Part shown: one piece after another, positions 1 to 64,000 of the stretch
How positions within the stretch are numbered: the first letter of the stretch is position 1
Layout: each line of letters opens with the position of its first letter
From: Geminocystis sp. NIES-3709
GTDB taxonomy: Bacteria > Cyanobacteriota > Cyanobacteriia > Cyanobacteriales > Cyanobacteriaceae
Direction of reading: 5' to 3'
Assembly (NCBI RefSeq): GCF_001548115.1
Contig: NZ_AP014821.1
Span: 1,612,001 to 1,676,000, forward strand
Length of the DNA: 64,000 nt
Translations under genes and position numbers: made by a program
The notes under the pieces: model-generated
Told to the model about the DNA's origin: nothing
The model's input: only the letters and a program-made list of their open reading frames with translations
Databases searched by the model: none

Positions 1-544
1 TCGGAATCGAAGAAAAATGCACCATTACTAGAGTTATAGATGAAACGTTGAGAAGATGTGGTTGCCGATGAACCGACACGGAATTGATTTACTGGTAAAG
101 TACCCAAGGATAAACCACCGCTAAAACCATTATGACGAACCAAAATAGTATCATCACTAACGCTAAAGTCTGTAATAGTATCAATTTCCTCATTAACGGA
201 ATTAAAACAGAAATAATCACCCCCAGTACCTCCCATAAGACTATCATTTCCTAATTCACCAGTGAGAGTGTCATTACCACCACGGCCATTGAGAGTATCA
301 TTTCCTTCTCCACCAGTTAGAAGGTTATTGAAATTATTGCTCGTAAGACTATTATTGAGAGTGTTTCCCGTACCGTTAATATTTGTTGTGCCTTCTAACA
401 CCAAATTTTCGACATTTGCTCCTAAAGTATAGGTGATAGTCGATCGAACCGTATCATTACCCTCATTTAACAACTCTACTAAGCTAAGACGCATTGATTT
501 GGTATATAATTTAAGTCAGAAAAGATAAAACTTAGGTGTGATTT

Positions 545-1701
545 ATGCCTTCTAAAAATTTTTTGTCAGAGGAAGAAAGAAAGTATCTACAAGATGCTTT
601 AAAAATAGAAAAGAGATCGGAAGTCAGGGAAAGAATTTTAATATTTTTATTAGAGAATGATGGTAAAAATTATCAAGAAATAGCAGTTTTTTTGGGTTGT
701 TCCCCCAAAACGGTGGCTTACTGGGCAGTTATGGTAATCCTAATAATGTAGATTCATTGCAAGATAAAAGAAGAAAAGGAAACCAAACAAAAGCAACGGA
801 TAAATATATTGAAAGATTATTAGAAGTAGTTGATAAAAATCCTGAAGATTTTGGATATGATTTTGGTCGATGGACGGGGCAAAGATTATCAGAACATTTG
901 GAAAAAGAAACAGGAATTAAATTAAGCAAATCACAAGTAGTGAGGATATTAAAAAGAAAAAAGTATAGTTATATTTGGGGAAAATATAGTTTAGAAGACA
1001 AACAAAATCAAGAACAAAGAAAAGCATTTAAAGAAAAATTAGAACATTACATAGAAATAGGTAAAGAGAATCCTGAGTTAGTTCAAGTATGGTTTTGGGA
1101 TGGGGCGTTTAAAGTGGCGAACTAAATTCGCCACACAGCCCCTCATGAATGTGGTTTTAGTTTAAGGGTGATAAGAAGAAAAACATGGACGAAAAAAGGA
1201 AAAAGAAAAAAGGTGAAGGGAGAAAGAAGAAGAGGAAGAGTAAATATCATGGGAGGAATAAGATATTCGGATAAAAAAAGAAGATGTTTTGTAATAAAAA
1301 AAGGTGATTCAGAAACGTTTTGTGAACAATTAAAAAAGTTATGGGAAGAAATAAAAAATGAATGGGTAAGTAAGGGAAATGATGAAAAAGATTTTAAAGA
1401 ATGTGGTCCGAAAATAATCATAATATTAGACAACGCAAGTTTCCATAAAAAAAAGGAAATAGTAGAAAAAATAGAAAAAAATCTACCGAATATAAGACTA
1501 GAATATTTACCGGTATATAGTCCAGATTATAACTTAATAGAATTAGTGTGGCATTCGGCAAAGGAATATATAGCTTATAGAAACTTTGAAAATAAAGAAC
1601 AGCTAGAAAAAACAGTAAATTACTTATTAAATGAAGGAGGTTTAGTAATTAATTGGAGTAAAAAATTTAAGAATAAGGGTGAATTAATCAATGTAAGTTA
1701 A
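545..1701 (+). pseudogene. IS630-family transposase, copy 1 (frameshift and in-frame stop)
   Basis: This DDE transposase starts at ATG 545 with a helix-turn-helix (YQEIAVFLGCSPKTVAYWAV). Compared with copy 2 it lacks one C near 730, which shifts the frame. The frame continues as 697-1125, ends at a TAA inside a hairpin at 1122-1126, and then stays open in the same frame to the stop at 1699-1701. Catalytic-core sequence is visible: VWFWDG before the hairpin, ILDNASFH, and the PVYSPDYNLIELVWHSAKE block with the last acidic residue. Removing a 36-nt in-frame insert would give WFWDGPHECGFSLRV, a sensible IS630 core. The frameshift looks inactivating; the hairpin stop is shared with copy 2. Confidence 0.85.
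1102..1142 (+). repeat. Hairpin insert with stop codon inside transposase, copy 1
   Basis: A nested palindrome: outer arms GGGGC (1102-1106) and GCCCC (1138-1142), and a perfect 8-bp inner stem GTGGCGAA (1114-1121) / TTCGCCAC (1127-1134) with the 5-nt loop CTAAA. The loop supplies an in-frame TAA. About 36 nt, a multiple of three, appear inserted between the Asp-Gly and Pro-His codons. The identical hairpin is at 22117-22157 in copy 2. Confidence 0.8.
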
Positions 1702-1817
1702 ATGCGTCTTAGCTTATGTCCAAAAGCGGTAGTTAAGTTTGTATTGAGACTGGGATTGAGAGAGGCTTTCAGCAGGAGTGCTTCAGCTTGGGCGATAGCT
1801 TGACTTAATTGAGTCAT

Positions 1818-2113
1818 AATTTAGTTATTACAGTAACTCAAGATCTATAATTACAACCCTAACACTTTTTTCAGAAATGTAATAAACTATTTGTCCCTCA
1901 GATCACGAAATTGTAATAATTTTTTTAATTTGTTCACATTGATTTCCCTCAGCATTGATTTTGGGCGTTTTGATTATTGGGGATTGCTTTGTAACCCCAT
2001 AATGACGGAGGGTTCGATCACGAAGTGCCACTTTTTAGTGATCGTGTAGCACCCTCTTTAGCGATCGATGTTGCTATAATCTAAGTATGCATATTTTTTA
2101 GAGTAATTAATTT
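1818..2113. promoter_or_regulatory. Intergenic region between divergent genes
   Basis: About 300 bp between the calcium-binding gene start and the coiled-coil gene. It holds a degenerate copy of a dispersed motif (GATTGCTTTGT ... AATGAC, 1982-2006), a better copy of which lies at 2842-2864. It also has an inverted repeat GATCAC (2017-2022) / GTGATC (2037-2042) and a CGATCG near 2063. Both divergent promoters should lie here; I cannot assign boxes. Confidence 0.35.
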
Positions 2114-2782
2114 ATGACAACCACCTCAGAAGAAGTTTGGCAATTATTAAAAGAGTTAATTGAGGCTCAAAAAGAAACCGATCGTCGTTTTCAGCAAACT
2201 GAACGTCTTTTAAAAGAAAATGCTCAGGAAACCGATCATCGTTTTCAAGAAATTAAGGACAGTTTTGCCGAAACCAATCAACGTTTTCAAGAAACCGATC
2301 GACGTTTTCGAGAAACAGAAAGACTACTAAAAGAACAAAGTAAAAAAACCGATGAGCAAATCGGTAAATTAGGTAATCGTTTAGGAGAATTTGTTGAATG
2401 GCAAGTGCGTCCTGCTGTAGTTCGTCTATTTCAAGAAAGAGGTATTGATGTCCATGAGTTTTTCCCTGATGTATCGGTAAAAAGGGCGACTGGTGGGTTA
2501 CAGATTGATTTATTGGTAGTTAATGAAACCGAAGCGATTTTAGTGGAAGTCAAAAGCAAACTCTCTCAAACAGATGTGGATGAGCATTTAGAGAGGTTAG
2601 GTAAATTTAAAGAATTAATGCCCCGTTATGGAGATGTAAACGCATTAGGGGCAGTGGCGGGAATGATTGTACCTGATGACATTGGAAGTTATGCTTATCG
2701 TAAAGGTTTATATGTGTTGGCTCAATCTGGGGAAAATGTGGTTATTTTGAATGATAAGAAATTTAAACCAAGGGTGTGGTAA
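2114..2782 (+). CDS. Coiled-coil protein with PD-(D/E)xK nuclease-like domain
   Basis: 222 aa. Residues 1-90 are a long heptad-like coil with repeated ETDRRFQ/TERLLKE units, so the protein probably oligomerises. Residues 95-222 look like a PD-(D/E)xK fold: GGLQIDLLVV gives Asp132 and ILVEVKSK gives Glu145 and Lys147, the spacing of a nuclease active site. Proteins of this kind are common in cyanobacteria and often occur in many copies near mobile DNA, but their role is not established. No partner gene is adjacent: hicB begins 210 bp downstream. The nuclease fold is likely; activity and target are unknown. Confidence 0.7.
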   Translation: MTTTSEEVWQLLKELIEAQKETDRRFQQTERLLKENAQETDHRFQEIKDSFAETNQRFQETDRRFRETERLLKEQSKKTDEQIGKLGNRLGEFVEWQVRPAVVRLFQERGIDVHEFFPDVSVKRATGGLQIDLLVVNETEAILVEVKSKLSQTDVDEHLERLGKFKELMPRYGDVNALGAVAGMIVPDDIGSYAYRKGLYVLAQSGENVVILNDKKFKPRVW

Positions 2783-2794
2783 TAAAAGTTCGGG

Positions 2795-2868
2795 CGAGCA
2801 GCGTGCCTTTGGCATCGTTTTTTAGAGAGTTTGAGTTTAAAGATTGCTTCGTTACCTCGCAATGACAA
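2795..2868. repeat. Dispersed repeats downstream of the PD-(D/E)xK gene
   Basis: 2795-2816 is one copy of the 22-bp repeat also at 29602-29623. 2842-2868 is AGATTGCTTCGTTACCTCGC then AATGACAA, resembling a motif widespread between bacterial genes, with weaker copies at 1982-2006 and (complement) about 53070-53102. Confidence 0.45.
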
Positions 2869-2992
2869 GATGAGGGCAGTTCGATCGTTTATAGGGAGTT
2901 CGATCGTCTGTAGAAATGTGCCGAATAGTTTATCCATTAGATATAGACTATAATCAAATCTGGTTTATTTTCAGCAACTTTGTTTAAATCAA

Positions 2993-3217
2993 ATGTTACA
3001 AACTCCTCCAAAAATTAACAGAACAATTCTTTTATCATTGGGTGAAGATGGTTACTATGTAGTTGAAGTTCCTAGTTTACCTGGTTGCATCAGTCAGGGA
3101 AAAACTCGTGAAGAAGCAATCTCTAATATACAAGAAGCGATGGAACTTTATATTGAGTCTTTAATTCAGGATGGGGAATTAATCCCTGAAGATCGTTATG
3201 AGGTAATCAAAATTTAG
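2993..3217 (+). CDS. hicB: HicB-like antitoxin
   Basis: 74 aa with the HicB core: GYYVVEVPSLPGC, then GKTREEAISNIQEAM. HicB proteins fold into a partial RNase-H-like domain and neutralise the HicA mRNA-cleaving toxin; they often repress their own operon. It is followed after 2 nt by a hicA start (3220), the usual tight coupling, but that hicA is cut by an IS. The order is antitoxin first, as in many cyanobacterial hicBA pairs. With its toxin gone, this antitoxin is an orphan unless it acts on a HicA elsewhere. The family call is good. Confidence 0.8.
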   Translation: MLQTPPKINRTILLSLGEDGYYVVEVPSLPGCISQGKTREEAISNIQEAMELYIESLIQDGELIPEDRYEVIKI

Positions 3218-3219
3218 CT

Positions 3220-3363
3220 ATGCCTTCATTACCCGTTATTTCTGGGAAAAAGTGTGTTAGGGCTTTAGAAAAAATTGATTTTATTGTTCATTCCCAAAAA
3301 GGAAGTCATATTATTTTAGGGCTTTGTTGCATGAATGATAGATTCAACTCCTTTTGCGTATAA
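3220..3363 (+). pseudogene. hicA: HicA toxin, truncated by IS903-like element
   Basis: The ATG at 3220 opens MPSLPVISGKKCVRALEKI followed by HSQKGSHIIL, the N-terminal half of a HicA double-stranded-RNA-binding-like toxin, including the QKGSH motif with its catalytic-type His. After about residue 33 the frame enters the IS left end at 3320, adds IS-encoded residues and stops at 3361-3363. The rest of hicA is not found on the other side of the IS: the sequence after 4395 does not encode the expected C-terminus. The toxin is therefore lost, not merely interrupted. Confidence 0.8.
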
Positions 3364-4395
3364 AATAATAACATCTCCTATGGTCTCAAGATAAAAACAT
3401 TGACTATGAAACAAAAATATCATCTGAGAAATTGGTCGGAATATGATCAAGGCTTAAAACAAAGAGGTAGTCTCACATTTTGGATTTCTGAGGAGGCACT
3501 ATCTCATTGGTTAGTAACAGAAAAATCTGGAAGAAAAGGGGCTAGTTATTACTTTTCCTCTCAGGCAATACTCACTTTTCTCATGATTAAATCTTTGTTT
3601 CAATTACCTGGCAGACAAACCGAGGGTTTTCTTGAATCACTTTTTTCCTTGATGGGAATTGATTTACCTGTACCAGATCATAGTACCGTTTCTCGTCGAA
3701 CAAAAAAACTAGATGTAGCTTTGCCCCTAGAGAAAACCGCCGGTTCACGTCATGTGGTCATTGATTCGACGGGAGTGAAAGTTTATGGGGAGGGGGAATG
3801 GAAAACTAGACAGCATGGTGTAAGTAAAAGAAGAACATGGCGAAAATTACATTTAGCAGTAGATGAAAAAACAGGAGAAATTCTAGTAGCGGAGGTAACG
3901 ACAAATGATTGTCATGACAGTGATGTGCTGGAGAGTTTATTAGAAATCATCGAGGGAGAAATAGAGCAAGTATCCACCGATAGTGCTTACGACAAAAGAA
4001 AATGTTATCAAGCAATAGAAGAAAGAGGGGCAAAAGCAATAATACCACCACAAAAAAATGCTCAAAAATGGTCAGATATGGATGGGGACAGAAATAAAAA
4101 TATTGAAAGAATAGAAGAAATAGGAAGAAAAGAATGGAAAGAAGAAAGTGGCTATCATCGACGTTCTATTTCGGAAACAACAATGTTTAGGTTAAAAACA
4201 ATATTTGGAGGCAAAGTAAGTAGTCGAGATTTTGACAATCAGGCAGTAGAGTTATTTGTTCAATGTCTGTTGTTAAATAGAATGATAAAAATTGCTAAAC
4301 CAGATAGCTATATAGTTAATAACGGATAAATATAAGGTTTGTGGTCGCACCTGTTGAAACAAAATTCACTATTTATTAATTCATGCAACAAAGCC
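3320..4395 (+). mobile_element. IS5-family (IS903 group) insertion sequence
   Basis: 1076 bp with 17-bp terminal inverted repeats GGCTTTGTTGCATGAAT (3320-3336; complement at 4379-4395), close to the published IS903 end. It carries one full transposase. IS903-group elements normally make a 9-bp target duplication. Here the flanks (TTATTTTAG and TAGAAAAAG) do not match over 9 bp; only TAG is shared. Together with the missing hicA end, this suggests a deletion next to the IS after insertion. Confidence 0.88.
3406..4329 (+). CDS. IS5-family (IS903-group) transposase
   Basis: 307 aa from the ATG at 3406, the usual IS903 transposase length; a TTG two codons upstream is less likely. DDE residues (counting from two codons upstream) are visible: Asp122 in VVIDSTG, Asp194 in STDSAYD, and Glu249 in RRSISETTMFRLK. 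The WRKLHLAVDE block is typical of the IS903 group. The enzyme would catalyse cut-and-paste transposition. The frame is intact, so this copy may be active. Confidence 0.9.
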   Translation: MKQKYHLRNWSEYDQGLKQRGSLTFWISEEALSHWLVTEKSGRKGASYYFSSQAILTFLMIKSLFQLPGRQTEGFLESLFSLMGIDLPVPDHSTVSRRTKKLDVALPLEKTAGSRHVVIDSTGVKVYGEGEWKTRQHGVSKRRTWRKLHLAVDEKTGEILVAEVTTNDCHDSDVLESLLEIIEGEIEQVSTDSAYDKRKCYQAIEERGAKAIIPPQKNAQKWSDMDGDRNKNIERIEEIGRKEWKEESGYHRRSISETTMFRLKTIFGGKVSSRDFDNQAVELFVQCLLLNRMIKIAKPDSYIVNNG

Positions 4396-4456
4396 TAGAA
4401 AAAGCTAAAAGCTAATTCCTACTATCATTCCTCAACTTTAGATGTATCAAGTGCTT

Positions 4457-5638
4457 ATGAACCATGCGATCGTTATTGAAAATCTCGGAAAACAATATTT
4501 AGTCCACCATAAAAATAAGCCTAAAACCATTATGGAATCAGTATTGTCAGGATTTAAACATTTAAAACCATCGGAAACATTTTGGGCTTTAGAAGATGTT
4601 AATTTTACGGTTAATTTTGGGGAAATGTTGGGCATCATGGGAAAAAATGGTTCAGGAAAATCAACTTTATTAAGATTAATTGGTAATATCGGCAAACCCG
4701 ATAAAGGAAAAATACAGGTTAATGGACAAGTTCGCGCTTTATTAGATTTAGGGGCAGGTTTTCATCCTGATTTGACGGGCCGAGAAAATATTTTTGTCGG
4801 GGGAATTATTGCTGGTTTGACGAAAAAAGAAGTTAAACAACGTTTTGATGCGATCGTTGATTTTGCCGAATTATGGGAATTTATTGATAATCCACTGAGA
4901 ACTTATAGTTCAGGTATGACAATGCGTTTAGCTTTTTCTGTAGCAATACATACTGAACCTAACATACTCTTGATTGATGAACATTTATCAGTGGGAGATA
5001 CAAAATTTAGACAAAAATGTGAAAATAAAATTCTTGAACTTAAAAATAATGATTGTGCTATTGTTTATGTTTCTCAAAGTCCAGCACAAATACAACAATT
5101 TTGCGATCGTGCTTTATGGTTAAATCAAGGTATAGTAATGAATTATGGTATTGCTCAAGATGTAGCCAAACAATATTTAGCCTCTATTCATAATCAAAAT
5201 AAAGGACAAAATGACATATTTAACTACGAAAATCAGCAAAAAATTTCTATTACTAATATTACACTTATTCCTGATAGTGAAATTGAAACAGGTTCATATT
5301 TAACCGTTAGGATTCGATATGAGGTTAAAGAAATAGTTGATAATTTTGTGATTAAATTAAATATTAGTAATGATGAAGGACAGATTTGTTGTGCGGTAGA
5401 GAAAGTAAGAAGTAGTTTTTCTCAAATTATCAAAGAGGGAGAGGAATTAATTACCATTAACTTTGCACGATTAGATTTAAGTGAAGGACAATATTTTGTC
5501 AATGTATTTTTGGTTGAATCAGAGACTCAGTATATTTATGATCATCATCGTAATATTAATTCATTAACCATTAATTCTACAATTAAAACTAATGCTATTA
5601 TTTGTCCTCCAAATACTTGGGAATTTATGAATAATTAG
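4457..5638 (+). CDS. Polysaccharide ABC exporter, ATP-binding subunit (Wzt/TagH-like)
   Basis: 393 aa from the ATG at 4457; the frame also allows an ATG at 4442. The N-terminal nucleotide-binding domain has Walker A GKNGSGKST at about residues 62-70, signature SSGMTMRL and Walker B ILLIDEHLSVGD. A C-terminal extension of about 130 residues is a beta-rich Wzt-type domain, which in O-antigen exporters recognises the modified glycan end. With the membrane subunit 2 nt downstream it forms an exporter moving lipid-linked polysaccharide across the inner membrane. Walker B ends DEHLSVGD where DEVLAVGD is usual. The gene starts only 61 bp after the IS903-like element, so its native promoter may be altered. 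No glycosyltransferases accompany the pair. Confidence 0.88.
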   Translation: MNHAIVIENLGKQYLVHHKNKPKTIMESVLSGFKHLKPSETFWALEDVNFTVNFGEMLGIMGKNGSGKSTLLRLIGNIGKPDKGKIQVNGQVRALLDLGAGFHPDLTGRENIFVGGIIAGLTKKEVKQRFDAIVDFAELWEFIDNPLRTYSSGMTMRLAFSVAIHTEPNILLIDEHLSVGDTKFRQKCENKILELKNNDCAIVYVSQSPAQIQQFCDRALWLNQGIVMNYGIAQDVAKQYLASIHNQNKGQNDIFNYENQQKISITNITLIPDSEIETGSYLTVRIRYEVKEIVDNFVIKLNISNDEGQICCAVEKVRSSFSQIIKEGEELITINFARLDLSEGQYFVNVFLVESETQYIYDHHRNINSLTINSTIKTNAIICPPNTWEFMNN

Positions 5639-5640
5639 TA

Positions 5641-6441
5641 ATGAATAAAAATAGTAAAGGGGATATTTTTTCATTAAATAAACATCTAATATATCGTTGG
5701 GATTTAATTTATTGTTTAGTTGATAGAAACATAAAAATTCTTTATAAACGTTCTAGTTTAGGAATATTATGGATGTTAATTAAACCTTTATTAACCTTGT
5801 GTATATATGGTTTTGTTTTTCGTTCTATCATACCCGTAAAACTACCTTTTTTTACTTCCTATGTTTTTACAGGTTTACTTTTTTGGAATTGGTTTAATAA
5901 TAGCGTTAGTCAATGTACTGGAGTCATCGTTCAGAATGTCAATTTGATTAAACAACCTTATTTTCCTATTAATATTTTACCTATTGTTATTGTTATTACT
6001 GAGTGGATTCATTTATTATTAGCAATTCCCATTTTATTTTTCTTTATTTTATGGGAATCCGTACCATTAGAACCTGTTATTTTTCTTTTACCTTTTTTGA
6101 TGTTATTACAATTTACATTGATTTTAAGTATCGGTTGTGTTTTAGCGGCCATTAATGTCACTTTTAGAGATACTCAACATACTGTGAGCATCTTATTACA
6201 GATGTTAATGTATTTAAGTGGAATTTTCTACGATATAAATACTCTAAAACCAGAATATCAGAGTTTACTTTACTTAAATCCAATGGTTCATTTACTTAAT
6301 TCTTATCGTTCTATCATTATTTATGGTGAATTTCCGTCTTTATTTAATTTAGTTTATCTTTGTTTATTAAGTGTCTGTTTATTACCGATCGGTATTTGGA
6401 TATTTAGGAAACAAAGTTGTTATTTTGTCGAAGAATTATAG
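5641..6441 (+). CDS. Polysaccharide ABC exporter, membrane subunit (Wzm/TagG-like, ABC-2 type)
   Basis: 266 aa, six predicted membrane segments. The N-terminal cytoplasmic stretch YKRSSLGILWMLIKPLL is the typical ABC-2 polysaccharide exporter motif, and the C-terminal GIFYDINTLKPEYQSLLYLNPM is also characteristic. It pairs with the ATPase gene that ends 2 nt upstream and should be co-translated with it. The substrate (O-antigen-like or capsular glycan) cannot be told from sequence. The order here is ATPase first, then permease. Confidence 0.88.
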   Translation: MNKNSKGDIFSLNKHLIYRWDLIYCLVDRNIKILYKRSSLGILWMLIKPLLTLCIYGFVFRSIIPVKLPFFTSYVFTGLLFWNWFNNSVSQCTGVIVQNVNLIKQPYFPINILPIVIVITEWIHLLLAIPILFFFILWESVPLEPVIFLLPFLMLLQFTLILSIGCVLAAINVTFRDTQHTVSILLQMLMYLSGIFYDINTLKPEYQSLLYLNPMVHLLNSYRSIIIYGEFPSLFNLVYLCLLSVCLLPIGIWIFRKQSCYFVEEL

Positions 6442-6646
6442 AATCCATTAGACATCTCGTTCAAAAATTGACAAAAGCGATTCGGTGTTATTCTATAAAT
6501 AGTTGGTTTAGACTTTTTCAGATAAAATAAATAGTAATTCTTTAACGGTTAAGGGAAATTTTGGGTCAATTTTCAAAACTAAGATTTTTGAAATAAAAAG
6601 TAATAAATAATAATCTTAATTCTTAAATTGTTAATGGATAAACAAT

Positions 6647-9115
6647 ATGAGTATGTTACCCGATCGAGTTTTGAGGGCAATCGCTCCTTTATTACAGGAA
6701 ATCAGTTTTAACGCTGGTGAAATTATCGTTGTTTCTGATGAACAGATCGATCGATTATATATTTTACAAGAGGGACAAGTAGAAATTCAGGGAAAAACTG
6801 AAAACTATTGTTTACTAACAGGATCGATCGTCAATTTAAAAGAAATTTTATTACAACAACCGGCAAAAAATACCGTTAAAACTTTAACACAAGCAAAATT
6901 TTTGTATCTTGGCACCGACAAATTTAGGGATTTAATACAACAATATCCTGAAGTTAGTCAAATATTTTCGCAACAATTAGCCCAAGAAATAGATGAATTA
7001 TCATCTCAACTAATCTTTGAACAAGAAAGACAAAGTATTTTACGTCCTTATCTTATCACTAAAGCAAAACGAGGCATTATCGGCAAAAGTCGTTATGCAG
7101 TTAGACTGCGACAAGATGTGAAAAAAGCCACAGATGATCAAGGTTCAGTATTAATTTTTGGTGAGCCCGGATTGGAAAAAGATAATCTAGCGGCTTTGAT
7201 TCATTATAGTTCATCCACTCGACGAGAAGCGATCATCAAAGTTGATTGCGGTACATTACAAGCCAGTGGATCTGAATTATTTGGACGAGAAGGCGGAAAA
7301 CTTGGACTAATTGAGGCATTGGGAAAGGGTACTTTAATTTTGAATAATATTCAGGATTTGCCCTCAGAATTGTTAAATCCCGTTGTACAATTGTTGAAAA
7401 CTCAAACTTATATTTCTGTCAATCGATCGAGTACTCCTCCTGCTCAAAAAATTTGTCAAGCACGTTTAATTCTCATCAGCGAAAAAACCATTAGCCCGAT
7501 TAATAGCCTCGTTTCTCATCTCATTAAAGTTCCCCCTTTACGAGTTAGAAAAAGTGATTTAGCCGATCAAATTAATTATTATATAAGTATCATTTCTCGT
7601 AGAAAAAGAATCAATAAACCCCACATTACACCAGAAGCCTTAAGAAAATTACAAGGGTATGATTTTCCTAATAATTTACGAGAGTTACAAAATCTTACAG
7701 AACGGGCGATCGTGCAATTATCAGGAGAAAGTGAATTAACAGAAGAAATTATCTGGCCTTCTAAAAGCAAAAAACAACAATTTCGCCTTAACTTACTCAA
7801 TGCTTATCCTCGTTTACGGTACTTTCTTCGTAGTGCTTGGTGGCCCGATCGAATTAACTATGGTATTACTTTAACTGCTTTTCCTATTATCATCGCCATT
7901 TTATTTTTTGGTCCTCAAACCCGTGATCAAAACTTTGCGCTCAATCTATTTTGGGCGTGGTGGTGGCCTTTAATTCTCATCGGATTTCCTTTTGTGGGGA
8001 GGTTGTGGTGTTCTGTTTGTCCCTTTATGATTTATGGAGAAGTTACTCAAAAATTATCAGTTTGGTTATTTCCTAATCATCAACTAAAATCTTGGCCTCG
8101 AGAGACGGCCGAAAAATGGGGCGGATGGTTTTTATTTGGTCTTTTTACCTTAATTTTATTATGGGAAGAACTTTGGGAGTTACCTAATACTGCTTATCTT
8201 TCTGCTTGTTTGTTACTCCTCATTACTGCTGGTGCGATGATTTGTTCAGCTATCTTTGAAAGACGTTTTTGGTGTCGTTATCTTTGCCCTATCGGTGGGA
8301 TGAATGGAATGTTTGCTAAACTTTCTATGACAGAATTACGTGCTCAACAGGGTACTTGCTCGGCAGAATGTACTACCTATCAATGTTATAAAGGTGGCCC
8401 ACAAAAAGGAGAAGGATTAGAAACTAACGGTTGTCCTTTATATTCCCATCCTGCCCAATTACAAGATAATCGTGATTGTGTATTATGTATGACTTGTTTA
8501 AAAGCTTGTCCCCATCGTTCTGTTAAATTAAATCTTCGCCCTCCGGGTATCGAATTATGGACAACTCATCAACCACGTCTCTATGAAGTTGCCTTATTAT
8601 TTCTACTACTCGATACGGTATTTTTACACAAATTACCTGAAATTAATACTATTCTCAGCTTGGGGTTAGATTTAACTAATTTTTGGATACATTTAAGTTT
8701 TTCGATCGTAATCTTAAGTTTACCTGTGATTTTGCCTTTGATGGGTTACGGAATCATAAAATTAGCATTTTATTGGAATAAAAAGACTTTATGTCGCTCT
8801 TTTGTGGAATTAGCTTATGGCTATTTACCATTGGCTTTAATGGCTAATCTTGCCTATTATCTACCGTTAGGATTAGGAGAAGGTGGTCGTATTTTACCCC
8901 TAACTATGGCGACTTTTGGCTTAAATGGCGGCAATTTGCCCATATTTGTCGCTCATCCCGCAGTAATTACATTTTTACAAGGAGTTAGTTTAATTTTTGG
9001 CGTAATTTGTGCCATAATCCTTTCTCAAAAAATATCCCGTCAATCTTTTCGATCGTTTATACCACAACACTTATCAATAATTGGTTTAGGTATTCTCTTT
9101 TGGTGGATAGTATAA
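6647..9115 (+). CDS. cNMP-binding / sigma54-activator-like AAA+ / NapH-NosR-type membrane ferredoxin fusion
   Basis: 822 aa in three blocks. Residues 1-130 resemble a cyclic-nucleotide-binding domain. Residues 145-375 resemble the AAA+ core of sigma54 activators (DCGTLQASGSELFG; YDFPNNLRELQNLTERA), but the Walker A equivalent GEPGLEKDN is degenerate, the GAFTGA loop is missing after LFG, and there is no C-terminal DNA-binding helix. From about 400 on there are membrane segments with CSVCP (Cys455, 458), CRYLCP (543, 547) and a 4Fe-4S motif CVLCMTCLKACP (611-621), as in NapH, NosR and CcoG. Cyanobacteria lack sigma54, so the AAA+ part is probably a repurposed sensor or assembly domain controlling an electron-transfer module. 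Its partners are unknown. Confidence 0.8.
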   Translation: MSMLPDRVLRAIAPLLQEISFNAGEIIVVSDEQIDRLYILQEGQVEIQGKTENYCLLTGSIVNLKEILLQQPAKNTVKTLTQAKFLYLGTDKFRDLIQQYPEVSQIFSQQLAQEIDELSSQLIFEQERQSILRPYLITKAKRGIIGKSRYAVRLRQDVKKATDDQGSVLIFGEPGLEKDNLAALIHYSSSTRREAIIKVDCGTLQASGSELFGREGGKLGLIEALGKGTLILNNIQDLPSELLNPVVQLLKTQTYISVNRSSTPPAQKICQARLILISEKTISPINSLVSHLIKVPPLRVRKSDLADQINYYISIISRRKRINKPHITPEALRKLQGYDFPNNLRELQNLTERAIVQLSGESELTEEIIWPSKSKKQQFRLNLLNAYPRLRYFLRSAWWPDRINYGITLTAFPIIIAILFFGPQTRDQNFALNLFWAWWWPLILIGFPFVGRLWCSVCPFMIYGEVTQKLSVWLFPNHQLKSWPRETAEKWGGWFLFGLFTLILLWEELWELPNTAYLSACLLLLITAGAMICSAIFERRFWCRYLCPIGGMNGMFAKLSMTELRAQQGTCSAECTTYQCYKGGPQKGEGLETNGCPLYSHPAQLQDNRDCVLCMTCLKACPHRSVKLNLRPPGIELWTTHQPRLYEVALLFLLLDTVFLHKLPEINTILSLGLDLTNFWIHLSFSIVILSLPVILPLMGYGIIKLAFYWNKKTLCRSFVELAYGYLPLALMANLAYYLPLGLGEGGRILPLTMATFGLNGGNLPIFVAHPAVITFLQGVSLIFGVICAIILSQKISRQSFRSFIPQHLSIIGLGILFWWIV

Positions 9116-9140
9116 AACAATAACCCTATTTAGAGTTTAC

Positions 9141-9215
9141 TCAAAAAGTTTTTTGGTGGGGAGAAGGTGTTAAGTATTGGATGTTAGGTTAAATACTTAT
9201 AAATCAAGGTGTTTA
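9141..9215. repeat. Dispersed GGTATTAG-type intergenic repeat
   Basis: A diverged member of a repeat family seen at several places downstream of genes. It has the shared left part (CAAAAAGTTTTTTGGTGGGGAG), a degenerate GTTAAGTATTGGATGTTAGG middle, and GGTTAAATACTTATAAATCAAG. The copy at 54706 shares the same CTTATAAATCAAG tail. Confidence 0.55.
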
Positions 9216-9243
9216 GTCTAATTCTTAGCTTTATAAAGTAATT

Positions 9244-9387
9244 ATGGTAAAACAAAGAAAAAAATCAGATTTTCCCAGTAAAATATGCTCTGTTTGTGGA
9301 TTATCTTTTACATGGCGTAAAAAATGGTCAAAATGTTGGGATGAAGTCAAATACTGTTCAGAAAAATGTCGAAGAAATAAATCTTAA
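9244..9387 (+). CDS. DUF2256-type small zinc-finger-like protein
   Basis: 47 aa. Four cysteines are arranged CSVCG ... KYCSEKC, with FTWRKKW between them, the layout of the short DUF2256 proteins found in cyanobacteria and other bacteria. It probably binds zinc; its function is unknown. It lies in the 295-bp gap between the fusion gene and nadA and ends 23 nt before the nadA stop on the other strand. The reading frame and family fit are good although it is short. Confidence 0.78.
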   Translation: MVKQRKKSDFPSKICSVCGLSFTWRKKWSKCWDEVKYCSEKCRRNKS

Positions 9388-9410
9388 TTTTCCATTATTT
9401 CATCAACTTT

Positions 9411-10367
9411 TTAGGACATAGCTAACATTTTCTGAATCGGTTTTAAGGCTTTTACTCGAATATTTTCAGGAATATTAATCTCGGGAGTCCGATTTTTCAA
9501 CGCTAAATAAACTTTTTCGAGGGTATTCAATCTCATATAAGGGCATTCATTACAAGCACAGTTACTCTCAGGAGGTGCAGGAATAAATAACTTTTGGGGT
9601 GCATCTTTTTCCATTTGATGAATTATACCCGGTTCTGTGGCAATAATAAACTCTAAAGAATTACTTTGTAAGGCATATTTTAATAAAGCAGTAGTTGAAC
9701 CAATATAGTCTGCATGACGTAAAATAGCAGTTTCGCATTCTGGATGAGCTAAAATTTCTGCTTGAGGATGTTGGACTTTTAACTGAACAATTTTTTTCTC
9801 AGAAAAAGTCTCATGAACAATACAACTACCATCCCATAAAACCATATCTCGTCCAGTTTGTTCCATCACATAACGTCCTAAATTTTTGTCGGGGGCGAAA
9901 ATAATGGGTTGATTTTTCGGTATTTGTTGCACAATTTTAACAGCATTCGAGCTGGTGCAAATAATATCACTTAAGGCTTTGATTTCAGCACTACAATTAA
10001 TATAAGAAATAACAATATGATCGGGATATTGGGCTTTAAACTCGGCAAATTTATCGGCTGGACAACTATCTGCCAAAGAGCATCCCGCATTTAAGTCTGG
10101 TAATAATACTAATTTATCAGGATTGAGAATTTTGGCGGTTTCTGCCATAAAATGTACTCCTGCAAATAAAATTACATCAGCAGAAGTCGTTGCCGCTTGT
10201 TGTGACAATCCTAGTGAATCCCCGATATAATCTGCTATGTCTTGAATATCTCCTTCTTGGTAATAATGGGCTAAAATCACCGCATTTAGTTCTTTTTTCA
10301 TTTGCTCGATCGAGCTAAATAAATCTTGAGGAATGGATGAGGGAGCAATATTTGCAGTAAACACCAT
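9411..10367 (-). CDS. nadA: Quinolinate synthase A
   Basis: 318 aa. It condenses iminoaspartate with dihydroxyacetone phosphate to give quinolinate, the second step of de novo NAD synthesis. Visible hallmarks are [20 protein letters not shown] at the N-terminus and cysteines that could hold the 4Fe-4S cluster: Cys96 ([10 protein letters not shown]), Cys182 (WDGSCIVHE) and the C-terminal CNECPYM. The length is normal. It is transcribed alone and convergent with the gene on its left. No nadB or nadC is in the window. Confidence 0.95.
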
Positions 10368-10515
10368 TAAAAGTTATCCTGTAAGAGTAAGTTATTATCT
10401 CTATTTTATCCTAGTTATAGTAAATTTTACCATAAATCACAAAAGATTAGTGATTGTAACTTGAATTTTATCTATAGAATAATGTTTAGTTAAAAACACC
10501 GATCGAGCTAATTAA

Positions 10516-10977
10516 ATGATGAATATCGAAACGGCTAAACAAAAGGTATTTGCCCTATTATTAATGAGATTTAAACTCTCCACCATAGATTCTTTTGAAA
10601 TTACCAAAGATTGGCTTAAAAATCATCCTGACAATGATTGGAATACTTTAGAGTCTTGTTTAAAAAATAATTTGATGCGATTAGAGAATAATAAGTTAGT
10701 AGAAATATATGACCAACGCATCATCACATTAGTCAATGATTTGCGAGGAAAAGAAGGTTTAGAAATAAAAGATAGAAAGTATCGTTTAACCACTTATCAT
10801 AAGTGTTTTGTCGGTTCAGAAGCGATCGAATGGATGGAAAAACGGTATATTTTGTCAAAATCAGAGGCAATTAGATTAGGACAAGAATTAATTGACTTAA
10901 AAATTATTCATCATGTTACGGATGATCATGAGTTTAAAAATGGATTTTTTTTCTACCGTTTTTATCTTGATGAATAA
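10516..10977 (+). CDS. DEP-domain protein
   Basis: 153 aa. Residues 1-65 are helical (DWLKNHPDNDWNTLESCLKNN) with no family I recognise. Residues 70-153 match a DEP domain: LTTYHKCFVGSEAIEWM ... LGQELIDLKIIHHVTDDHEFKNG, then the YRF end. DEP domains are small helical modules that bind membranes or proteins in signalling. A start one codon later (ATG 10519) is possible. A CGATCG lies just before the gene. Role unknown. Confidence 0.75.
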   Translation: MMNIETAKQKVFALLLMRFKLSTIDSFEITKDWLKNHPDNDWNTLESCLKNNLMRLENNKLVEIYDQRIITLVNDLRGKEGLEIKDRKYRLTTYHKCFVGSEAIEWMEKRYILSKSEAIRLGQELIDLKIIHHVTDDHEFKNGFFFYRFYLDE

Positions 10978-11090
10978 TCGATCGACAAGTCCTAAAATTC
11001 TTCTGATGAAAATAAAAAAGAGGAAATAATAGAAAATGGGGAAAAGTGAAAGAAACTGAGAACTTCAAAATTCCCCACTAACATTGAGTT

Positions 11091-12344
11091 TTATTTTTTC
11101 GGCAATAAAGCGATGGGATTAATCGCACCTTCCCCTCTAGGATGAATTTCAAAATGCAAATGAGGGCCGGTACTAAAACCAGTGCTACCCATATTAGCTA
11201 TTTGTTGTCCTTGTTGAACAAATTGTCCTCGACGTACATGGATTTTGCTATTATGAGCATAAAGGGTGACTGTACCATCAAAATGACGAATTTTAACTAA
11301 GTTACCAAAACCACCAGAGTTCCATCCGGCAGTGATAACTTCTCCATCGGAAGCCGCTAAAATAGGAGTGCCTACTGGAGCCGCAATATCTATACCTTTG
11401 TGCATTCTGCCCCAACGCCAACCATAACCGGAAGTAAATACTCCCTTAGCAGGCCAAATATAGCCGTTAAATGGACGATCGCCTTCTGGAAGATAAGGTT
11501 CAGGAGAATTTATCTGAGGTAAATCCGGTGAAACCATTTGCCCTGCGGAAGGAGTGATCATCGGATTGTAATACTCTACTTGAATAGGGATCACACTAAC
11601 TAAATCTTGATCTGTTGAATTTTCAGTATTTTCTAGTTGGGAAGGATTAATGATTCTGTTGTTACTAGGTTGAAAATTACGATCGACTACATTAGACGTG
11701 TTACTAATCAAGGTAGGTTGTTCTACATTCTTGATGGAGATGTTGGTTTCAGTCTGTTGTCTTGCAAACCCCTCATTAGTGGGTACAACAACAGGTATAT
11801 TTATTGGATTATTAACGACAACAGAATTATTAACAGTCGTAGGAGGTTCATTTTCCACCTGAATAGGTATAGAGATGGATTGACTATTACTAGAAGGCTG
11901 ATAAGGTAATTCTACTGCAATGGGTAAGGAAGTAGATTGAGAGGAAGAGTTTGTAAAATTTTGAGCAATCAAATTTGGAGACTCTAACCTATTAACCACT
12001 AAATTATCAGTTTTAATATTGCCTAAAGAAGGATTAGCTTTAGCTTGATTAGCAATATTTGTTACCCTTTCATTTTTGGCGATCGTGTAGCTATTCTGCT
12101 CAATATTATCAACCATAGAAATAGAAGTCGAAGGACTCAATTCAGAATTGATAGTCTGAGAGTTTTCTACTAAGATAGACACTTCTTCTGCCTTACTTAC
12201 TAATAAAGTTGGGCGAGAAAGATCTAAATTTTCTGTTGCGGTGGCAGTGGTAGCCGCTTTGGCTAAACTAGGATTGATGATCAACCCTAAACCAAGCACT
12301 AGAACTGTTTGAGGCAATTTTTGCGATACTAATTTTAAATTCAT
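11091..12344 (-). CDS. Secreted M23 (LytM) peptidase
   Basis: About 417 aa from the ATG at 12342-12344, which gives a signal peptide (LVLGLGLIINPSLAKA); an ATG nine codons upstream is less likely. Residues 40-300 are low complexity, rich in Asn, Ser, Thr and Pro. The C-terminal domain is a lysostaphin-type M23 domain with the zinc ligands in HKGID and HLHFEIH, plus GYGWRWGRMHKGID. Such proteins cut peptide crosslinks in murein or activate amidases in the periplasm. A single gene, convergent with the DEP gene. Confidence 0.9.
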   Translation of the reverse strand: MNLKLVSQKLPQTVLVLGLGLIINPSLAKAATTATATENLDLSRPTLLVSKAEEVSILVENSQTINSELSPSTSISMVDNIEQNSYTIAKNERVTNIANQAKANPSLGNIKTDNLVVNRLESPNLIAQNFTNSSSQSTSLPIAVELPYQPSSNSQSISIPIQVENEPPTTVNNSVVVNNPINIPVVVPTNEGFARQQTETNISIKNVEQPTLISNTSNVVDRNFQPSNNRIINPSQLENTENSTDQDLVSVIPIQVEYYNPMITPSAGQMVSPDLPQINSPEPYLPEGDRPFNGYIWPAKGVFTSGYGWRWGRMHKGIDIAAPVGTPILAASDGEVITAGWNSGGFGNLVKIRHFDGTVTLYAHNSKIHVRRGQFVQQGQQIANMGSTGFSTGPHLHFEIHPRGEGAINPIALLPKK

Positions 12345-12660
12345 GGATACAATTTCCTTTTTACTCGTCACACTCTTAAAATTGGACGGTAAACTATCGA
12401 ACTAAACGATAATCTACTATTCTGAACATTAATTGAATGATAGTTATTTTTAGACTAAATTTTAGCTCAATATATCAATAAATGTCACTAAATTTTTGAT
12501 AAAATGATATAAATTTCTTATAGGTTTATTTATGATTATTTTTATTCAACTTTAATAACCTATTGATTTTCTATATAAAGAGTAATACTTCTCTTTTATG
12601 AAGACGATTTAGAGAGAATTAAACCTCAAAATATATAATTTTTACTTATACTGTGTTTAA
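12345..12660. other. AT-rich intergenic stretch
   Basis: 315 bp between the M23 peptidase start and the end of the PAP/fibrillin gene, both on the minus strand. It must hold the peptidase promoter. I see no other gene, repeat or clear terminator. Confidence 0.4.
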
Positions 12661-13311
12661 TTAGTCATTAACCATTGACTTTTGTTTTGATAGTATAAAT
12701 AAACTACCATCTCCTCCTCTACCAATGCGTAAAGATTCATCAATATAAGTTACTTTTAAACTTGGAATTCTTCCTTGAGGATTTCTAGCATTAAATACTT
12801 TTATGGGATCGAATATAGATGTTTTAATACCTAAAATTTTCTTAATAGAAATATATCTTTTTTCAAAATTGACATTAATTATATCATTTGGTAAAACTTC
12901 GTTTTCTGCAATTTTAGGGCTAAAAGTAGCTGTTACTTTCACATATCCACTAATTAATCCTGTAGAATCTTTCACAAAAGCGATATTAAAAAAAGAGGCT
13001 TTTTGAGTGTCAATTATTTGATAAACTTGTTTTAATTTAAAGCCAAAAGGTAATTGATTTAAAGAGCGAATTTCCCTAGCCGTGGAATAGTGTAGTTGCC
13101 AAATTCCATCTAAGAGATTAACCCCATAAAGTAATAGTTTTGGGAAAGGATTATAGGTTTCTAAATTATTAGTTATTTTTTCAACATAATCACTTTCTGA
13201 AGGAGATAACATTAAATCTGTGATGGGATATTGAGGATTGATATTTCTCTTGTGGGCTAGAGTTTTTATTTCTGATAATAATGCTTCTTTAAGAATGAGA
13301 CGACTTTTCAA
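12661..13311 (-). CDS. PAP/fibrillin-family lipid-associated protein
   Basis: 216 aa. The LLDGIWQLHYSTAREI block and the C-terminal TYIDESLRIGRGGDGSLFIL are the conserved elements of the plastid lipid-associated protein/fibrillin family. In plants these lipocalin-like proteins coat plastoglobules and thylakoids and affect carotenoid storage and light-stress tolerance. Cyanobacterial members are thought to act at thylakoids. It has no signal peptide. A single gene with a long upstream gap. Confidence 0.85.
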   Translation of the reverse strand: MKSRLILKEALLSEIKTLAHKRNINPQYPITDLMLSPSESDYVEKITNNLETYNPFPKLLLYGVNLLDGIWQLHYSTAREIRSLNQLPFGFKLKQVYQIIDTQKASFFNIAFVKDSTGLISGYVKVTATFSPKIAENEVLPNDIINVNFEKRYISIKKILGIKTSIFDPIKVFNARNPQGRIPSLKVTYIDESLRIGRGGDGSLFILSKQKSMVND

Positions 13312-14227
13312 AATTTTACGTTACCTTATATATTTAGTTTTTTGTAATGATATGATAACTTAGATGTGTCTCAGCTTACCATTTTCGTCTATTGCACTAA
13401 ATATTTATACTCAGCAAAGGGATTAATTTAATCTTGATGAAGGTTGAGAATGGGGAATCGTCTTTATAGCACTAATCATTGCCTATACAATTACAACATC
13501 AATCACTCAATACTTATCAATTATTTTTTTTCTAAACGAATTACCTTTCGACACTAAGTTAAATTGAAAATTTTTATTTCAAATGTTAAACAAGTATTAA
13601 GGTTTATCTTTTTTGTCAATTATTTATTAATTTAAAAAAATAAAGATCTATAATAAGAACAGAAGCAAGATTGTTAAAATAACTTAACTAATCTGAATTA
13701 AGATCGAGTTTCAAAAAAGAGATCACTTAAACAATTCTTCTATAATAACAAAGTTTATTTCTAACATGATGTGATGTGAATAAATCCTTTAAATAATAAC
13801 TAATTAATAAAACAAAAACAATATAATTTTTACACTTTAATAAAACTTTATCTGTCGTTGTTTTAATCATAATTTTATTGATTTAGTTAATAGACATCTA
13901 GGATTATTCCCAAGAATAGGGTTAAAACAGTTATTCTATCACTGTTAAATAAAGATGTCTAATATAAAAGCTGAAAATATTTTTGTCAGTAATATATATT
14001 CTTGACTGTTAGAAAAATCATGTTCATTAATTAATGATAAACACCAATAATTTTATTTATAAATTTAAAATTTATTGCGAAGAATCAGCAATGATTTTGT
14101 AGTGATAATAGAAAATAGTGATAGGAATATAAATAAATATATTCTAAAAGTTTAGATACTTTTTAAAATCATAATTTTTAAATACTTGTAAGTAAAAAAT
14201 CTTTAAAAAATATTACTTTTTAAAATC
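13312..14227. other. 900-bp AT-rich intergenic region
   Basis: No convincing gene in either strand. The promoter of the PAP/fibrillin gene lies at the left end and that of the small secreted protein at the right. The one ordered structure is a possible three-way-junction element at 13891-13961 (separate entry). The rest is very AT-rich without tandem repeats that I can see. Confidence 0.4.
13891..13961. other. Possible structured RNA or DNA element (three-way junction)
   Basis: An outer 9-bp perfect inverted repeat, TAGACATCT (13891-13899) and AGATGTCTA (13953-13961), encloses two hairpins: TATTC/GAATA with loop CCAA (13905-13918), and AACAGT/ACTGTT with a 9-nt loop (13926-13946). The layout is a compact three-way junction in an otherwise unstructured gap. 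No known RNA family is recognised. Confidence 0.35.
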
Positions 14228-14617
14228 ATGAAAATAATTAAATCTGTTTTTGTTTTGAGTTCTATTCTGGTAATAGGTCAAGCGATACCTGTTAATGCAC
14301 AGTCGATAAACAATTGTTTTACTCAAGCTAAAGATAGTAATAATCCAATGGAAGAACTTACTGCTTTAGGCCGAGCTGTACATTTAGCTCGTCAGACTGG
14401 AGAAGCAACGAATGGGGGATTGACACAATATCGAGCTGAAGCATCGATGTTCGGTTCAATAGATCAAGTGAATTGCGTAGTTAGTGATAATAACACATGG
14501 ACTTTTACTTTTAAAGGTTCTACTCCGTATTCCAATATTCCTACCCTTGAAACAGCTATCCGGGTTAATCATCAAACTTGGGAAACCTTTGTGGATAGTA
14601 ATACTCGTATTTATTAA
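14228..14617 (+). CDS. Small secreted protein of unknown function
   Basis: 129 aa with a clear signal peptide (MKIIKSVFVLSSILVIG, cleavage near VNAQS). The mature part has two cysteines (NNCFTQA and VNCVVS), which may form a disulfide. The text LGRAVHLARQTGEATNGG and the WTFTFKG end do not match a family I know. A 900-bp gap precedes it. Probably periplasmic or extracellular. Confidence 0.65.
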   Translation: MKIIKSVFVLSSILVIGQAIPVNAQSINNCFTQAKDSNNPMEELTALGRAVHLARQTGEATNGGLTQYRAEASMFGSIDQVNCVVSDNNTWTFTFKGSTPYSNIPTLETAIRVNHQTWETFVDSNTRIY

Positions 14618-14716
14618 AAATTTAGAATATCAGTAGATGGAAAAATTGATAAGTAGGAGTCGGAATCAAGCTTAGAACTTTAATTAGAGAACGATCTGAT
14701 CTTAGTTCTTTTTGAT

Positions 14717-15814
14717 TTATCTTGGGATGTCTAATGGTTCTAATTTATTGAGAGAATAGGATTCTTTCGGTTTTAGATAGAGATTTTCTAAGACAACTCC
14801 GGCACCTGCAACCCAAGGGGGTGCAATTAAAGCTCCAAGAATGCCTAATACTTGCACTCCTCCTAATACAGCTAATAATTGATATAGAGGTTGTACTTTA
14901 ACACTAGAACCTACTAATAAGGGATCTAATACATAAGTTTCTATGTTTTGAATGATCACAAATAGTAATAATACCCACCAAAACGTCCATCCACTTTGTG
15001 CAATCGCCACAATTAGAGCGGGAATGGAACCTAAAACGGGGCCAAAAAATGGTATTAAGTTAGTAAAACCGGCAATTACGCCTAAACCCAAAGCAAATTC
15101 TGTAATACCAATAAATTTTAAGCCGATGGTGATGGCTATTCCCAAAATTAGGGATACTAAAATTCTACCTTGAATATATTTTCCCATACGATCGCTAACT
15201 AGGGGAAACTGATTTTCTAGGCGAATATCCCAGGGGGTAGGGAATAAACTAACAAAATCCTTGATTAATTTATTTGAACCTGCCAACATATATCCAGAAA
15301 AGATGATAGAAAGAATAACATTTAAAGCACCCCCAACAATACCTTTTGTTAGTCCTAGAGAACTAACAATCAATTTTTGACTCCATTTTACACCCCATGC
15401 GGTTAAACCCTGTAAATCTAACCATTGATCAATTAAGTTTAAGGCTTTTGGCTCAGTAATACCAAAACGAATGATCAAAGATTGAGTTAAGGTGGTGATT
15501 ATGTCTAAATAGGTTGGTAATTTTTGTAATAATCGCTGAATTTGAGTTATTACTGTCGGCCCGATAATTAAACCTGCCACGGTAATCAGTAAAATAATTA
15601 GTAAATAGGCTAAAATTACTCCCAACCATCGAGGAATCCTAATTTTTTCGCCGTAATCAACAATCGGAGCTAAAGTTGCGGCTAAGACGGCAGAAATCAT
15701 TAAAATGACTAATAACCCTCTTAGTTGCCATAACAAAATAATTGATAATACCGTTACAGTAACCACAGCAATACTACTGATAGAAATAGAAGTCGATCGA
15801 GTTAATTTGTTCAT
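14717..15814 (-). CDS. AI-2E family transporter (PerM-like)
   Basis: 365 aa with about eight membrane segments. The FTNLIPFFGPVLGSIPALI block and the YVLDPLLVGSSVKVQPLYQLLAVLGG block define the AI-2E/PerM family. Members export small molecules, including autoinducer-2 in E. coli and sodium in some species; the substrate here is unknown. A single gene on the minus strand, followed 190 bp to the right by the TerC gene in the same direction. Confidence 0.9.
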   Translation of the reverse strand: MNKLTRSTSISISSIAVVTVTVLSIILLWQLRGLLVILMISAVLAATLAPIVDYGEKIRIPRWLGVILAYLLIILLITVAGLIIGPTVITQIQRLLQKLPTYLDIITTLTQSLIIRFGITEPKALNLIDQWLDLQGLTAWGVKWSQKLIVSSLGLTKGIVGGALNVILSIIFSGYMLAGSNKLIKDFVSLFPTPWDIRLENQFPLVSDRMGKYIQGRILVSLILGIAITIGLKFIGITEFALGLGVIAGFTNLIPFFGPVLGSIPALIVAIAQSGWTFWWVLLLFVIIQNIETYVLDPLLVGSSVKVQPLYQLLAVLGGVQVLGILGALIAPPWVAGAGVVLENLYLKPKESYSLNKLEPLDIPR

Positions 15815-16005
15815 GTATTTTTACTATTTCACTTAAATCAGACCAAGAAAAATCCCTAATCTTCCAGTGGTGAACTACATAAATAAAACGGATGTTTTAA
15901 ATTCTCGTAACCACTTAAAACTAAGGGTTTTTAATTCTAAATTTTACATTATCAACTCTTGTTTTCTGCCTGTGACTTTAGATTGATACGATCGAAATAT
16001 ATAAT

Positions 16006-16698
16006 TTAAGGATTCTGTTGAACTTCATTTTTTTTAGAAAATCCCCATACAAACATTCCAATAATAACGCTAATCATAAGCCATTCTGGAGGTACAATGT
16101 TGGGATAAATTACTTTAACAATTAATCTTAAACCCACTAAACCAACGGTAATAAATCCTGCATCTTGTAAATGAGTAAATTCTTCAATCCAACGAATAAA
16201 TAATTGTGCCAGAAAACGTAAAGCAATTACGCCGATCGTACCACCTGCAATGATTAACCAGATTTCATCAGCAACGGCAATGGCGGTAGTGACACTATCT
16301 AAGGAAAAAGCCAAATCAGTAAAAGCAATCATCGGAATAGCTTGCCATAAGTTTTTAAAATTAAGTTTAGATGCACCTTCTTCTTGTTCATCATTATTAC
16401 TAGAAAAATACTGATAAGTTAACCATAATAAATACAAGCCTCCCAGTAAAGAAAATTGCCAATATTTAATGACCCAAGTCGCCGTCACGATTAATAATAT
16501 TCTTAGGACATAAGCCATTAATAATCCAATATTTAAAGCGTAATTTTGTTGTTTTTCGTCTTTTAATCCTTGGGCAATAGAGGCTAAAGCGATAGCGTTG
16601 TCGGCGGATAAAACAGCTTCTAAAGCTACCAAAATGATCAAGATAAAGGCAGTTTCAATACCAAAATCAATAGAAGGGTGTAAAATTTGGTCAAGCAT
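16006..16698 (-). CDS. TerC-family membrane protein
   Basis: 230 aa with seven membrane segments and the TerC hallmarks: LEAVLSADNAIALASIA at residues 27-43 and FTDLAFSLDSVTTAIAVA in the middle, both with membrane acidic residues. TerC proteins are implicated in metal (manganese) export or metalation of exported proteins, and in thylakoid insertion in plants. A single gene divergent from the YqgF-like gene. Confidence 0.88.
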   Translation of the reverse strand: MLDQILHPSIDFGIETAFILIILVALEAVLSADNAIALASIAQGLKDEKQQNYALNIGLLMAYVLRILLIVTATWVIKYWQFSLLGGLYLLWLTYQYFSSNNDEQEEGASKLNFKNLWQAIPMIAFTDLAFSLDSVTTAIAVADEIWLIIAGGTIGVIALRFLAQLFIRWIEEFTHLQDAGFITVGLVGLRLIVKVIYPNIVPPEWLMISVIIGMFVWGFSKKNEVQQNP

Positions 16699-16850
16699 TA
16701 AGATTTTGTACCTTGTTCAATATATGTTACTATGCGTTTAATTATGGGGTCGAGCTAATAATCTTTTTCCTTGATGGAGGGTGCTAATTTTTTTGCCTCT
16801 TTCCCCACTCTTTTTCTATTTTATTATTTAAAGTACTTTTTAGTATAGTT

Positions 16851-17243
16851 ATGATTCTGGGATTTGATCCGGGTAGAGATAAATGCGGTTTAGCGGTAAT
16901 AAATAATAAAAAAATTTTATATAGTAAAGTAATATCCAGTGAAGATGCGATCGTTGTCATAAATGAGCTAATTGATAAGTATAAACCTTATAGGTTAGTA
17001 ATGGGCAATCAAACCACTTCTAAACAATGGCAACAGAAATTAAAAGATAATTTAAACTTATTTATTGAGATAGCGTTAGTAGATGAAAAAAATAGTACTG
17101 TAGAAGCCAGAGAAAAATATTGGGAAATGTATCCCCCCAAAGGTTTAAATCGATTGATACCGAAAGGTTTAAGGACTCCTCCTCGTCCTGTAGATGATAT
17201 TGTTGCAATTATACTTATCGATCGATATTTGAATAAAATATAG
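16851..17243 (+). CDS. YqgF/RuvX-type RNase H-fold nuclease
   Basis: 130 aa. The N-terminus ILGFDPGRDKCGLAV carries the first catalytic Asp of the RuvC/YqgF fold. DEKNSTVEAR matches the central acidic motif, and RPVDDIVAIIL gives the last Asp. YqgF family members mature 16S rRNA; this shorter cyanobacterial branch is annotated as resolvase-like and its target is unproven. Followed by one of the dispersed repeats. Not the canonical RuvX by overall sequence. Confidence 0.78.
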   Translation: MILGFDPGRDKCGLAVINNKKILYSKVISSEDAIVVINELIDKYKPYRLVMGNQTTSKQWQQKLKDNLNLFIEIALVDEKNSTVEAREKYWEMYPPKGLNRLIPKGLRTPPRPVDDIVAIILIDRYLNKI

Positions 17244-17275
17244 AATGTAGAGATAACAACACTTTGAGAATGATA

Positions 17276-17332
17276 AAAAGGTATTAGATGTTACCTAGTA
17301 GGTATTAGGTTAAATTAAAACTATTAATTACT
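17276..17332. repeat. Dispersed GGTATTAG-type intergenic repeat
   Basis: AAAAAGGTATTAGATG ... TAGGTATTAGGTTAAATT then AAACTATTAATTA. It matches the right half of the family consensus and lies just downstream of the YqgF-like gene. Confidence 0.6.
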
Positions 17333-17366
17333 TATTATTTATTTTAATTATTAAACCAGTAAAATT

Positions 17367-18236
17367 ATGTCAAAAAACTATTTTATTTATCGCAGTAATC
17401 AGGATTTAGAAAATATATATAAAGCCATTATTTTATGGTTTAAAGGAAAACAATATGAAGTAGAAGGAGTTGAAAAACCAGATACTTATTCAATCCAAGC
17501 GAGAAAAACAGGGACAATTAGAACGTTATTAGGTACGAATTTAGCCTTTAAAATTAAAATTTATCCCTCTCAAGATAAACTTGCTAATCAACGGGAATTT
17601 ATTATAGAAACCAGTCGAGGAAAATGGATTCAAAACATTGCAGGAGCTGGTTTTGCTGGTATATTTACTGGGGGATTTACGATTATGACAGGTATTGCTG
17701 GTGCTGGTTGGGGATTAGTTTTGGAAAGTGAATTAATTTCTTATATAGAAAATGATCTAAATTATTGTCGAGTAAAACCTGGTATTTCAACTGCTAATAA
17801 TAAGCCAAATTTTAATGTTGTCGATCGAGAATTTTCTTCCTTCAATAATGTGGTTAAAAATCCTAATCAAAAACAGATAATTGAGGAATTAGAAAACGAA
17901 ATTAATAAACTAGAAATTGCTTTTACTGATGAAATTTTAACAGAGGGAGAATTTTTGAGAAAAAAGGCTTTTCTGGAAAAAAAAATAGATGACTATGAGG
18001 TTAATTTTGTGATTGAAGGAAAAATCAGTAAACTTCAAGAGGCTTTTTCTCAGGGAATTTTAGATCAAGATGAATATGAAGAAAAACTCCATGATTTAGA
18101 AGCAAATACAAGAGAAAAAATATTACAAGAAAGACATTTACAACGGAATAAAAATAAAATTGCAAAACTAAAAGAAGCCCTAGATAATGGTGTTATTACA
18201 AAAGAAGAATATCAAGCTAAAATTGCTCGTTTATAA
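17367..18236 (+). CDS. Protein with membrane hairpin and C-terminal SHOCT-like repeats
   Basis: 289 aa. Residues 1-90 are a soluble domain that I do not recognise. A glycine-rich hydrophobic hairpin follows (AGAGFAGIFTGGFTIMTGIAG, about 93-118). The C-terminal part has three short SHOCT-like units: LTEGEFLRKKAFLEKKI, GILDQDEYEEKLHDL and GVITKEEYQAKIARL. SHOCT motifs help oligomerise or anchor proteins. Likely membrane-associated; function unknown. Confidence 0.65.
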   Translation: MSKNYFIYRSNQDLENIYKAIILWFKGKQYEVEGVEKPDTYSIQARKTGTIRTLLGTNLAFKIKIYPSQDKLANQREFIIETSRGKWIQNIAGAGFAGIFTGGFTIMTGIAGAGWGLVLESELISYIENDLNYCRVKPGISTANNKPNFNVVDREFSSFNNVVKNPNQKQIIEELENEINKLEIAFTDEILTEGEFLRKKAFLEKKIDDYEVNFVIEGKISKLQEAFSQGILDQDEYEEKLHDLEANTREKILQERHLQRNKNKIAKLKEALDNGVITKEEYQAKIARL

Positions 18237-18246
18237 CTATATAAAG

Positions 18247-18322
18247 GTTGCTGAAAAGTCTTCTGATGAAGAATAGGTATTAGGTTAAATTAAATAATGA
18301 AGAATTAAAACTTTGAGTAAGA
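18247..18322. repeat. Dispersed GGTATTAG-type intergenic repeat
   Basis: GTTGCTGAAAAGTCTTCTGA then TAGGTATTAGGTTAAATT, close to the family consensus, 10 bp after the preceding stop codon. Confidence 0.65.
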
Positions 18323-18401
18323 AAAAATGTATAAGAAACACCACCTAAAACCAACGATTAGACTAAACACATTAATTATAAGTATTCTTCCTAATTCCCT
18401 T

Positions 18402-19535
18402 TTAAGCAACCAAAGAAAGATTATTTTTAGATAGCACCCCTTGATAAAAGTTTCTTAATTGAGCTGTTGCTGAACTCCAGCCCCATTTTTCAGCCTCTAA
18501 ACGAGCATTTTGTCTTAATTGTTCTCTTTCCTCTTTATGGGATAATAAACGACGAGTAGCATCGATCGCACCTTGAGCATCATCAGGATCAAACATATAA
18601 CCATTAACTCCATCGGTGACAATGTCTGGAATCCCCCCCCGTCTAGCGGCAACAACAGGGCAACCCGCCGCCATCGCTTCTAATAAGACTAATCCTAAAG
18701 TTTCTGTAGAGGAGGGAAAAATAAAAGCATCTGCACAAGCATAAGCACTTCCTAATTGTTCTCCATGTAAATATCCTACAAAATTAGTATTAGTATTGGC
18801 GAAATAAGCCTCTAATTCTTGTCTAGCGGGGCCATTCCCCACGATCGCTAATCTAGCCTCTGGAATACTCTCTAAAACAGGTTTTATCTTATCAATCTCT
18901 TTTTCCGCAGAAACTCTACCCACATATAATAATAAAGGTGCATCGGGATTACCTTGAGATAGTTTATTTCTCATCTCTCCAGAAGCTAGACTCGGATGAA
19001 AAGAATCAGTATCAACTCCTCTTTGCCATAAATCAACTCTTTCGATTCCATGATTTACTAACTCATCCACCATTGCTGTCGAAGTGCAAAGGTTTAATTC
19101 TGCTTGGTTATGCGCTAATTTAAGTAATTCCCATAAAATACCTTCTAATGCCCCTAAATTATAATGATGGAGATATTGTGGTAAATGAGTATGATAGGAA
19201 GCGACTAAAGGAATATTATATTTTTTTGCGTAGAAAATTCCTCCTACCCCTAAAACAGCTGGATTAACCACATGAACTAAATTTGGTTTAAATCGTTGTA
19301 AGGAAAAACCAATAGAAGGGTTAGGAATTGCCAATTTTAATTCTGGATATAGGGGTAGAGGAATACCTTTAATACCGTTAATTTTTGCCCCTTTATATTC
19401 CTTTAAACCACCGTCAGGAGAAAAAATTAATACCTCATCTCCTTGTTTTTGTAAATGTTCAACGGTATGTTTTAAACGGGTAACAATGCCGTCCACTTTA
19501 GGCAAAAATGTTTCGGTAAATAGGGCAATACGCAT
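18402..19535 (-). CDS. sqdX: Sulfoquinovosyltransferase (SQDG synthesis)
   Basis: 377 aa from the ATG at 19533-19535 (MRIALFTETFLPKVDG); the frame has another start 8 codons upstream. It is a GT4/GT-B enzyme with the donor-site block SSTETLGLVLLEAMAAG and the motif YHTHLPQYL. Sequence and length match SqdX, which transfers sulfoquinovose from UDP-sulfoquinovose to diacylglycerol to make the thylakoid sulfolipid SQDG. sqdB is not in the window. A single gene. Confidence 0.88.
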   Translation of the reverse strand: MRIALFTETFLPKVDGIVTRLKHTVEHLQKQGDEVLIFSPDGGLKEYKGAKINGIKGIPLPLYPELKLAIPNPSIGFSLQRFKPNLVHVVNPAVLGVGGIFYAKKYNIPLVASYHTHLPQYLHHYNLGALEGILWELLKLAHNQAELNLCTSTAMVDELVNHGIERVDLWQRGVDTDSFHPSLASGEMRNKLSQGNPDAPLLLYVGRVSAEKEIDKIKPVLESIPEARLAIVGNGPARQELEAYFANTNTNFVGYLHGEQLGSAYACADAFIFPSSTETLGLVLLEAMAAGCPVVAARRGGIPDIVTDGVNGYMFDPDDAQGAIDATRRLLSHKEEREQLRQNARLEAEKWGWSSATAQLRNFYQGVLSKNNLSLVA

Positions 19536-19781
19536 AAATAGATGATAGTGAATGATCAATAATTAAGTAATAAATATATCACTACTTGCACAATCTATGA
19601 CAAAAAAATAGGTAGTAAGGAATTAAGAGAAAATAATCCTCAATATTAAGTTGTATTTATAATAATACGATTTAAGCTATGGGAAAAAGGTTATCAAAAG
19701 ATTTTAAAAAGAGTATTAGGTTTTAGATTTTAAAAGAGTTTCAATACTTTTTTCTATTAATTGATTATTCACTTTTGTAAA

Positions 19782-21050
19782 TCAAATTTTATAGCCATAA
19801 GCAACAATATCAAATGAATGTCTAATCAACTCTAAATTAGTAAAACCGGCTTCCTGTAATTTTTTCTCTAAATTCTGAACTGTAAAACCTGTTTTGTGTG
19901 CCATATAAGGCATACCGGGATAAGTTGTACCCATACCATAAAACATCCAAAGGGCTGGGACATTTCCTCCGGGAGATTGATATAAAGGAGTATCTTCCAT
20001 TTCTCCTCTAACTACCCATTCGGCAGCAGTTTGCATATCTGGTACCACAAACATAACAAAACCTTTTGGTTTCAAAACTCGTTTAAATTCTGCTAAAGCA
20101 ATGGGAACTTCAAAATTATAAATATGTTCTAAATTATGGGAAGAAAAAACTGCATCTACGCTGTTATCTGATAATGCACTTAAATCAGTAATTGTGCCAA
20201 TTATATCAGGTGTAACGTTGGGATCAATATCTAGGCGAATTTCTAACCATTCTTCACTCCGAAATTGTTGAGGTAAAGCATTTTCTCGATAGGTACCACA
20301 TCCAACATGAAGTAATAATTTTTTATTTTTTTCATTACCTTCATTTAGTTTAATTAATCCCTGTTTATTGATCTTATTTATTTGTTTATAAATAAGGTTA
20401 TTTTGCCAAAGTAAAATTACTAATTCTTGTTCTAAGATGGGATATAATTTAGTATCTTTATTAACTGTTAAAAGTTTATGAATACTGGTTGTATTATTAT
20501 AAGTTTGAAAATCATCGATCGCATCTTTAGTTTCCTGTTTTTCTATATGAGAAATAATGATAAACGCTTCTTCGGCTAAAAAAGGTCTAATTGACATTAA
20601 AGTATTGAGAATTGTACGGTAGCTTTTTTCACCATCAATATAAAAAATTCCTATTTTATCATCGCTTTGTAAGGCTTTTAAATCATTACAAAAATTATTA
20701 ATATCTCCCTCATAAATACATACTTGATCTAAGCAATTAAAAGAAGTTAAATTATGATTTATTTTTTGTAAGTTAATATTATTATTTTCAATAATTCCAT
20801 AGCCCATAGTTTCTGAATTCATTAAACTAGAAATTAAACTAACTCCTAAATTATCAGTTATTTCACAATAAATTTCAGCTTCTTCTAAACAAATAACGGC
20901 AGTATTTAATAATTTTAAAAAATAATGATTTATATTACTTTCTAATTGTTTCGACAATAAAAAAAATCGATCGTTGGTAATTTCTATTGATTCTTGTTCG
21001 ATCGAATTATAAACTTGTGGTAATAGTTCTAAAAATTTTTTATAGTCCAT
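19782..21050 (-). CDS. Two-domain SAM-dependent methyltransferase-like protein
   Basis: 422 aa. The C-terminal half (about 240-422) is a class I methyltransferase: LLLHVGCGTYRENALP, LDIDPNVTPDIIGTI, and AVFSSHNLEHIYNFEVPIAL, typical of type-11 enzymes acting in glycan or surface-polymer pathways. The N-terminal half resembles a second Rossmann domain with FYIDGEKSYRTILNTLMSIRPF, like the Methyltransf_24 group, but lacks an obvious GxGxG. Substrate unknown. It ends on the left about 220 bp from sqdX and starts near the composite IS on the right. Confidence 0.72.
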   Translation of the reverse strand: MDYKKFLELLPQVYNSIEQESIEITNDRFFLLSKQLESNINHYFLKLLNTAVICLEEAEIYCEITDNLGVSLISSLMNSETMGYGIIENNNINLQKINHNLTSFNCLDQVCIYEGDINNFCNDLKALQSDDKIGIFYIDGEKSYRTILNTLMSIRPFLAEEAFIIISHIEKQETKDAIDDFQTYNNTTSIHKLLTVNKDTKLYPILEQELVILLWQNNLIYKQINKINKQGLIKLNEGNEKNKKLLLHVGCGTYRENALPQQFRSEEWLEIRLDIDPNVTPDIIGTITDLSALSDNSVDAVFSSHNLEHIYNFEVPIALAEFKRVLKPKGFVMFVVPDMQTAAEWVVRGEMEDTPLYQSPGGNVPALWMFYGMGTTYPGMPYMAHKTGFTVQNLEKKLQEAGFTNLELIRHSFDIVAYGYKI

Positions 21051-21554
21051 ATTATTATTACTTAGTTAAATGTAAATATTTAGAGTGTTGATATAAAATT
21101 AATTTTCTATATTAGAAGGATTTTCTAGTTTTCACATACCTTTAAATATATAGCATTTATCAGAATGATGAGGTACAGTAACAGCAATGGGTGAACCAAT
21201 TGTGCATATCTAACTGTGTTACTTGCTCCATGGCTTTTCCAATCGCCTCTACTAGATCATGATAATTTCTCGGTTTTAGTTTTCTGATCTGATTTTTGAC
21301 TTTCGACCAAAAATTTTCAATGGGTGAAAAATCTGGGGAATAGGGTGATAAATACACCAATGATGCCCCCACTTTCTCTATTTCCTTTCTAATTGTTTCT
21401 CCTAAATGAATTTTTGCATTATCCATAACTACACAAGCTCCCACCCATAATTTGGGCACTAAATCTCTGATCACAAAAGCCTCAAAAGTTAAGCTAAGAC
21501 GCATTGATTTGGTATATAATTTAAGTCAGAAAAGATAAAACTTAGGTGTGATTT

Positions 21555-22716
21555 ATGCCTTCTAAAAATTTTTTGTCAGAGGAAGGAAGAAAGAAAGTAT
21601 CTACAAGATGCTTTAAAAATAGAAAAGAGATCGGAAGTCAGGGAAAGAATTTTAATATTTTTATTAGAGAATGATGGTAAAAATTATCAAGAAATAGCAG
21701 TTTTTTTGGGTTGTTCCCCCAAAACGGTGGCTTACTGGGCAGTTCATGGTAATCCTAATAATGTAGATTCATTGCAAGATAAAAGAAGAAAAGGAAACCA
21801 AACAAAAGCAACGGATAAATATATTGAAAGATTATTAGAAGTAGTTGATAAAAATCCTGAAGATTTTGGATATGATTTTGGTCGATGGACGGGGCAAAGA
21901 TTATCAGAACATTTGGAAAAAGAAACAGGAATTAAATTAAGCAAATCACAAGTAGTGAGGATATTAAAAAGAAAAAAGTATAGTTATATTTGGGGAAAAT
22001 ATAGTTTAGAAGACAAACAAAATCAAGAACAAAGAAAAGCATTTAAAGAAAAATTAGAACATTACATAGAAATAGGTAAAGAGAATCCTGAGTTAGTTCA
22101 AGTATGGTTTTGGGATGGGGCGTTTAAAGTGGCGAACTAAATTCGCCACACAGCCCCTCATGAATGTGGTTTTAGTTTAAGGGTGATAAGAAGAAAAACA
22201 TGGACGAAAAAAGGAAAAAGAAAAAAGGTGAAGGGAGAAAGAAGAAGAGGAAGAGTAAATATCATGGGAGGAATAAGATATTCGGATAAAAAAAGAAGAT
22301 GTTTTGTAATAAAAAAAGGTGATTCAGAAACGTTTTGTGAACAATTAAAAAAGTTATGGGAAGAAATAAAAAATGAATGGGTAAGTAAGGGAAATGATGA
22401 AAAAGATTTTAAAGAATGTGGTCCGAAAATAATCATAATATTAGACAACGCAAGTTTCCATAAAAAAAAGGAAATAGTAGAAAAAATAGAAAAAAATCTA
22501 CCGAATATAAGACTAGAATATTTACCGGTATATAGTCCAGATTATAACTTAATAGAATTAGTGTGGCATTCGGCAAAGTAATATATAGCTTATAGAAACT
22601 TTGAAAATAAAGAACAGCTAGAAAAAACAGTAAATTACTTATTAAATGAAGGAGGTTTAGTAATTAATTGGAGTAAAAAATTTAAGAATAAGGGTGAATT
22701 AATCAATGTAAGTTAA
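21555..22716 (+). pseudogene. IS630-family transposase, copy 2 (frameshift, stops)
   Basis: The same gene as copy 1. It has a 4-bp duplication (GGAA near 21582) that shifts the frame after about ten codons. It keeps the C near 21745 that copy 1 lost. It also has a GAA-to-TAA change at 22579-22581, removing the last 40 or so residues after WHSAK. The hairpin with the in-frame stop (22117-22157) is the same as in copy 1. The two copies carry different private mutations, so neither encodes the whole protein, but the hairpin predates the split between them. Confidence 0.85.
22117..22157 (+). repeat. Hairpin insert with stop codon inside transposase, copy 2
   Basis: The same nested palindrome as at 1102-1142 (offset exactly 21015): GGGGC/GCCCC outer arms, 8-bp GTGGCGAA/TTCGCCAC stem, CTAAA loop holding the in-frame TAA. 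Confidence 0.8.
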
Positions 22717-23594
22717 ATGCGTCTTAGCTTAATCCATCTACAGAACCATAAATATTTCTTGATGCTACTACTTCCTTTAAGGATATTGCCGTCACTATAG
22801 AAACATTACCCCCTCTTTTCTGGGGTTTTTCTCCTCTGACTCTGTACCCTTTTTTTGCCCTGCCATAAAGGCGAAGCATTGCTAAATTACTTCCCGATTC
22901 GTCCACAAAAATTAAGTCCTCTTCATTAATTTCTCTCACTTTATCCCAATATTCAGATCTTTTTTGTTGAACTCTCTCACTATGTTTTTCTGTGGCATAC
23001 AGTGTTTTTTTTTGACAGTATAGTCAAATTTACGATTGATTCTGTCAATAGTCGATGTACTGAGTTTAAGTCCAGTTTTTTTCTCAAATAACTCGGCTAA
23101 TTCCCAGAGAGTAGCATCATTATTTTCGTTGATAATTTCTAACAGGACAACCGTTTGTTCAGGATTTATTTTGGGGGGTCTTCCCCCTGAATGACGAGGT
23201 TTGAGATCCCCAGTTTCTTGATACTGCTTGATTATCTTTTGTACAAAACTTTTTGCCACACCAAAATTCTTAGCTAATTGACGAATGGAGCATTGTTGCT
23301 TTTCACGAGCATGAATAATCTTTTGTCTTAAATCCAAAGAGTAGGGACGCATTAGATTAATGTTAATATCGTCTAAATTTTTTCATCTCAAAATTGTACC
23401 TCATCATTGTAAGAAACGCTATAAATAAATTTACTTAAAATAAAAATAATACCTAAAACTTTTAGTAATTTATGAATAATTTAAGCATATATAAATTAAA
23501 TGAATTTGAGGTTATGATTTAATTGATTATAAATAATTTACGATCGATATTGATAACTTGTTATGAATTGAATAAAATCAATTATCTTTTCAAA

Positions 23595-23690
23595 TATAGC
23601 GTTTATCTAAATAGTAAGGTACACCTATTTCTTAATAGCAATGGGTTTGACTCTGCTCTGGAGTACCTCATAAATATAAGAATTGCTATA
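23595..23690. mobile_element. 96-bp MITE related to the outer IS630-type element
   Basis: Left end TATAGCGTTTATCTAAATAG then TAAGGTACA; right end is the complement of TATAGCAATTCTTATATTTA then TGAGGTAC. The ends match those of the element at 21149-23425. The middle keeps TAGCAATGGGT, which in the IS lies just inside its left end (CAGCAATGGGT, 21181-21191). It has no coding capacity. TA dinucleotides lie at both tips. A non-autonomous internal-deletion derivative fits best. It sits 170 bp from the IS. Confidence 0.72.
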
Positions 23691-23790
23691 TATTCCAAAT
23701 TCTATTATGCTCATCTCTTAAACAATATATTGGTGATGTCAATAACAGTATAATTAAAATGACTTGTAATTAACCAATATTTTATTGACT

Positions 23791-25119
23791 ATGAACGAGA
23801 AATCTGATTTACAATCATTACCTTTACCCCCGGGAGATTTTGCGTTACCTTTCATCGGTGAAACTCTAAATTTTTTGTTCGATCGAAATTTTTATCAAAA
23901 AAAAATTGCTAAATACGGTAATATCTTTAAAATCAATATTTTTGGTAATCCCACTGTAACTATGATAGGAGGAGAAGCCAATGAGTTTTTATTTCGTCAT
24001 GAGAATCAATATGTAGTATCAACATGGCCTAAAACCACTAAAGTTTTACTAGGAAAAACATCATTATCTGTCAAAAATGGCGATTTTCACACCTCTAGGC
24101 GAAAAATATTAGCTCAAGCCTTCCAGCCACGAGTATTAGCTACTTATTTGCCGACTATTGAGACTATCACACAAAATTATCTCAAAAAATGGGCAACTTT
24201 AGGAGAATTTACTTGGTATCCTGAATTGAGAAACTATACCTTTGATATTGCCACAAAACTATTTGTGGGAGTCGATAATTGCTCTCAAACTCGATTATGC
24301 CATTTGTTCGAGGAATGGTGTGAAGGTTTATTTAGTATCCCTGTTGATTTGCCTTGGACAAAATTTGGTAAAGCGCTGAAATGTCGTGAAGAAATGTTAC
24401 AAGAAATTGAGATGATTGTCAAACAAAGACAAAAAGAGGGTAATGTTAAATCTGATGCTCTCAGTCTATTATTGACCGCAGAAGACGAAAATGGCGATCG
24501 ATTAACCTTAGAAGAATTAAAAGATCAAGTACTATTATTATTATTTGCAGGTCATGAAACTTTAACATCTGCGATCGCATCTTTTTGTTTATTAACAGCA
24601 CAACACCCGGAAGTATTAGCTAAAATTCGACAAGAACAAAAAACTCTAAATTATCAACCTCCTTTTAGTTTAGAACAATTAAAAGAAATGACTTATTTAG
24701 AACAAGTTTTAAAAGAAGTACTTCGATTAATTCCTCCCGTGGGCGGTGGTTTTCGTCAAGCGATTCAAGACTTTTCCTATCAAGGTTATCATATTCCCAA
24801 AGGTTGGACAGTACAATATCAAATCGCCCAAACTCACCAAGATAAGACTCTCTACCATCATAAAGACAAATTTGATCCCGATCGATTCTCTCCAGAAAAT
24901 TCCGTCGAGAAACAAAAAAAATTCGGTTTTGTACCTTTTGGCGGTGGTTTAAGAGAATGTATTGGAAAAGAATTTGCAAGATTAGAAATGCGGGTTTTTG
25001 CCTCTTTATTAACCCAAAATTATCAATGGGAATTATCTCCAAATCAGGATTTAACCATGCAACTGATTCCTACACCCCACCCAAAAGATGGATTAAAAGT
25101 TAAATTGACAATGAACTAA
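23791..25119 (+). CDS. Cytochrome P450, CYP120 type
   Basis: 442 aa from the ATG at 23791. P450 hallmarks: I-helix LLLFAGHETLTSA, K-helix EVLRL with the following PPVGGGFR, and the heme-binding FGGGLRECIGKEFAR with the axial Cys. The sequence strongly resembles Synechocystis CYP120A1, which hydroxylates retinoic acid and related retinoids, including the N-terminal LPLPPGDFALPFIGETLNFL. The native substrate in cyanobacteria is not settled. No redox partner is adjacent. Follows the transposon cluster but has normal composition. Confidence 0.88.
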   Translation: MNEKSDLQSLPLPPGDFALPFIGETLNFLFDRNFYQKKIAKYGNIFKINIFGNPTVTMIGGEANEFLFRHENQYVVSTWPKTTKVLLGKTSLSVKNGDFHTSRRKILAQAFQPRVLATYLPTIETITQNYLKKWATLGEFTWYPELRNYTFDIATKLFVGVDNCSQTRLCHLFEEWCEGLFSIPVDLPWTKFGKALKCREEMLQEIEMIVKQRQKEGNVKSDALSLLLTAEDENGDRLTLEELKDQVLLLLFAGHETLTSAIASFCLLTAQHPEVLAKIRQEQKTLNYQPPFSLEQLKEMTYLEQVLKEVLRLIPPVGGGFRQAIQDFSYQGYHIPKGWTVQYQIAQTHQDKTLYHHKDKFDPDRFSPENSVEKQKKFGFVPFGGGLRECIGKEFARLEMRVFASLLTQNYQWELSPNQDLTMQLIPTPHPKDGLKVKLTMN

Positions 25120-25341
25120 AAATCATATTTACCTGAGTGAGCTGTAAGAAACCTTTAAAAATATGGGAATTTTAGACACTTTTAGTTAAAGGGATTAGCT
25201 TTTAGCTGTTAGTTTTTAGCCTTTTTTCCATTAAAGAATAAGTAATCAATTACTAATGTTGATCAGAAATTTAACTTCACAATAGCTAATTGCTAATCAC
25301 TGATAGCTGACTGCTAATTAAACATAATTATTTCTCACGAC
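25120..25341. other. Intergenic stretch with short imperfect repeats
   Basis: Between convergent P450 and murF genes. It contains runs of the type TTAGCTTTTAGCTGTTAG and AGCTAATTGCTAATCACTG, imperfect 7-8 bp units related in style to the dispersed GGTATTAG repeats. No gene seen. Confidence 0.4.
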
Positions 25342-26709
25342 TCATATAGGATTGCTATATTTAATAAATTCATCAACAACTTTACTCAATCCTACAGAAT
25401 TAGAGGCTTTAAATAAAATTCGATCGCCTTTTGTAACCACTTCTCTTAAATGTTGTAATAAATCATTTTGATTACTAAAAATTTCTGTGGGAACACCGAT
25501 CGAACCTTCTGCCATAGCTTTGGTGACATCTTCATCTGCTAAAATCAACAACATATCCAGATTTAAAGATTTCACTGTCTCCCCTACCTGTCGATGAAGT
25601 TGAGTTGCATATTCTCCCAATTCTTTCATTGTACCCAAAACTGCAATTTTCCGTTGTCCTTCCGCTTGTTTTAACAAATGTAATGCCGCTATCATAGACT
25701 CCAACCCTGCGTTATAAGTCTCGTCTAATACCTCAATATCATTCCCTAATTGATGGCGTTTTGCCCTTCCTTTTGGTAAAATAACTTCTATTCCCCGTTC
25801 TAAAACAGATAAATCGATACCTAATACTTTACCAGTAGCGATCGCACCCAAATAATTAAGAGCATTATGTTCCCCCAACAATGGTAGAGGATATAATTTA
25901 TTATCCACTTTGAGAGTATGATTATTTACTAATTCTCCTCGAAAATTTCCTGATTTTAAACCATAGGTAATAGTTTCTCCCTTCCATATTTTTGTAGCAG
26001 TTTGAATTAATAAGTCATTATCACCATTAAGAATTGCTACCCCCGAATTGTCCATTTTTGCTAATAATTCGCATTTTGCTTTTGCAATAGCTTCTCTCGA
26101 ACCTAACCTTCCAATATGAGCAGTTCCTACATTAGTAATTAAACCAATATTTGGGTTAGCAATTTCTGTTAATAAGGCGATCTCTCCTTCTCCTCTCATA
26201 GCCATTTCAATTACTGCATATTCATGAGTTTCATCTATTTGTAAAAGAGTCTTCGGGACACCAATTTCATTATTATAATTAGCTTCTGTTTTTAATACTT
26301 TTCCCTGAGTACTTAATACCGCCGAAATTAACTCTTTTGTGGTCGTTTTTCCTACCGATCCTGTTATACCTATTACTGGTATATCAAGAGTTTCACGCCA
26401 CCAATGAGCAATTTTTTGATAGGCTTGAAGAGTATCTTGTACTTTAAATTCTGGTATTTTAATTGACTCTAAATAAGGATAACTTTGATTAGTAATTAAT
26501 GCGATCGCACCCTTGTCAATTGCTTGATTTAGAAAATTATGACCATTAAAAATTTCACCTTCTAAAGCGATAAAAATTTCTCCTTTTTTAAGACTACGAG
26601 TATCTGTACTCACTCCCTTACATTCTTGTGTTAGAATGTTGTCGGGAATATTAATATCATTTGCCTCAGTAATTTCACGGATAGATTGAAGATTTGCAAA
26701 AACTTTCAT
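25342..26709 (-). CDS. murF: UDP-MurNAc-tripeptide--D-Ala-D-Ala ligase
   Basis: 455 aa. It adds D-Ala-D-Ala to the peptidoglycan precursor in the cytoplasm. Mur ligase features: ATP loop GITGSVGKTTTKELI near residue 116, EYAVIEMAMRGEGEIALL, the HNALNYLGAIATG helix and DETYNAGLESMIAAL. The N-terminal domain GVSTDTRSLKKGEIFIALEG is typical of MurF rather than MurC, D or E. A single gene, no mur cluster nearby, which is usual in cyanobacteria. Confidence 0.95.
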   Translation of the reverse strand: MKVFANLQSIREITEANDINIPDNILTQECKGVSTDTRSLKKGEIFIALEGEIFNGHNFLNQAIDKGAIALITNQSYPYLESIKIPEFKVQDTLQAYQKIAHWWRETLDIPVIGITGSVGKTTTKELISAVLSTQGKVLKTEANYNNEIGVPKTLLQIDETHEYAVIEMAMRGEGEIALLTEIANPNIGLITNVGTAHIGRLGSREAIAKAKCELLAKMDNSGVAILNGDNDLLIQTATKIWKGETITYGLKSGNFRGELVNNHTLKVDNKLYPLPLLGEHNALNYLGAIATGKVLGIDLSVLERGIEVILPKGRAKRHQLGNDIEVLDETYNAGLESMIAALHLLKQAEGQRKIAVLGTMKELGEYATQLHRQVGETVKSLNLDMLLILADEDVTKAMAEGSIGVPTEIFSNQNDLLQHLREVVTKGDRILFKASNSVGLSKVVDEFIKYSNPI

Positions 26710-26861
26710 AGAAAAAAAAGATAAAAAATTCAGTATTTTAGCTGATAGAAAAATGCAGAATATGTACTAAAATTTAAGTAAAATAACAGAAAGCAAAATC
26801 GAATGATTGCTTTAAAATAGTAAATAAATATAAACCAAAATATACCATACCATGAACTGCC

Positions 26862-28175
26862 GTGAATATCTCATCTCTATCAGAACGTCATAATTATCAA
26901 GATACTTCCACAGAACAGTATCTTTATGATCACTTGTTAGAATGCGTCAAAAGTCAGTCGCCACAACAAGTGCTAGATAGATTTCGTTATTTATTTATTC
27001 AGGCAAGAAATTACGATAATCCTCAAATATTAGAAGTCTTAGCTAAAATTATACGAAATAAAAATGCTTCAACAACTTTCCCCGCAATTTTAAATCGTTG
27101 TTGTCATATTCTTCTTAATCGTTGGCAGTTACATCCCAAAACTCAGGGTTATGTGGTGGAATTTGTAGAATTGTTTGATTTACTACCTTCGGGAATGGGT
27201 AGAGGCTATGGACAATCTTACTCAAGTAGGATGAATCAATTAGTTAGAGAATTTTTGCAGACTGACTATTATAAACAATTAAAACGTCTAGCAACCATCG
27301 TCAGTGAAAGTCACAATAAAAAAACTAATCCGGGTAAAAAAGAAGAAGTTGTCGGCAATTTAATAACCCGATACCCCTATCTTTATGATCATTGTCTCTT
27401 AGGTGCTGATAGTAGCACAGAACAGCAAGAAACAGTATATAAAGTTAAAACAGAGTTAGAAAAACAATTCGAGTCGAAATTATCCAAGTTTGTCACCTAT
27501 CAAATTAGGGTAGCACAAGCAGGACGGGCAAAAATGGAGGAGTTAAATAACGATCGTCTTATTAAACCCGTTACTAATCCTACCCTATTAAGCGATCGAG
27601 ATTTGGGAAAAAGTTTGAAACATTATGTCGGCAAAGTAGAAAATGGTTATTCCTATCAAGAATTATCTCGTAGTTTTTTAACCCATACTAACGATACTCG
27701 TAACTATCAATTATTTAAAGATGATTTATATGAGTATATAGTTCAATCTGTTGACGGTAAATACGGCAAAAATAGTTTCAATAAAAGATTATATGATAAG
27801 TTACAGGAGTTATACCCTAAATATCATAACAGTAAACCTGATGAGTTTTTGAAAATGCGTACCTATAGTCAATTATTTAATTATTTGATTGTGGATAGTC
27901 CTCAAAATCCTAGTCATTTAGTATTTATGGATATGATTAGTAATATGGGTACAACTAAAACCATCGGACTTTTATTAAAATTAGTGTTACTTTGTAGTAA
28001 AGTTAAACCTTACCTAGAAAAAAGATTTTCGATTTTATTCAATCATTATGAATCCTTTACAAGACAAGGAGCCGGTTGGTTAGTGAGAAGTTTAGAAAAA
28101 GTTAATGTTGCTTTTAGTGTCAATTTTGGTAATCTCGATATGTCTTTTTTGCGTAGAATTTACGCTAAGATATAA
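26862..28175 (+). CDS. Conserved cyanobacterial protein of unknown function
   Basis: 437 aa with a GTG start at 26862 (an ATG at 26852 is in another frame). The protein is largely helical, with no signal peptide or membrane segment. Text such as QVLDRFRYLFIQARNYDN, LPSGMGRGYGQSYSSRMNQL and VFMDMISNMGTTKTIGLLLK shows no motif I can assign. Length and style fit a conserved soluble cyanobacterial protein. It is divergent from murF with a 150-bp shared promoter region. Confidence 0.65.
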   Translation: MNISSLSERHNYQDTSTEQYLYDHLLECVKSQSPQQVLDRFRYLFIQARNYDNPQILEVLAKIIRNKNASTTFPAILNRCCHILLNRWQLHPKTQGYVVEFVELFDLLPSGMGRGYGQSYSSRMNQLVREFLQTDYYKQLKRLATIVSESHNKKTNPGKKEEVVGNLITRYPYLYDHCLLGADSSTEQQETVYKVKTELEKQFESKLSKFVTYQIRVAQAGRAKMEELNNDRLIKPVTNPTLLSDRDLGKSLKHYVGKVENGYSYQELSRSFLTHTNDTRNYQLFKDDLYEYIVQSVDGKYGKNSFNKRLYDKLQELYPKYHNSKPDEFLKMRTYSQLFNYLIVDSPQNPSHLVFMDMISNMGTTKTIGLLLKLVLLCSKVKPYLEKRFSILFNHYESFTRQGAGWLVRSLEKVNVAFSVNFGNLDMSFLRRIYAKI

Positions 28176-28323
28176 TCTCAAATTACTGGTTTAAATAGGT
28201 TTTGCGGATAAAAGTAAGATGAATTAATCAGTATTTACCTATAAGGAAAGAATAAAATTTATTTATTGTTTATTCTTCTTGGCGTAAACTAAAATAAGTT
28301 GTTGCGATAGTAAGTAAATATAA

Positions 28324-28746
28324 ATGTCTTTTTTACCAAAATATAGACCAGAAAAATTATCTTTAGGCTTTCTTGAGCAAGAAGTTTTAGAGATTATTTG
28401 GAATTTGGGTTCAGCTAGTGCAAAAGATATTCATGAAAAAATTTTAGCTGATCCTGAACGAGAATTGGCTTATGCTTCTGTGATGACGGTTTTACAAAGA
28501 TTGACAAAAAAAGGTTGGTTAGAATATGTCAAAAAAAGTCGTGCTTTTTACTGGTATCCCCTCATTTCAAAAGAACAAGCCAAAGCAATTCAATCTTACG
28601 AACAATTAAATAATTTTTTGGCCGTTAGTAATCCAGATGTGGTAGCTTCTTTTGCTGATAGTCTTGATACTGCTAGTGTAGAACAAATACAAGCTATTGC
28701 CGATCGATTAACTAAAATTCGTCAACAAAGGGAGGAAAATAAATAA
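28324..28746 (+). CDS. BlaI/MecI/CopY-family transcriptional repressor
   Basis: 140 aa. A winged-helix domain at 12-75 (LGFLEQEVLEIIWNLGSASAKD; VMTVLQRLTKKGWLEYVKKS) is typical of BlaI/MecI, followed by a helical dimer domain. In the classical system a partner M56 metallopeptidase cleaves the repressor. Here the partner overlaps directly downstream (TAATG overlap at 28744-28748), so the two are co-translated. The signal sensed is unknown; beta-lactam sensing is not implied. Confidence 0.88.
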   Translation: MSFLPKYRPEKLSLGFLEQEVLEIIWNLGSASAKDIHEKILADPERELAYASVMTVLQRLTKKGWLEYVKKSRAFYWYPLISKEQAKAIQSYEQLNNFLAVSNPDVVASFADSLDTASVEQIQAIADRLTKIRQQREENK

Positions 28747-29594
28747 TGCACTTTATGCTAATTTTTTCTGCTTTATTAATTGCTTATACAATTCGATCGA
28801 TTAGTAAGATAAAAAGGGTAAAATATCAAAAAAAATGGGGTTTATCACTATTTTTATTTACTTTCCCACCCTTACTATTATTAATGACTTGTTTGACAGT
28901 ATTTTTAATGGGTTATCATGGGGAAATGTGGGGCATAAAAGCTAGTAAATTTAGTTATTATTTAGCTGAATCTTTTTTAGTTTTTGCGGTGATAACCTTG
29001 ATAAAAATTATGTGGGATTTTTATAAATTGTCTCAATTAGTTAAAAAATATCCTTTAGAAAATATTGATGGTCAAAACATCAAAATTATTGAAACCTCTT
29101 TCCCTTACGCCGCTCAAGTCGGTTTTTGGAATTCCCAATTAGTGGTTAGTCGAGGGTTAATTAAACTTTTGTCAATAGAACATTTACAAGCTGTAATTGC
29201 TCACGAATCTGCCCATAAAGCTCATAAAGATCCTTTCTTTTTTTTCTGGTTTTCTTATTTAGAAAGACTTACTTTTTGGCTCCCTAATAATAAAAATTTA
29301 TGGAATAATTTATTACTTTTGAGAGAATTAAGAGCAGATAATACCGCATCTAAAACAGTTGATTCTTTACTCATCGCCGAAGCATTATTAACTGTAACAA
29401 AGGCAACTATTAATCAAACAAATCCTCTTACTTTTAATTGGGAATGCCCTTTTATGAATTGTCGTTTAGAGGAACGAATTGACAATTTACTAACTGATTC
29501 GAGTCAGTTTACTACTTTTAATTGGGTACAAATAATTTGGTTATTTTTAGTATTTGTTCCTTGGATTTTCTTTCCTTTTCATAGTCCTTGTTAA
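28746..29594 (+). CDS. M56-family membrane metallopeptidase (BlaR1-like)
   Basis: 282 aa, with membrane segments at the N-terminus, near 75 and at the C-terminus. The zinc motif HESAH (His153, Glu154, His157) lies in IAHESAHKAHKDPFF, and LRELRADNTA further on carries the third ligand region. No penicillin-binding sensor domain, so it is a short M56 protein as usual in cyanobacteria. It probably cleaves the BlaI-like repressor encoded just upstream. Confidence 0.85.
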   Translation: MHFMLIFSALLIAYTIRSISKIKRVKYQKKWGLSLFLFTFPPLLLLMTCLTVFLMGYHGEMWGIKASKFSYYLAESFLVFAVITLIKIMWDFYKLSQLVKKYPLENIDGQNIKIIETSFPYAAQVGFWNSQLVVSRGLIKLLSIEHLQAVIAHESAHKAHKDPFFFFWFSYLERLTFWLPNNKNLWNNLLLLRELRADNTASKTVDSLLIAEALLTVTKATINQTNPLTFNWECPFMNCRLEERIDNLLTDSSQFTTFNWVQIIWLFLVFVPWIFFPFHSPC

Positions 29595-29601
29595 AAGATT
29601 T

Positions 29602-29623
29602 GATGTCAAAGGCACACTGCTCG
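29602..29623 (-). repeat. 22-bp dispersed repeat
   Basis: The complement reads CGAGCAGTGTGCCTTTGACA then TC. A copy with two differences lies at 2795-2816 on the plus strand. Both sit just after a stop codon. The extent of the family is unknown. Confidence 0.45.
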
Positions 29624-29628
29624 TTCGT

Positions 29629-29645
29629 GGTGGGTATTACCCACC
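29629..29645. terminator. Hairpin between convergent genes
   Basis: Perfect 7-bp stem GGTGGGT/ACCCACC with loop ATT, between the M56 gene (stop at 29594) and the argZ stop (29653). It probably ends transcription from one or both sides, although a strong T run is absent. Confidence 0.55.
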
Positions 29646-29652
29646 TTAAACT

Positions 29653-31767
29653 TTAATTTACACTTAATTGATAGCGATTAGTTAGTTTATCTAACTGTTG
29701 TGTTAATAAGCTGAGAAATAATCCTACATCGGTGACAATCCCAACGGATTCCACAGAACCTCGATCGCTTAATTTCGTTACTACCGCAGGATTGATGTCC
29801 ACACAGACCATTTTTACTCCTGATGGTGTCATGTTGCCTACTCCGATCGAATGAAGCATAGTAGAAAGCATAATAATCATATCCGTACCCTTTAAAAGAC
29901 GAGAATAGTCTTCTTGTGCTTTGATCAAATCCATCTGAGTATCAGGTAATGGCCCATCATCACGAATTGAACCGGCTAGAGAGAAAGGAACATTATTTTT
30001 TACGCACTCATACATAATGCCTTTGGTAACGAGTCCTTTATTTACCGCATCGGTGATACTTCCTGCTCGACGAACAACATTGATTACTTTGAGGTGATGA
30101 CGATGACCACCACTTACGGGAGTACCCTTGCGCATATCGACTCCTAAAGATGTTCCCATGATAGATTGTTCCATATCATGAACGGCGATGGCATTTCCAC
30201 CTAGTAAACACTGAACGTAACCGTCACGAATTAAACGAGAAAGATGCTCAGATCCGCCAGTATGGATAACTACAGGGCCAGCTACAACGGCAACTTTACC
30301 CCCTTGATCACGAATATGGCGCATTTCCCATGCAATCTGTTCAACTAATAACTCTACACGGCGCTCACTAGAAACACCCCCACTCATGAAACTAAATTCT
30401 TGGGTTTGGTTACGTTGTTCTCTGGATTGAGGCGATCGTACTGTACGGATACCTTCTACACCGATAACTACTTTTTCTCCTACCTCCAAGTCACGCAATA
30501 ATTTACAACTAGCGGTAAAACCTTCTTCAGTTTCTTCAATTACGATCGCACCATCCATGCGTTGATTATTAACTCTTTCCCAATAACCATTGACTCTAAC
30601 TTCTGTGGGGTAAATAGTTGTTACATAAAAATCATCAGGAGAAACCCCTGCTTTAACCACTGTTTCGAGATTAGCATCAGACTCTTTTTCTGGGAGTGAC
30701 ATAGCGCCCAAATCAATCAGAAGGCTAATAATATCATCCATCACTTCTACTGATGGTGCAGAAATACGCACTTCCGCCGTAGATGGACTTTGCCTTTCAA
30801 CTCCTAAATCAAAGTTAAGAACTTTAAAACTACCACCTTCTTTAACAACAACATCTAAAGCACGATTCATCAAGCCACTATCGAGTAAATGCCCTTCCAT
30901 TTTGATCACTCGACTGGTAACAGTAACGTTAGCATGAACGTCATCTAAAATGGGTTCAGTAACTCTGAGGGTAAGACATTTTGCCGCGCCCCCTGCTTTT
31001 AAAAATTCTGTTAAGGGAGTTTGAATAACTTTGAAACCTTTGTCTGTGATACTTTGTTCTAAATCATGAGTAATTTTGTTCATGATTACCACATCGTTAA
31101 TATTAACTGCGTTACAAGCAAAGTTTACTGCATCTGGTTCTTCTACGATGATGCGTCTTTCTTCGGGTACACGCATTTCAATAAGACGGTTGGAATAGCT
31201 ATCAAAGGCCTGAGGATAGTAGAGTAAGTAACCATTAGCTAAAGGACAAAAACAGGTATCTAAATGGTAAAAACGGTTATCGATGAGGCGTAATGATAAA
31301 ACTTCCGTATCTAACCATCTAGCAATATAAGGATGAGAGTCTAATTCCGATCGAAATCCGTAACCTGCCCATAACCAACGCCCTTCTCGATCGAATAAAG
31401 CATCTCCAGCTCCTTCAAAGGGCAAATCTTTTGGTAATTCATAGACGGTAAAGCCATTTTCTTCAAACCACTCTTTAAAAAAAGGCTCTTCCCCTTGTCT
31501 TTCAGGGTGATAGAAACGACTTAAAACCACATTATCCCCTAAGACTAAACCAGCATTAGCGGTAAAAACCATGTCAGGGACACCTTTTTGGGGCGTAACT
31601 AAGTCCACAGTAGCGTATTCTTTTATGATACCATAAAGTTTTTCCCATTGCTCTACGGCACGTTCTCGACTAGATTTATGTATATTACCTTCCATCCAGG
31701 GATTGATCACATAATCAACATCATAGTGATCAGGGGCGCACATAAGAATGCGAATATCTTGAGTCAT
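29653..31767 (-). CDS. argZ: Arginine dihydrolase (ArgZ/AgrE type)
   Basis: 704 aa. It converts arginine to ornithine, CO2 and ammonia, feeding the cyanobacterial ornithine-ammonia cycle and using arginine released from cyanophycin. The N-terminal guanidine-modifying domain has the catalytic His168 (RFYHLD) and Cys264 (GGAAKCLTLR), plus MVFTANAGLV. The C-terminal half is the LOR/SDH-like domain with SERRVELLVEQIAWEMRHIR and GMSLGV-type loops; in the Anabaena homologue AgrE this half gives proline from ornithine. Length matches the 705-aa Synechocystis enzyme. A single gene. Confidence 0.93.
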   Translation of the reverse strand: MTQDIRILMCAPDHYDVDYVINPWMEGNIHKSSRERAVEQWEKLYGIIKEYATVDLVTPQKGVPDMVFTANAGLVLGDNVVLSRFYHPERQGEEPFFKEWFEENGFTVYELPKDLPFEGAGDALFDREGRWLWAGYGFRSELDSHPYIARWLDTEVLSLRLIDNRFYHLDTCFCPLANGYLLYYPQAFDSYSNRLIEMRVPEERRIIVEEPDAVNFACNAVNINDVVIMNKITHDLEQSITDKGFKVIQTPLTEFLKAGGAAKCLTLRVTEPILDDVHANVTVTSRVIKMEGHLLDSGLMNRALDVVVKEGGSFKVLNFDLGVERQSPSTAEVRISAPSVEVMDDIISLLIDLGAMSLPEKESDANLETVVKAGVSPDDFYVTTIYPTEVRVNGYWERVNNQRMDGAIVIEETEEGFTASCKLLRDLEVGEKVVIGVEGIRTVRSPQSREQRNQTQEFSFMSGGVSSERRVELLVEQIAWEMRHIRDQGGKVAVVAGPVVIHTGGSEHLSRLIRDGYVQCLLGGNAIAVHDMEQSIMGTSLGVDMRKGTPVSGGHRHHLKVINVVRRAGSITDAVNKGLVTKGIMYECVKNNVPFSLAGSIRDDGPLPDTQMDLIKAQEDYSRLLKGTDMIIMLSTMLHSIGVGNMTPSGVKMVCVDINPAVVTKLSDRGSVESVGIVTDVGLFLSLLTQQLDKLTNRYQLSVN

Positions 31768-32079
31768 AATAATTTAAAATTTACTATAAGATTTAATTGG
31801 CTAATAGTATTTCTCACCATCAATTTTTTGCCAACATTCCATTATAACTCGATGTTGTAGGTACTTTTACTTTCATAATTGATATGTCTGGAAACGATAA
31901 CACCTCAGTTCGAGACAAAAGAGACAAAATTTATGGCAAAGGGCAAGGTATTAGGTATTAGTTGTTAGGTATTAGGTACATAATTAAACAGATTTGGCAA
32001 AATTAACCTAAAGCTATCACCCCTAAAACCTAGCCACCATCAATGTCAAATTATTCCCGTACTAAGTATATAAATCTGC
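31768..32079. other. Intergenic region with one dispersed repeat
   Basis: Upstream of argZ. At 31938-31985 it holds AAGGTATTAGGTATTAG ... TTAGGTATTAGGTACAT, a member of the GGTATTAG family. The rest is the argZ promoter area; no boxes assigned. Confidence 0.45.
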
Positions 32080-32667
32080 TTATTGATAAGAAGGGAATAA
32101 ATCTCTAGGAAAATCTTCAGCACTTAAACAAGTTTCCATTGCTTGAGTGGCATTTGCTACTTGAGGAGTTCGAGATAAAGCAATTACACATTCAGAATGT
32201 CTTAAGGGTAAAAGACTGGCTTGACAAGTGTTTAACGCCATCATGATCGGTGATACAGAAGTGGTAGTCATGGTTTCTTCTATAGGAGTTTTTTCCTCTG
32301 TTTCTGTCGTATTGCTAGTAGTTTTGGGAAGGTTACTTTTATTATTAGCGATTAGTGACTGTTTATTGATATTAACAACACAACTTCCTAAATCTAATGG
32401 TCTTCTTACTTGATAACAACTTTTGAGGGCATCGATCGCTTTTATTTCTGTAGCACTAGATATAGTACGAACACAGGTAGATAATTCCCTAGGTACTAAA
32501 GCATCTGCACAACCAGTTTGAGCTTGTTCAACAGGAATACCTGTAGTGGTTAACTCTTGAAGACAAACATCAAATTGATTATTGGCTTGAGCAGTAGAAG
32601 GAAACAAAAAAGTAAATAGAGAAGGAGTAACAAGAATAAGAGTAGTTAATTTAAAAAGGCTTTTCAT
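32080..32667 (-). CDS. Secreted cysteine-rich repeat protein, unknown function
   Basis: 195 aa from the ATG at 32665-32667, giving a signal peptide (LVTPSLFTFLFPSTAQA). The mature part has about four repeated units with paired cysteines and the spacing C-x(10-20)-C: FDVCLQEL, QTGCADAL then ELSTCVRTIS, LKSCYQV then LGSCVVNI, LNTCQASL then SECVIALS. Probably disulfide-bonded in the periplasm or cell surface. A Thr/Glu-rich linker splits the repeats. Family known to me only as a cyanobacterial unknown. Confidence 0.65.
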   Translation of the reverse strand: MKSLFKLTTLILVTPSLFTFLFPSTAQANNQFDVCLQELTTTGIPVEQAQTGCADALVPRELSTCVRTISSATEIKAIDALKSCYQVRRPLDLGSCVVNINKQSLIANNKSNLPKTTSNTTETEEKTPIEETMTTTSVSPIMMALNTCQASLLPLRHSECVIALSRTPQVANATQAMETCLSAEDFPRDLFPSYQ

Positions 32668-33010
32668 GATCACAATTAATTTAAAACTATATCTCAAATA
32701 ATATAGCAATCCTATTGATTATAAATAATTTTTGTCTATCTGCCTAAGTTGTTAGTCCTATTTCGTAATTGAAAATACCCTATTTTTCTTATGTATTTCT
32801 ATATTATTACTTTTAGTTCCTAACTTTAATCACATTTTTCTATTTAGTGGAAGTACATTACAGGTAATTTTATCTAAGTCTTTTTGTCTTATAATAATAT
32901 CATAAGGATAATTTTGTCTCTAAAAATGATGAAAATTGATAAGAATTAAACATTTTTAATTTTTCTATTACCTTATGTTCTCAAATTTCTAACCATTTTA
33001 ATTATAGATT
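32668..33010. other. Divergent promoter region
   Basis: 343 bp between the secreted protein gene and the PhzF-like gene. AT-rich. ATAGCAATCCTAT at 32703-32715 recurs as its complement near 25345. Nothing else seen. Confidence 0.35.
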
Positions 33011-33901
33011 ATGAAGTTTTATACTCTTGATGTTTTCACCAGTCAACCTTTTAGCGGAAATCAATTGGCAGTGTTTCCTCATGCAGAAGGGTTATCGTCG
33101 AAGACAATGCAAAAAATCGCCATTGAGTTTAACTTCTCTGAGACAGTATTTGTTTTTTCTCCTAGCAATCCTCAAGCTAACTTTGATGTGAGAATTTTTA
33201 CTCCCGGTGGAGAAATTCCTTTTGCGGGGCATCCGACGATCGGTACAGCTTTTTTGTTAGGATATTTAGGAATGGTTCATTTAACTTCTGATACCACTGA
33301 AATTGTTTTACACGAAGAGGTTGGTAATGTTCCTGTTACTATCTACTCCAAATATAATGAAGTAATCGCTACAGAATTAAATGCACCTAATCCTCCTAAA
33401 TTTCTTCGAGATATTCCGTCAAAAGAATCTTTGGCAGAAGTTTTATCCTTATCGGAAAAAGACTTAAGCGAAAAATTTGCACCTCAAGCTGTTTCCTGCG
33501 GTTTGCCATTTTTTATTATTCCCCTGAACAGTTTTTCTGCTTTAAGTAATGCACAATTAAACTTAACAGCATGGCAAAAAACTTTATCTAATCATTTTGC
33601 CCCCCATGTCTATCCCTGTTATCAAATGGATAAATTTGAGTGGAGAGTAAGAATGTTTGCACCCAGTTTAAATATATCAGAAGATCCAGCGACAGGTTCG
33701 GCTGCCTCAGCTTTTGCTGGTTATTTAGCAAGTTACCAACCTGAAAAAAATGGTAATTGGCAATGGTTAATTGAACAAGGTTTGGAGATTAATCGTCCTA
33801 GTAAAATTATAGCCAGTGCGACTAAAAAAGATAATAAAATTATCCAGATTAAAGTTAGGGGTGAATCGGTAATTATTACAGAGGGAATTTTACTTACTTA
33901 A
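33011..33901 (+). CDS. PhzF-family isomerase/epimerase-like protein
   Basis: 296 aa. Hallmarks: FSGNQLAVFP near residue 15, FNFSETVFVF with the catalytic Glu, FAGHPTIGTAF, and SEDPATGSAASAFAGYL near the C-terminus. PhzF proteins have a two-lobed diaminopimelate-epimerase fold and catalyse proton shifts; only the pseudomonad enzyme has a proven role, in phenazine synthesis. No phenazine genes are here, so the substrate is unknown. A single gene. Confidence 0.88.
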   Translation: MKFYTLDVFTSQPFSGNQLAVFPHAEGLSSKTMQKIAIEFNFSETVFVFSPSNPQANFDVRIFTPGGEIPFAGHPTIGTAFLLGYLGMVHLTSDTTEIVLHEEVGNVPVTIYSKYNEVIATELNAPNPPKFLRDIPSKESLAEVLSLSEKDLSEKFAPQAVSCGLPFFIIPLNSFSALSNAQLNLTAWQKTLSNHFAPHVYPCYQMDKFEWRVRMFAPSLNISEDPATGSAASAFAGYLASYQPEKNGNWQWLIEQGLEINRPSKIIASATKKDNKIIQIKVRGESVIITEGILLT

Positions 33902-34219
33902 TCAATAATTTTTTAATTGTTTTTTGATAACCTAGACAGTTTACTAAAATTTTCATGGTTTAAAATCGATCGAATTTTAACAATTTGTTATCATTTGATT
34001 TTAATTATTAACCCTAAAATATAATGTGATTAATGATTAAAAATATATCTACAGGATCTGAAGATTTTAATTTATTGACAATGATCGATTATATTGATGA
34101 CAATACACTAATTTTTAGAGAATATTTTGCTCATAAAATTACCTTATTTTTATTATTAAAAGTTAACTTATCATGAAATAAATGTTACTGCTTAATAACA
34201 ATAATGGATAATAATTATT
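33902..34219. other. Intergenic region with a devC 3'-end remnant
   Basis: At about 34031-34090 the sequence TAATGATTAAAAATATATCT then ACAGGATC ... GATTTTAATTTATTGACA matches the 3' end of devC at 35336-35390 with scattered changes and no open frame. It is a decayed partial duplicate on the far side of the O-methyltransferase. The remainder is AT-rich without a gene. Confidence 0.7.
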
Positions 34220-35239
34220 TTACATTTTAATTCCCTCTAATATGCAAATATCTTCGTTAGTAAAAATAATATGATCAAGAATTAAACCAGCTTGAGAAAA
34301 TAATTGTTCAAACTCTTCTTTTGTTCTTTCTTTACCGCCAGGACACATAACTAACATATTAAGATCTAACATTTTAGCTGAGGATGGCAAATTTCGATCG
34401 TTTACAATCATTTCCATGACTAAAATTTTGCTGTTATGTGTCATTGCATCTTGACAATTTTTGAGTATTTTTATGGCTCTTTCATCATCCCAATCATGGA
34501 TAATATGCTTTAACATATAAACATCTCCTCCTGATGGTATGGAATCAAAAAAACTTCCACTGATAGCTTGACAACGGTTAGAGATTCCGTGTTTTTTTAG
34601 GGTTGGTTGACAGTTACTGATTACATATTCTTCGTCAAATAAAATACCTTTACTACTAGGATATTTTTCTAATATTGAACCTAACATTTCACCGTAACCA
34701 CCACCTACATCCACGATCGTGTTAAAAGGGGAAAAATCATAATATGATAAAATCGCCTTTTCTTCAATAAAAGAAAAACTATTCATGGAATTTTCAAAAA
34801 TTTCTGCATCTTGAGGATGAGACTTAAAATATTCAAAGACATCCATACCAAAAACTTCGTCAAAAGCTGGTTTTCCTGTTTCCACACTGTATAACATTTT
34901 TCCCCATGGTTGATAGTGAGGAGATTCTCCTAACATAATAGCTGTGGCTTTCATCGATTGAGGATGATTAATACATAAATACTCAGCTAAAGGAGTCATC
35001 GTAAAATGTTGAGAGTCAATTTCAGAAAAAATACCGACACTGGCTAAACTTCTCATTAAGCGATACAATCCGGAAGGATTTGTATTTGTAAGGTTAGCTA
35101 ACTCTTGACAGGATAAAGGCTTATTTCTGAGTAAATCAGCAATATTTAATTTACTAACTACATAAATTGATTGCGAAATCCAATAACCAGAAATCATTTG
35201 CATTAGCTGAATATGGGGAGGAATTTGAGAGCTATTCAT
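34220..35239 (-). CDS. O-methyltransferase, plant-type (acetylserotonin OMT/CrtF-like)
   Basis: 339 aa. The N-terminal dimerisation winged helix (LSCQELANLTNTNPSGLYRL) is followed by a class I SAM fold with VDVGGGYGEML and LKHIIHDWDDERAIKIL, where the HxxHDW His is the catalytic base of this family. These enzymes methylate hydroxyl groups of small molecules such as phenolics or carotenoids. It lies directly after devC, in the place where devA is usually found, and is flanked by two copies of the devC tail, so it may be an acquired gene. Confidence 0.85.
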   Translation of the reverse strand: MNSSQIPPHIQLMQMISGYWISQSIYVVSKLNIADLLRNKPLSCQELANLTNTNPSGLYRLMRSLASVGIFSEIDSQHFTMTPLAEYLCINHPQSMKATAIMLGESPHYQPWGKMLYSVETGKPAFDEVFGMDVFEYFKSHPQDAEIFENSMNSFSFIEEKAILSYYDFSPFNTIVDVGGGYGEMLGSILEKYPSSKGILFDEEYVISNCQPTLKKHGISNRCQAISGSFFDSIPSGGDVYMLKHIIHDWDDERAIKILKNCQDAMTHNSKILVMEMIVNDRNLPSSAKMLDLNMLVMCPGGKERTKEEFEQLFSQAGLILDHIIFTNEDICILEGIKM

Positions 35240-35343
35240 AAGTAAAAACTGAATCTAATTTTGATAATTTACTGACGTTTAATTCTAATTATCCATCATA
35301 AAATAGAATGTGATGAATCACTAGATTTTTTATTACTAATGAT

Positions 35344-36495
35344 TTAAAATATATCCGCAGGATCCGCCGATTTTAATTTATTAACAGCGATCGAACCGGA
35401 TAAAAAACACATAATAACTGTTAAAATAAATACTAATAAAGCTAAATCTTTTGTCATAAGAATAGGTAAACCTGTAGCTTTTGTTGCTTGATAATAAAGG
35501 AAACTTGAAATACCAAAACCCGGAATAAAACCAAGACAGGCGAGAATAATTGCTTCTTGAAAAACGAGAATTAACAAGTAAGAATTATCATAACCCATAG
35601 CTTTTAAAGTAGCATATTCGGGTAAATGATCTGCCACATCAGTATAAAGAATTTGATAAACAATGACGATACCCACCACTAAACCCATACCGGCACCAAG
35701 AGTAAAAATAAAGCCAATAGCAGTACTACTTTCCCAATAGTTTTTTTCATAATTCAAAAATTCTTCTCTCGATAAAATTAACACATCACCACCATTTAAT
35801 TTTTGTTTTAAACTATTGATAACTGTTAAAGAATCAGTATTTTTCTCCAGTTTTATAACTCCAATATCAATTAAACCTTTATTGCGATTTGGGAATAATC
35901 TTAAAAAGTTTAAATCGCTAGTAATGAGGTTTCCATCAGCACCAAAAGTTGTTCCAACAGTGAATAATCCACCTACTTTTACTTGTCTGCTATCTATTTC
36001 CGTTTTAACTTCTTTTTCTTGTAAATAAAGTTGTGAAATATTGCCAAATTCTGGACGAGACTGATCATCAAATAATACCACATCTGGCAATTTTAATTGA
36101 TCAAAATTTTCTGTTACTCCCGATAAATTAAAAACACCTTCTTTGGGATTAAAACCCACTACCATAATTTGACGAGTATTTTTATTTTCGGGATTTTTCC
36201 ATATAGAAAAACCGATATAAATAGGGTTAATTGACTCTACTCCTTCTACTCCCAAAGCCTCATATAAACGACGAGAAGAAAAACTTTTCATGGCAATTAA
36301 AGCATCGGATTGAGGACTAATTAAAAATACATCTCCTTCAATTTTTTCATGTAATCTAACGGAACTATTTAACAAAGCAGACTTAAATCCTAACTGCATA
36401 AACATTAAAATATCTGCAAAACCAATCCCGGCTAAAGCGATTAATAAACGGATTTTTTCTCTACTTAATTGTAACCAAGCTAAAGGTATTTTCAT
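35344..36495 (-). CDS. devC: DevC-type ABC exporter permease
   Basis: 383 aa. MKIPLAWLQLSREKIRLLIA with a first membrane helix, a large periplasmic domain (about 45-255), and three C-terminal helices of the MacB/FtsX type (GAGMGLVVGIVIVYQILYT; EYATLKAMGYDNSYL). DevBCA exporters work with TolC; in Anabaena one exports heterocyst glycolipids, while unicellular species use paralogues in stress responses. It follows devB in the same direction, 99 bp apart. devA, the ATPase usually next, is missing here. Confidence 0.88.
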   Translation of the reverse strand: MKIPLAWLQLSREKIRLLIALAGIGFADILMFMQLGFKSALLNSSVRLHEKIEGDVFLISPQSDALIAMKSFSSRRLYEALGVEGVESINPIYIGFSIWKNPENKNTRQIMVVGFNPKEGVFNLSGVTENFDQLKLPDVVLFDDQSRPEFGNISQLYLQEKEVKTEIDSRQVKVGGLFTVGTTFGADGNLITSDLNFLRLFPNRNKGLIDIGVIKLEKNTDSLTVINSLKQKLNGGDVLILSREEFLNYEKNYWESSTAIGFIFTLGAGMGLVVGIVIVYQILYTDVADHLPEYATLKAMGYDNSYLLILVFQEAIILACLGFIPGFGISSFLYYQATKATGLPILMTKDLALLVFILTVIMCFLSGSIAVNKLKSADPADIF

Positions 36496-36593
36496 GGATG
36501 GATAAGGAATAGTTGATAGTTAAAAATTTCGATAATTACTGATAAAAAACTTAAACTTTGTGCCTTTGCGTCTTTGCGAGATAATTCTCAAAT

Positions 36594-37889
36594 CTATAAT
36601 AAAATTTCGGCAATTATTTGAGCATAAATTAATTGATTAACAATAGGATTATCTTCAGGATTAATAGCGATTTTTACCTCTACCACCCGTGCATCAACAC
36701 TGGCGGCTGGATCTGTCTCTAATACGTCTTTTTTTCCGATTTTTGGGCTTATTTCAATAACTTTGCCTTTTAAAGTCTCTTTAAAGCTATTATTATCACT
36801 TTTAATGGTTGTTTCTTGTCCTAACTTAATTTTACTAACATCACTCTCATATACTTCTGCAATGGCTAACATTTGATCTGTATTTGCCATTTCAACCACT
36901 CCTATTCCGTTATCAATATTTTCTCCTTCTCTTGCTAAAATCTCGATAATTGTGCCGTCTGTAGGTGCTTTAATGGTGGTTAAATCTAATTCTATCTCTG
37001 CTTGTTTAACTAAGGCGATCGCTTTATCTACTTGTGATTGAGCTTGTACTACGTCCACCGATCGAATTTCCCGAATTTCCCCTAATTTTGCTTCTCCTTC
37101 GGCAATCTCTTTGGTGAGGGTATTTACCCTTTGAGTAGCTAATGCTTTTGCTTCTCGAATTTCCTCCGTAACGGTGGTAATGGTTTTCTCATAACTTGCT
37201 TTGGCTTCCTGATAACTTTGAGTTGTGGTGTCAAAAGTCAACTGTTTTGAATCTAAATTCGACTCGGAAATCACCCCATCTTTGGCTAATTCCTGATAAC
37301 GTTGTAACTCAGATTGAGCATTATTTACTTCCGCTTTTAATCTTTGAATATTTGCTTTTTTTTCAGTCATTTCGGCGGATAATTGGGCTTTTAAACGGGA
37401 AATTTTGGCTTTATCTGTGGCTATTACTCCATTTAATTCTGCTTTTAACCGCTCGATCGTTGATTCTTGGGATTTTATTGTACCTTCTTTTGCTCCAGCC
37501 TGTACAATAGCTAAGTTAGCCTGTACAACTTTTACCTCTTGTTTCGCCGTTTCTAATTCTGCTTTTTTGGTTTCAAAATCAGTAGTAATGGCGATAATAT
37601 CCCCTTGTTTTACTATATCTCCTTGAGTAACTAATAAGGTTTTAACTTTTGCACCAGACATTGTAGGAGAAGCCGCTACTTTAATAATTTCTCCAAGAGG
37701 TTCAATTCTACCCAAGGCGGTGACTGATTTTTGCGTTATTTGTGTAGTGACAGGAGGAGGAGTCGTTTTTACTCCTGATTGTTGAAAAATATATATTCCC
37801 GTAGCTGTAACTATCACTGCACCTAAAATGCTAGTAAAGATAGTAATTTGTTTGCCATTTTTTCCTAGAAACGATGTTGATTCGCCCAT
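36594..37889 (-). CDS. devB: DevB-type membrane fusion protein (HlyD family)
   Basis: 431 aa from the ATG at 37887-37889 (MGESTSFLGKNGKQ); 74 more upstream codons are open but overlap the promoter and look non-coding. One N-terminal membrane helix, a biotinyl/lipoyl lobe, a long coiled-coil hairpin (about 120-270, rich in Glu, Lys, Gln) and a second half lobe (IKAPTDGTIIEILAREGENI). It bridges the DevC/ATPase pump to TolC across the periplasm. The first gene of the operon, divergent from tetR. Confidence 0.86.
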   Translation of the reverse strand: MGESTSFLGKNGKQITIFTSILGAVIVTATGIYIFQQSGVKTTPPPVTTQITQKSVTALGRIEPLGEIIKVAASPTMSGAKVKTLLVTQGDIVKQGDIIAITTDFETKKAELETAKQEVKVVQANLAIVQAGAKEGTIKSQESTIERLKAELNGVIATDKAKISRLKAQLSAEMTEKKANIQRLKAEVNNAQSELQRYQELAKDGVISESNLDSKQLTFDTTTQSYQEAKASYEKTITTVTEEIREAKALATQRVNTLTKEIAEGEAKLGEIREIRSVDVVQAQSQVDKAIALVKQAEIELDLTTIKAPTDGTIIEILAREGENIDNGIGVVEMANTDQMLAIAEVYESDVSKIKLGQETTIKSDNNSFKETLKGKVIEISPKIGKKDVLETDPAASVDARVVEVKIAINPEDNPIVNQLIYAQIIAEILL

Positions 37890-38360
37890 ATTCCCTATAC
37901 TTAGACTAGACTGTACAGTATGACCTTTAATATTAAGAATTATAACATTCAAATGATAAAAAAACGATGAGAGATATTTTTTCAATATAGTATGTATATA
38001 CTTACAAGTTATGGTACATATGTTAAGCTCAGGCGCATCTAAGTAGAATGTTGGGTGTAGGCAATAGGCAAGAAGCAAGAAGCAACAAATAGCAAATAAG
38101 AGTGTCATCAATTTTTACTAACATTAAATTTATTGTCATACTATTTGAGTTGTGACACAAAGATTATCAAAAGGTATAAAAAATGCTTTGCGAAACTTTT
38201 CTACTGATTGCTATTAATCATTTCTAACCTCTTATAAATTAGAAATTTTACATTTTCATTTGATGTCTTTTTTGTTAAAATAACCAATTACTTTTAATAT
38301 TTCCCATTTTGAAGAATTAATTTTTTGAATACTAATTTTTTTATTTATTGAAAAATAAAA
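37890..38360. promoter_or_regulatory. devB / tetR divergent regulatory region
   Basis: 470 bp. A perfect 10-bp palindrome ACTGTACAGT lies at 37910-37919, about 20 bp before the devB start on the minus strand, and ACATATGT at about 38011. Either could be the operator of the divergent TetR-family regulator. The rest is AT-rich; short repeats such as GCAAGAAGCAAGAAGCAAC occur near 38070. Confidence 0.4.
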
Positions 38361-38957
38361 ATGACTTTAACTTATCATCAACAAAAAACGGAAGCTAAAA
38401 TAGAACAAATTTTACAAGGTGCATTATCTGAGTTTTTAACTTATGGTTATTTAGGCACAAGTATGGACAAAATTGCTCAAACTGCTGGAGTTTCTAAGCA
38501 AACTTTATATACTCATTTTGGAGATAAAGAGGGATTATTTAAGGCTTTAATTTATGAAGTGACAACTAAAAAATTTCAGTTAGTTTGGTCAAAATCCTTA
38601 GAAGGAAAGCCTGAAATTGTTTTAAAAGAATTAGCAGAAAGAATTGTTAATGAGGTTAATGATCCACAATATTTGGCTTTTGTTCATGTTATCGTTACTT
38701 CAGCTAAAACCTATCCAGAATTAGGAGAATTATTTTTGGAAAATGTGGCTAAACCTGCTATGAATATTTTGATTAAATATTTTGATGATTGTGCTGATTT
38801 AAACTTAGCAGATTCTGAAGCGATCGCCCATATTTTTGTTAATACTTTAATCCATCATATTTTAACTCAAGAAACATTACAAGGAAAAAAAGTAATTCCG
38901 ATAAAATCCGAAAGAATCATCAATAATTTGATTAAAATGATCACTAATACTGAATAA
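38361..38957 (+). CDS. TetR-family transcriptional regulator
   Basis: 198 aa. The N-terminal HTH (ILQGALSEFLTYGYLGTSMD; GVSKQTLYTHFGDKEGLF) is typical TetR, followed by a helical ligand domain. It is divergent from devB, so by the common pattern it probably represses the dev exporter genes and is released by a substrate of the pump. The ligand is unknown. Confidence 0.86.
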   Translation: MTLTYHQQKTEAKIEQILQGALSEFLTYGYLGTSMDKIAQTAGVSKQTLYTHFGDKEGLFKALIYEVTTKKFQLVWSKSLEGKPEIVLKELAERIVNEVNDPQYLAFVHVIVTSAKTYPELGELFLENVAKPAMNILIKYFDDCADLNLADSEAIAHIFVNTLIHHILTQETLQGKKVIPIKSERIINNLIKMITNTE

Positions 38958-39085
38958 TTTATTAATACTTATTTATTAAAATAGTAAAGATTGCCTTGCA
39001 ATTATATTTTATTTTCAACTAGGATTTTTTATGTCATTATAAGTTGTAAAATAAAAAATTAAGTAAAAAATATCCACATTATATT

Positions 39086-40234
39086 ATGGTTCAATTTAAA
39101 AGTAATAATCGTCAAGAATTAGACATTAACTTGATTACTGTTTTGATTGGAGGGTTAATATCAACAATTATTATTTATCTTCTTCTTTTACCCTTTCAAG
39201 AATCTTATATAGGAATCTTATTATATCAAAGAGGTTTTACTCAACATTTAGCGATATTTTTTGCTTCTATCGTAGTAATAATTACTATTAATAAATATCT
39301 GATAATTACTAAAGAAAAAAACATTTTAAAAAATATAGGAATTCCAGAAAAAATTTCTTTTGAAAATCATAAATCTAAGCAATTACAATATCTCCACGAA
39401 GATTTTGCTCGAAATTATAGCATGATTACAGGTAGATTAAGCAGAATTTTAAATGCTTATATTCTCTCAGGAAGTCGCAAAATTGTCACGGAATTAGCTT
39501 TAGATGATAGTTCATTTTATCTTAGTTCTTCCGAATCTTCCTACGCCCTGCCAAGAATTTTAGTTTGGGCAATTCCCCTGTTAGGATTTATTGGTACAGT
39601 ATTAGGTATTAGTCAGGCTGTCAATGGTTTTAATGGTTTTCTTGACAACTCCGCCGAAATAGAACAAATTAAAGAAGGTATTACTACTGTAACTACTGGG
39701 TTGGCGATTGCTTTTGACACTACTTTATTAGCACTTTTTTTAAGCGTTATGGTAATGATTCCTTTAGTATTAATAGAGAGAATGGAATCACAGTTATTAT
39801 TGGCAACAGAAATTTATATTAATGATCATATTTTACCTCGTTTAATAGAGAATAATCACCCTCAACAATCCATATTAAATACTGATACTTTAATAAAAAA
39901 TATTAATGATGCCATTGATAATAAATTACCTACAAAAGAAGAGCTCATTCAGCCCATAAGAGATGCTTTACCTACTCCTCAAGATTTAATTAACCCAGCT
40001 GAAATTTATGCTAAAGAAGCAGCAAAAAAGTTAATGACTGAATTTATTAATCAATTAAAAGAAATTCAAACTAAACAAGTAGAATTAATTGATAGTATTA
40101 AAGAAACAAATCAAATAATTTTAAAAGATGGTAATTTATCTCGAAGAAATGATTTTGATAAATTAACAAAATACTATATACTTTCTCTTGTTTTCTTTGC
40201 TTTAGTTATACTTTTATCTCTGATTTTCAAATAA
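39086..40234 (+). CDS. MotA/TolQ/ExbB proton channel family protein
   Basis: 382 aa. Two helices at the N-terminus, then the family core (about 155-240): LVWAIPLLGFIGTVLGISQA and TGLAIAFDTTLLALFLSVMV. A cytoplasmic tail of about 120 residues with coiled character follows, ending in a fifth helix (ILSLVFFALVILLSLIF). Such proteins form the pentameric stator of ion-driven motors with an ExbD/TolR/MotB partner. The partner gene lies 51 nt downstream. The long tail and extra final helix are not typical of ExbB or TolQ. Confidence 0.82.
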   Translation: MVQFKSNNRQELDINLITVLIGGLISTIIIYLLLLPFQESYIGILLYQRGFTQHLAIFFASIVVIITINKYLIITKEKNILKNIGIPEKISFENHKSKQLQYLHEDFARNYSMITGRLSRILNAYILSGSRKIVTELALDDSSFYLSSSESSYALPRILVWAIPLLGFIGTVLGISQAVNGFNGFLDNSAEIEQIKEGITTVTTGLAIAFDTTLLALFLSVMVMIPLVLIERMESQLLLATEIYINDHILPRLIENNHPQQSILNTDTLIKNINDAIDNKLPTKEELIQPIRDALPTPQDLINPAEIYAKEAAKKLMTEFINQLKEIQTKQVELIDSIKETNQIILKDGNLSRRNDFDKLTKYYILSLVFFALVILLSLIFK

Positions 40235-40285
40235 AAAATGATGATAATTAAATTTTTTAGTTTTATAATTTATTAGCGAAAAAAA

Positions 40286-40735
40286 ATGAGAAGACGATCA
40301 AAATCGAATAGAATAGAATTAGAATTATTTCCTTTTTTATCAATTCTAGCTTGTACTATTGGCAGTTTAATTTTATTAATTATTGTTATTAGTACCGAAA
40401 GTTTAAACAACAATCCAGAAGTAACAATTATTGCTAAAAGTGAAGGCGGAGGAGTAAATCAGAAAAAACAACCTCGTTATATTGAATGTAAAGAAGATGG
40501 AATCGTCATTTATCCAAGTAAAGAATTTGTTTCTAAAAATGAACTAAATAAAAGTACAAAATTTTCTAATTTTATCAAAGAAATTAAAAATAAGAAAGAT
40601 AAAGAGTATGTTATAGTAGCTGTTAGACCCACTGGAATAGATGTTTTTCAACAAGTAAGAGATTTAATTGAAAAAGAAGAAATTGACATTGGCTATGAAC
40701 CAATAGAAGAAGGTTGGACATTAAAAATAGAATAA
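40286..40735 (+). CDS. ExbD/TolR-like partner lacking the membrane aspartate
   Basis: 149 aa. A basic N-terminus, one membrane helix (FPFLSILACTIGSLILLIIV), and a periplasmic domain ending DVFQQVRDLIEKEEIDIGYEPI, similar in layout to the ExbD/TolR C-terminus. ExbD and TolR carry an Asp near the start of the helix (TPLIDVML-type) that conducts protons. Here the matching stretch is FPFLSIL with no acidic residue in the helix. It is paired with the MotA/TolQ-like gene, so a complex is likely, but proton coupling by the usual residue is not. Confidence 0.72.
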   Translation: MRRRSKSNRIELELFPFLSILACTIGSLILLIIVISTESLNNNPEVTIIAKSEGGGVNQKKQPRYIECKEDGIVIYPSKEFVSKNELNKSTKFSNFIKEIKNKKDKEYVIVAVRPTGIDVFQQVRDLIEKEEIDIGYEPIEEGWTLKIE

Positions 40736-40754
40736 AAAATTAGTTGTCTAATTC

Positions 40755-41390
40755 TCAGTTTTTTTTAAGTTTTTTTGATTGAATAACTTGTAAACTTCCT
40801 CCAGCATAAAATTGATTTTTTAGGATAGAAAAACCGGTATCAGAAAGTTTATTTGCTAAATCAGTTTTTAATAATTGCCATGCCGTTTCTGTTTCAAATA
40901 ACCACATAAATAAAGTTAATCCGGGTATAAATAATAAATTTTGTGGTTTATGTAAGTCAATGAAGGTAAAAATACCTTGAGGTTTTAAGACTCGATAGGC
41001 TTCTTGAAAAATCTCCTCTAACTCTGCTGTCGTCATCTCATGTAAAGCGACGCTACTATGAACAATATCAAAATAATTGTCAGAAAACGGCATTTTTTGT
41101 GCGAATCCTTCTACAAATTTTGCTTGAGGAACATTTTTTTTTGCTTTTTCGAGGGCAATACTTGATATATCTAATCCTGTAACTTGTTGAGAATAGGCGA
41201 CTAAAAATTTGGTAGTTTGTCCTGCTCCACAACATAAATCTAGTATTTTAGTATTGGAGGTAATTTGTAAATTTTGAAGTGCTAGTTGTCGAAATTTTGT
41301 TTCACCACCAACGGGAATTGCTGCCAATTTGGCAATAGTATCGTATAACCATTGATATTTATAACTTAGAGGACGCAGAAATGTTGCCAT
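40755..41390 (-). CDS. UbiE-like class I SAM methyltransferase
   Basis: 211 aa. SAM motif I ILDLCCGAGQTTKFL, motif II VTGLDISSIALEKAK, and a late motif RVLKPQGIFTFIDLH. It resembles methyltransferases of the UbiE/type-11 group but not MenG in its N-terminus, despite menD lying nearby on the other strand. Substrate unknown. It ends near the ExbD-like gene (convergent). Confidence 0.78.
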   Translation of the reverse strand: MATFLRPLSYKYQWLYDTIAKLAAIPVGGETKFRQLALQNLQITSNTKILDLCCGAGQTTKFLVAYSQQVTGLDISSIALEKAKKNVPQAKFVEGFAQKMPFSDNYFDIVHSSVALHEMTTAELEEIFQEAYRVLKPQGIFTFIDLHKPQNLLFIPGLTLFMWLFETETAWQLLKTDLANKLSDTGFSILKNQFYAGGSLQVIQSKKLKKN

Positions 41391-41402
41391 AACAATTTTA
41401 TT

Positions 41403-41714
41403 TTATAATTTGGTGGAACTCGATCGTAAAATATCTGGAATTAGGGTGTCATCGCTAAATTCTAACATGGTTTCTCGATAACCTAAATATCCAGAATTGG
41501 TGAAAAATAATAACATTCGATTTAAGGCAATCCAAACTTCCATACTAAATTCCCAATCACCATTTATTGGTGCATAATCACTAATAGATTTTAATGCCCA
41601 AAAATAGTTATTTCTGACAATAGATTTTCCTTTTTGATATTGAGGTAAGTCTTCTTTTTTGATGTAAAGAATGTTATCTTTTATAATAGCTTTCATATTA
41701 ACTTTTTTTTTCAA
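41403..41714 (-). CDS. Small conserved hypothetical protein
   Basis: 103 aa, or 97 from the ATG at 41694-41696 (MKAIIKDNILYI). Soluble, with aromatic and acidic content (NYFWALKSISDYAPINGDWEF). No motif recognised. It lies 12 nt upstream of the methyltransferase gene in the same direction and may be co-transcribed with it; divergent from menD. Confidence 0.55.
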   Translation of the reverse strand: MKKKVNMKAIIKDNILYIKKEDLPQYQKGKSIVRNNYFWALKSISDYAPINGDWEFSMEVWIALNRMLLFFTNSGYLGYRETMLEFSDDTLIPDILRSSSTKL

Positions 41715-41748
41715 TATTATTTTTAATAAACTCTAATTTTTTTATAAA

Positions 41749-43500
41749 ATGTTTTTAGATTTTCGTAATATTAACACTATTTGGAGTTCTGTAATAGTAG
41801 AAACTTTAGCTAAATTAGGCTTAAAAAATGCTGTTATTAGTCCAGGTTCTCGATCGACTCCTTTAACTCTTGCATTTGCTCAAAATTCTCTCATTAATAC
41901 CATCCCAATTTTAGATGAAAGATCTGCCGGTTTTTTTGCTTTAGGATTAACGAAAAAAAATAATTATCCTACTGTCTTAGTTTGCACTTCTGGCACGGCT
42001 GGAGCTAATTTTTATCCAGCAATTATCGAGGCTAAATATAGTAATATACCTTTAATTATTTTAACCGCCGATCGACCTCCTGAATTAAGAAATTGTCATG
42101 CTGGACAAACTATAAATCAAGTTAATTTATATGGTAATTATCCTAATTGGCATACAGAATTATCCTTACCTTCTCTCGATTTAGATAGATTATTTTATTT
42201 AAGGCAAAACATTATCTATGGATGGGAAAAATCTTATTTTTCGTCTAGGGGAGTTGTTCATATTAATATACCATTTAGAGAACCTCTTGCTCCTGTTTGT
42301 GAATTAAATATTAGTCAAGAAAATCAAAGTTTTATTTATCAACAATTATTTAATAATTTTATCTTTAATAATCATAGTTTTTCTCACTATAATCTAGATC
42401 TAAATGACCATATCAAACGTTGGCAAAAATACAATAAAGGCATTATTATTGCAGGTGTTGATTCTTCGGATAATTCTTTATTATACTGCCAGTCGATCGA
42501 GCTGTTATCAAATATATTAAACTTTCCTATTTTAGGAGAGGCTTTATCTCCGATAAGAAATAATAATCAAAATAATAACCATTTAATTATTAACTATGAT
42601 GCTATTTTAAGAAATTCTGAATATGCACGTCAATTAATCCCTGAGATTGTTATTTTATTTGGTGAATATCCTACGAGTAAAATTTTAAGAGAATGGTTAA
42701 ACAAACACAAAATTACAACCTATATTCTTACTTCTCATGATGATAATTTAGATGCGCTGCATAGTAATTCTATTCACATCAGAATTAATCCAGAAAATAT
42801 TATTCAACATTTTACTGTACAGACAGAGAAAAAAGTCTCAGATTATATCAATAAATGGATTTCGATCGATGAAAAAATAACCCTTAAAATTAATAATATT
42901 ATGGAAAGAAATGATGAAATATTTGAAGCAAAAATATCATGGATGTTATCAAAATATCTTCCATTAAAAACTCCTATTTTCATTGCTAATAGTATGTCGG
43001 TGAGATATGCAGAATTCTTTTGGCAAAAAAACAATCTTCAAAGACAAATTTATTTTAATCGTGGTACAAATGGAATTGATGGTACTTTGTCCAGTGCTTT
43101 AGGTATTGCTTATCAAAATAAACCTACCATTTTATTAACAGGAGATTTAGCTCTTTTGCATGATACTAATGGGTTTTTAATCAATCAATATTTTGAGGGA
43201 AGTTTAACAATTATTTTGGTCAATAATAATGGTGGTGGAATTTTTGAAATGTTACCGATCGCTGACAATAATAACCTCTTTGAAAAGTATTTTGCTACCC
43301 CTCAATTAGTAGATTTCTCTAACTTAACTCAAACCTATAATATAGATTATAAACTAATAAGTAATTGGCAACAATTACAAAAACTATTAACAAATTTACC
43401 GACAAAAGGCATCAATATTTGGGAAATCAAAACTAATCGAAAAAATGATACATTATGGTTAAAAGAAAATCTTAATTATCTAAGTTTAAAATTAGATTGA
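41749..43500 (+). CDS. menD: SEPHCHC synthase
   Basis: 583 aa. A thiamine-diphosphate enzyme that joins 2-oxoglutarate and isochorismate in the naphthoquinone pathway, which in cyanobacteria gives phylloquinone for photosystem I. Hallmarks: VISPGSRSTPLTLAFA, LDERSAGFFALG with the conserved Glu, TSGTAGANFYPAI, and the ThDP/metal motif GDLALLHDTNGFL with VNNNGGGIFEMLP. The length is normal. The other men genes are not in the window. Confidence 0.95.
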   Translation: MFLDFRNINTIWSSVIVETLAKLGLKNAVISPGSRSTPLTLAFAQNSLINTIPILDERSAGFFALGLTKKNNYPTVLVCTSGTAGANFYPAIIEAKYSNIPLIILTADRPPELRNCHAGQTINQVNLYGNYPNWHTELSLPSLDLDRLFYLRQNIIYGWEKSYFSSRGVVHINIPFREPLAPVCELNISQENQSFIYQQLFNNFIFNNHSFSHYNLDLNDHIKRWQKYNKGIIIAGVDSSDNSLLYCQSIELLSNILNFPILGEALSPIRNNNQNNNHLIINYDAILRNSEYARQLIPEIVILFGEYPTSKILREWLNKHKITTYILTSHDDNLDALHSNSIHIRINPENIIQHFTVQTEKKVSDYINKWISIDEKITLKINNIMERNDEIFEAKISWMLSKYLPLKTPIFIANSMSVRYAEFFWQKNNLQRQIYFNRGTNGIDGTLSSALGIAYQNKPTILLTGDLALLHDTNGFLINQYFEGSLTIILVNNNGGGIFEMLPIADNNNLFEKYFATPQLVDFSNLTQTYNIDYKLISNWQQLQKLLTNLPTKGINIWEIKTNRKNDTLWLKENLNYLSLKLD

Positions 43501-43616
43501 TAATTTAAAATTAGATGATATACTTTAACAATACAAAAAAATACTTTCTTTTCAAGAGATTTTGTGGAGAGTAGAAAAAAATTTGATCTTATGATAAGCT
43601 AGTAAAGTTGTCAAAA

Positions 43617-43690
43617 TTCGCACATCTGGGATGTCGGGTGTTTCTAAATTCAGAAATAGAACTAACCCGGATGGAGGATAAACCCGAAAA
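43617..43690 (+). promoter_or_regulatory. Structured leader upstream of rpsB
   Basis: CGGGT (43635-43639) pairs with ACCCG (43665-43669), enclosing TTTCT/AGAAA (43641-43645/43652-43656). A second AACCCG at 43681-43686 could compete for the same CGGGT. The leader is much richer in G and C than its surroundings and ends at the ribosome binding site AGGAG (43694-43698). Ribosomal protein S2 is known to control its own operon in some bacteria, so this is a candidate autoregulatory leader. Confidence 0.5.
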
Positions 43691-43706
43691 TAAAGGAGAA
43701 TAATAA

Positions 43707-44513
43707 ATGTCAGTAGTTACTTTAAAAGAACTATTAGATTCTGGTGTACACTTTGGCCATCAGACTCGTCGTTGGAATCCTAAAATGGCACCCTACATCT
43801 ACACCGCTAGAAATGGGGTACACATCATTGATTTAGTGCAAACCGCACAATTAATGGATGAAGCCTACAACTATGTCAAAAAAGCGGCCGAAAGTGGCAA
43901 AAAAGTTCTTTTTGTTGGTACTAAACGTCAAGCGGCGGGTATCATAGCCCAAGAAGCCACTCGTTGTGGTGCATTCTATATTAATCAACGTTGGTTAGGT
44001 GGTATGCTAACTAACTGGGAAACGATTAAGTCCAGAGTCGCACGTCTTAAAGATTTAGAAGAATTAGAAGAAAGTGGCGCTTTAGACAGAAGGCCAAAAA
44101 AAGAAGCCTCTGTTTTACGTCGTGAGTTGAGTAAACTACAAAAATATCTTGGCGGTATCAAAGATATGCGTCGTGTTCCTGATATTGTGGTAATTATTGA
44201 CATTCGCAGAGAACATAATGCGATCAAAGAGTGTGAAAAACTTAACTTACCTGTTGTATCAATGTTAGATACTAACTGTAATCCCGAATTAGTAGATTTT
44301 CCTATTCCTGCTAATGATGACGCAATTCGATCGATTAAACTAATTATTGGTAAATTAGCTGATGCTATTTATGAAGGGCGTTATGGTAAGGCTGTTGCAG
44401 AAGGCAGATTCGACGAATTTGAAGAATCTTTAGCTAGTGGTGAACCTGACTACGATGAAGATTACGAAGATGAAGAATATGACGAAGATGGTGATAGTGG
44501 CGAAGAAGAGTAA
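43707..44513 (+). CDS. rpsB: 30S ribosomal protein S2
   Basis: 268 aa. S2 family text: [38 protein letters not shown] and [19 protein letters not shown]. The C-terminal 25 residues are an acidic tail ([13 protein letters not shown]) longer than in E. coli. Strong ribosome binding site AGGAG 8 nt upstream. The first gene of the rpsB-tsf pair, as in most bacteria. Confidence 0.97.
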
Positions 44514-44734
44514 ATAATTAGGAAATAGGAAATGGACAATGGAGAATTAATAAATAATTAACAACGAATAAAAAAGTTCAATTTATTGAACGTTATAACG
44601 ATACCCGTGTAATTTATTATACGGTGGGTTATTGATTAACAAATCTCTCCTAACTCCATTTCCTAACTCAAGTTAGTATTCGGTTCAATTCATGTAATGA
44701 TTATTGAAGATAATTTTATTAAAATATAAGTATT
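44514..44734. other. rpsB-tsf spacer with hairpins
   Basis: Contains GTTCAA/TTGAAC (loop TTTA, about 44577-44592) and a larger imperfect hairpin around ACCCGT ... ACGGTGGGT (44605-44631). They may attenuate transcription into tsf. Also a fragment of the GGAATTAGG-style repeat at its left end. Confidence 0.4.
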
Positions 44735-45394
44735 ATGGCAGAAATTACAGCTAAATTAGTAAAAGAACTTAGAGATAAGACTAACGCAGGAATGATGGAT
44801 TGCAAAAAAGCCCTCGTGGAAAATGATGGTGACATTGCAAAATCCATTGAATGGTTACGTCAAAAAGGTATCACCTCTGCCGAGAAAAAAGCCGGTAGAG
44901 TAGCTGCTGAAGGTATTGTGGAAAGTTATATTCATACTGGTGGTAGAATCGGTGTTATCGTAGAAGTTAACTGCGAAACTGATTTTGTTGCCCGTCGTGA
45001 AGATTTCCAAGCCTTAGCGAAAAATATCGCTATGCAGATTGCGGCTTGTCCTAATGTCGAATATATTAAAATTGCGGATATTCCTCAAGACATCGTTGTC
45101 AAAGAAAAAGAAATTGAAATGGGTAGAGATGACTTAGGCAATAAACCTGCTAATATCAAAGAGAAAATTGTTGAGGGTAGAATCCAAAAACGTTTAGGGG
45201 AAATGTGTTTACTCAGTCAGCCCTATATTCGTGATCAAGGTATTACCGTGGAAGAATTAATTACTCAACAAGTGGCTAAAATTGGTGAAAATATCCAAGT
45301 ACGTCGTTTTACCCGTTTTGTTTTAGGGGAAGGCATCGAAAAAGAAGAAACCAATTTTGCGGAAGAAGTAGCGGCACAAGCAGGGTTAAAATAA
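44735..45394 (+). CDS. tsf: Elongation factor Ts
   Basis: 219 aa. It exchanges GDP for GTP on EF-Tu. The N-terminal UBA-like module [20 protein letters not shown] and the core [15 protein letters not shown] are diagnostic. It is shorter than the E. coli protein because the second core subdomain is reduced, as is normal in cyanobacteria. It follows rpsB by 221 nt. Confidence 0.97.
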
Positions 45395-45410
45395 TTAAAA
45401 ATTAGGAATT

Positions 45411-45457
45411 AGGAGAAAATAATTTTTTATAGTCTTCTAACTTCCTAGTTTTCTCCT
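45411..45457 (+). terminator. Hairpin downstream of tsf
   Basis: 9-bp perfect arms AGGAGAAAA (45411-45419) and TTTTCTCCT (45449-45457), with a loop of about 29 nt. Just past the tsf stop. Probably the operon terminator or an mRNA 3' stabiliser; the T run after it is poor. Confidence 0.45.
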
Positions 45458-45517
45458 ATCATTCATTTCTTTTCTTCATCAAAACTCAAATTATTACCTT
45501 TCAAATTATCAATAAGA

Positions 45518-46384
45518 ATGAGTAAGTCAATCAAACAGTTACGCAATGATTTGACCATTTTAAGTGAAAAAATTAAAGATTTAGCTATTAATTTACAGGG
45601 TTTATATCGAGATTATTTGGAGAGTTTAAGCGTTGTTGTTAAGCGTCAATTAACCCTAGCAACTTATCAGATTTGTACGCAAAAGTATCCTGATGCTTTT
45701 TTAAATTTGAGTTATCAGAAAAGGTATGATTTACAAGGAAGAATAAAGGGATTAGAAAATACATTTAAAGATAATTTATTTAATGCTTTTCAATCGATCG
45801 AGGTAGGTAATAATCAGGTTATTCAAGATTTTTATAATCATATTATTAGTATTTTTTCTGTAGAACAAATATCAAAAGATAATAACTTAGTAGATTTAGA
45901 AATAGCTCAAAATAGTGAAAATAATTTAGCTAAGGAGGAAGAGTTAAACCCTCACGATTTAATTAAGTTTCAATTAGATATTGAAGATTGTTTAGAAGAA
46001 TGTTTAACCAATATTTCTCATCAAACAAATAAATATTTACAAGATGCTCATATTTTACCAAACAAAATACCGAGTAAAATTTTGGAAATGGCATTACAAG
46101 CAGAGGAAAATACTTCCATTGTAAGTGGTGCGCCCAACCTCTTGAGTTTATTAATTGAAAGAGAGGATAAATCTGATAATAATGTTGATATAACTCCTAT
46201 CGTGGCTATTTGTCTAAGATTAACAGAAATAGAATTTAATGATCCTAGTTTAAATTTAATTCGACAAAAAATTAATAATATTCTTAGAAAATTAGATGAT
46301 CTTGATAATGAGTATCAACAGAAAAAACAAAAGTACTCGATCGCCCAAGCAGAATCAGCATGGCGTAGTAGTTGGAATGAATAA
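45518..46384 (+). CDS. Conserved cyanobacterial helical protein, unknown function
   Basis: 288 aa, soluble, almost fully helical with coiled-coil potential at both ends (IKQLRNDLTILSEKIKDLA; INNILRKLDDLDNEYQQKK). No motif recognised. It has a central acidic linker near 125-155. Downstream of tsf but behind a hairpin, so possibly separate. Confidence 0.6.
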   Translation: MSKSIKQLRNDLTILSEKIKDLAINLQGLYRDYLESLSVVVKRQLTLATYQICTQKYPDAFLNLSYQKRYDLQGRIKGLENTFKDNLFNAFQSIEVGNNQVIQDFYNHIISIFSVEQISKDNNLVDLEIAQNSENNLAKEEELNPHDLIKFQLDIEDCLEECLTNISHQTNKYLQDAHILPNKIPSKILEMALQAEENTSIVSGAPNLLSLLIEREDKSDNNVDITPIVAICLRLTEIEFNDPSLNLIRQKINNILRKLDDLDNEYQQKKQKYSIAQAESAWRSSWNE

Positions 46385-46716
46385 TAATTAGCAATTAGTA
46401 ATTTATTTACTTTAATTATTTATTAAATTTAATACCTTTTATGGCTCTTCTACTTTGAATATGATAAATTATGTCTAAAAAAAGGTGTCAGGTATCAGGT
46501 AGCAGGTATTAGGTTAAATTCAAACTGTTAATTTATAATAATTGCATTTTTAAAAGAGTCAAAGCTATAGCTATCAAAGTTTATATTAATTATTTTCTAT
46601 TAATTTGTCGTAACTACTGTAGGAGAGCCCCTTTTATTTTTTACAAATTGTCTCTTATTAACACCCCTAAACAGTTATTAATTAAAGTTTAAGACATCGA
46701 ACTAAGGTAAATTTCA
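46385..46716. other. Intergenic region with a dispersed repeat
   Basis: 46483-46532 reads AAAAGGTGTCAGGTATCAGG then TAGCAGGTATTAGGTTAAAT ... AAACTGTTAATT, a clear member of the GGTATTAG family with a short tandem GGTATCA/GGTAGCA array. The rest is the pth promoter area. Confidence 0.6.
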
Positions 46717-47328
46717 ATGAATGAAAAAAATATAGTTATTCCAGATGTTATCATTGGCTTGGGAAACCCTGAACAAAAGTACGATCGAACTCGTCATAAT
46801 ATTGGTTTTGAAATAGTAGATTATTTAGCACTAAAATGGGGTTTTATTTGGCAAAAAAATACTAAATTTAATGCTCTAATTTGTGAAGGAATAGCACCAA
46901 ATCGTCGTAAAATTAGGTTAGTAAAACCTTTAACTTATATGAATCGATCGGGGCAATCTGTAAGAGCCGTGTTAGACTGGTATAAATTAACCGCAGACTC
47001 AATTTTAGTGGTGTATGATGACATGGATTTACCTTTCGGGAGAATTAGATTAAGGCTATCTGGTTCAGCAGGAGGACATAATGGGATGAAATCGATTATT
47101 TCTCATGTGGGAGGGCAAAAATTCCCCCGTTTTCGCATCGGTATCGGTAAATCAGAGGGAAAAGAAGAAACTATTGGTCATGTTTTGGGTAAGTTTTCCA
47201 CCACAGAAACTAAAGTAATTGATCAATTAAAAATATTAACCCACGATGCTATTAATGTCTGTTTAAAAGATGGTGTCGAAAAAGCTATGAGCCTTTATAA
47301 TCAAAAATTTATTTCAATAGACTTATAG
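46717..47328 (+). CDS. pth: Peptidyl-tRNA hydrolase
   Basis: 203 aa. It recycles peptidyl-tRNA that drops off ribosomes. Family text: VIIGLGNPEQKYDRTRHNIG with the catalytic His, KPLTYMNRSGQSV, and VYDDMDLPFGRIRLRLSGSA then GGHNGMKSI. Single gene with an A-rich start region. Confidence 0.96.
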   Translation: MNEKNIVIPDVIIGLGNPEQKYDRTRHNIGFEIVDYLALKWGFIWQKNTKFNALICEGIAPNRRKIRLVKPLTYMNRSGQSVRAVLDWYKLTADSILVVYDDMDLPFGRIRLRLSGSAGGHNGMKSIISHVGGQKFPRFRIGIGKSEGKEETIGHVLGKFSTTETKVIDQLKILTHDAINVCLKDGVEKAMSLYNQKFISIDL

Positions 47329-47551
47329 TCAATAAAGTTAAAAAGACATCGTTTAAATAAAAATCGACTGAAATAAAGAAAATATCAATTCTTATCAAGA
47401 ATACTTATTATTTATCATCTATGGTGACAAATCGATCGAAGACTAAAGTTAATCATTTTTTAGGTGTTTTAAAATTTTCCCCAAAAAAAACTAACTATTT
47501 TTATTATATTTGTTAATATTAGTTAGTCTCTATCTAATTCACATTATCTGT

Positions 47552-48091
47552 ATGTTAGTCCAAGATTCTCCGCCTCGCAGACAAAGTAACGTTGAAGTTG
47601 AAAAGAAACAGTCTTTTTCCGATCGTAATTTGAGATCAAGGCAGAAATCTGTTCATCGGAAATATCCAAGCCGAACTGTTATCAATTCACGTCCTCTTGA
47701 GAAAATACCCCATAGTCAGAAACAAAATCAACCTTTCTGGCTCAAAAGTCTTATGATATTGGGTCATGGTTCTTCTGCATTATGTTACTTAAGTGTAGTG
47801 ATAGCTTTTGTGATGTATGGAATAACAGTTTATGCTCCCAAATTATGGACAACTAAATATCATGAGTTGCAAGATCTGCAAAAACAAGAACGTCAGTTTA
47901 GTTTTACAGATGAAATAATTAAAAATCAATTGGCAGAATCAGCTAAACAGTCTGGCTCAGGTTTAGTAAATCCCGATTCTTCTCAACCACCGATTTTTTT
48001 ACCAGATACGACTCCAAAACCGATACAATTAGAAACGTCTCCTTCTTCTGAACCAAAGCAGATCGAGAAAATTTCCCCCATTGCTTACTAA
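47552..48091 (+). CDS. FtsL-like small membrane protein upstream of ftsI
   Basis: 179 aa from the ATG at 47552 (MLVQDSPPRRQ); an ATG 14 codons upstream is also open. A basic, disordered N-terminus, one membrane helix (LCYLSVVIAFVMYGITVYAP), then a short coiled stretch (KYHELQDLQKQERQF) and a Pro/Ser-rich tail. This bitopic layout and the position 6 nt before the division transpeptidase gene suggest an FtsL-type divisome protein. Sequence similarity alone is too weak to name it. Confidence 0.6.
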   Translation: MLVQDSPPRRQSNVEVEKKQSFSDRNLRSRQKSVHRKYPSRTVINSRPLEKIPHSQKQNQPFWLKSLMILGHGSSALCYLSVVIAFVMYGITVYAPKLWTTKYHELQDLQKQERQFSFTDEIIKNQLAESAKQSGSGLVNPDSSQPPIFLPDTTPKPIQLETSPSSEPKQIEKISPIAY

Positions 48092-48097
48092 TCAAAG

Positions 48098-49930
48098 ATG
48101 AATGTCTTTAAACTAGATTCAAATAAATCTTCTTCTCAAAAAAGTTGGTTTAATAAGTCTCCTTCCCAAAAATCTTCATTTAGTCCCTTAAATGTGGACA
48201 CCTTAGTGCGATTGTTGATCATTTGGTTGGTCTTAGTTTTCGGTGCGTCGAGTTTAATCTGGCGACTATATCAGTTACAAATCAAAGAAGGTGATGATTT
48301 AGCAACACAGGCTAAACAACAGCAAACTTATAATTTTCGTCCTTATATTCCCCGTCGATCGGTAATTGATAGTCGGGGAAGTGTGGTTGCTTTAGACAAG
48401 GTGGTTTATACAGTATATGTTCACCCCATCATGTTATTAGAAGATAAAAATGTAGTAGCAGAAAAAATAGCAAATATACTGACCGATCGAGATCAAAATG
48501 AAATTTTAAAATTATTAAATAGTAAGGATTCTGGGGTTTTATTAGGAAAAACTATTACCGAAGATCAAGGTAATAAAATTAAAGAACTAAATATAGAAGG
48601 AATTGATCTCGAACGACGTTATGCCCGTTTTTATCCTCAAGGAGAATTGATTGCAGATATAATTGGCTATGTCGATACAGACCATGCAGGTCAAGCAGGA
48701 GTAGAATATAGTCAAGAAAAACTCTTAGAAAGAGATCTCTCTACAGTACAAATGACTTCTTTTCTGAAAGTCAAAAAAGATGGACAAGGTGCAATTATTC
48801 CTGCATCTTTACCCCAAGGCATCGTGGAATTAGATGATCTGCAATTAAAATTAACTCTTGATTTAAGATTACAAAGAGCGACAAGAGATGCCCTAAAAAA
48901 TCAAATCAAAAAGTTTAATGCTAAAAGAGGTGCGGTTATTGTCATGGATGTTCATACTGGTGCGATCGTCGCTTTAGCCTGTGAACCCACCTACAACCCA
49001 AATAAATACTCTCTTTACGACTTTTCTTTATATAAAAACTGGTCTGTTACTGATAGTTACGAACCTGGATCTACTTTTAAACCAGTAAATGTGGCGATCG
49101 CTCTTGATGAAGGAGTCATTAATGATCAATCAATAGTTTTAGATGCGGCAAGTACTGTAATTGATGGTTGGCCTATTGCCAATGCCTCGAAAAGTGGAAA
49201 AGGTTGGGTAAGCGTTACTAAGGCAATGGAAGTTTCTAGTAATACGGCAATGATTCATATAATCAAAAAACTTAACCGATCTCAATACTATAAAAGATTG
49301 CAAGAATTGGGAATAGATCGGTTGATGGGCTTAGATTTACCTTTTGAGGCGACAGGGTATCTCAAACCTAAGGAAATTTTCACCGCCAGAGATATTGAAC
49401 CTGCGGTTTCTGCTTTTGGACAAGGATTGTCTTTGACTCCTCTCAAATTAGTTCAATTACACGCTGCGATCGCTAACGGAGGTAAATTAGTGACACCCCA
49501 TGTCATCGAAGGATTAGCAAATACCAACGGGGAATTAGAATCCATCCCTAAATTAGAGACAAAACAACTATTTTCTGAAAGTTCTGCCAATAGTGTTCTC
49601 AAAATGATGGAGTCTGTCGTTGCCAACGGTACAGGTGCCGCCGCTCAAATAGACGGTTATCACATCGGCGGGAAAACAGGCACGGCTCAAAAACATGATG
49701 GTAGAGGTAGATACCAAGCTAATGCAAAAATCACCAGTTTTATCTCTATTTTACCGACAAATGATCCCAATTATGTAATATTAGCAGTAGTTGATGAACC
49801 TCAAGGAGCAAATACTTATGGTTCAACAGTGGCCGCCCCTATTGTCAAAGAGGTAATGAATGCAATCATTCGTATTAAAGGTATTCCCCCTTCTTATCCC
49901 ATTGGTTTGAAAAAAGACAAAAAACTTTAA
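48098..49930 (+). CDS. ftsI: Peptidoglycan transpeptidase FtsI (PBP3, class B)
   Basis: 610 aa. One N-terminal membrane helix, a pedestal domain, then the transpeptidase domain with SxxK in EPGSTFKPVNVAIAL, SxN in EVSSNTAMI and KTGT in IGGKTGTAQKHDG. It crosslinks septal peptidoglycan in the periplasm. Starts 6 nt after the FtsL-like gene, so the two are one unit. Confidence 0.93.
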   Translation: MNVFKLDSNKSSSQKSWFNKSPSQKSSFSPLNVDTLVRLLIIWLVLVFGASSLIWRLYQLQIKEGDDLATQAKQQQTYNFRPYIPRRSVIDSRGSVVALDKVVYTVYVHPIMLLEDKNVVAEKIANILTDRDQNEILKLLNSKDSGVLLGKTITEDQGNKIKELNIEGIDLERRYARFYPQGELIADIIGYVDTDHAGQAGVEYSQEKLLERDLSTVQMTSFLKVKKDGQGAIIPASLPQGIVELDDLQLKLTLDLRLQRATRDALKNQIKKFNAKRGAVIVMDVHTGAIVALACEPTYNPNKYSLYDFSLYKNWSVTDSYEPGSTFKPVNVAIALDEGVINDQSIVLDAASTVIDGWPIANASKSGKGWVSVTKAMEVSSNTAMIHIIKKLNRSQYYKRLQELGIDRLMGLDLPFEATGYLKPKEIFTARDIEPAVSAFGQGLSLTPLKLVQLHAAIANGGKLVTPHVIEGLANTNGELESIPKLETKQLFSESSANSVLKMMESVVANGTGAAAQIDGYHIGGKTGTAQKHDGRGRYQANAKITSFISILPTNDPNYVILAVVDEPQGANTYGSTVAAPIVKEVMNAIIRIKGIPPSYPIGLKKDKKL

Positions 49931-50113
49931 TTCTATAATTATTAGACTTCTTGTAAAAATCAGGCAAAATTTGTACCAATCATAGGTATTAAATTTAATC
50001 AATAAATAAATCCATTTGCTATAGTTTTGAATCAATTATTATTACTTTTCCCTATTCCTTCTCTTTCCTGATAATTTGATAATTCACCCTTGGTGATATA
50101 ATGCTTACAAAAC

Positions 50114-51610
50114 TTATAGATTAAGCCATTGTGCAACGGTGGAGGGAAGAGGTAATAAAATGAGAATGAGCAAAATTAAGGCGAATAAACCTAAGAAATC
50201 CCTACCATTATCTAACTCTGTGACATCATTTAATGCTGGTTGATCTGTTACAGGCATAAATATTAAAATAATCGCCCATAATAAAAACTCTCCTCGAACT
50301 AGGGCTAACATGATCACTAAAACACGGGTTATTTGACCAATTATAAGAGCTTTTCCTTGTCCAAACATAGCATGAACTATGTGTCCGCCGTCTAATTGTC
50401 CTACGGGCATTAGATTCAACGCAGTTATAATTAATCCTATATAACCGGCAACGGCGGCAGGATGCAAGGAAATGGCTTTATTTGCCACTAATTGGCTTCC
50501 CATAACTAATTTACTTAAAACAGCCAATAAAAACGAAAAACGAGGATCTAGTGCTTCAAAGTTGAGCATATTAATTTGATCCGGCATGGCTACCACATGA
50601 GAATATCCCAAACCCCAAATTAGAACTGGTATAGTAACTAAAAACCCCCCTAAAGGACCTGCGATCGCCACATCAAACACTGCTTTACGGTTAGGCATGG
50701 GGGATTTGATAGAAATAAACGCCCCAAAAGTACCTAAAAAGAAAGGAATAGGGATGAAATAGGGTAAAGTTGTCTTAATGCGGTAGTAAACGGCAAAAAG
50801 ATAATGACTCAATTCATGAATCCCCAAAATGGCTATTAAGCATAAACTATAAGGTAATCCTTGTAAAATTAAAGATGGATCTGTTTCTAAGTCTGTTACT
50901 TCTACTCCTGCAATTTCTGCACCTATAATTGTGGTGGTAAATAAAGTTAATATTAATAAAGTTAAGGCTATACCGGGGCGAGTTAATTTTTCTTGAGGTA
51001 ATTGTGTTTTTGCCGTTGTAGAGTGAGGATTAGGTACTAAAGCAAAAAAAGGTTGCCCTTGTAAGGTTTCTTGGAAGATTATCAAAAATCGATCGTCAAA
51101 AACTTTTTCTAAGTTATTTTTGATAGTCGGATAGGCTTTTTCAGGTGCTGTCATTAATTTCCCTAAACAAAGAATTGCTTGAGGTAGATAATCGATTTTT
51201 TGTAGATAATAGACTCCCCAAGGAAAACAATCTCTTAAGGCTTTTTCTTCTTGAGAATTAATGGGAGGAATCGGGGTATTATTTTTAGAAGAATCAGAAG
51301 GTGGATTTTCGGTTTTTTGTAATTCTGGAGTTTGAGAAGATGATTCTAAATCAGCAGATTTTGGAGATATTTTACCAATTTCAATTAGCCAAATATAAAG
51401 TATAGGCGAGAGAATCAAAGGCAAAAAGACTAAAATACTAGGCATGGAATTTTTCGGATTAGTCAGATACCATCCCACCCAAATTAAAGGCGGAATCATT
51501 AAAGCTAACCATAGTAACCAAGTGGGGGTTTTCGTTATTTTGGCGATATTTCTTTTAATTACTATGTAACTAAGGGTACTGAGAAAGAGAAAAAGAATAA
51601 TTAATTCCAT
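50114..51610 (-). CDS. Site-2-protease-type M50 membrane metalloprotease
   Basis: 498 aa with about eight membrane helices. Zinc motif HELSH (His265, Glu266, His269) in GIHELSHYLFAVYYRIK, and the second site in LMPVGQLDGGHIVHAMFG with the metal-binding Asp. The GTFGAFISIKSPMPNRKAVFDVAIAGPLGG block is typical of the EGY1/cyanobacterial group. In chloroplasts EGY1 is needed for thylakoid development; the cyanobacterial substrate is unknown. An N-terminal soluble domain (about 110-200) is of the usual kind. Confidence 0.9.
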   Translation of the reverse strand: MELIILFLFLSTLSYIVIKRNIAKITKTPTWLLWLALMIPPLIWVGWYLTNPKNSMPSILVFLPLILSPILYIWLIEIGKISPKSADLESSSQTPELQKTENPPSDSSKNNTPIPPINSQEEKALRDCFPWGVYYLQKIDYLPQAILCLGKLMTAPEKAYPTIKNNLEKVFDDRFLIIFQETLQGQPFFALVPNPHSTTAKTQLPQEKLTRPGIALTLLILTLFTTTIIGAEIAGVEVTDLETDPSLILQGLPYSLCLIAILGIHELSHYLFAVYYRIKTTLPYFIPIPFFLGTFGAFISIKSPMPNRKAVFDVAIAGPLGGFLVTIPVLIWGLGYSHVVAMPDQINMLNFEALDPRFSFLLAVLSKLVMGSQLVANKAISLHPAAVAGYIGLIITALNLMPVGQLDGGHIVHAMFGQGKALIIGQITRVLVIMLALVRGEFLLWAIILIFMPVTDQPALNDVTELDNGRDFLGLFALILLILILLPLPSTVAQWLNL

Positions 51611-51743
51611 GTTTAATTTATAATAATATAGCTGTCTGTTATCTTATATCGATCGAGTTTAAAGGATTTAGGTAGATATATAAGGGCGAAATTGAAGTTA
51701 ATTGATCGAATTTAAAAGAAATAAATCACTACTAAATTGTCAG

Positions 51744-52436
51744 ATGAACCTTAATATTAATTTTACTGAAAAAAAACCTCCAGAAACGAATCAAAGGAGT
51801 AATATTTATAAATCCCCTAAACTAATTTTAGACAATATTTTTGCTTTTTCTCCGAACCGAGATACTTTAGGAGGTACTTCTTACCTACTCATTCATCCTA
51901 AAGGAAATATTTTAATTGATTGTCCTTCATGGCATGAAGTTAATCGAGATTTTTGTCTTGAAAATGGGGGCGTAAAATATCTATTTTTCACCCATCGAGA
52001 TGGCATTAGTAAATATGTTCGATCTATTCAAAATGATCTCCATTGTGATTTACTAATTCAAGAACAAGAAGGGTATTTATTACCCAATTTAAACCCTATT
52101 ACCTTTTCACAAAATTATCTCATTTACGATGATTGCGAATTAATTTGGACTTCAGGATATTCTCCCGGATCTTCTTGTTTATATTATGGTGGTTATGGTG
52201 GGGTTTTGTTTAGTGGACGGCATTTATTACCCACAAAAGAAGGGATTACTGCTTTAAAGTTGAAAAAAACCTTTCATTGGCGAAGACAGTTGCGTAGTGT
52301 TAATTTATTACTCGATCGATTTTCTGAGAATACATTAAATTATATCTGTCCGGGTGCAAATACGGGATACTTAAGAGGTAAAGGTTTTATCGATCGAGCC
52401 TATTCTTCTTTAAAGATTTCGGTAGAATTACACTAA
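51744..52436 (+). CDS. Metallo-beta-lactamase-fold protein with degenerate metal site
   Basis: About 230 aa from the ATG at 51744; an upstream ATG (51702) is open. Fold text: GTSYLLIHPKGNILIDCPSW, then KYLFFTHRDGISKYVRSI where active enzymes have HxHxDH, and LFSGRHLL for the later motif. The HRDGIS form lacks two of the usual metal ligands, so hydrolase activity is doubtful. Common as a conserved cyanobacterial protein of unknown role. Divergent from the M50 protease. Confidence 0.7.
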   Translation: MNLNINFTEKKPPETNQRSNIYKSPKLILDNIFAFSPNRDTLGGTSYLLIHPKGNILIDCPSWHEVNRDFCLENGGVKYLFFTHRDGISKYVRSIQNDLHCDLLIQEQEGYLLPNLNPITFSQNYLIYDDCELIWTSGYSPGSSCLYYGGYGGVLFSGRHLLPTKEGITALKLKKTFHWRRQLRSVNLLLDRFSENTLNYICPGANTGYLRGKGFIDRAYSSLKISVELH

Positions 52437-52612
52437 CAAAAGTGATGAATATGGCGGGATAAATTATCTTCAGAATTGAGAAGGTTCTTGAAGGTTATAA
52501 TCAACAATTTATTACCCATTTTTGTTATAATCATTTATTGTTCATTATTTTGAACTAAAATATACAACTCGAAAGTACTAATAGTTTATTAAATAATAAA
52601 GGGGATAAATTC

Positions 52613-52723
52613 ATGACGGCTGAAAGTATGTTATTTAACGGTGCAATTATTTGTTTTTCCGTAGTGTTAATTGGTTTAGCTTGGGGTTTTTTATTATTAA
52701 AACTTACGGGTGAAGCTAAGTAA
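52613..52723 (+). CDS. petM: Cytochrome b6f complex subunit VII
   Basis: 36 aa: [13 protein letters not shown] then one membrane helix ending [15 protein letters not shown], matching cyanobacterial PetM nearly throughout. PetM is a single-helix subunit at the edge of the cytochrome b6f complex in thylakoids. The other pet genes are elsewhere, as usual for petM. Ribosome binding site GGGGA about 9 nt upstream. Identification is secure despite the short length. Confidence 0.95.
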
Positions 52724-53278
52724 TTAACTTTTGGTAAAGATTAGAAAATTTTGTCAAAATTAATATCAATAGTCAAAATTAATAACATTTTTAGGATTTA
52801 GTAAAAAACTTTTTTATCTAAAACTTCTATTTTTGTTCATTTTTATTATGATACTGAAATCTTTTACTCTAGATAAATTTTAAAGTTACTCAAAAAACTT
52901 ATTTAGTTGAAAAACAACAGTTAACCACTCCTCTCTCTGCCTAAAAGTGAGAGGTTTTTTCTTTCATGGAAAGATTTTGATAGGAATATGCTTTTAAAAA
53001 AGTTACAGGGTTTTTCATTTTGATAAACTATAGTAATAAACGGGTTAGTTAAGATATTCTCACAATCTATAGTTGTCATTTCGAGCATAGAGAGGAATCT
53101 CAAAACGTCCTAATCAACTCGTTATCTAGTATATAATTAGAATCTTTAGAACACACTATATTACTAGGATTAATTGCCTATTTTGATTCATTCGACTCAA
53201 AACTGATGTAAAGAACGATAAGGTACAATATTAATATTGTTTAACATCGAGCCACTGTCAATTATCAACTGTGAAAAA
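52724..53278. other. Intergenic region between petM and cysteine desulfurase
   Basis: 555 bp. A terminator-like hairpin lies at about 52920-52960 (separate entry). Near 53070-53102 the complement resembles the dispersed GATTNCTCT ... AATGACA motif. The promoter of the cysteine desulfurase gene is at the right. The short ORFs here look non-coding. Confidence 0.4.
52921..52962 (+). terminator. Candidate intrinsic terminator
   Basis: Arms CCTCTC (from 52929) and GAGAGG (ending at 52954) with CACT/AGTG-like extension, followed by TTTTTTCTTTC. It has the stem plus T-run form expected for a plus-strand terminator, about 200 nt after petM. Confidence 0.6.
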
Positions 53279-54415
53279 ATGTCCATCTATCTTGATTCTA
53301 GTGCAACCACTGCACCTCGTCCAGAAGTGATCGAATTAGTCACAAAAATTTTAACGGAAGATTGGGGTAATCCTTCTAGTTTACATGGCTGGGGGGAAAG
53401 AGCAGCAGTGATTTTAGAAAAAGCTAGATGGCAAATTTCAGATCTACTTAACGCATCTTCTCCTGATAATATTATCTTTACTTCGGGAGGCACAGAAGCT
53501 GATAATTTAGCGATTTTTGGTATCACATCTAATTATAATGATCCTCAACATATCATTATCTCTAGTGTGGAGCATTCTGCGATCGAACGTCCGGTATATT
53601 TTCTTGAAAAAAAAGGTTGGCAAGTAACAAGATTACCGGTGAATAGAGAAGGTAAAGTTAACCCTGAAGATTTAAAAAATGCTTTGCAGACTAATACTGT
53701 TTTAGTCTCTATTATCTATGGGCAAAGTGAAGTTGGCACAATCCAACCTATCAAAAAATTAGTAGAAATAACTAAAAACTATAGCAAAGCCTTATTTCAC
53801 AGCGATGCAGTACAAATGGTAGGACGTTTACCAGTGGATGTAGAAGATTTAGAGGTTGATTTATTATCCCTTTCTGGTCATAAATTTTACAGTATTCAGG
53901 GAGCAGGCGCATTATATTTAAGAAAAGGAATATCATTAAATCCTCTTTTTCACGGGGGAGGACAAGAAAATAGTTTACGCAGTGGAACACAAGCTCTACC
54001 ATCGATCGTTTCATTAGGATTGGCCGCTAGTTTAGCACAAAAAGAAATAGAATCAGAAGCGCTGAGATTAACGGAATTAAGAGACTACTTTATTGATTTA
54101 ATTTTATCTCAATGTCCTTATCTGATGCTTACTGGCGATAAATATTCTCGTTTACCTCACCATGCCAGTTTTATTATTAATCATCCCTCTCCAGATATTA
54201 CAGGGAGAAAAATTGTAAGATATTTGAGTTCACAAGGAGTAGCAATAAGTGCAGGTTCGGCTTGTAACAGTGGAAAGTCTTTACCTTCTCCTATTTTATT
54301 AGCAATGGGTTACTCGGAAACGGAAGCATTAAAAGGTATTCGCTTTAGTTTCGATCGACATACCACTAAAGAAGACTTAAAATTAGCTATATTGTACTTA
54401 AGTCAAAATCTATAA
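53279..54415 (+). CDS. Cysteine desulfurase (NifS/IscS-like)
   Basis: 378 aa from the ATG at 53279 (MSIYLDSSATTAPR). A PLP enzyme that takes sulfur from cysteine for Fe-S clusters and other cofactors. PLP Lys in LLSLSGHKFYSIQGAGALYL, active-site Cys loop in AISAGSACNSGKSLPSPIL, and HHGGGQENSLRSGTQ-type region (FHGGGQENSLRSGTQALP). The long Cys loop is of the IscS/NifS (group I) kind. Not next to other isc or suf genes. Confidence 0.9.
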   Translation: MSIYLDSSATTAPRPEVIELVTKILTEDWGNPSSLHGWGERAAVILEKARWQISDLLNASSPDNIIFTSGGTEADNLAIFGITSNYNDPQHIIISSVEHSAIERPVYFLEKKGWQVTRLPVNREGKVNPEDLKNALQTNTVLVSIIYGQSEVGTIQPIKKLVEITKNYSKALFHSDAVQMVGRLPVDVEDLEVDLLSLSGHKFYSIQGAGALYLRKGISLNPLFHGGGQENSLRSGTQALPSIVSLGLAASLAQKEIESEALRLTELRDYFIDLILSQCPYLMLTGDKYSRLPHHASFIINHPSPDITGRKIVRYLSSQGVAISAGSACNSGKSLPSPILLAMGYSETEALKGIRFSFDRHTTKEDLKLAILYLSQNL

Positions 54416-54533
54416 TATTTTTAGCTACTTGTATTAATTTTTAGATGTTAGGTAAAACGAGGAAATATACCTCACAAATATTGAAAATATAATAACTTAT
54501 TGATTTATTAAAAATAATCGAACTGCAAATATC

Positions 54534-54692
54534 ATGACTTTTTTCGTAGAAACCGATAAGAATAATAGCATCAAAAATAGTGAATCTAGTCAAGAAATGA
54601 CGGATAATCCGATTCTTTGTAATCATTGTAAACGCACCGCTACTAATGGTATTAAATGTAAAGGGATATGCGTGGCGGATAGCGATTATTAA
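54534..54692 (+). CDS. Small CxxC/CxxxC protein
   Basis: 52 aa. An acidic, Ser/Asn-rich first half, then NPILCNHCKRTATNGIKCKG and ICVADSDY: four cysteines (CxxC, CxxxC), probably a zinc site. The C-terminal wording looks conserved rather than random, and the ORF has a clean start and stop. It lies 118 nt after the cysteine desulfurase gene in the same direction. Function unknown. Confidence 0.6.
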   Translation: MTFFVETDKNNSIKNSESSQEMTDNPILCNHCKRTATNGIKCKGICVADSDY

Positions 54693-55086
54693 TTCGGCAG
54701 TGCTGAAAAAGTTTTTTGGTGAGGGTAGGAGAGAGGAGTTAGGAGAAGTACTTATAAATCAAGAACTCAATTCTCATATTAATAAAAAATACAGAAACAC
54801 TTTATCGAGAGAATGGTATCAAAAGTGTTAGGTTTTTGACCTTATTTTCTTTAAAATTATATTATTGATATATGTATTTATAAAGCCTCAAAGCCTTGAT
54901 TTTTCATTATTTAACCTAATACCTAATTCCCAATACCTAAAACCTACTATTTATTCACTATTCACTATTCACCGATGGTTGTAAAATACTTTAGGGATAT
55001 AAACGGTTTTAATCAACTAATTACGATCGTCCTAATGCGATCGATTCTAAAATCCAAATCCAATAATTAATTATATAGTAAAAATA
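54693..55086. repeat. Intergenic region with two dispersed repeats
   Basis: 54699-54765 (AGTGCTGAAAAAGTTTTTTG then GTGAGGGTAGGAGAGAGGAG ... CTTATAAATCAAG) is a member of the GGTATTAG family in its left half. 54909-54952 is an inverted member (TTAACCTAATACCTAATTCC then CAATACCTAAAACCTA). The cysC promoter is at the right, near a GCGATCG at 55037. Confidence 0.6.
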
Positions 55087-55632
55087 ATGGAACAAAAAGG
55101 CGTAACAATTTGGTTTACAGGACTTAGTGGTGCTGGTAAAACTACCATCAGTCAACAAGTGGAGAAACAATTAAGAGAACAAGGTTACAAAGTTGAAGTA
55201 TTAGATGGAGATATAGTTCGTACAAACTTAACCAAAGGCTTAGGCTTTAGTAAAGAAGACAGAGATGAAAATATTCGCCGTATTGGTTTTGTTTCTCATT
55301 TATTGACTCGCAATGGAGTTATGGTTATTGTCTCTGCCATTTCTCCTTATCGTGATATTAGAGATGAAGTCAGAGGCAAAATTGGTAATTTTGTTGAAGT
55401 TTTTGTAAATGCTCCTTTAGCAGTATGTGAAGATAGAGATGTCAAAGGCTTATATAAAAAAGCTCGATCGGGTGAAATTAAATTGTTTACAGGTATCAGC
55501 GATCCCTATGAAGTTCCCCTAAATCCTGAAATTGAGTGTCGTACTGATTTAGAAGAATTAGACGAAAGCGTCAATAAAGTATTACAAGGTTTGGGAAAAC
55601 TGGGTTATTTACCTCAACCAGCCACTGTTTAA
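55087..55632 (+). CDS. cysC: Adenylylsulfate (APS) kinase
   Basis: 181 aa. It phosphorylates APS to PAPS in sulfate assimilation. Walker A GLSGAGKTTIS, DGDIVRTNLTKGLGFSKEDR for APS binding, and the lid region KGLYKKARSGEIKLFTGISD then PYE. The length is that of a stand-alone kinase, not fused to a sulfurylase. Followed 4 nt later by a dispersed repeat. Confidence 0.95.
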   Translation: MEQKGVTIWFTGLSGAGKTTISQQVEKQLREQGYKVEVLDGDIVRTNLTKGLGFSKEDRDENIRRIGFVSHLLTRNGVMVIVSAISPYRDIRDEVRGKIGNFVEVFVNAPLAVCEDRDVKGLYKKARSGEIKLFTGISDPYEVPLNPEIECRTDLEELDESVNKVLQGLGKLGYLPQPATV

Positions 55633-55933
55633 TTAGGCGGTGCGGAAAAAGTCTTTTTATGAGGAGTAGGTATTAGGCATTAGGTATTGGGTTAAATAGA
55701 GAACATAAGAAAGATAAATAAAGTAATAAGTAATAAGCTCACAGATATATCTAAATTAAGTAAAAGTACAGCAAAAGATAACCCACAGTGGAATAAATCA
55801 TTTTTTAAAAAAGGTGTTGGATATAGGAAAGGGTATTAGGTTAAATTTAAACTCTCAATTAATAAGTTATTAAGTTTCAAGTTTTTATTATTAGTTATTA
55901 ATTTTTAATTCCCCATTTTTTATTAATTCTTTT
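55633..55933. repeat. Intergenic region with two dispersed repeats
   Basis: 55636-55697: GGCGGTGCGGAAAAAGTCTT then GAGGAGTAGGTATTAGGCAT then TAGGTATTGGGTTAAAT, the fullest copy of the family. 55812-55862: AAAAAGGTGTTGGATATAGG then GGGTATTAGGTTAAATTTAA then ACTCTCAATTAAT. Two copies in one 300-bp gap. Confidence 0.65.
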
Positions 55934-56701
55934 ATGGTAAATCTTAATTTTGATTCCTCTAATTCTTGGATTATTGCCATTATTATTAATAGTATTCTTA
56001 TCATTATTGCATTAATTTCTCCCAAAAAATTGTTAACTGTTATGGGTTATCTTAATGCTTGGGTTTTAGGGGTGATTGTATGGGGGAGTTTACAATGGCA
56101 AGGTTATATCATCGTGATGTTTTATTTCTTAGTAGGTTCAGGAATTACTAAGGTAGGAATAAAACAAAAAGAAGCAGAAGGTATTGCAGAAAAAAGATCT
56201 GGGCAAAGAGGGCCAGAAAATGTTTGGGGTAGTGCCTTAATTGCGACTATTTGCTCTTTAGGTTATGTTTTTCTCTCTCCACCTTGGCAATCCTTTTGTT
56301 TAATCGGTTATGTGGCTAGTTTTGCCACTAAATTATCAGATACTTGTGCTAGTGAAATTGGTAAAGCCTATGGAAAACGCACTTTTCTCATTACTAACTT
56401 TAAACCTGTACCCAGAGGTACAGAAGGTGCTGTTAGTCTTGAGGGTACTTTAGCAGGTATGATGGCTAGTATTGCGATCGCCGTATTAGCATGGCAAATT
56501 AACATGATTGATTTTGTGGGAGTGATTATTTGTTTAATATCTGCTTTTATTGCCACAAATTTAGAGAGTGTAATTGGGGCAACTTTGCAAACTAAATTTA
56601 ATTGGTTAACTAATGAAATAGTTAATATTTTAAATACTTTAATTGGGGCTTCGATCGCCGTATTATTTAGTTATATCTATCTCTTTAATTTTATTTTATA
56701 A
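55934..56701 (+). CDS. DUF92 membrane protein, phytyl-phosphate kinase-like (VTE6 type)
   Basis: 255 aa, about six membrane helices. KRSGQRGPENVWGSA, ASFATKLSDTCASEIGKAYGKR and FKPVPRGTEGAVSLEGTLAG are the DUF92 hallmarks. The plant VTE6 member phosphorylates phytyl phosphate to phytyl diphosphate, recycling chlorophyll phytol for tocopherol and phylloquinone. A cyanobacterial homologue is known. The family is clear; the exact reaction is inferred. The next gene starts 12 nt downstream. Confidence 0.85.
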   Translation: MVNLNFDSSNSWIIAIIINSILIIIALISPKKLLTVMGYLNAWVLGVIVWGSLQWQGYIIVMFYFLVGSGITKVGIKQKEAEGIAEKRSGQRGPENVWGSALIATICSLGYVFLSPPWQSFCLIGYVASFATKLSDTCASEIGKAYGKRTFLITNFKPVPRGTEGAVSLEGTLAGMMASIAIAVLAWQINMIDFVGVIICLISAFIATNLESVIGATLQTKFNWLTNEIVNILNTLIGASIAVLFSYIYLFNFIL

Positions 56702-56713
56702 AAAATATAAACC

Positions 56714-57397
56714 ATGAAAAAAGTATTAGTAGTTTTAACCAGTGTCTCAAAATATCCGAACTTAAATCGTGCAACAGGATTATGGTTAGGGGAAGCAGTT
56801 CATTTTGTCAAAAAAATGGAGTCCGCCGGATATGAGATAGATTATGTTAGTCCTTTGGGTGGCTACATTTCGATCGATCCTCACAGTTTAGCTTTAGCAG
56901 AAGCTATTGATTGGGAATGGTATCAGAAAAAAGAATTTATGAATCGTCTAGGTAATACCTTCACACCAGATCAAGTTAATCCTGATGATTATATTGCTAT
57001 TTATTATACAGGCGGTCATGGAGTTATTTGGGACTTTCCCGATAATCAGGCTTTACAGTTAATTAGTCGTCAAATTTATGAACAAGGGGGATATATTTCC
57101 TCTGTGTGTCATGGTGCTGTAGGATTGTTGAATATTACATTGTCAGATGGACAATTACTCATTAAAGATAAAAAGATAACAGGATTTTCTAACGAAGAAG
57201 AAAAACAAGTAGAATTAGATCATATTGTTCCATTTTTAACGGAAACGGAATTAATTGCCAGAGGTGCAATTTATGAAAAGGCATCTGAACCTTGGGCTGT
57301 TTTTGCCATAGAAGATAAAAGAATTATCACAGGACAAAATCCGGCATCAGGCGGTAAAGTGGCCGATTTATTAATTACTTTGTTGCAACAAAAATAA
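56714..57397 (+). CDS. DJ-1/PfpI superfamily protein (Hsp31-like glyoxalase III/amidotransferase fold)
   Basis: 227 aa. Nucleophile elbow with Cys in GYISSVCHGAVGLLNI, preceded by YYTGGHGVIWDFPDNQAL, and a late FAIEDKRIITGQNPASGG, all as in the Hsp31-type branch. Members act as glutathione-independent glyoxalases or chaperones. It follows the DUF92 gene by 12 nt and is probably in the same operon, though the two have no obvious common pathway. Confidence 0.85.
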   Translation: MKKVLVVLTSVSKYPNLNRATGLWLGEAVHFVKKMESAGYEIDYVSPLGGYISIDPHSLALAEAIDWEWYQKKEFMNRLGNTFTPDQVNPDDYIAIYYTGGHGVIWDFPDNQALQLISRQIYEQGGYISSVCHGAVGLLNITLSDGQLLIKDKKITGFSNEEEKQVELDHIVPFLTETELIARGAIYEKASEPWAVFAIEDKRIITGQNPASGGKVADLLITLLQQK

Positions 57398-57849
57398 TTT
57401 TTAAACACATCGATCGATTACAATGGTTAGATAATCATTAATGTGCTATCAGGTCTTTGACAAAAGCCATAAATGTTCAGTATATATTTGATTGATTAAT
57501 TAATTATCCCCATTTAGACCTATTTTGTATATCAATAAATCATACATTTAACTAATTAATACTACAATATAGTAACTAGCATATCATGTAAATAAATTAT
57601 GAAAGTATTGCTTATCTAATGAAGCGTTTAAAACTTTATGGTAGCAATTTATCTATAAATATTCTTCTTTCCAGATCTTGACTTTTGCTTTTGTCAACAT
57701 TAAAAGCTGAAACAGATGAGTTTAAGATGTCTTCTAAGTGGTATAAATAAAGATAGTGTCTATAAAAGAGAAAATATTATCTCAGGAATTTTACCATTCA
57801 AATAGCATCGCTATATTTAAAAACTATAATAACTTGTTACAACAAAAAG
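57398..57849. other. Intergenic region upstream of gun4
   Basis: 450 bp, AT-rich, with a CGATCGAT at 57410. No gene, repeat or clear hairpin found. It should hold the gun4 promoter. Confidence 0.4.
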
Positions 57850-58533
57850 ATGAATGATTTATTAATTTTAAAAGATAAATTGAACCAAATACCTGATAAA
57901 AATAAAATACCTTTAATTGGTGAATTAATTGATCAAGGAGAAGACGGTTATCAAATTTTAAGAGACTTTTTATTTAATAATAAAGATCAAGTAAATCCCA
58001 TAACAGGAAAAATCTATCAAGTATTAAAAAATAATAACACCGAAGAAAATAAGAAGTTTTTAAATCTTTATTTTTCCAAAGGAATTGTTACATTATTGTC
58101 TGAAAAAAATATTGATTATAGCGAACTCCAAAGATTATTAATTGAACAAAAATATCAAGAAGCAGATATATTAACAAGGGAAAAATTATGTGAATTAGCA
58201 GGAGAAACTGCCATAAAAAGAAAATGGGTTTATTTTACGGAAGTAGAAAAATTTCCTGTCACTGATTTAACCACTATCGATTTACTTTGGCAAGTATATT
58301 CCGAAGGCAAATTTGGCTATAAAATTCAGCGTCAAATGTGGCTGTCATTAGGAAAAGATTATAACCAATTATGGACTCAATTAAAATGGAAATCCGGTAA
58401 CAAATGGACAAAATATCCACAAGAATTTATCTGGGATTTGAGCGCACCTAATGGACATTTACCTCTGTCAAATCAACTACGAGGCGTAAGAGTAATTAAC
58501 GCTTTATTTTCTCATCCTGTATGGAATAATTGA
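57850..58533 (+). CDS. gun4: GUN4, Mg-chelatase regulator
   Basis: 227 aa. A helical N-terminal domain (1-80) and the GUN4 core (about 85-220): DYSELQRLLIEQKYQEADIL, FPVTDLTTIDLLWQVYSEGK and FGYKIQRQMWLS. GUN4 binds protoporphyrin IX and Mg-protoporphyrin and stimulates Mg-chelatase at the start of chlorophyll synthesis. The two-domain length matches the Synechocystis protein. The next gene follows after 52 nt. Confidence 0.93.
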   Translation: MNDLLILKDKLNQIPDKNKIPLIGELIDQGEDGYQILRDFLFNNKDQVNPITGKIYQVLKNNNTEENKKFLNLYFSKGIVTLLSEKNIDYSELQRLLIEQKYQEADILTREKLCELAGETAIKRKWVYFTEVEKFPVTDLTTIDLLWQVYSEGKFGYKIQRQMWLSLGKDYNQLWTQLKWKSGNKWTKYPQEFIWDLSAPNGHLPLSNQLRGVRVINALFSHPVWNN

Positions 58534-58585
58534 AAATTAGGAATGGAAAATTATTCATAATCCACTATTAACTATTAACTTTTCC

Positions 58586-59062
58586 ATGAGTATTAACATT
58601 TTTATTAACCAAAGTCAGATCAGTACATTAGATTTATCCCCTGTAAAAATGATTATTGAAGACTTAGAAAAACGCCAAGAAATTTTGAGTTTAGAGCAAC
58701 AATTAATTTTCAATCTTGATTATCCTAGAGAAGAAAATGATCCTCGTGAGATATCAGAAATTCCAGAAGTAAGACTTTGGTTTATTGCGTTAGATAGTTG
58801 TTATCCTTGGTTGCCTTTTTGTCTTAATTGGCGAGAGGGAGAGTTAGCTAGATATACTGCTATGCTTGTACCTCATCAATTTAACCGTAGTGAGGGAATA
58901 CAATATAATCAAGAGGCTTTAGATATTTTTGTGATGCAAAAAACTTTTATTCTTCATAGTTGGTTAACCCAAAATAATATTACTGGAAATTCTCGTTTAA
59001 AAGCGATGGCTCAAATTTTTGGTTATGATTTAGATGATAGTTTTTTCTCCCTTCTCAACTAA
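58586..59062 (+). CDS. crr6: CRR6-family NDH-1 assembly factor
   Basis: 158 aa. The text LSLEQQLIFNLDYPREENDP, IPEVRLWFIALDSCYPWLPF and ELARYTAMLVPHQFNRSEGI matches the chlororespiratory reduction 6 family. CRR6 helps assemble subunit NdhI into the photosynthetic NDH-1 complex. It lies just after gun4 and may share its transcript. Confidence 0.88.
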   Translation: MSINIFINQSQISTLDLSPVKMIIEDLEKRQEILSLEQQLIFNLDYPREENDPREISEIPEVRLWFIALDSCYPWLPFCLNWREGELARYTAMLVPHQFNRSEGIQYNQEALDIFVMQKTFILHSWLTQNNITGNSRLKAMAQIFGYDLDDSFFSLLN

Positions 59063-59199
59063 AATATACAAAAAAATTTTTAACTTTATTACTATATAAA
59101 TAGTAATTAATTTTCTGATAAAAATAACAATGTTTATAAGTAAAAATGGAGAAATTTAACTATTTTAATCCTAGTTTTATTTTTTCATCTTAACCTATA
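59063..59199. other. AT-rich spacer before the ileS remnant
   Basis: Nothing recognised apart from AT-rich sequence; the crr6 terminator would be expected here. Confidence 0.3.
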
Positions 59200-59227
59200 G
59201 AAATTACCTTCTAAGGCTTCTTTTCAT

Positions 59228-59254
59228 CGATCGCAAAGTCGCATTGCTCGATCG
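59228..59254. repeat. 27-nt hairpin element at a CGATCG site, copy A
   Basis: CGATCGCAAAGTCGCATTGC then TCGATCG. Its 6-nt ends are inverted copies of each other. Compared with the intact ileS and with its neighbour, 21 bp were added inside a CGATCG, adding seven codons in frame. Confidence 0.75.
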
Positions 59255-59308
59255 TAAATCAACGGTTCATCGCTAAAAGTTCCCACTGTGGTAGAATAAT
59301 TCCAGCAT

Positions 59309-59335
59309 CGATCACAAAGTCGCATTGCTTGATCG
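59309..59335. repeat. 27-nt hairpin element at a CGATCG site, copy B
   Basis: CGATCACAAAGTCGCATTGC then TTGATCG. It differs from copy A at two bases, G to A and C to T, which together keep the end pairing (CGATCA with TGATCG). The intact ileS has plain CATCGATCGCAC at this point (around 61714), so the 21-bp insertion is directly visible. Confidence 0.82.
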
Positions 59336-59519
59336 CACTTATGACCATCAGCATTAATCACAGCAACCTTTAAATCTCTCTCCTCAAACTGAATATCACC
59401 GAAATATTGACTAACACTTAAAGCCGATTCATCCCTTACTAACTCCACTTGAGAAACTAACAACAGATAACGCAACTCATCAACCCTGTTACCATCATTC
59501 ACACCCGTTTTTTTTATTA

Positions 59520-59906
59520 TTATAACTCCCAAATATGATCACTATCCTTTAGTGCCAATTGAACATTAGATAAATTAACAAGATCTTTAAAAGGGCTTGA
59601 TTTTGCCAATTCAATAATAGAATGTAATGTTAAAGCTAGAACTTGATTATCGTGAGATGATATAGCAGAATCAACGGTGTCAAATAGTCGTTTAAAGTTA
59701 TTCGATCGTTCATCAAAAGACAATTCTAAATACTTTATTAAAATTTCACGTTTTGCCTTTATTTCTTGAATAGTAATATTTTCTATTGCCTTTATTTCTA
59801 CCCTTTTTGTTTCTTCTATTTCTCTTGTTTTTAAATATTCTTTAATTACTTCTATCATTTCATCAAAAACTAAATTAGCATTTGGGAATCCTTGAAATTT
59901 ATTCAT
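59520..59906 (-). CDS. Small helical protein in the ileS-flanked cargo
   Basis: 128 aa, soluble, strongly helical with a charged coil (KEYLKTREIEETKRVEIKAI; IQEIKAKREILIKYLELSFD). No family recognised. It lies 39 nt after the glycine-rich membrane protein gene in the same direction, so the two may act together. Its stop is about 20 bp from the ileS remnant. Confidence 0.6.
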   Translation of the reverse strand: MNKFQGFPNANLVFDEMIEVIKEYLKTREIEETKRVEIKAIENITIQEIKAKREILIKYLELSFDERSNNFKRLFDTVDSAISSHDNQVLALTLHSIIELAKSSPFKDLVNLSNVQLALKDSDHIWEL

Positions 59907-59945
59907 AAATTTTGACCATTTTATCGATATACAAATTACTATTTT

Positions 59946-60971
59946 TTATAGGTTACAATATTTTTCTTTTATGTTGAAAGTCGCTTCATTGAGATTTCCT
60001 TGGCTGTCTAAAACAGGTGTTTTTAAAATCTCTACAAGGGCTTTTATTAAAAAATATACTTTTTGAAACTGTGGGGCATCTCTTTCAGGAATAAAATTTA
60101 CTTTTTCCAAATTTATATTTTCAGAGCGAGTCAAAAAACCATCAGAAACAAAAATTGTTGATTCTAATTTTGATAAATTCTCTATAGCTAATTGATTCAA
60201 GTTATTAACAAGGTTTTCTAATTCTTTAATTCTTGTTTGCACTTGTGCTAAAAAATTGTCTAAAGAATCTAATCTTTCTACTTCAACATTAACTTTTGCT
60301 TGATATTCGATTGCGTTTGTTAAGGTTTTTTCTCCTTGTCCTCCCAATATAAAACCTGTCACCATGAGAGCAGGTGCTACTGCAATTCCGCCTAACATTA
60401 CACTACCTAAAGCCATACCACCACCACCACTAGCAAGAGAGCCTCCTCCTAACCATGCTAAAGTCGCATTCCAAGCCGCCGCACCACTTAATCCGCCAAT
60501 GGCTGTGCCTGTACTCGCAGTGCCAAATAATCCTGCTAATGCAATAGCCCCTTGCCCTGTCGCATATCCGGCTCCTATTGCCGTAGCTCCACCTGTAGCT
60601 ATTTTTTCAGCTTTTAAAACCTCTAATTTATATTCCTGTAGCGTTTCAGGAGAAAATCCATCGAATCCCTCCAAAAATTTCAAATCACTTAGAGAAGCAT
60701 TCTGACCAATTCTTTCAATGAAATCAATAAATCTCTTAACTGTTCTTAAATGAATTTCAATTTGAGTTTCTCCATATTCTTTTGCTAAGTTGTTTGTTTC
60801 TTCAATTATTATTTCTGTTTTTTGCTTTTTATTTTCATATTTCTTTTTAGCATTTTCACCAATTCGCTTTGCATCATCCATTTTTGATAAACCATCAGCA
60901 CCTGCGGCAACCCCAACACCACCAGTAACTAATGCCAATGCCCCAATAATGATCGGAATAATAAAAATCAT
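59946..60971 (-). CDS. Glycine-zipper membrane protein with coiled coils
   Basis: 341 aa from the ATG at 60969-60971, preceded by AGGA; an ATG at 61004 overlaps the upstream ORF. An N-terminal helix (MIFIIPIIIGALALVTGGVG), a coiled stretch (45-110), then a long Gly/Ala-rich hydrophobic region (about 125-220) with TGGATAIGAGYATGQGAIAL, WLGGGSLASGGGGMALGSVM and LMVTGFILGGQGEK, then a second coiled coil (235-290). Such glycine zippers pack inside membranes, as in pore formers and some phage-defence effectors. I do not recognise a named family. It is the main gene of the cargo between the two ileS tails. Confidence 0.6.
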   Translation of the reverse strand: MIFIIPIIIGALALVTGGVGVAAGADGLSKMDDAKRIGENAKKKYENKKQKTEIIIEETNNLAKEYGETQIEIHLRTVKRFIDFIERIGQNASLSDLKFLEGFDGFSPETLQEYKLEVLKAEKIATGGATAIGAGYATGQGAIALAGLFGTASTGTAIGGLSGAAAWNATLAWLGGGSLASGGGGMALGSVMLGGIAVAPALMVTGFILGGQGEKTLTNAIEYQAKVNVEVERLDSLDNFLAQVQTRIKELENLVNNLNQLAIENLSKLESTIFVSDGFLTRSENINLEKVNFIPERDAPQFQKVYFLIKALVEILKTPVLDSQGNLNEATFNIKEKYCNL

Positions 60972-60990
60972 AGTTAACTCATCCTGTTTA

Positions 60991-61230
60991 TTACATAAAC
61001 TCATTAGCTACAATTTTACCATCTACTTTTTGATATTCATCCTCTAATAACCACGAATTAATATCCTCATAATTATTACTAGAAAATATTGATTTATACT
61101 GTTGTGCAGGATCATAAACTTGATACTTTCCTTCATTATCTCCTATTAACATTAAAATTCGAGGTGGGAAAATAATTGTATCAATCCACAACTCGACAAA
61201 TTGCCAATTATTATTTAATATTACGGGGTT
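60991..61230 (-). CDS. Small protein, possibly N-terminally truncated
   Basis: The open frame runs from just after a stop at 61230 to the stop at 60991 with no ATG before the internal RILMLIG. A TTG at 61191 would give 66 aa. Text: NWQFVELWIDTIIFPPRILM then LIGDNEGKYQVYDPAQQYKS and EDINSWLLEDEYQKVDGKIV. The upstream residues (ILNNNWQFVEL) look coding, so the true start may be lost. Lies 19 nt before the glycine-zipper gene. Family not recognised. Confidence 0.45.
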   Translation of the reverse strand, partial: NPVILNNNWQFVELWIDTIIFPPRILMLIGDNEGKYQVYDPAQQYKSIFSSNNYEDINSWLLEDEYQKVDGKIVANEFM

Positions 61231-61265
61231 TTATTCTTGGGATAACATGATAAATATTTGTTTCT

Positions 61266-61580
61266 TTAATAATTTTTAATAATTTTTATTTCAGCATAAT
61301 AAAGAAGAATTTTTGTATCATCGTTTCTAATTTGATAGCCTATGAGTTGAGAAAAATAAAGTCCATATCTTTCATAATAATCATTCTGATCCTCAATGCC
61401 TGTTTGTTCACCTTTTTCTATGATAGCTTTTATCACTCTTTCCATTATTTCTAAATCATTAAAAACATGAGCTTTACCTTCTTTTTTGAGTAATCTTTTT
61501 ACTTGTGGAGTACCATTAATATGTTTTGCGAATAAACTTTCACGAGAATCTTTTACTATTTTTTCTGAATACCAGTCATA
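61266..61580 (-). pseudogene. Start-less C-terminal fragment of an unknown protein
   Basis: 104 codons open after a TAA, with no start codon: YDWYSEKIVKDSRESLFAKH, INGTPQVKRLLKKEGKAHVF, NDLEIMERVIKAIIEKGEQT, then RYGLYFSQLIGYQI. The composition and even codon pattern look like real protein. The missing start suggests the C-terminal end of a larger gene, for example a toxin tip that was cut off. It begins 45 bp after the ileS stop on the same strand and is followed by the small ORF at 60991-61230. The function is not established. Confidence 0.5.
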
Positions 61581-61625
61581 TTAAATTTTGGCGTTAACTG
61601 GGTGAGAAAATCCCACCCCATTTGT

Positions 61626-64000
61626 TTAGAAATTACCCGTCAAGGCTTCCTTACACCTGTCGCAGATCAAAGGTTCATTGCTAAAAGTACCCACTGTGGT
61701 AGAATAATTCCAGCATCGATCGCACTTATGACCTTCAGCGTTTAAAACTGCTACCTTCAAAGTAGTATCATTAAGCTGAATTTCTCCTTGATATTGACCA
61801 TCATTCAACGCTGATTCCTCACTAACTAACTCCACTTGCGACACAAGGAGAAGATAACGCAATTCATCAACTCTGTTACCATCATTCAAAGCAATACTAG
61901 GATTAAGATTAGTAATAGTTTCCGTTAGCTTAACTTCCACATCATAAATTAATACTTTTGCTTCTAAAGATGAACCGATGAGCTTTTGATTACGAGCGTC
62001 ATCTAAAACTTTATTAACTCCCGTACGAATATTGCGTAATTGTCCCCATTTTGATAGTAAATCAGGGTTTTTTACCCACTGGGGTTCTAATTTAACCCAA
62101 CCAGCCTCAAACACCGAATTATAAGGGTTTTTATAGGGGAGATTCTGCCAAATATCCTCTGCCATGTGACATAATACTGGTGCGATCGCCTTTGCTAGAT
62201 TTTCGAGAATGATTGCCATAACAGTTTGACAACTGCGACGACGGGGAGAATTAGGATCAGAAATATAGAGTCTATCCTTCGCAATATCGAGGTAAAAATT
62301 AGATAAATCAACTACACAGAAATTTTGTACTTTTTGGAAAAATTTAAAGAATTGATAATTCTCAAAGGCTTCGGTAATTTCGCTAAAAACTAAATGAGTT
62401 TCGTGGAGAATATACTTATCTAATTCGGGTAAATTTTCATAACTAACAGCATCTTTTGCCGGGTTAAAATCGTGCAAATTACCTAATAAAAATCGAGCGG
62501 TATTACGAATTTTACGATAAACGTCCGCAAGTTGTTTGATGATATTATCTCCGATGCGCACATCCCCAGAATAGTCTGTAGAAGACACCCATAAACGCAG
62601 TACATCTGCTCCGTATGGTGGTTGTTGTTTCTGATTTTTGCCACCATTGATGATAAGATTGGGATCGACGACGTTACCTAATGATTTACTCATCTTCGTA
62701 CCCTTTTCATCCAAAACGAAACCATGAGTTAACACAGTTTTATAAGGAGCGATGCCGTTTACTGCTACACTGGTTAAAAGACTAGACTGAAACCATCCCC
62801 GGTGTTGATCTGAGCCTTCCAAATACAAGTCAACTGGATATTTCAACTCCTCTCTTTGATTGGCAACTGCCGCCCAAGATGAACCAGAATCGAACCAGAC
62901 ATCCATAGTATCCATACCCTTGCGGTAAGTTTTGCCGTTGTTACGATAACTTTCGGGTAACAATTCCTCTACCGACAACTCCCACCAAGCATCAGAGCCT
63001 TTTTCCCTGATAATATCTCTAACGTGGTTAATCGTCTCCTCATTCAATAAAGGTTCGTTTGTTTCCTCATCGTAAAACACCGGAATAGGTAAACCCCAAC
63101 TGCGTTGACGAGAAATACACCAGTCACTTCTGTCTCCCACCATAGGAGTAATACGATTTTCTCCCTGTGCTGGAATCCACTTAACCTCTTTAATTGCCTT
63201 TAATGCTAAGTCACGGAAACCATCGACAGAGGCGAACCATTGCTCTGTAGCACGGAAAATAGTCGGTTTTTTAGTACGCCAATCGTAGGGATATTTATGG
63301 GCGTAGGCTTCTTCCTTCCATAAACTACCTTTTGCAGTTAAAGCCTCAATAATCGCCTGATTTGCGTCTTTTAACACATTTAACCCTTGAAATTCTCCCG
63401 CTTCTTCCGTAAAATTCCCTTTATCATCCACTGGAGAGAGAATAGGCAAGTTATATTTTTGTCCTGTGATATAATCTTCTAAACCATGACCAGGTGCAGT
63501 ATGTACTAAACCTGTACCAGATTCCGTAGTGATATAATCACCACCGATGACAATAGGGCTTTCTCTGTCAAAGAGGGGATGCTTATAGATGGATAATTCT
63601 AAATCAGCACCTTTGATAACGGTTTTGAGGACTAACAAAAAATTGAGGGTATTGTTTAAACTTTCGACTAAGTCTTTGGCAACGATGAGAAATCTTGGAG
63701 GGCAATAAGTTTCTTTCTCTGAAGGGGGAATTTCAAACTTTCCCTCAAAATCGGCAGGAATAACACATTCAGAGCCTCCTTGTGCTGGAAGATTGGGAAA
63801 GATTACTTCTACCACTGCATAGTCTAAATTACCATTGACAGCAACGGCAAGATTACCGGGGATTGTCCAAGGGGTTGTCGTCCAAATTGCTACTTCGAGA
63901 TTAGGCATAAATTCTGCCAAAGATTGAGCCTTTTCGCCTAACTTCGTTACCTTAAAACTAGTGTAGATACTGCGAGAGGTATGCCCTTCAGGATATTCTA
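61626..64000 (-). CDS. ileS: Isoleucyl-tRNA synthetase (C-terminal part, runs off right edge)
   Basis: The frame stays open to the window edge (YPEGHTSRSIYTSFKVTKLG upstream of the first internal Met), so 790 C-terminal residues are seen. Editing domain: TTPWTIPGNLAVAVN and TAPGHGLEDY. KMSKS loop: KGTKMSKSLGNVVDP. C-terminal zinc finger: HKCDRCWNYSTTVG then CDRCKEALTGNF. It charges tRNA-Ile and edits valine. The last 85 codons have a decayed duplicate at 59200-59501. Confidence 0.95.
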   Translation of the reverse strand, partial: EYPEGHTSRSIYTSFKVTKLGEKAQSLAEFMPNLEVAIWTTTPWTIPGNLAVAVNGNLDYAVVEVIFPNLPAQGGSECVIPADFEGKFEIPPSEKETYCPPRFLIVAKDLVESLNNTLNFLLVLKTVIKGADLELSIYKHPLFDRESPIVIGGDYITTESGTGLVHTAPGHGLEDYITGQKYNLPILSPVDDKGNFTEEAGEFQGLNVLKDANQAIIEALTAKGSLWKEEAYAHKYPYDWRTKKPTIFRATEQWFASVDGFRDLALKAIKEVKWIPAQGENRITPMVGDRSDWCISRQRSWGLPIPVFYDEETNEPLLNEETINHVRDIIREKGSDAWWELSVEELLPESYRNNGKTYRKGMDTMDVWFDSGSSWAAVANQREELKYPVDLYLEGSDQHRGWFQSSLLTSVAVNGIAPYKTVLTHGFVLDEKGTKMSKSLGNVVDPNLIINGGKNQKQQPPYGADVLRLWVSSTDYSGDVRIGDNIIKQLADVYRKIRNTARFLLGNLHDFNPAKDAVSYENLPELDKYILHETHLVFSEITEAFENYQFFKFFQKVQNFCVVDLSNFYLDIAKDRLYISDPNSPRRRSCQTVMAIILENLAKAIAPVLCHMAEDIWQNLPYKNPYNSVFEAGWVKLEPQWVKNPDLLSKWGQLRNIRTGVNKVLDDARNQKLIGSSLEAKVLIYDVEVKLTETITNLNPSIALNDGNRVDELRYLLLVSQVELVSEESALNDGQYQGEIQLNDTTLKVAVLNAEGHKCDRCWNYSTTVGTFSNEPLICDRCKEALTGNF

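Follow-up and report, generated by a model that had tools for sequence, protein, structure and literature searches.

The DNA analysed here (the window, 64,000 nucleotides of Geminocystis sp. NIES-3709) ends inside ileS, which lies on the minus strand with an intact 3' end (Table 1). Behind it, the last ~260 nt of the gene occur a second time on the same strand, starting at ileS position -259 (negative positions count back from the end of the gene). This far copy and the intact near copy align in three ungapped blocks with 77, 91 and 76% identity or, with gaps, over 250 columns with 74% identity (E 1e-45); the match scores 173 bits, whereas none of 200 shuffles with nearly preserved dinucleotide content exceeds 28 bits. 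The far copy has TGA in place of one cysteine codon and contains two additional 21-nt units, both in frame. We dropped the idea that these units represent a dispersed cyanobacterial repeat: allowing at most two mismatches, a search of eight genomes found two occurrences in the window genome (G000), both within the far copy, and one in the relative G004. The initial annotation of the window had described an ileS end present twice in the same direction with the second copy decayed, and alignment, shuffles and the TGA codon bear this out. Its estimate of about 85 codons at 59200-59501 is refined to 86-87 codons at 59198-59501, and the ~2.1 kb of other genes that it placed between the tails measure 2,124 bp; on the minus strand they include four ORFs of 50 aa or more, the shortest of 59 and the longest of 352 aa.

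Table 1 Features of the ileS locus and of the permease locus within the window.
Feature	Position	Strand	Basis
ileS, intact (stop 61626-61628; runs past window edge)	61626..64000	-	ORF and Pfam domains; full gene read from genome
Foreign ileS 3' end	61626..62068	-	Change-point test, trees, leave-one-out control
Inverted repeat behind near ileS end (type 2, terminator-like)	61600..61619	-	Alignments
Decayed DUF6972 gene (ORF 61266-61445)	61220..61579	-	PF22319, E 1.9e-17
66-aa ORF, counterpart of 85-aa ORF behind DUF6972 in G003 and G004	60991..61191	-	
352-aa glycine-rich protein, candidate antiphage gene	59946..61004	-	PADLOC PDC-M09A, E 4.7e-28
128-aa cargo ORF	59520..59906	-	No family above cut-off
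Decayed native-type ileS 3' end, probably displaced	59198..59501	-	Block and gapped alignments, tail tree
Extra 21-nt unit in far copy, first cysteine pair	59309..59330	-	Alignment
Extra 21-nt unit in far copy, second cysteine pair	59228..59249	-	Alignment
Native-type (type 1) post-ileS sequence, after far copy	59145..59197	-	Flank shuffle test
crr6, first host gene past the putative scar	58586..59062	+	PF08847, E 4.6e-73
FtsX-like permease, 3' end copied	35344..36495	-	PF02687, E 3.8e-14
O-methyltransferase gene inserted behind permease	34220..35239	-	PF00891, E 7e-51
Partial copy of permease 3' end	34040..34088	-	83.7%, E 6e-11

The cargo between the two tails has counterparts in relatives. 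The first ~640 bp 3' of ileS are 91.8% identical to G004 and 93.6% to G003, and a stretch covering the 128-aa ORF plus the 3' portion of the 352-aa ORF is 94.6% identical to G003. For the 352-aa protein, a PDB sequence search gave one match at E 0.088 and nothing usable. The near flank (type 2) matches G003, G004, G006, G009 and G012 (0/1000 shuffles each) and G013 (10/1000). The far flank (type 1) matches the sequence that follows ileS in G001 (4/1000), G011 (7/1000) and G020 (0/1000; E 9e-9 in a separate comparison) as well as the sequence behind the first tail copy of G008 (0/1000), and gave no match to the type 2 flanks in the shuffle test.

The ends of ileS tell a different story from its body. 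In the tree of the ileS body the window genome groups with G001 (support 100/98) and a grouping with G004 is rejected (p-AU 0.008); for the last 450 nt it groups with G004 (94/100, not starred) and a grouping with G001 is rejected (p-AU 0.0006). The change point lies at about -439 nt, with a 2-lnL interval of -468 to -429 (window 62058-62097), and was reached by 0 of 500 shuffles. The ratio of end to body differences is 2.7-3.3 in G000 and G004 vs. 1.1-1.8 in four controls, and the near end shares 114 of its last 146 residues with the sister species, while three native pairs each share 139 of 146. Over its last 146 codons, this essential tRNA synthetase diverges from the sister species far beyond expectation. 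The far copy clusters with the native-type ileS of close relatives (99/98.5), a grouping of the far and near tails is rejected (p-AU 0.00015), and of 17 diagnostic sites 15 are native in the far copy, one is near-like and one is neither. From this grouping, the 15 native sites and the native-type flank behind it, we read the far copy as the gene's own original end, apparently displaced. The intact near end is foreign from about -439 nt. The initial annotation had suggested comparing both tails with the ileS body by phylogeny; the outcome agrees with its proposals that the original tail was displaced and decayed and that the incoming DNA carried a replacement gene end, the joint arrival of that end with the cargo being probable.

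Tail copies are common in relatives. Seven of the 12 genomes of the family (f1) with an ileS end carry them, nine copies in all (E<0.01) and every one on the ileS strand, the best opposite-strand match having an E of 0.25. The copies are separated by restriction-modification (R-M), toxin-antitoxin (TA) and candidate defence genes. R-M genes are present in the ileS cargo of G004, G006, G008 and G009 and absent from that of the window, which holds the candidate defence gene and DUF6972; variable cargo at this site, anticipated at the outset for other strains, is thus what we find. In ileS coordinates the copies begin at various points between about -24 and -259, which argues against a fixed attachment core, and the near boundary lies at about 0 to +50. 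The 59 cargo ORFs of ten stretches from nine f1 genomes include 22 Pfam families and no integrase or transposase (Pfam, E<=0.001), and when 44 boundary windows were inspected by eye, no shared motif was evident at the ends of the modules, nor any cassette boundary. A putative nuclease beside a C5-methylase, for which a PDB sequence search returned nothing, occurs in 4 of 388 genomes and lies behind ileS in all three f1 carriers. Likewise, an EcoRV-type pair found in two genera (91% identical) is behind ileS in both, with a DNA identity of 90% vs. 84% for the ileS body. Other cyanobacterial families also hold cases, Snowella having three in series.

Several of these genomes bear on how the pattern arises. 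G011 lacks the first cargo of G008 and has no tail copy; G001 also lacks that cargo and has only a short tail copy further on. A relative with one tail and no cargo, of the kind that the initial annotation expected under integration, exists for the first cargo of G008 (G011); among the relatives compared, none showed a cleanly empty ileS-crr6 interval in the case of the window's own cargo. G003 has cargo related to that of the window and a native-type ileS end, yet a type 2 flank, and its far copy may retain a relic of one 21-nt unit. In G009 (95.6%) and in G356 (81% over 42 nt) the two copies seem to belong to a single lineage, and in the latter an inverted repeat of one kind follows both.

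Judged by its sequence, the segment 34040-36495 is a second scar of the ileS form within the window. An FtsX-like permease gene is followed by an O-methyltransferase gene, which has homologues at other positions in G008 and G011, and then by a fragment that repeats part of the permease 3' end. From ~150 bp past that copy, the flank matches G001, a relative without the O-methyltransferase insert at the permease, from +49 behind its permease (82%). In G008 (locus L185), a PemK-type TA pair lies behind an Eco57I-type gene; beyond the pair, the final 120 nt of the Eco57I-type gene recur with 91% identity. A background scan of 259 genes from G004 (400 kb) and the window for a 3'-end match within 5 kb downstream (E<=1e-4) returned nine genes, among them ileS and the permease. 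Two matches (L144, L145) are at 7-bp tandem repeats, one (L129) has similar end codons and one (L128 7864) has a paralogue as neighbour; the remaining ones are L128 415, L136 4525 and L136 9233. In G008, 3 of 218 genes had such a match (L185, L179, L177), with the ileS pattern in L185. These scans show that the pattern extends to genes other than ileS, and that ileS in f1, with 7 of 12 genomes, is far above background.

On balance, we think it probable that genes were acquired here, at a hotspot, without an integrase, and that the window carries the resulting scar. The incoming DNA, from another cyanobacterium, would have comprised the 3' end of an ileS gene with its terminator and downstream genes. 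It would have recombined with the resident ileS by homology ~440 nt before the end of the gene, and its other end would have joined without evident homology 259 nt before the resident ileS stop. The resident stretch between the joints would have been swapped out, giving a complete hybrid ileS and the new cargo, and the cell's own last 86 codons would have been left as a useless remnant ahead of the old downstream sequence. The homologous joint at -439 does lie upstream of the copy start at -259 in G000, as this model requires. Microhomology was seen at none of the junctions read, where shared bases cannot be counted without the donor sequence. Natural transformation would be the likely route: the comEC family is present in eight of eight genomes and the DprA family also in eight of eight, seven over the cut-off, although the ComEC family is no proof of competence, since it also occurs in E. 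coli and other controls. The near-end exchange and the arrival of the cargo were presumably one event, but the exchange in G000 and G004 may have been separate, given that G003 combines related cargo with a native-type ileS end and a type 2 flank. Recurrent use of ileS could be explained if only arrivals that restore a full ileS survive and if donors keep such genes behind ileS. Further points against this acquisition model are a native-like stretch at -240 to -180 within the near end of G000, the similar near and far copies of G009 and G356, the occurrence of the pattern at genes other than ileS, and the fact that in genus g39 (family f9) ileS, a PIN-type pair and the first copy are common to the three genomes examined.

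An alternative that we regard as rather unlikely is that R-M and TA modules insert themselves and duplicate ~25-260 bp of their target, here the ileS end, with the near end of G000 exchanged later through ordinary recombination. It would explain the long, variable direct target repeats around R-M and TA cargo, of a kind cited for R-M systems in PMC3031569 (as far as its available part goes), and the recurrence of the pattern at the Eco57I-type gene of G008 with its PemK-type pair, and it accounts equally well for the similar near and far copies of G009 and G356. In the window, however, the two copies differ in ancestry (the grouping of both tails being rejected), the foreign part of the near copy starts upstream of the duplicated part, and the O-methyltransferase gene, one of the window's inserts, belongs to neither class. 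The different ancestry also weighs against the alternative offered in the initial annotation, namely that the ileS end was first duplicated in tandem and genes were later inserted between the duplicates. The same layout would be expected, but tail phylogeny refutes this for the window, barring a subsequent exchange of the near end, and the recurrence with different cargo in several genomes makes it very improbable.

The initial annotation itself favoured a small element with ileS as attachment site, i.e. the remnant of a site-specific integrative element whose integrase was lost or acted in trans. Repeated use of ileS, the foreign 3' end adjoining the cargo and the stacked copies would fit such an element; the lack of any recombinase among the 59 cargo ORFs, copies that vary from ~24 to 259 nt and a near boundary that itself shifts speak against it, and we consider it improbable. 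An origin of the remnant from another isoleucyl-tRNA synthetase gene, named at the outset as a case that would overturn the displacement idea, has practically no probability, barring a second ileS of native type: the remnant's difference from the window's own ileS is the sole point in favour; in the tree it falls among the native-type ileS ends, and the sequence that follows it matches what lies behind ileS in relatives.

To our knowledge, the movement between genomes of small defence and TA genes with no recombinase of their own is poorly understood. From the scars one can read in which direction and order genes arrived at ileS and roughly where the breakpoints lie, in more than one cyanobacterial family, and gene-end remnants could serve systematic searches as a record of single-arm gene acquisition. 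A broader idea, possible but doubtful at present, is that the ileS end acts as a portable, integrase-free handle: defence and TA modules would travel with an ileS end and terminator, enter any cell with ileS by recombination within that gene and stack as a cassette array from the newest, next to ileS, to the oldest. Selection for an intact ileS would make the site self-repairing, and a housekeeping gene would serve as attachment site across cyanobacterial families. The idea is testable in transformable cyanobacteria.

The titles and abstract beginnings searched contain no description of such an ileS hotspot. Known systems share parts of it. Site-specific elements likewise carry a replacement gene end, here the foreign near end whose arrival with the cargo is probable, but no tyrosine or serine recombinase is among the 59 ORFs of the f1 cargo (Pfam E<=0.001), and the varying copy starts (about -24 to -259) speak against a fixed core at both ends. 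The one- and two-gene modules of Snowella, in series and each followed by a recurring short segment, resemble integron cassette arrays; unlike in those, what recurs is an ileS end that varies in length, and there is no integron integrase in the f1 cargo. Long target duplications around R-M genes (PMC3031569, available part) are similar in their long, variable direct repeats and in the single copy in a relative (G011 for G008 and G001 for the second scar, not for the window's ileS cargo), but the window cargo is not R-M, its copies differ in ancestry, and cargo elsewhere includes TA and candidate defence as well as metabolic genes. In the Vibrio cholerae type VI secretion system (T6SS), according to the accessible part of PMC5361080, new modules are taken up one after another just behind a conserved anchor, and older 3' pieces thereby move downstream, for which homology-facilitated illegitimate recombination has been proposed; T6SS effector swapping also appears in PMC11751169 (seen in part). 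Such sequential displacement resembles the stacking described here, except that the T6SS anchor belongs to the secretion locus and has its own toxin part exchanged, whereas in our case a housekeeping gene unrelated to the cargo is the anchor and ileS ends are displaced. In homology-facilitated illegitimate recombination of transformable bacteria, as outlined in the available parts of PMC2884548 and PMC5361080, one end joins by homology and the other without, a resident segment is replaced and no recombinase is involved. The foreign ileS end from -439, with its tree conflict, would correspond to the homologous exchange, and the stretch between -439 and -259 to the replaced segment. From what these sources cover, the process is known from transformation in the laboratory and from variable loci, whereas in our case it would have acted repeatedly at the end of one essential gene, each time leaving a readable remnant.

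Positions in ileS are given relative to its last sense base (0, window 61629), with positive values downstream; the near copy is the intact ileS 3' end and the far copy the second end beyond the intervening genes (cargo). That this decayed second end is real, as the initial annotation had it, is borne out: aligned to the window's own ileS, the far copy spans -259 to approximately the stop codon and scores 173 bits, versus 28 bits for the best of 200 shuffles. It contains one TGA and two extra 21-nt units. The units (59228-59249 and 59309-59330) are in-frame additions inside the far copy's decayed zinc-finger codons, and do not recur in the window's genome (G000) within two mismatches; the far copy of the relative G003 holds a possible relic of one.

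Which end is native can be judged from both flanks and trees. The sequence directly behind the far copy matches that behind ileS in the relatives G001, G011 and G020 (4, 7 and 0 of 1000 shuffles score as high, respectively) and that behind G008's first copy (0/1000), and matches none of seven other near flanks in the shuffle test. The window's near flank instead has its matches directly behind ileS in G003, G004, G006, G009 and G012 (0/1000 each) and G013 (10/1000). In the tree of the ileS body G001 is the sister of G000 (100/98), and a grouping of G000 with G004 fails the test (p-AU 0.008). With only the last 450 nt, G000 falls with G004 (94/100, not starred), and placing it with G001 is rejected (p-AU 0.0006). 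The far copy clusters with the ends of G001, G003, G008 and G011 and with G008's first far copy (99/98.5), and its grouping with the near copy is rejected (p-AU 0.00015), these p-AU values being somewhat optimistic because the tested groups were named after identity windows had been inspected. Of 17 diagnostic sites in the far copy, 15 are native, one is near-like and one neither. Trees and flank matches agree on the native copy, which supports the earlier proposal that the far copy is the displaced original. An excess of differences begins at -439 in both G000 (-468 to -429) and G004 (-565 to -429), reached by 0/500 shuffles in each case. The end-to-body ratio of ileS differences is 2.7-3.3 in these two genomes and 1.1-1.8 in four controls, and over the last 146 residues G000 and G001 agree at 114, compared with 139 in each of three native pairs.

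The ileS end was recovered in 12 of 15 genomes from the window's family, f1 (all but G002, G005 and G014), and seven of the 12 carry same-strand tail copies downstream (E<0.01, profile of the last 80 nt): G000, G001, G003, G006 and G009, plus G004 and G008 with two each, nine in total. On the opposite strand the top match of the same profile had an E of 0.25. The sequence available behind ileS was 14 kb in most genomes, 5.7 kb in G007 and 1.1 kb on the ileS contig of G003, for which we infer the linkage of ileS and far copy because the two sit on separate contigs. Start points of the copies range from about -24 to -259, and end points from about -2 to +50; that of G001 is short and fused with a Sel1-repeat gene at that gene's end. 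Such a gene behind ileS (L031 14127-14405, L032 13198-13437) has final codons resembling the ileS end, followed by a similar flank, and seems by its sequence to have captured its 3' end from an ileS tail; the likeness is clear in G001 (E 0.0012) and weak in G003, G004 and G020.

Features at ileS and at other genes with copied 3' ends
Feature	Location	Strand	Remarks
Decayed second ileS end	window 59198-59501	same strand as ileS	74% over 250 columns, E 1e-45
Decayed DUF6972 gene	between the window's ileS copies		PF22319, E 1.9e-17
352-aa protein	between the window's ileS copies		matches PADLOC candidate PDC-M09A, E 4.7e-28
128-aa ORF	between the window's ileS copies		no family
C5-methylase and putative nuclease	cargo of G004, G006		in G013, too, immediately after ileS
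EcoRV-type nuclease and D12 methylase	cargo of G008, G009		nuclease: PF09233, E 6e-118
DUF2283, MqsA-like, Phd/YoeB/ParE-type genes, CAP-domain gene, DUF6972, Sel1	further f1 cargo
PD-(D/E)XK protein, HIRAN, Dam-like methylase	further f1 cargo
Three ileS-tail copies in series	Snowella sp. ULC335bin1 (L050) 10312-14070
FtsX-like permease	window 35344-36495	-	3' end partly copied behind inserted O-methyltransferase gene
Permease, inserted O-methyltransferase gene, partial permease-end copy	window 34040-36495	-	second scar overall
PemK-type pair between Eco57I-type gene and copy of its end	G008 L185 5956-10085	-

Variable cargo at ileS, sought in relatives at the suggestion of the initial annotation, was found (for example the C5-methylase, EcoRV-type and DUF2283 modules), and modules are shared among f1 genomes in differing order. 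Ten stretches from nine genomes hold 59 ORFs, counted from a length of 55 aa and with overlapping and spurious ones included, and these contain 22 Pfam families; none is an integrase or transposase by Pfam, which upholds the earlier observation that no integrase is visible. G013, with the C5-methylase and putative nuclease directly behind its ileS, has no tail copy. The putative nuclease found beside this methylase is present in 4/388 genomes of the order, behind ileS in all three f1 genomes having one and on another contig in G061. EcoRV-type nucleases occur in 11/388; the closest pair (91%) lies behind ileS in both of two genera, and the rest, 43-74% identical, are on other contigs or far from ileS, including one in f1 (G004, 58%). 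The EcoRV-type pair is 90% identical at the DNA level, more than the ileS body (84%), and the window cargo, at 94.6% to G003, is closer than ileS (91%). The C5 cassette, at 78 against 81 and 88 against 87 for ileS, is no closer than ileS and so fits descent as well as transfer. In G003 (L033 1-6658), a Dam-like methylase and HIRAN gene are flanked by repeated pieces of neighbouring modules, which reads as another partial duplication around an insert.

Outside the family, searches with each genome's own tail covered the sequence behind ileS in three sets, whose counts are not additive because some genomes fall in more than one. Among 40 genomes (one with <0.3 kb available), only G072 fell below E 1e-5, with a PIN-type toxin pair between copies; its congeners G050 and G196 share its ileS and toxin pair as well as the first copy. 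Of 39 named loci five were too short; the 34 offering 1.5 kb or more gave L050, L052 and a doubtful L061 (30 bp at 8 kb). In L050 the order is ileS, pentapeptide-repeat gene, copy, YoeB-type pair, copy, Uma2 gene, copy, GmrSD-type gene; L052 has a YafQ-like pair, under Pfam's cut-off, and a 31-bp copy. Twenty more genomes (one with 0.2 kb) yielded G161, identical to L050, and G356, with a truncated C5-methylase between copies.

The tail-copy pattern extends beyond ileS. G001 has the permease without the O-methyltransferase gene behind it, and from +49 behind its permease matches the G000 flank starting about 150 bp past the copy (82%). The copy in L185 is the last 120 nt of the Eco57I-type gene (91%). 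As background, any downstream 3'-end match was found in 9/259 and 3/218 sampled genes; tandem repeats or paralogues account for several of these. At two G004 loci (L144, L145), the genes' final codons lead into 7-bp tandem repeats, which are met again 2-4 kb downstream.

For the window, the simplest reading is that donor DNA took the place of the resident sequence between -439 and -259. The incoming DNA would hold an ileS end, terminator and cargo, joined by homology on one side and illegitimately on the other, and the order that this replacement demands, -439 upstream of -259, is found. Against it, the foreign ileS end of G000 contains a native-like stretch, and G003 has related cargo yet a native-type end. 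Plain duplication would do for G009 and G356. The ileS-crr6 comparison proposed initially succeeded in part: G008's first far copy runs on into a flank shared with the ileS ends of G011 and G001, an insert-free counterpart for that cargo, whereas for the window cargo no relative was found with ileS joined to crr6, which is located elsewhere in G004 and G001. ComEC-family proteins are present in 8/8 f1 genomes tested and DprA-family proteins in 8/8 (7 over the cut-off); with ComEC also in 10/14 control genomes, their presence only permits a DNA-uptake route.

A literature search on titles and abstract beginnings found no paper on an ileS hotspot. In the excerpts available, homology-facilitated illegitimate recombination (HFIR) is discussed for small variable segments (PMC2884548) and proposed for stacked T6SS immunity genes (PMC5361080), effector swapping of an HFIR-like kind is reported (PMC11751169), and restriction-modification systems are described with long, variable target duplications (as cited in PMC3031569).
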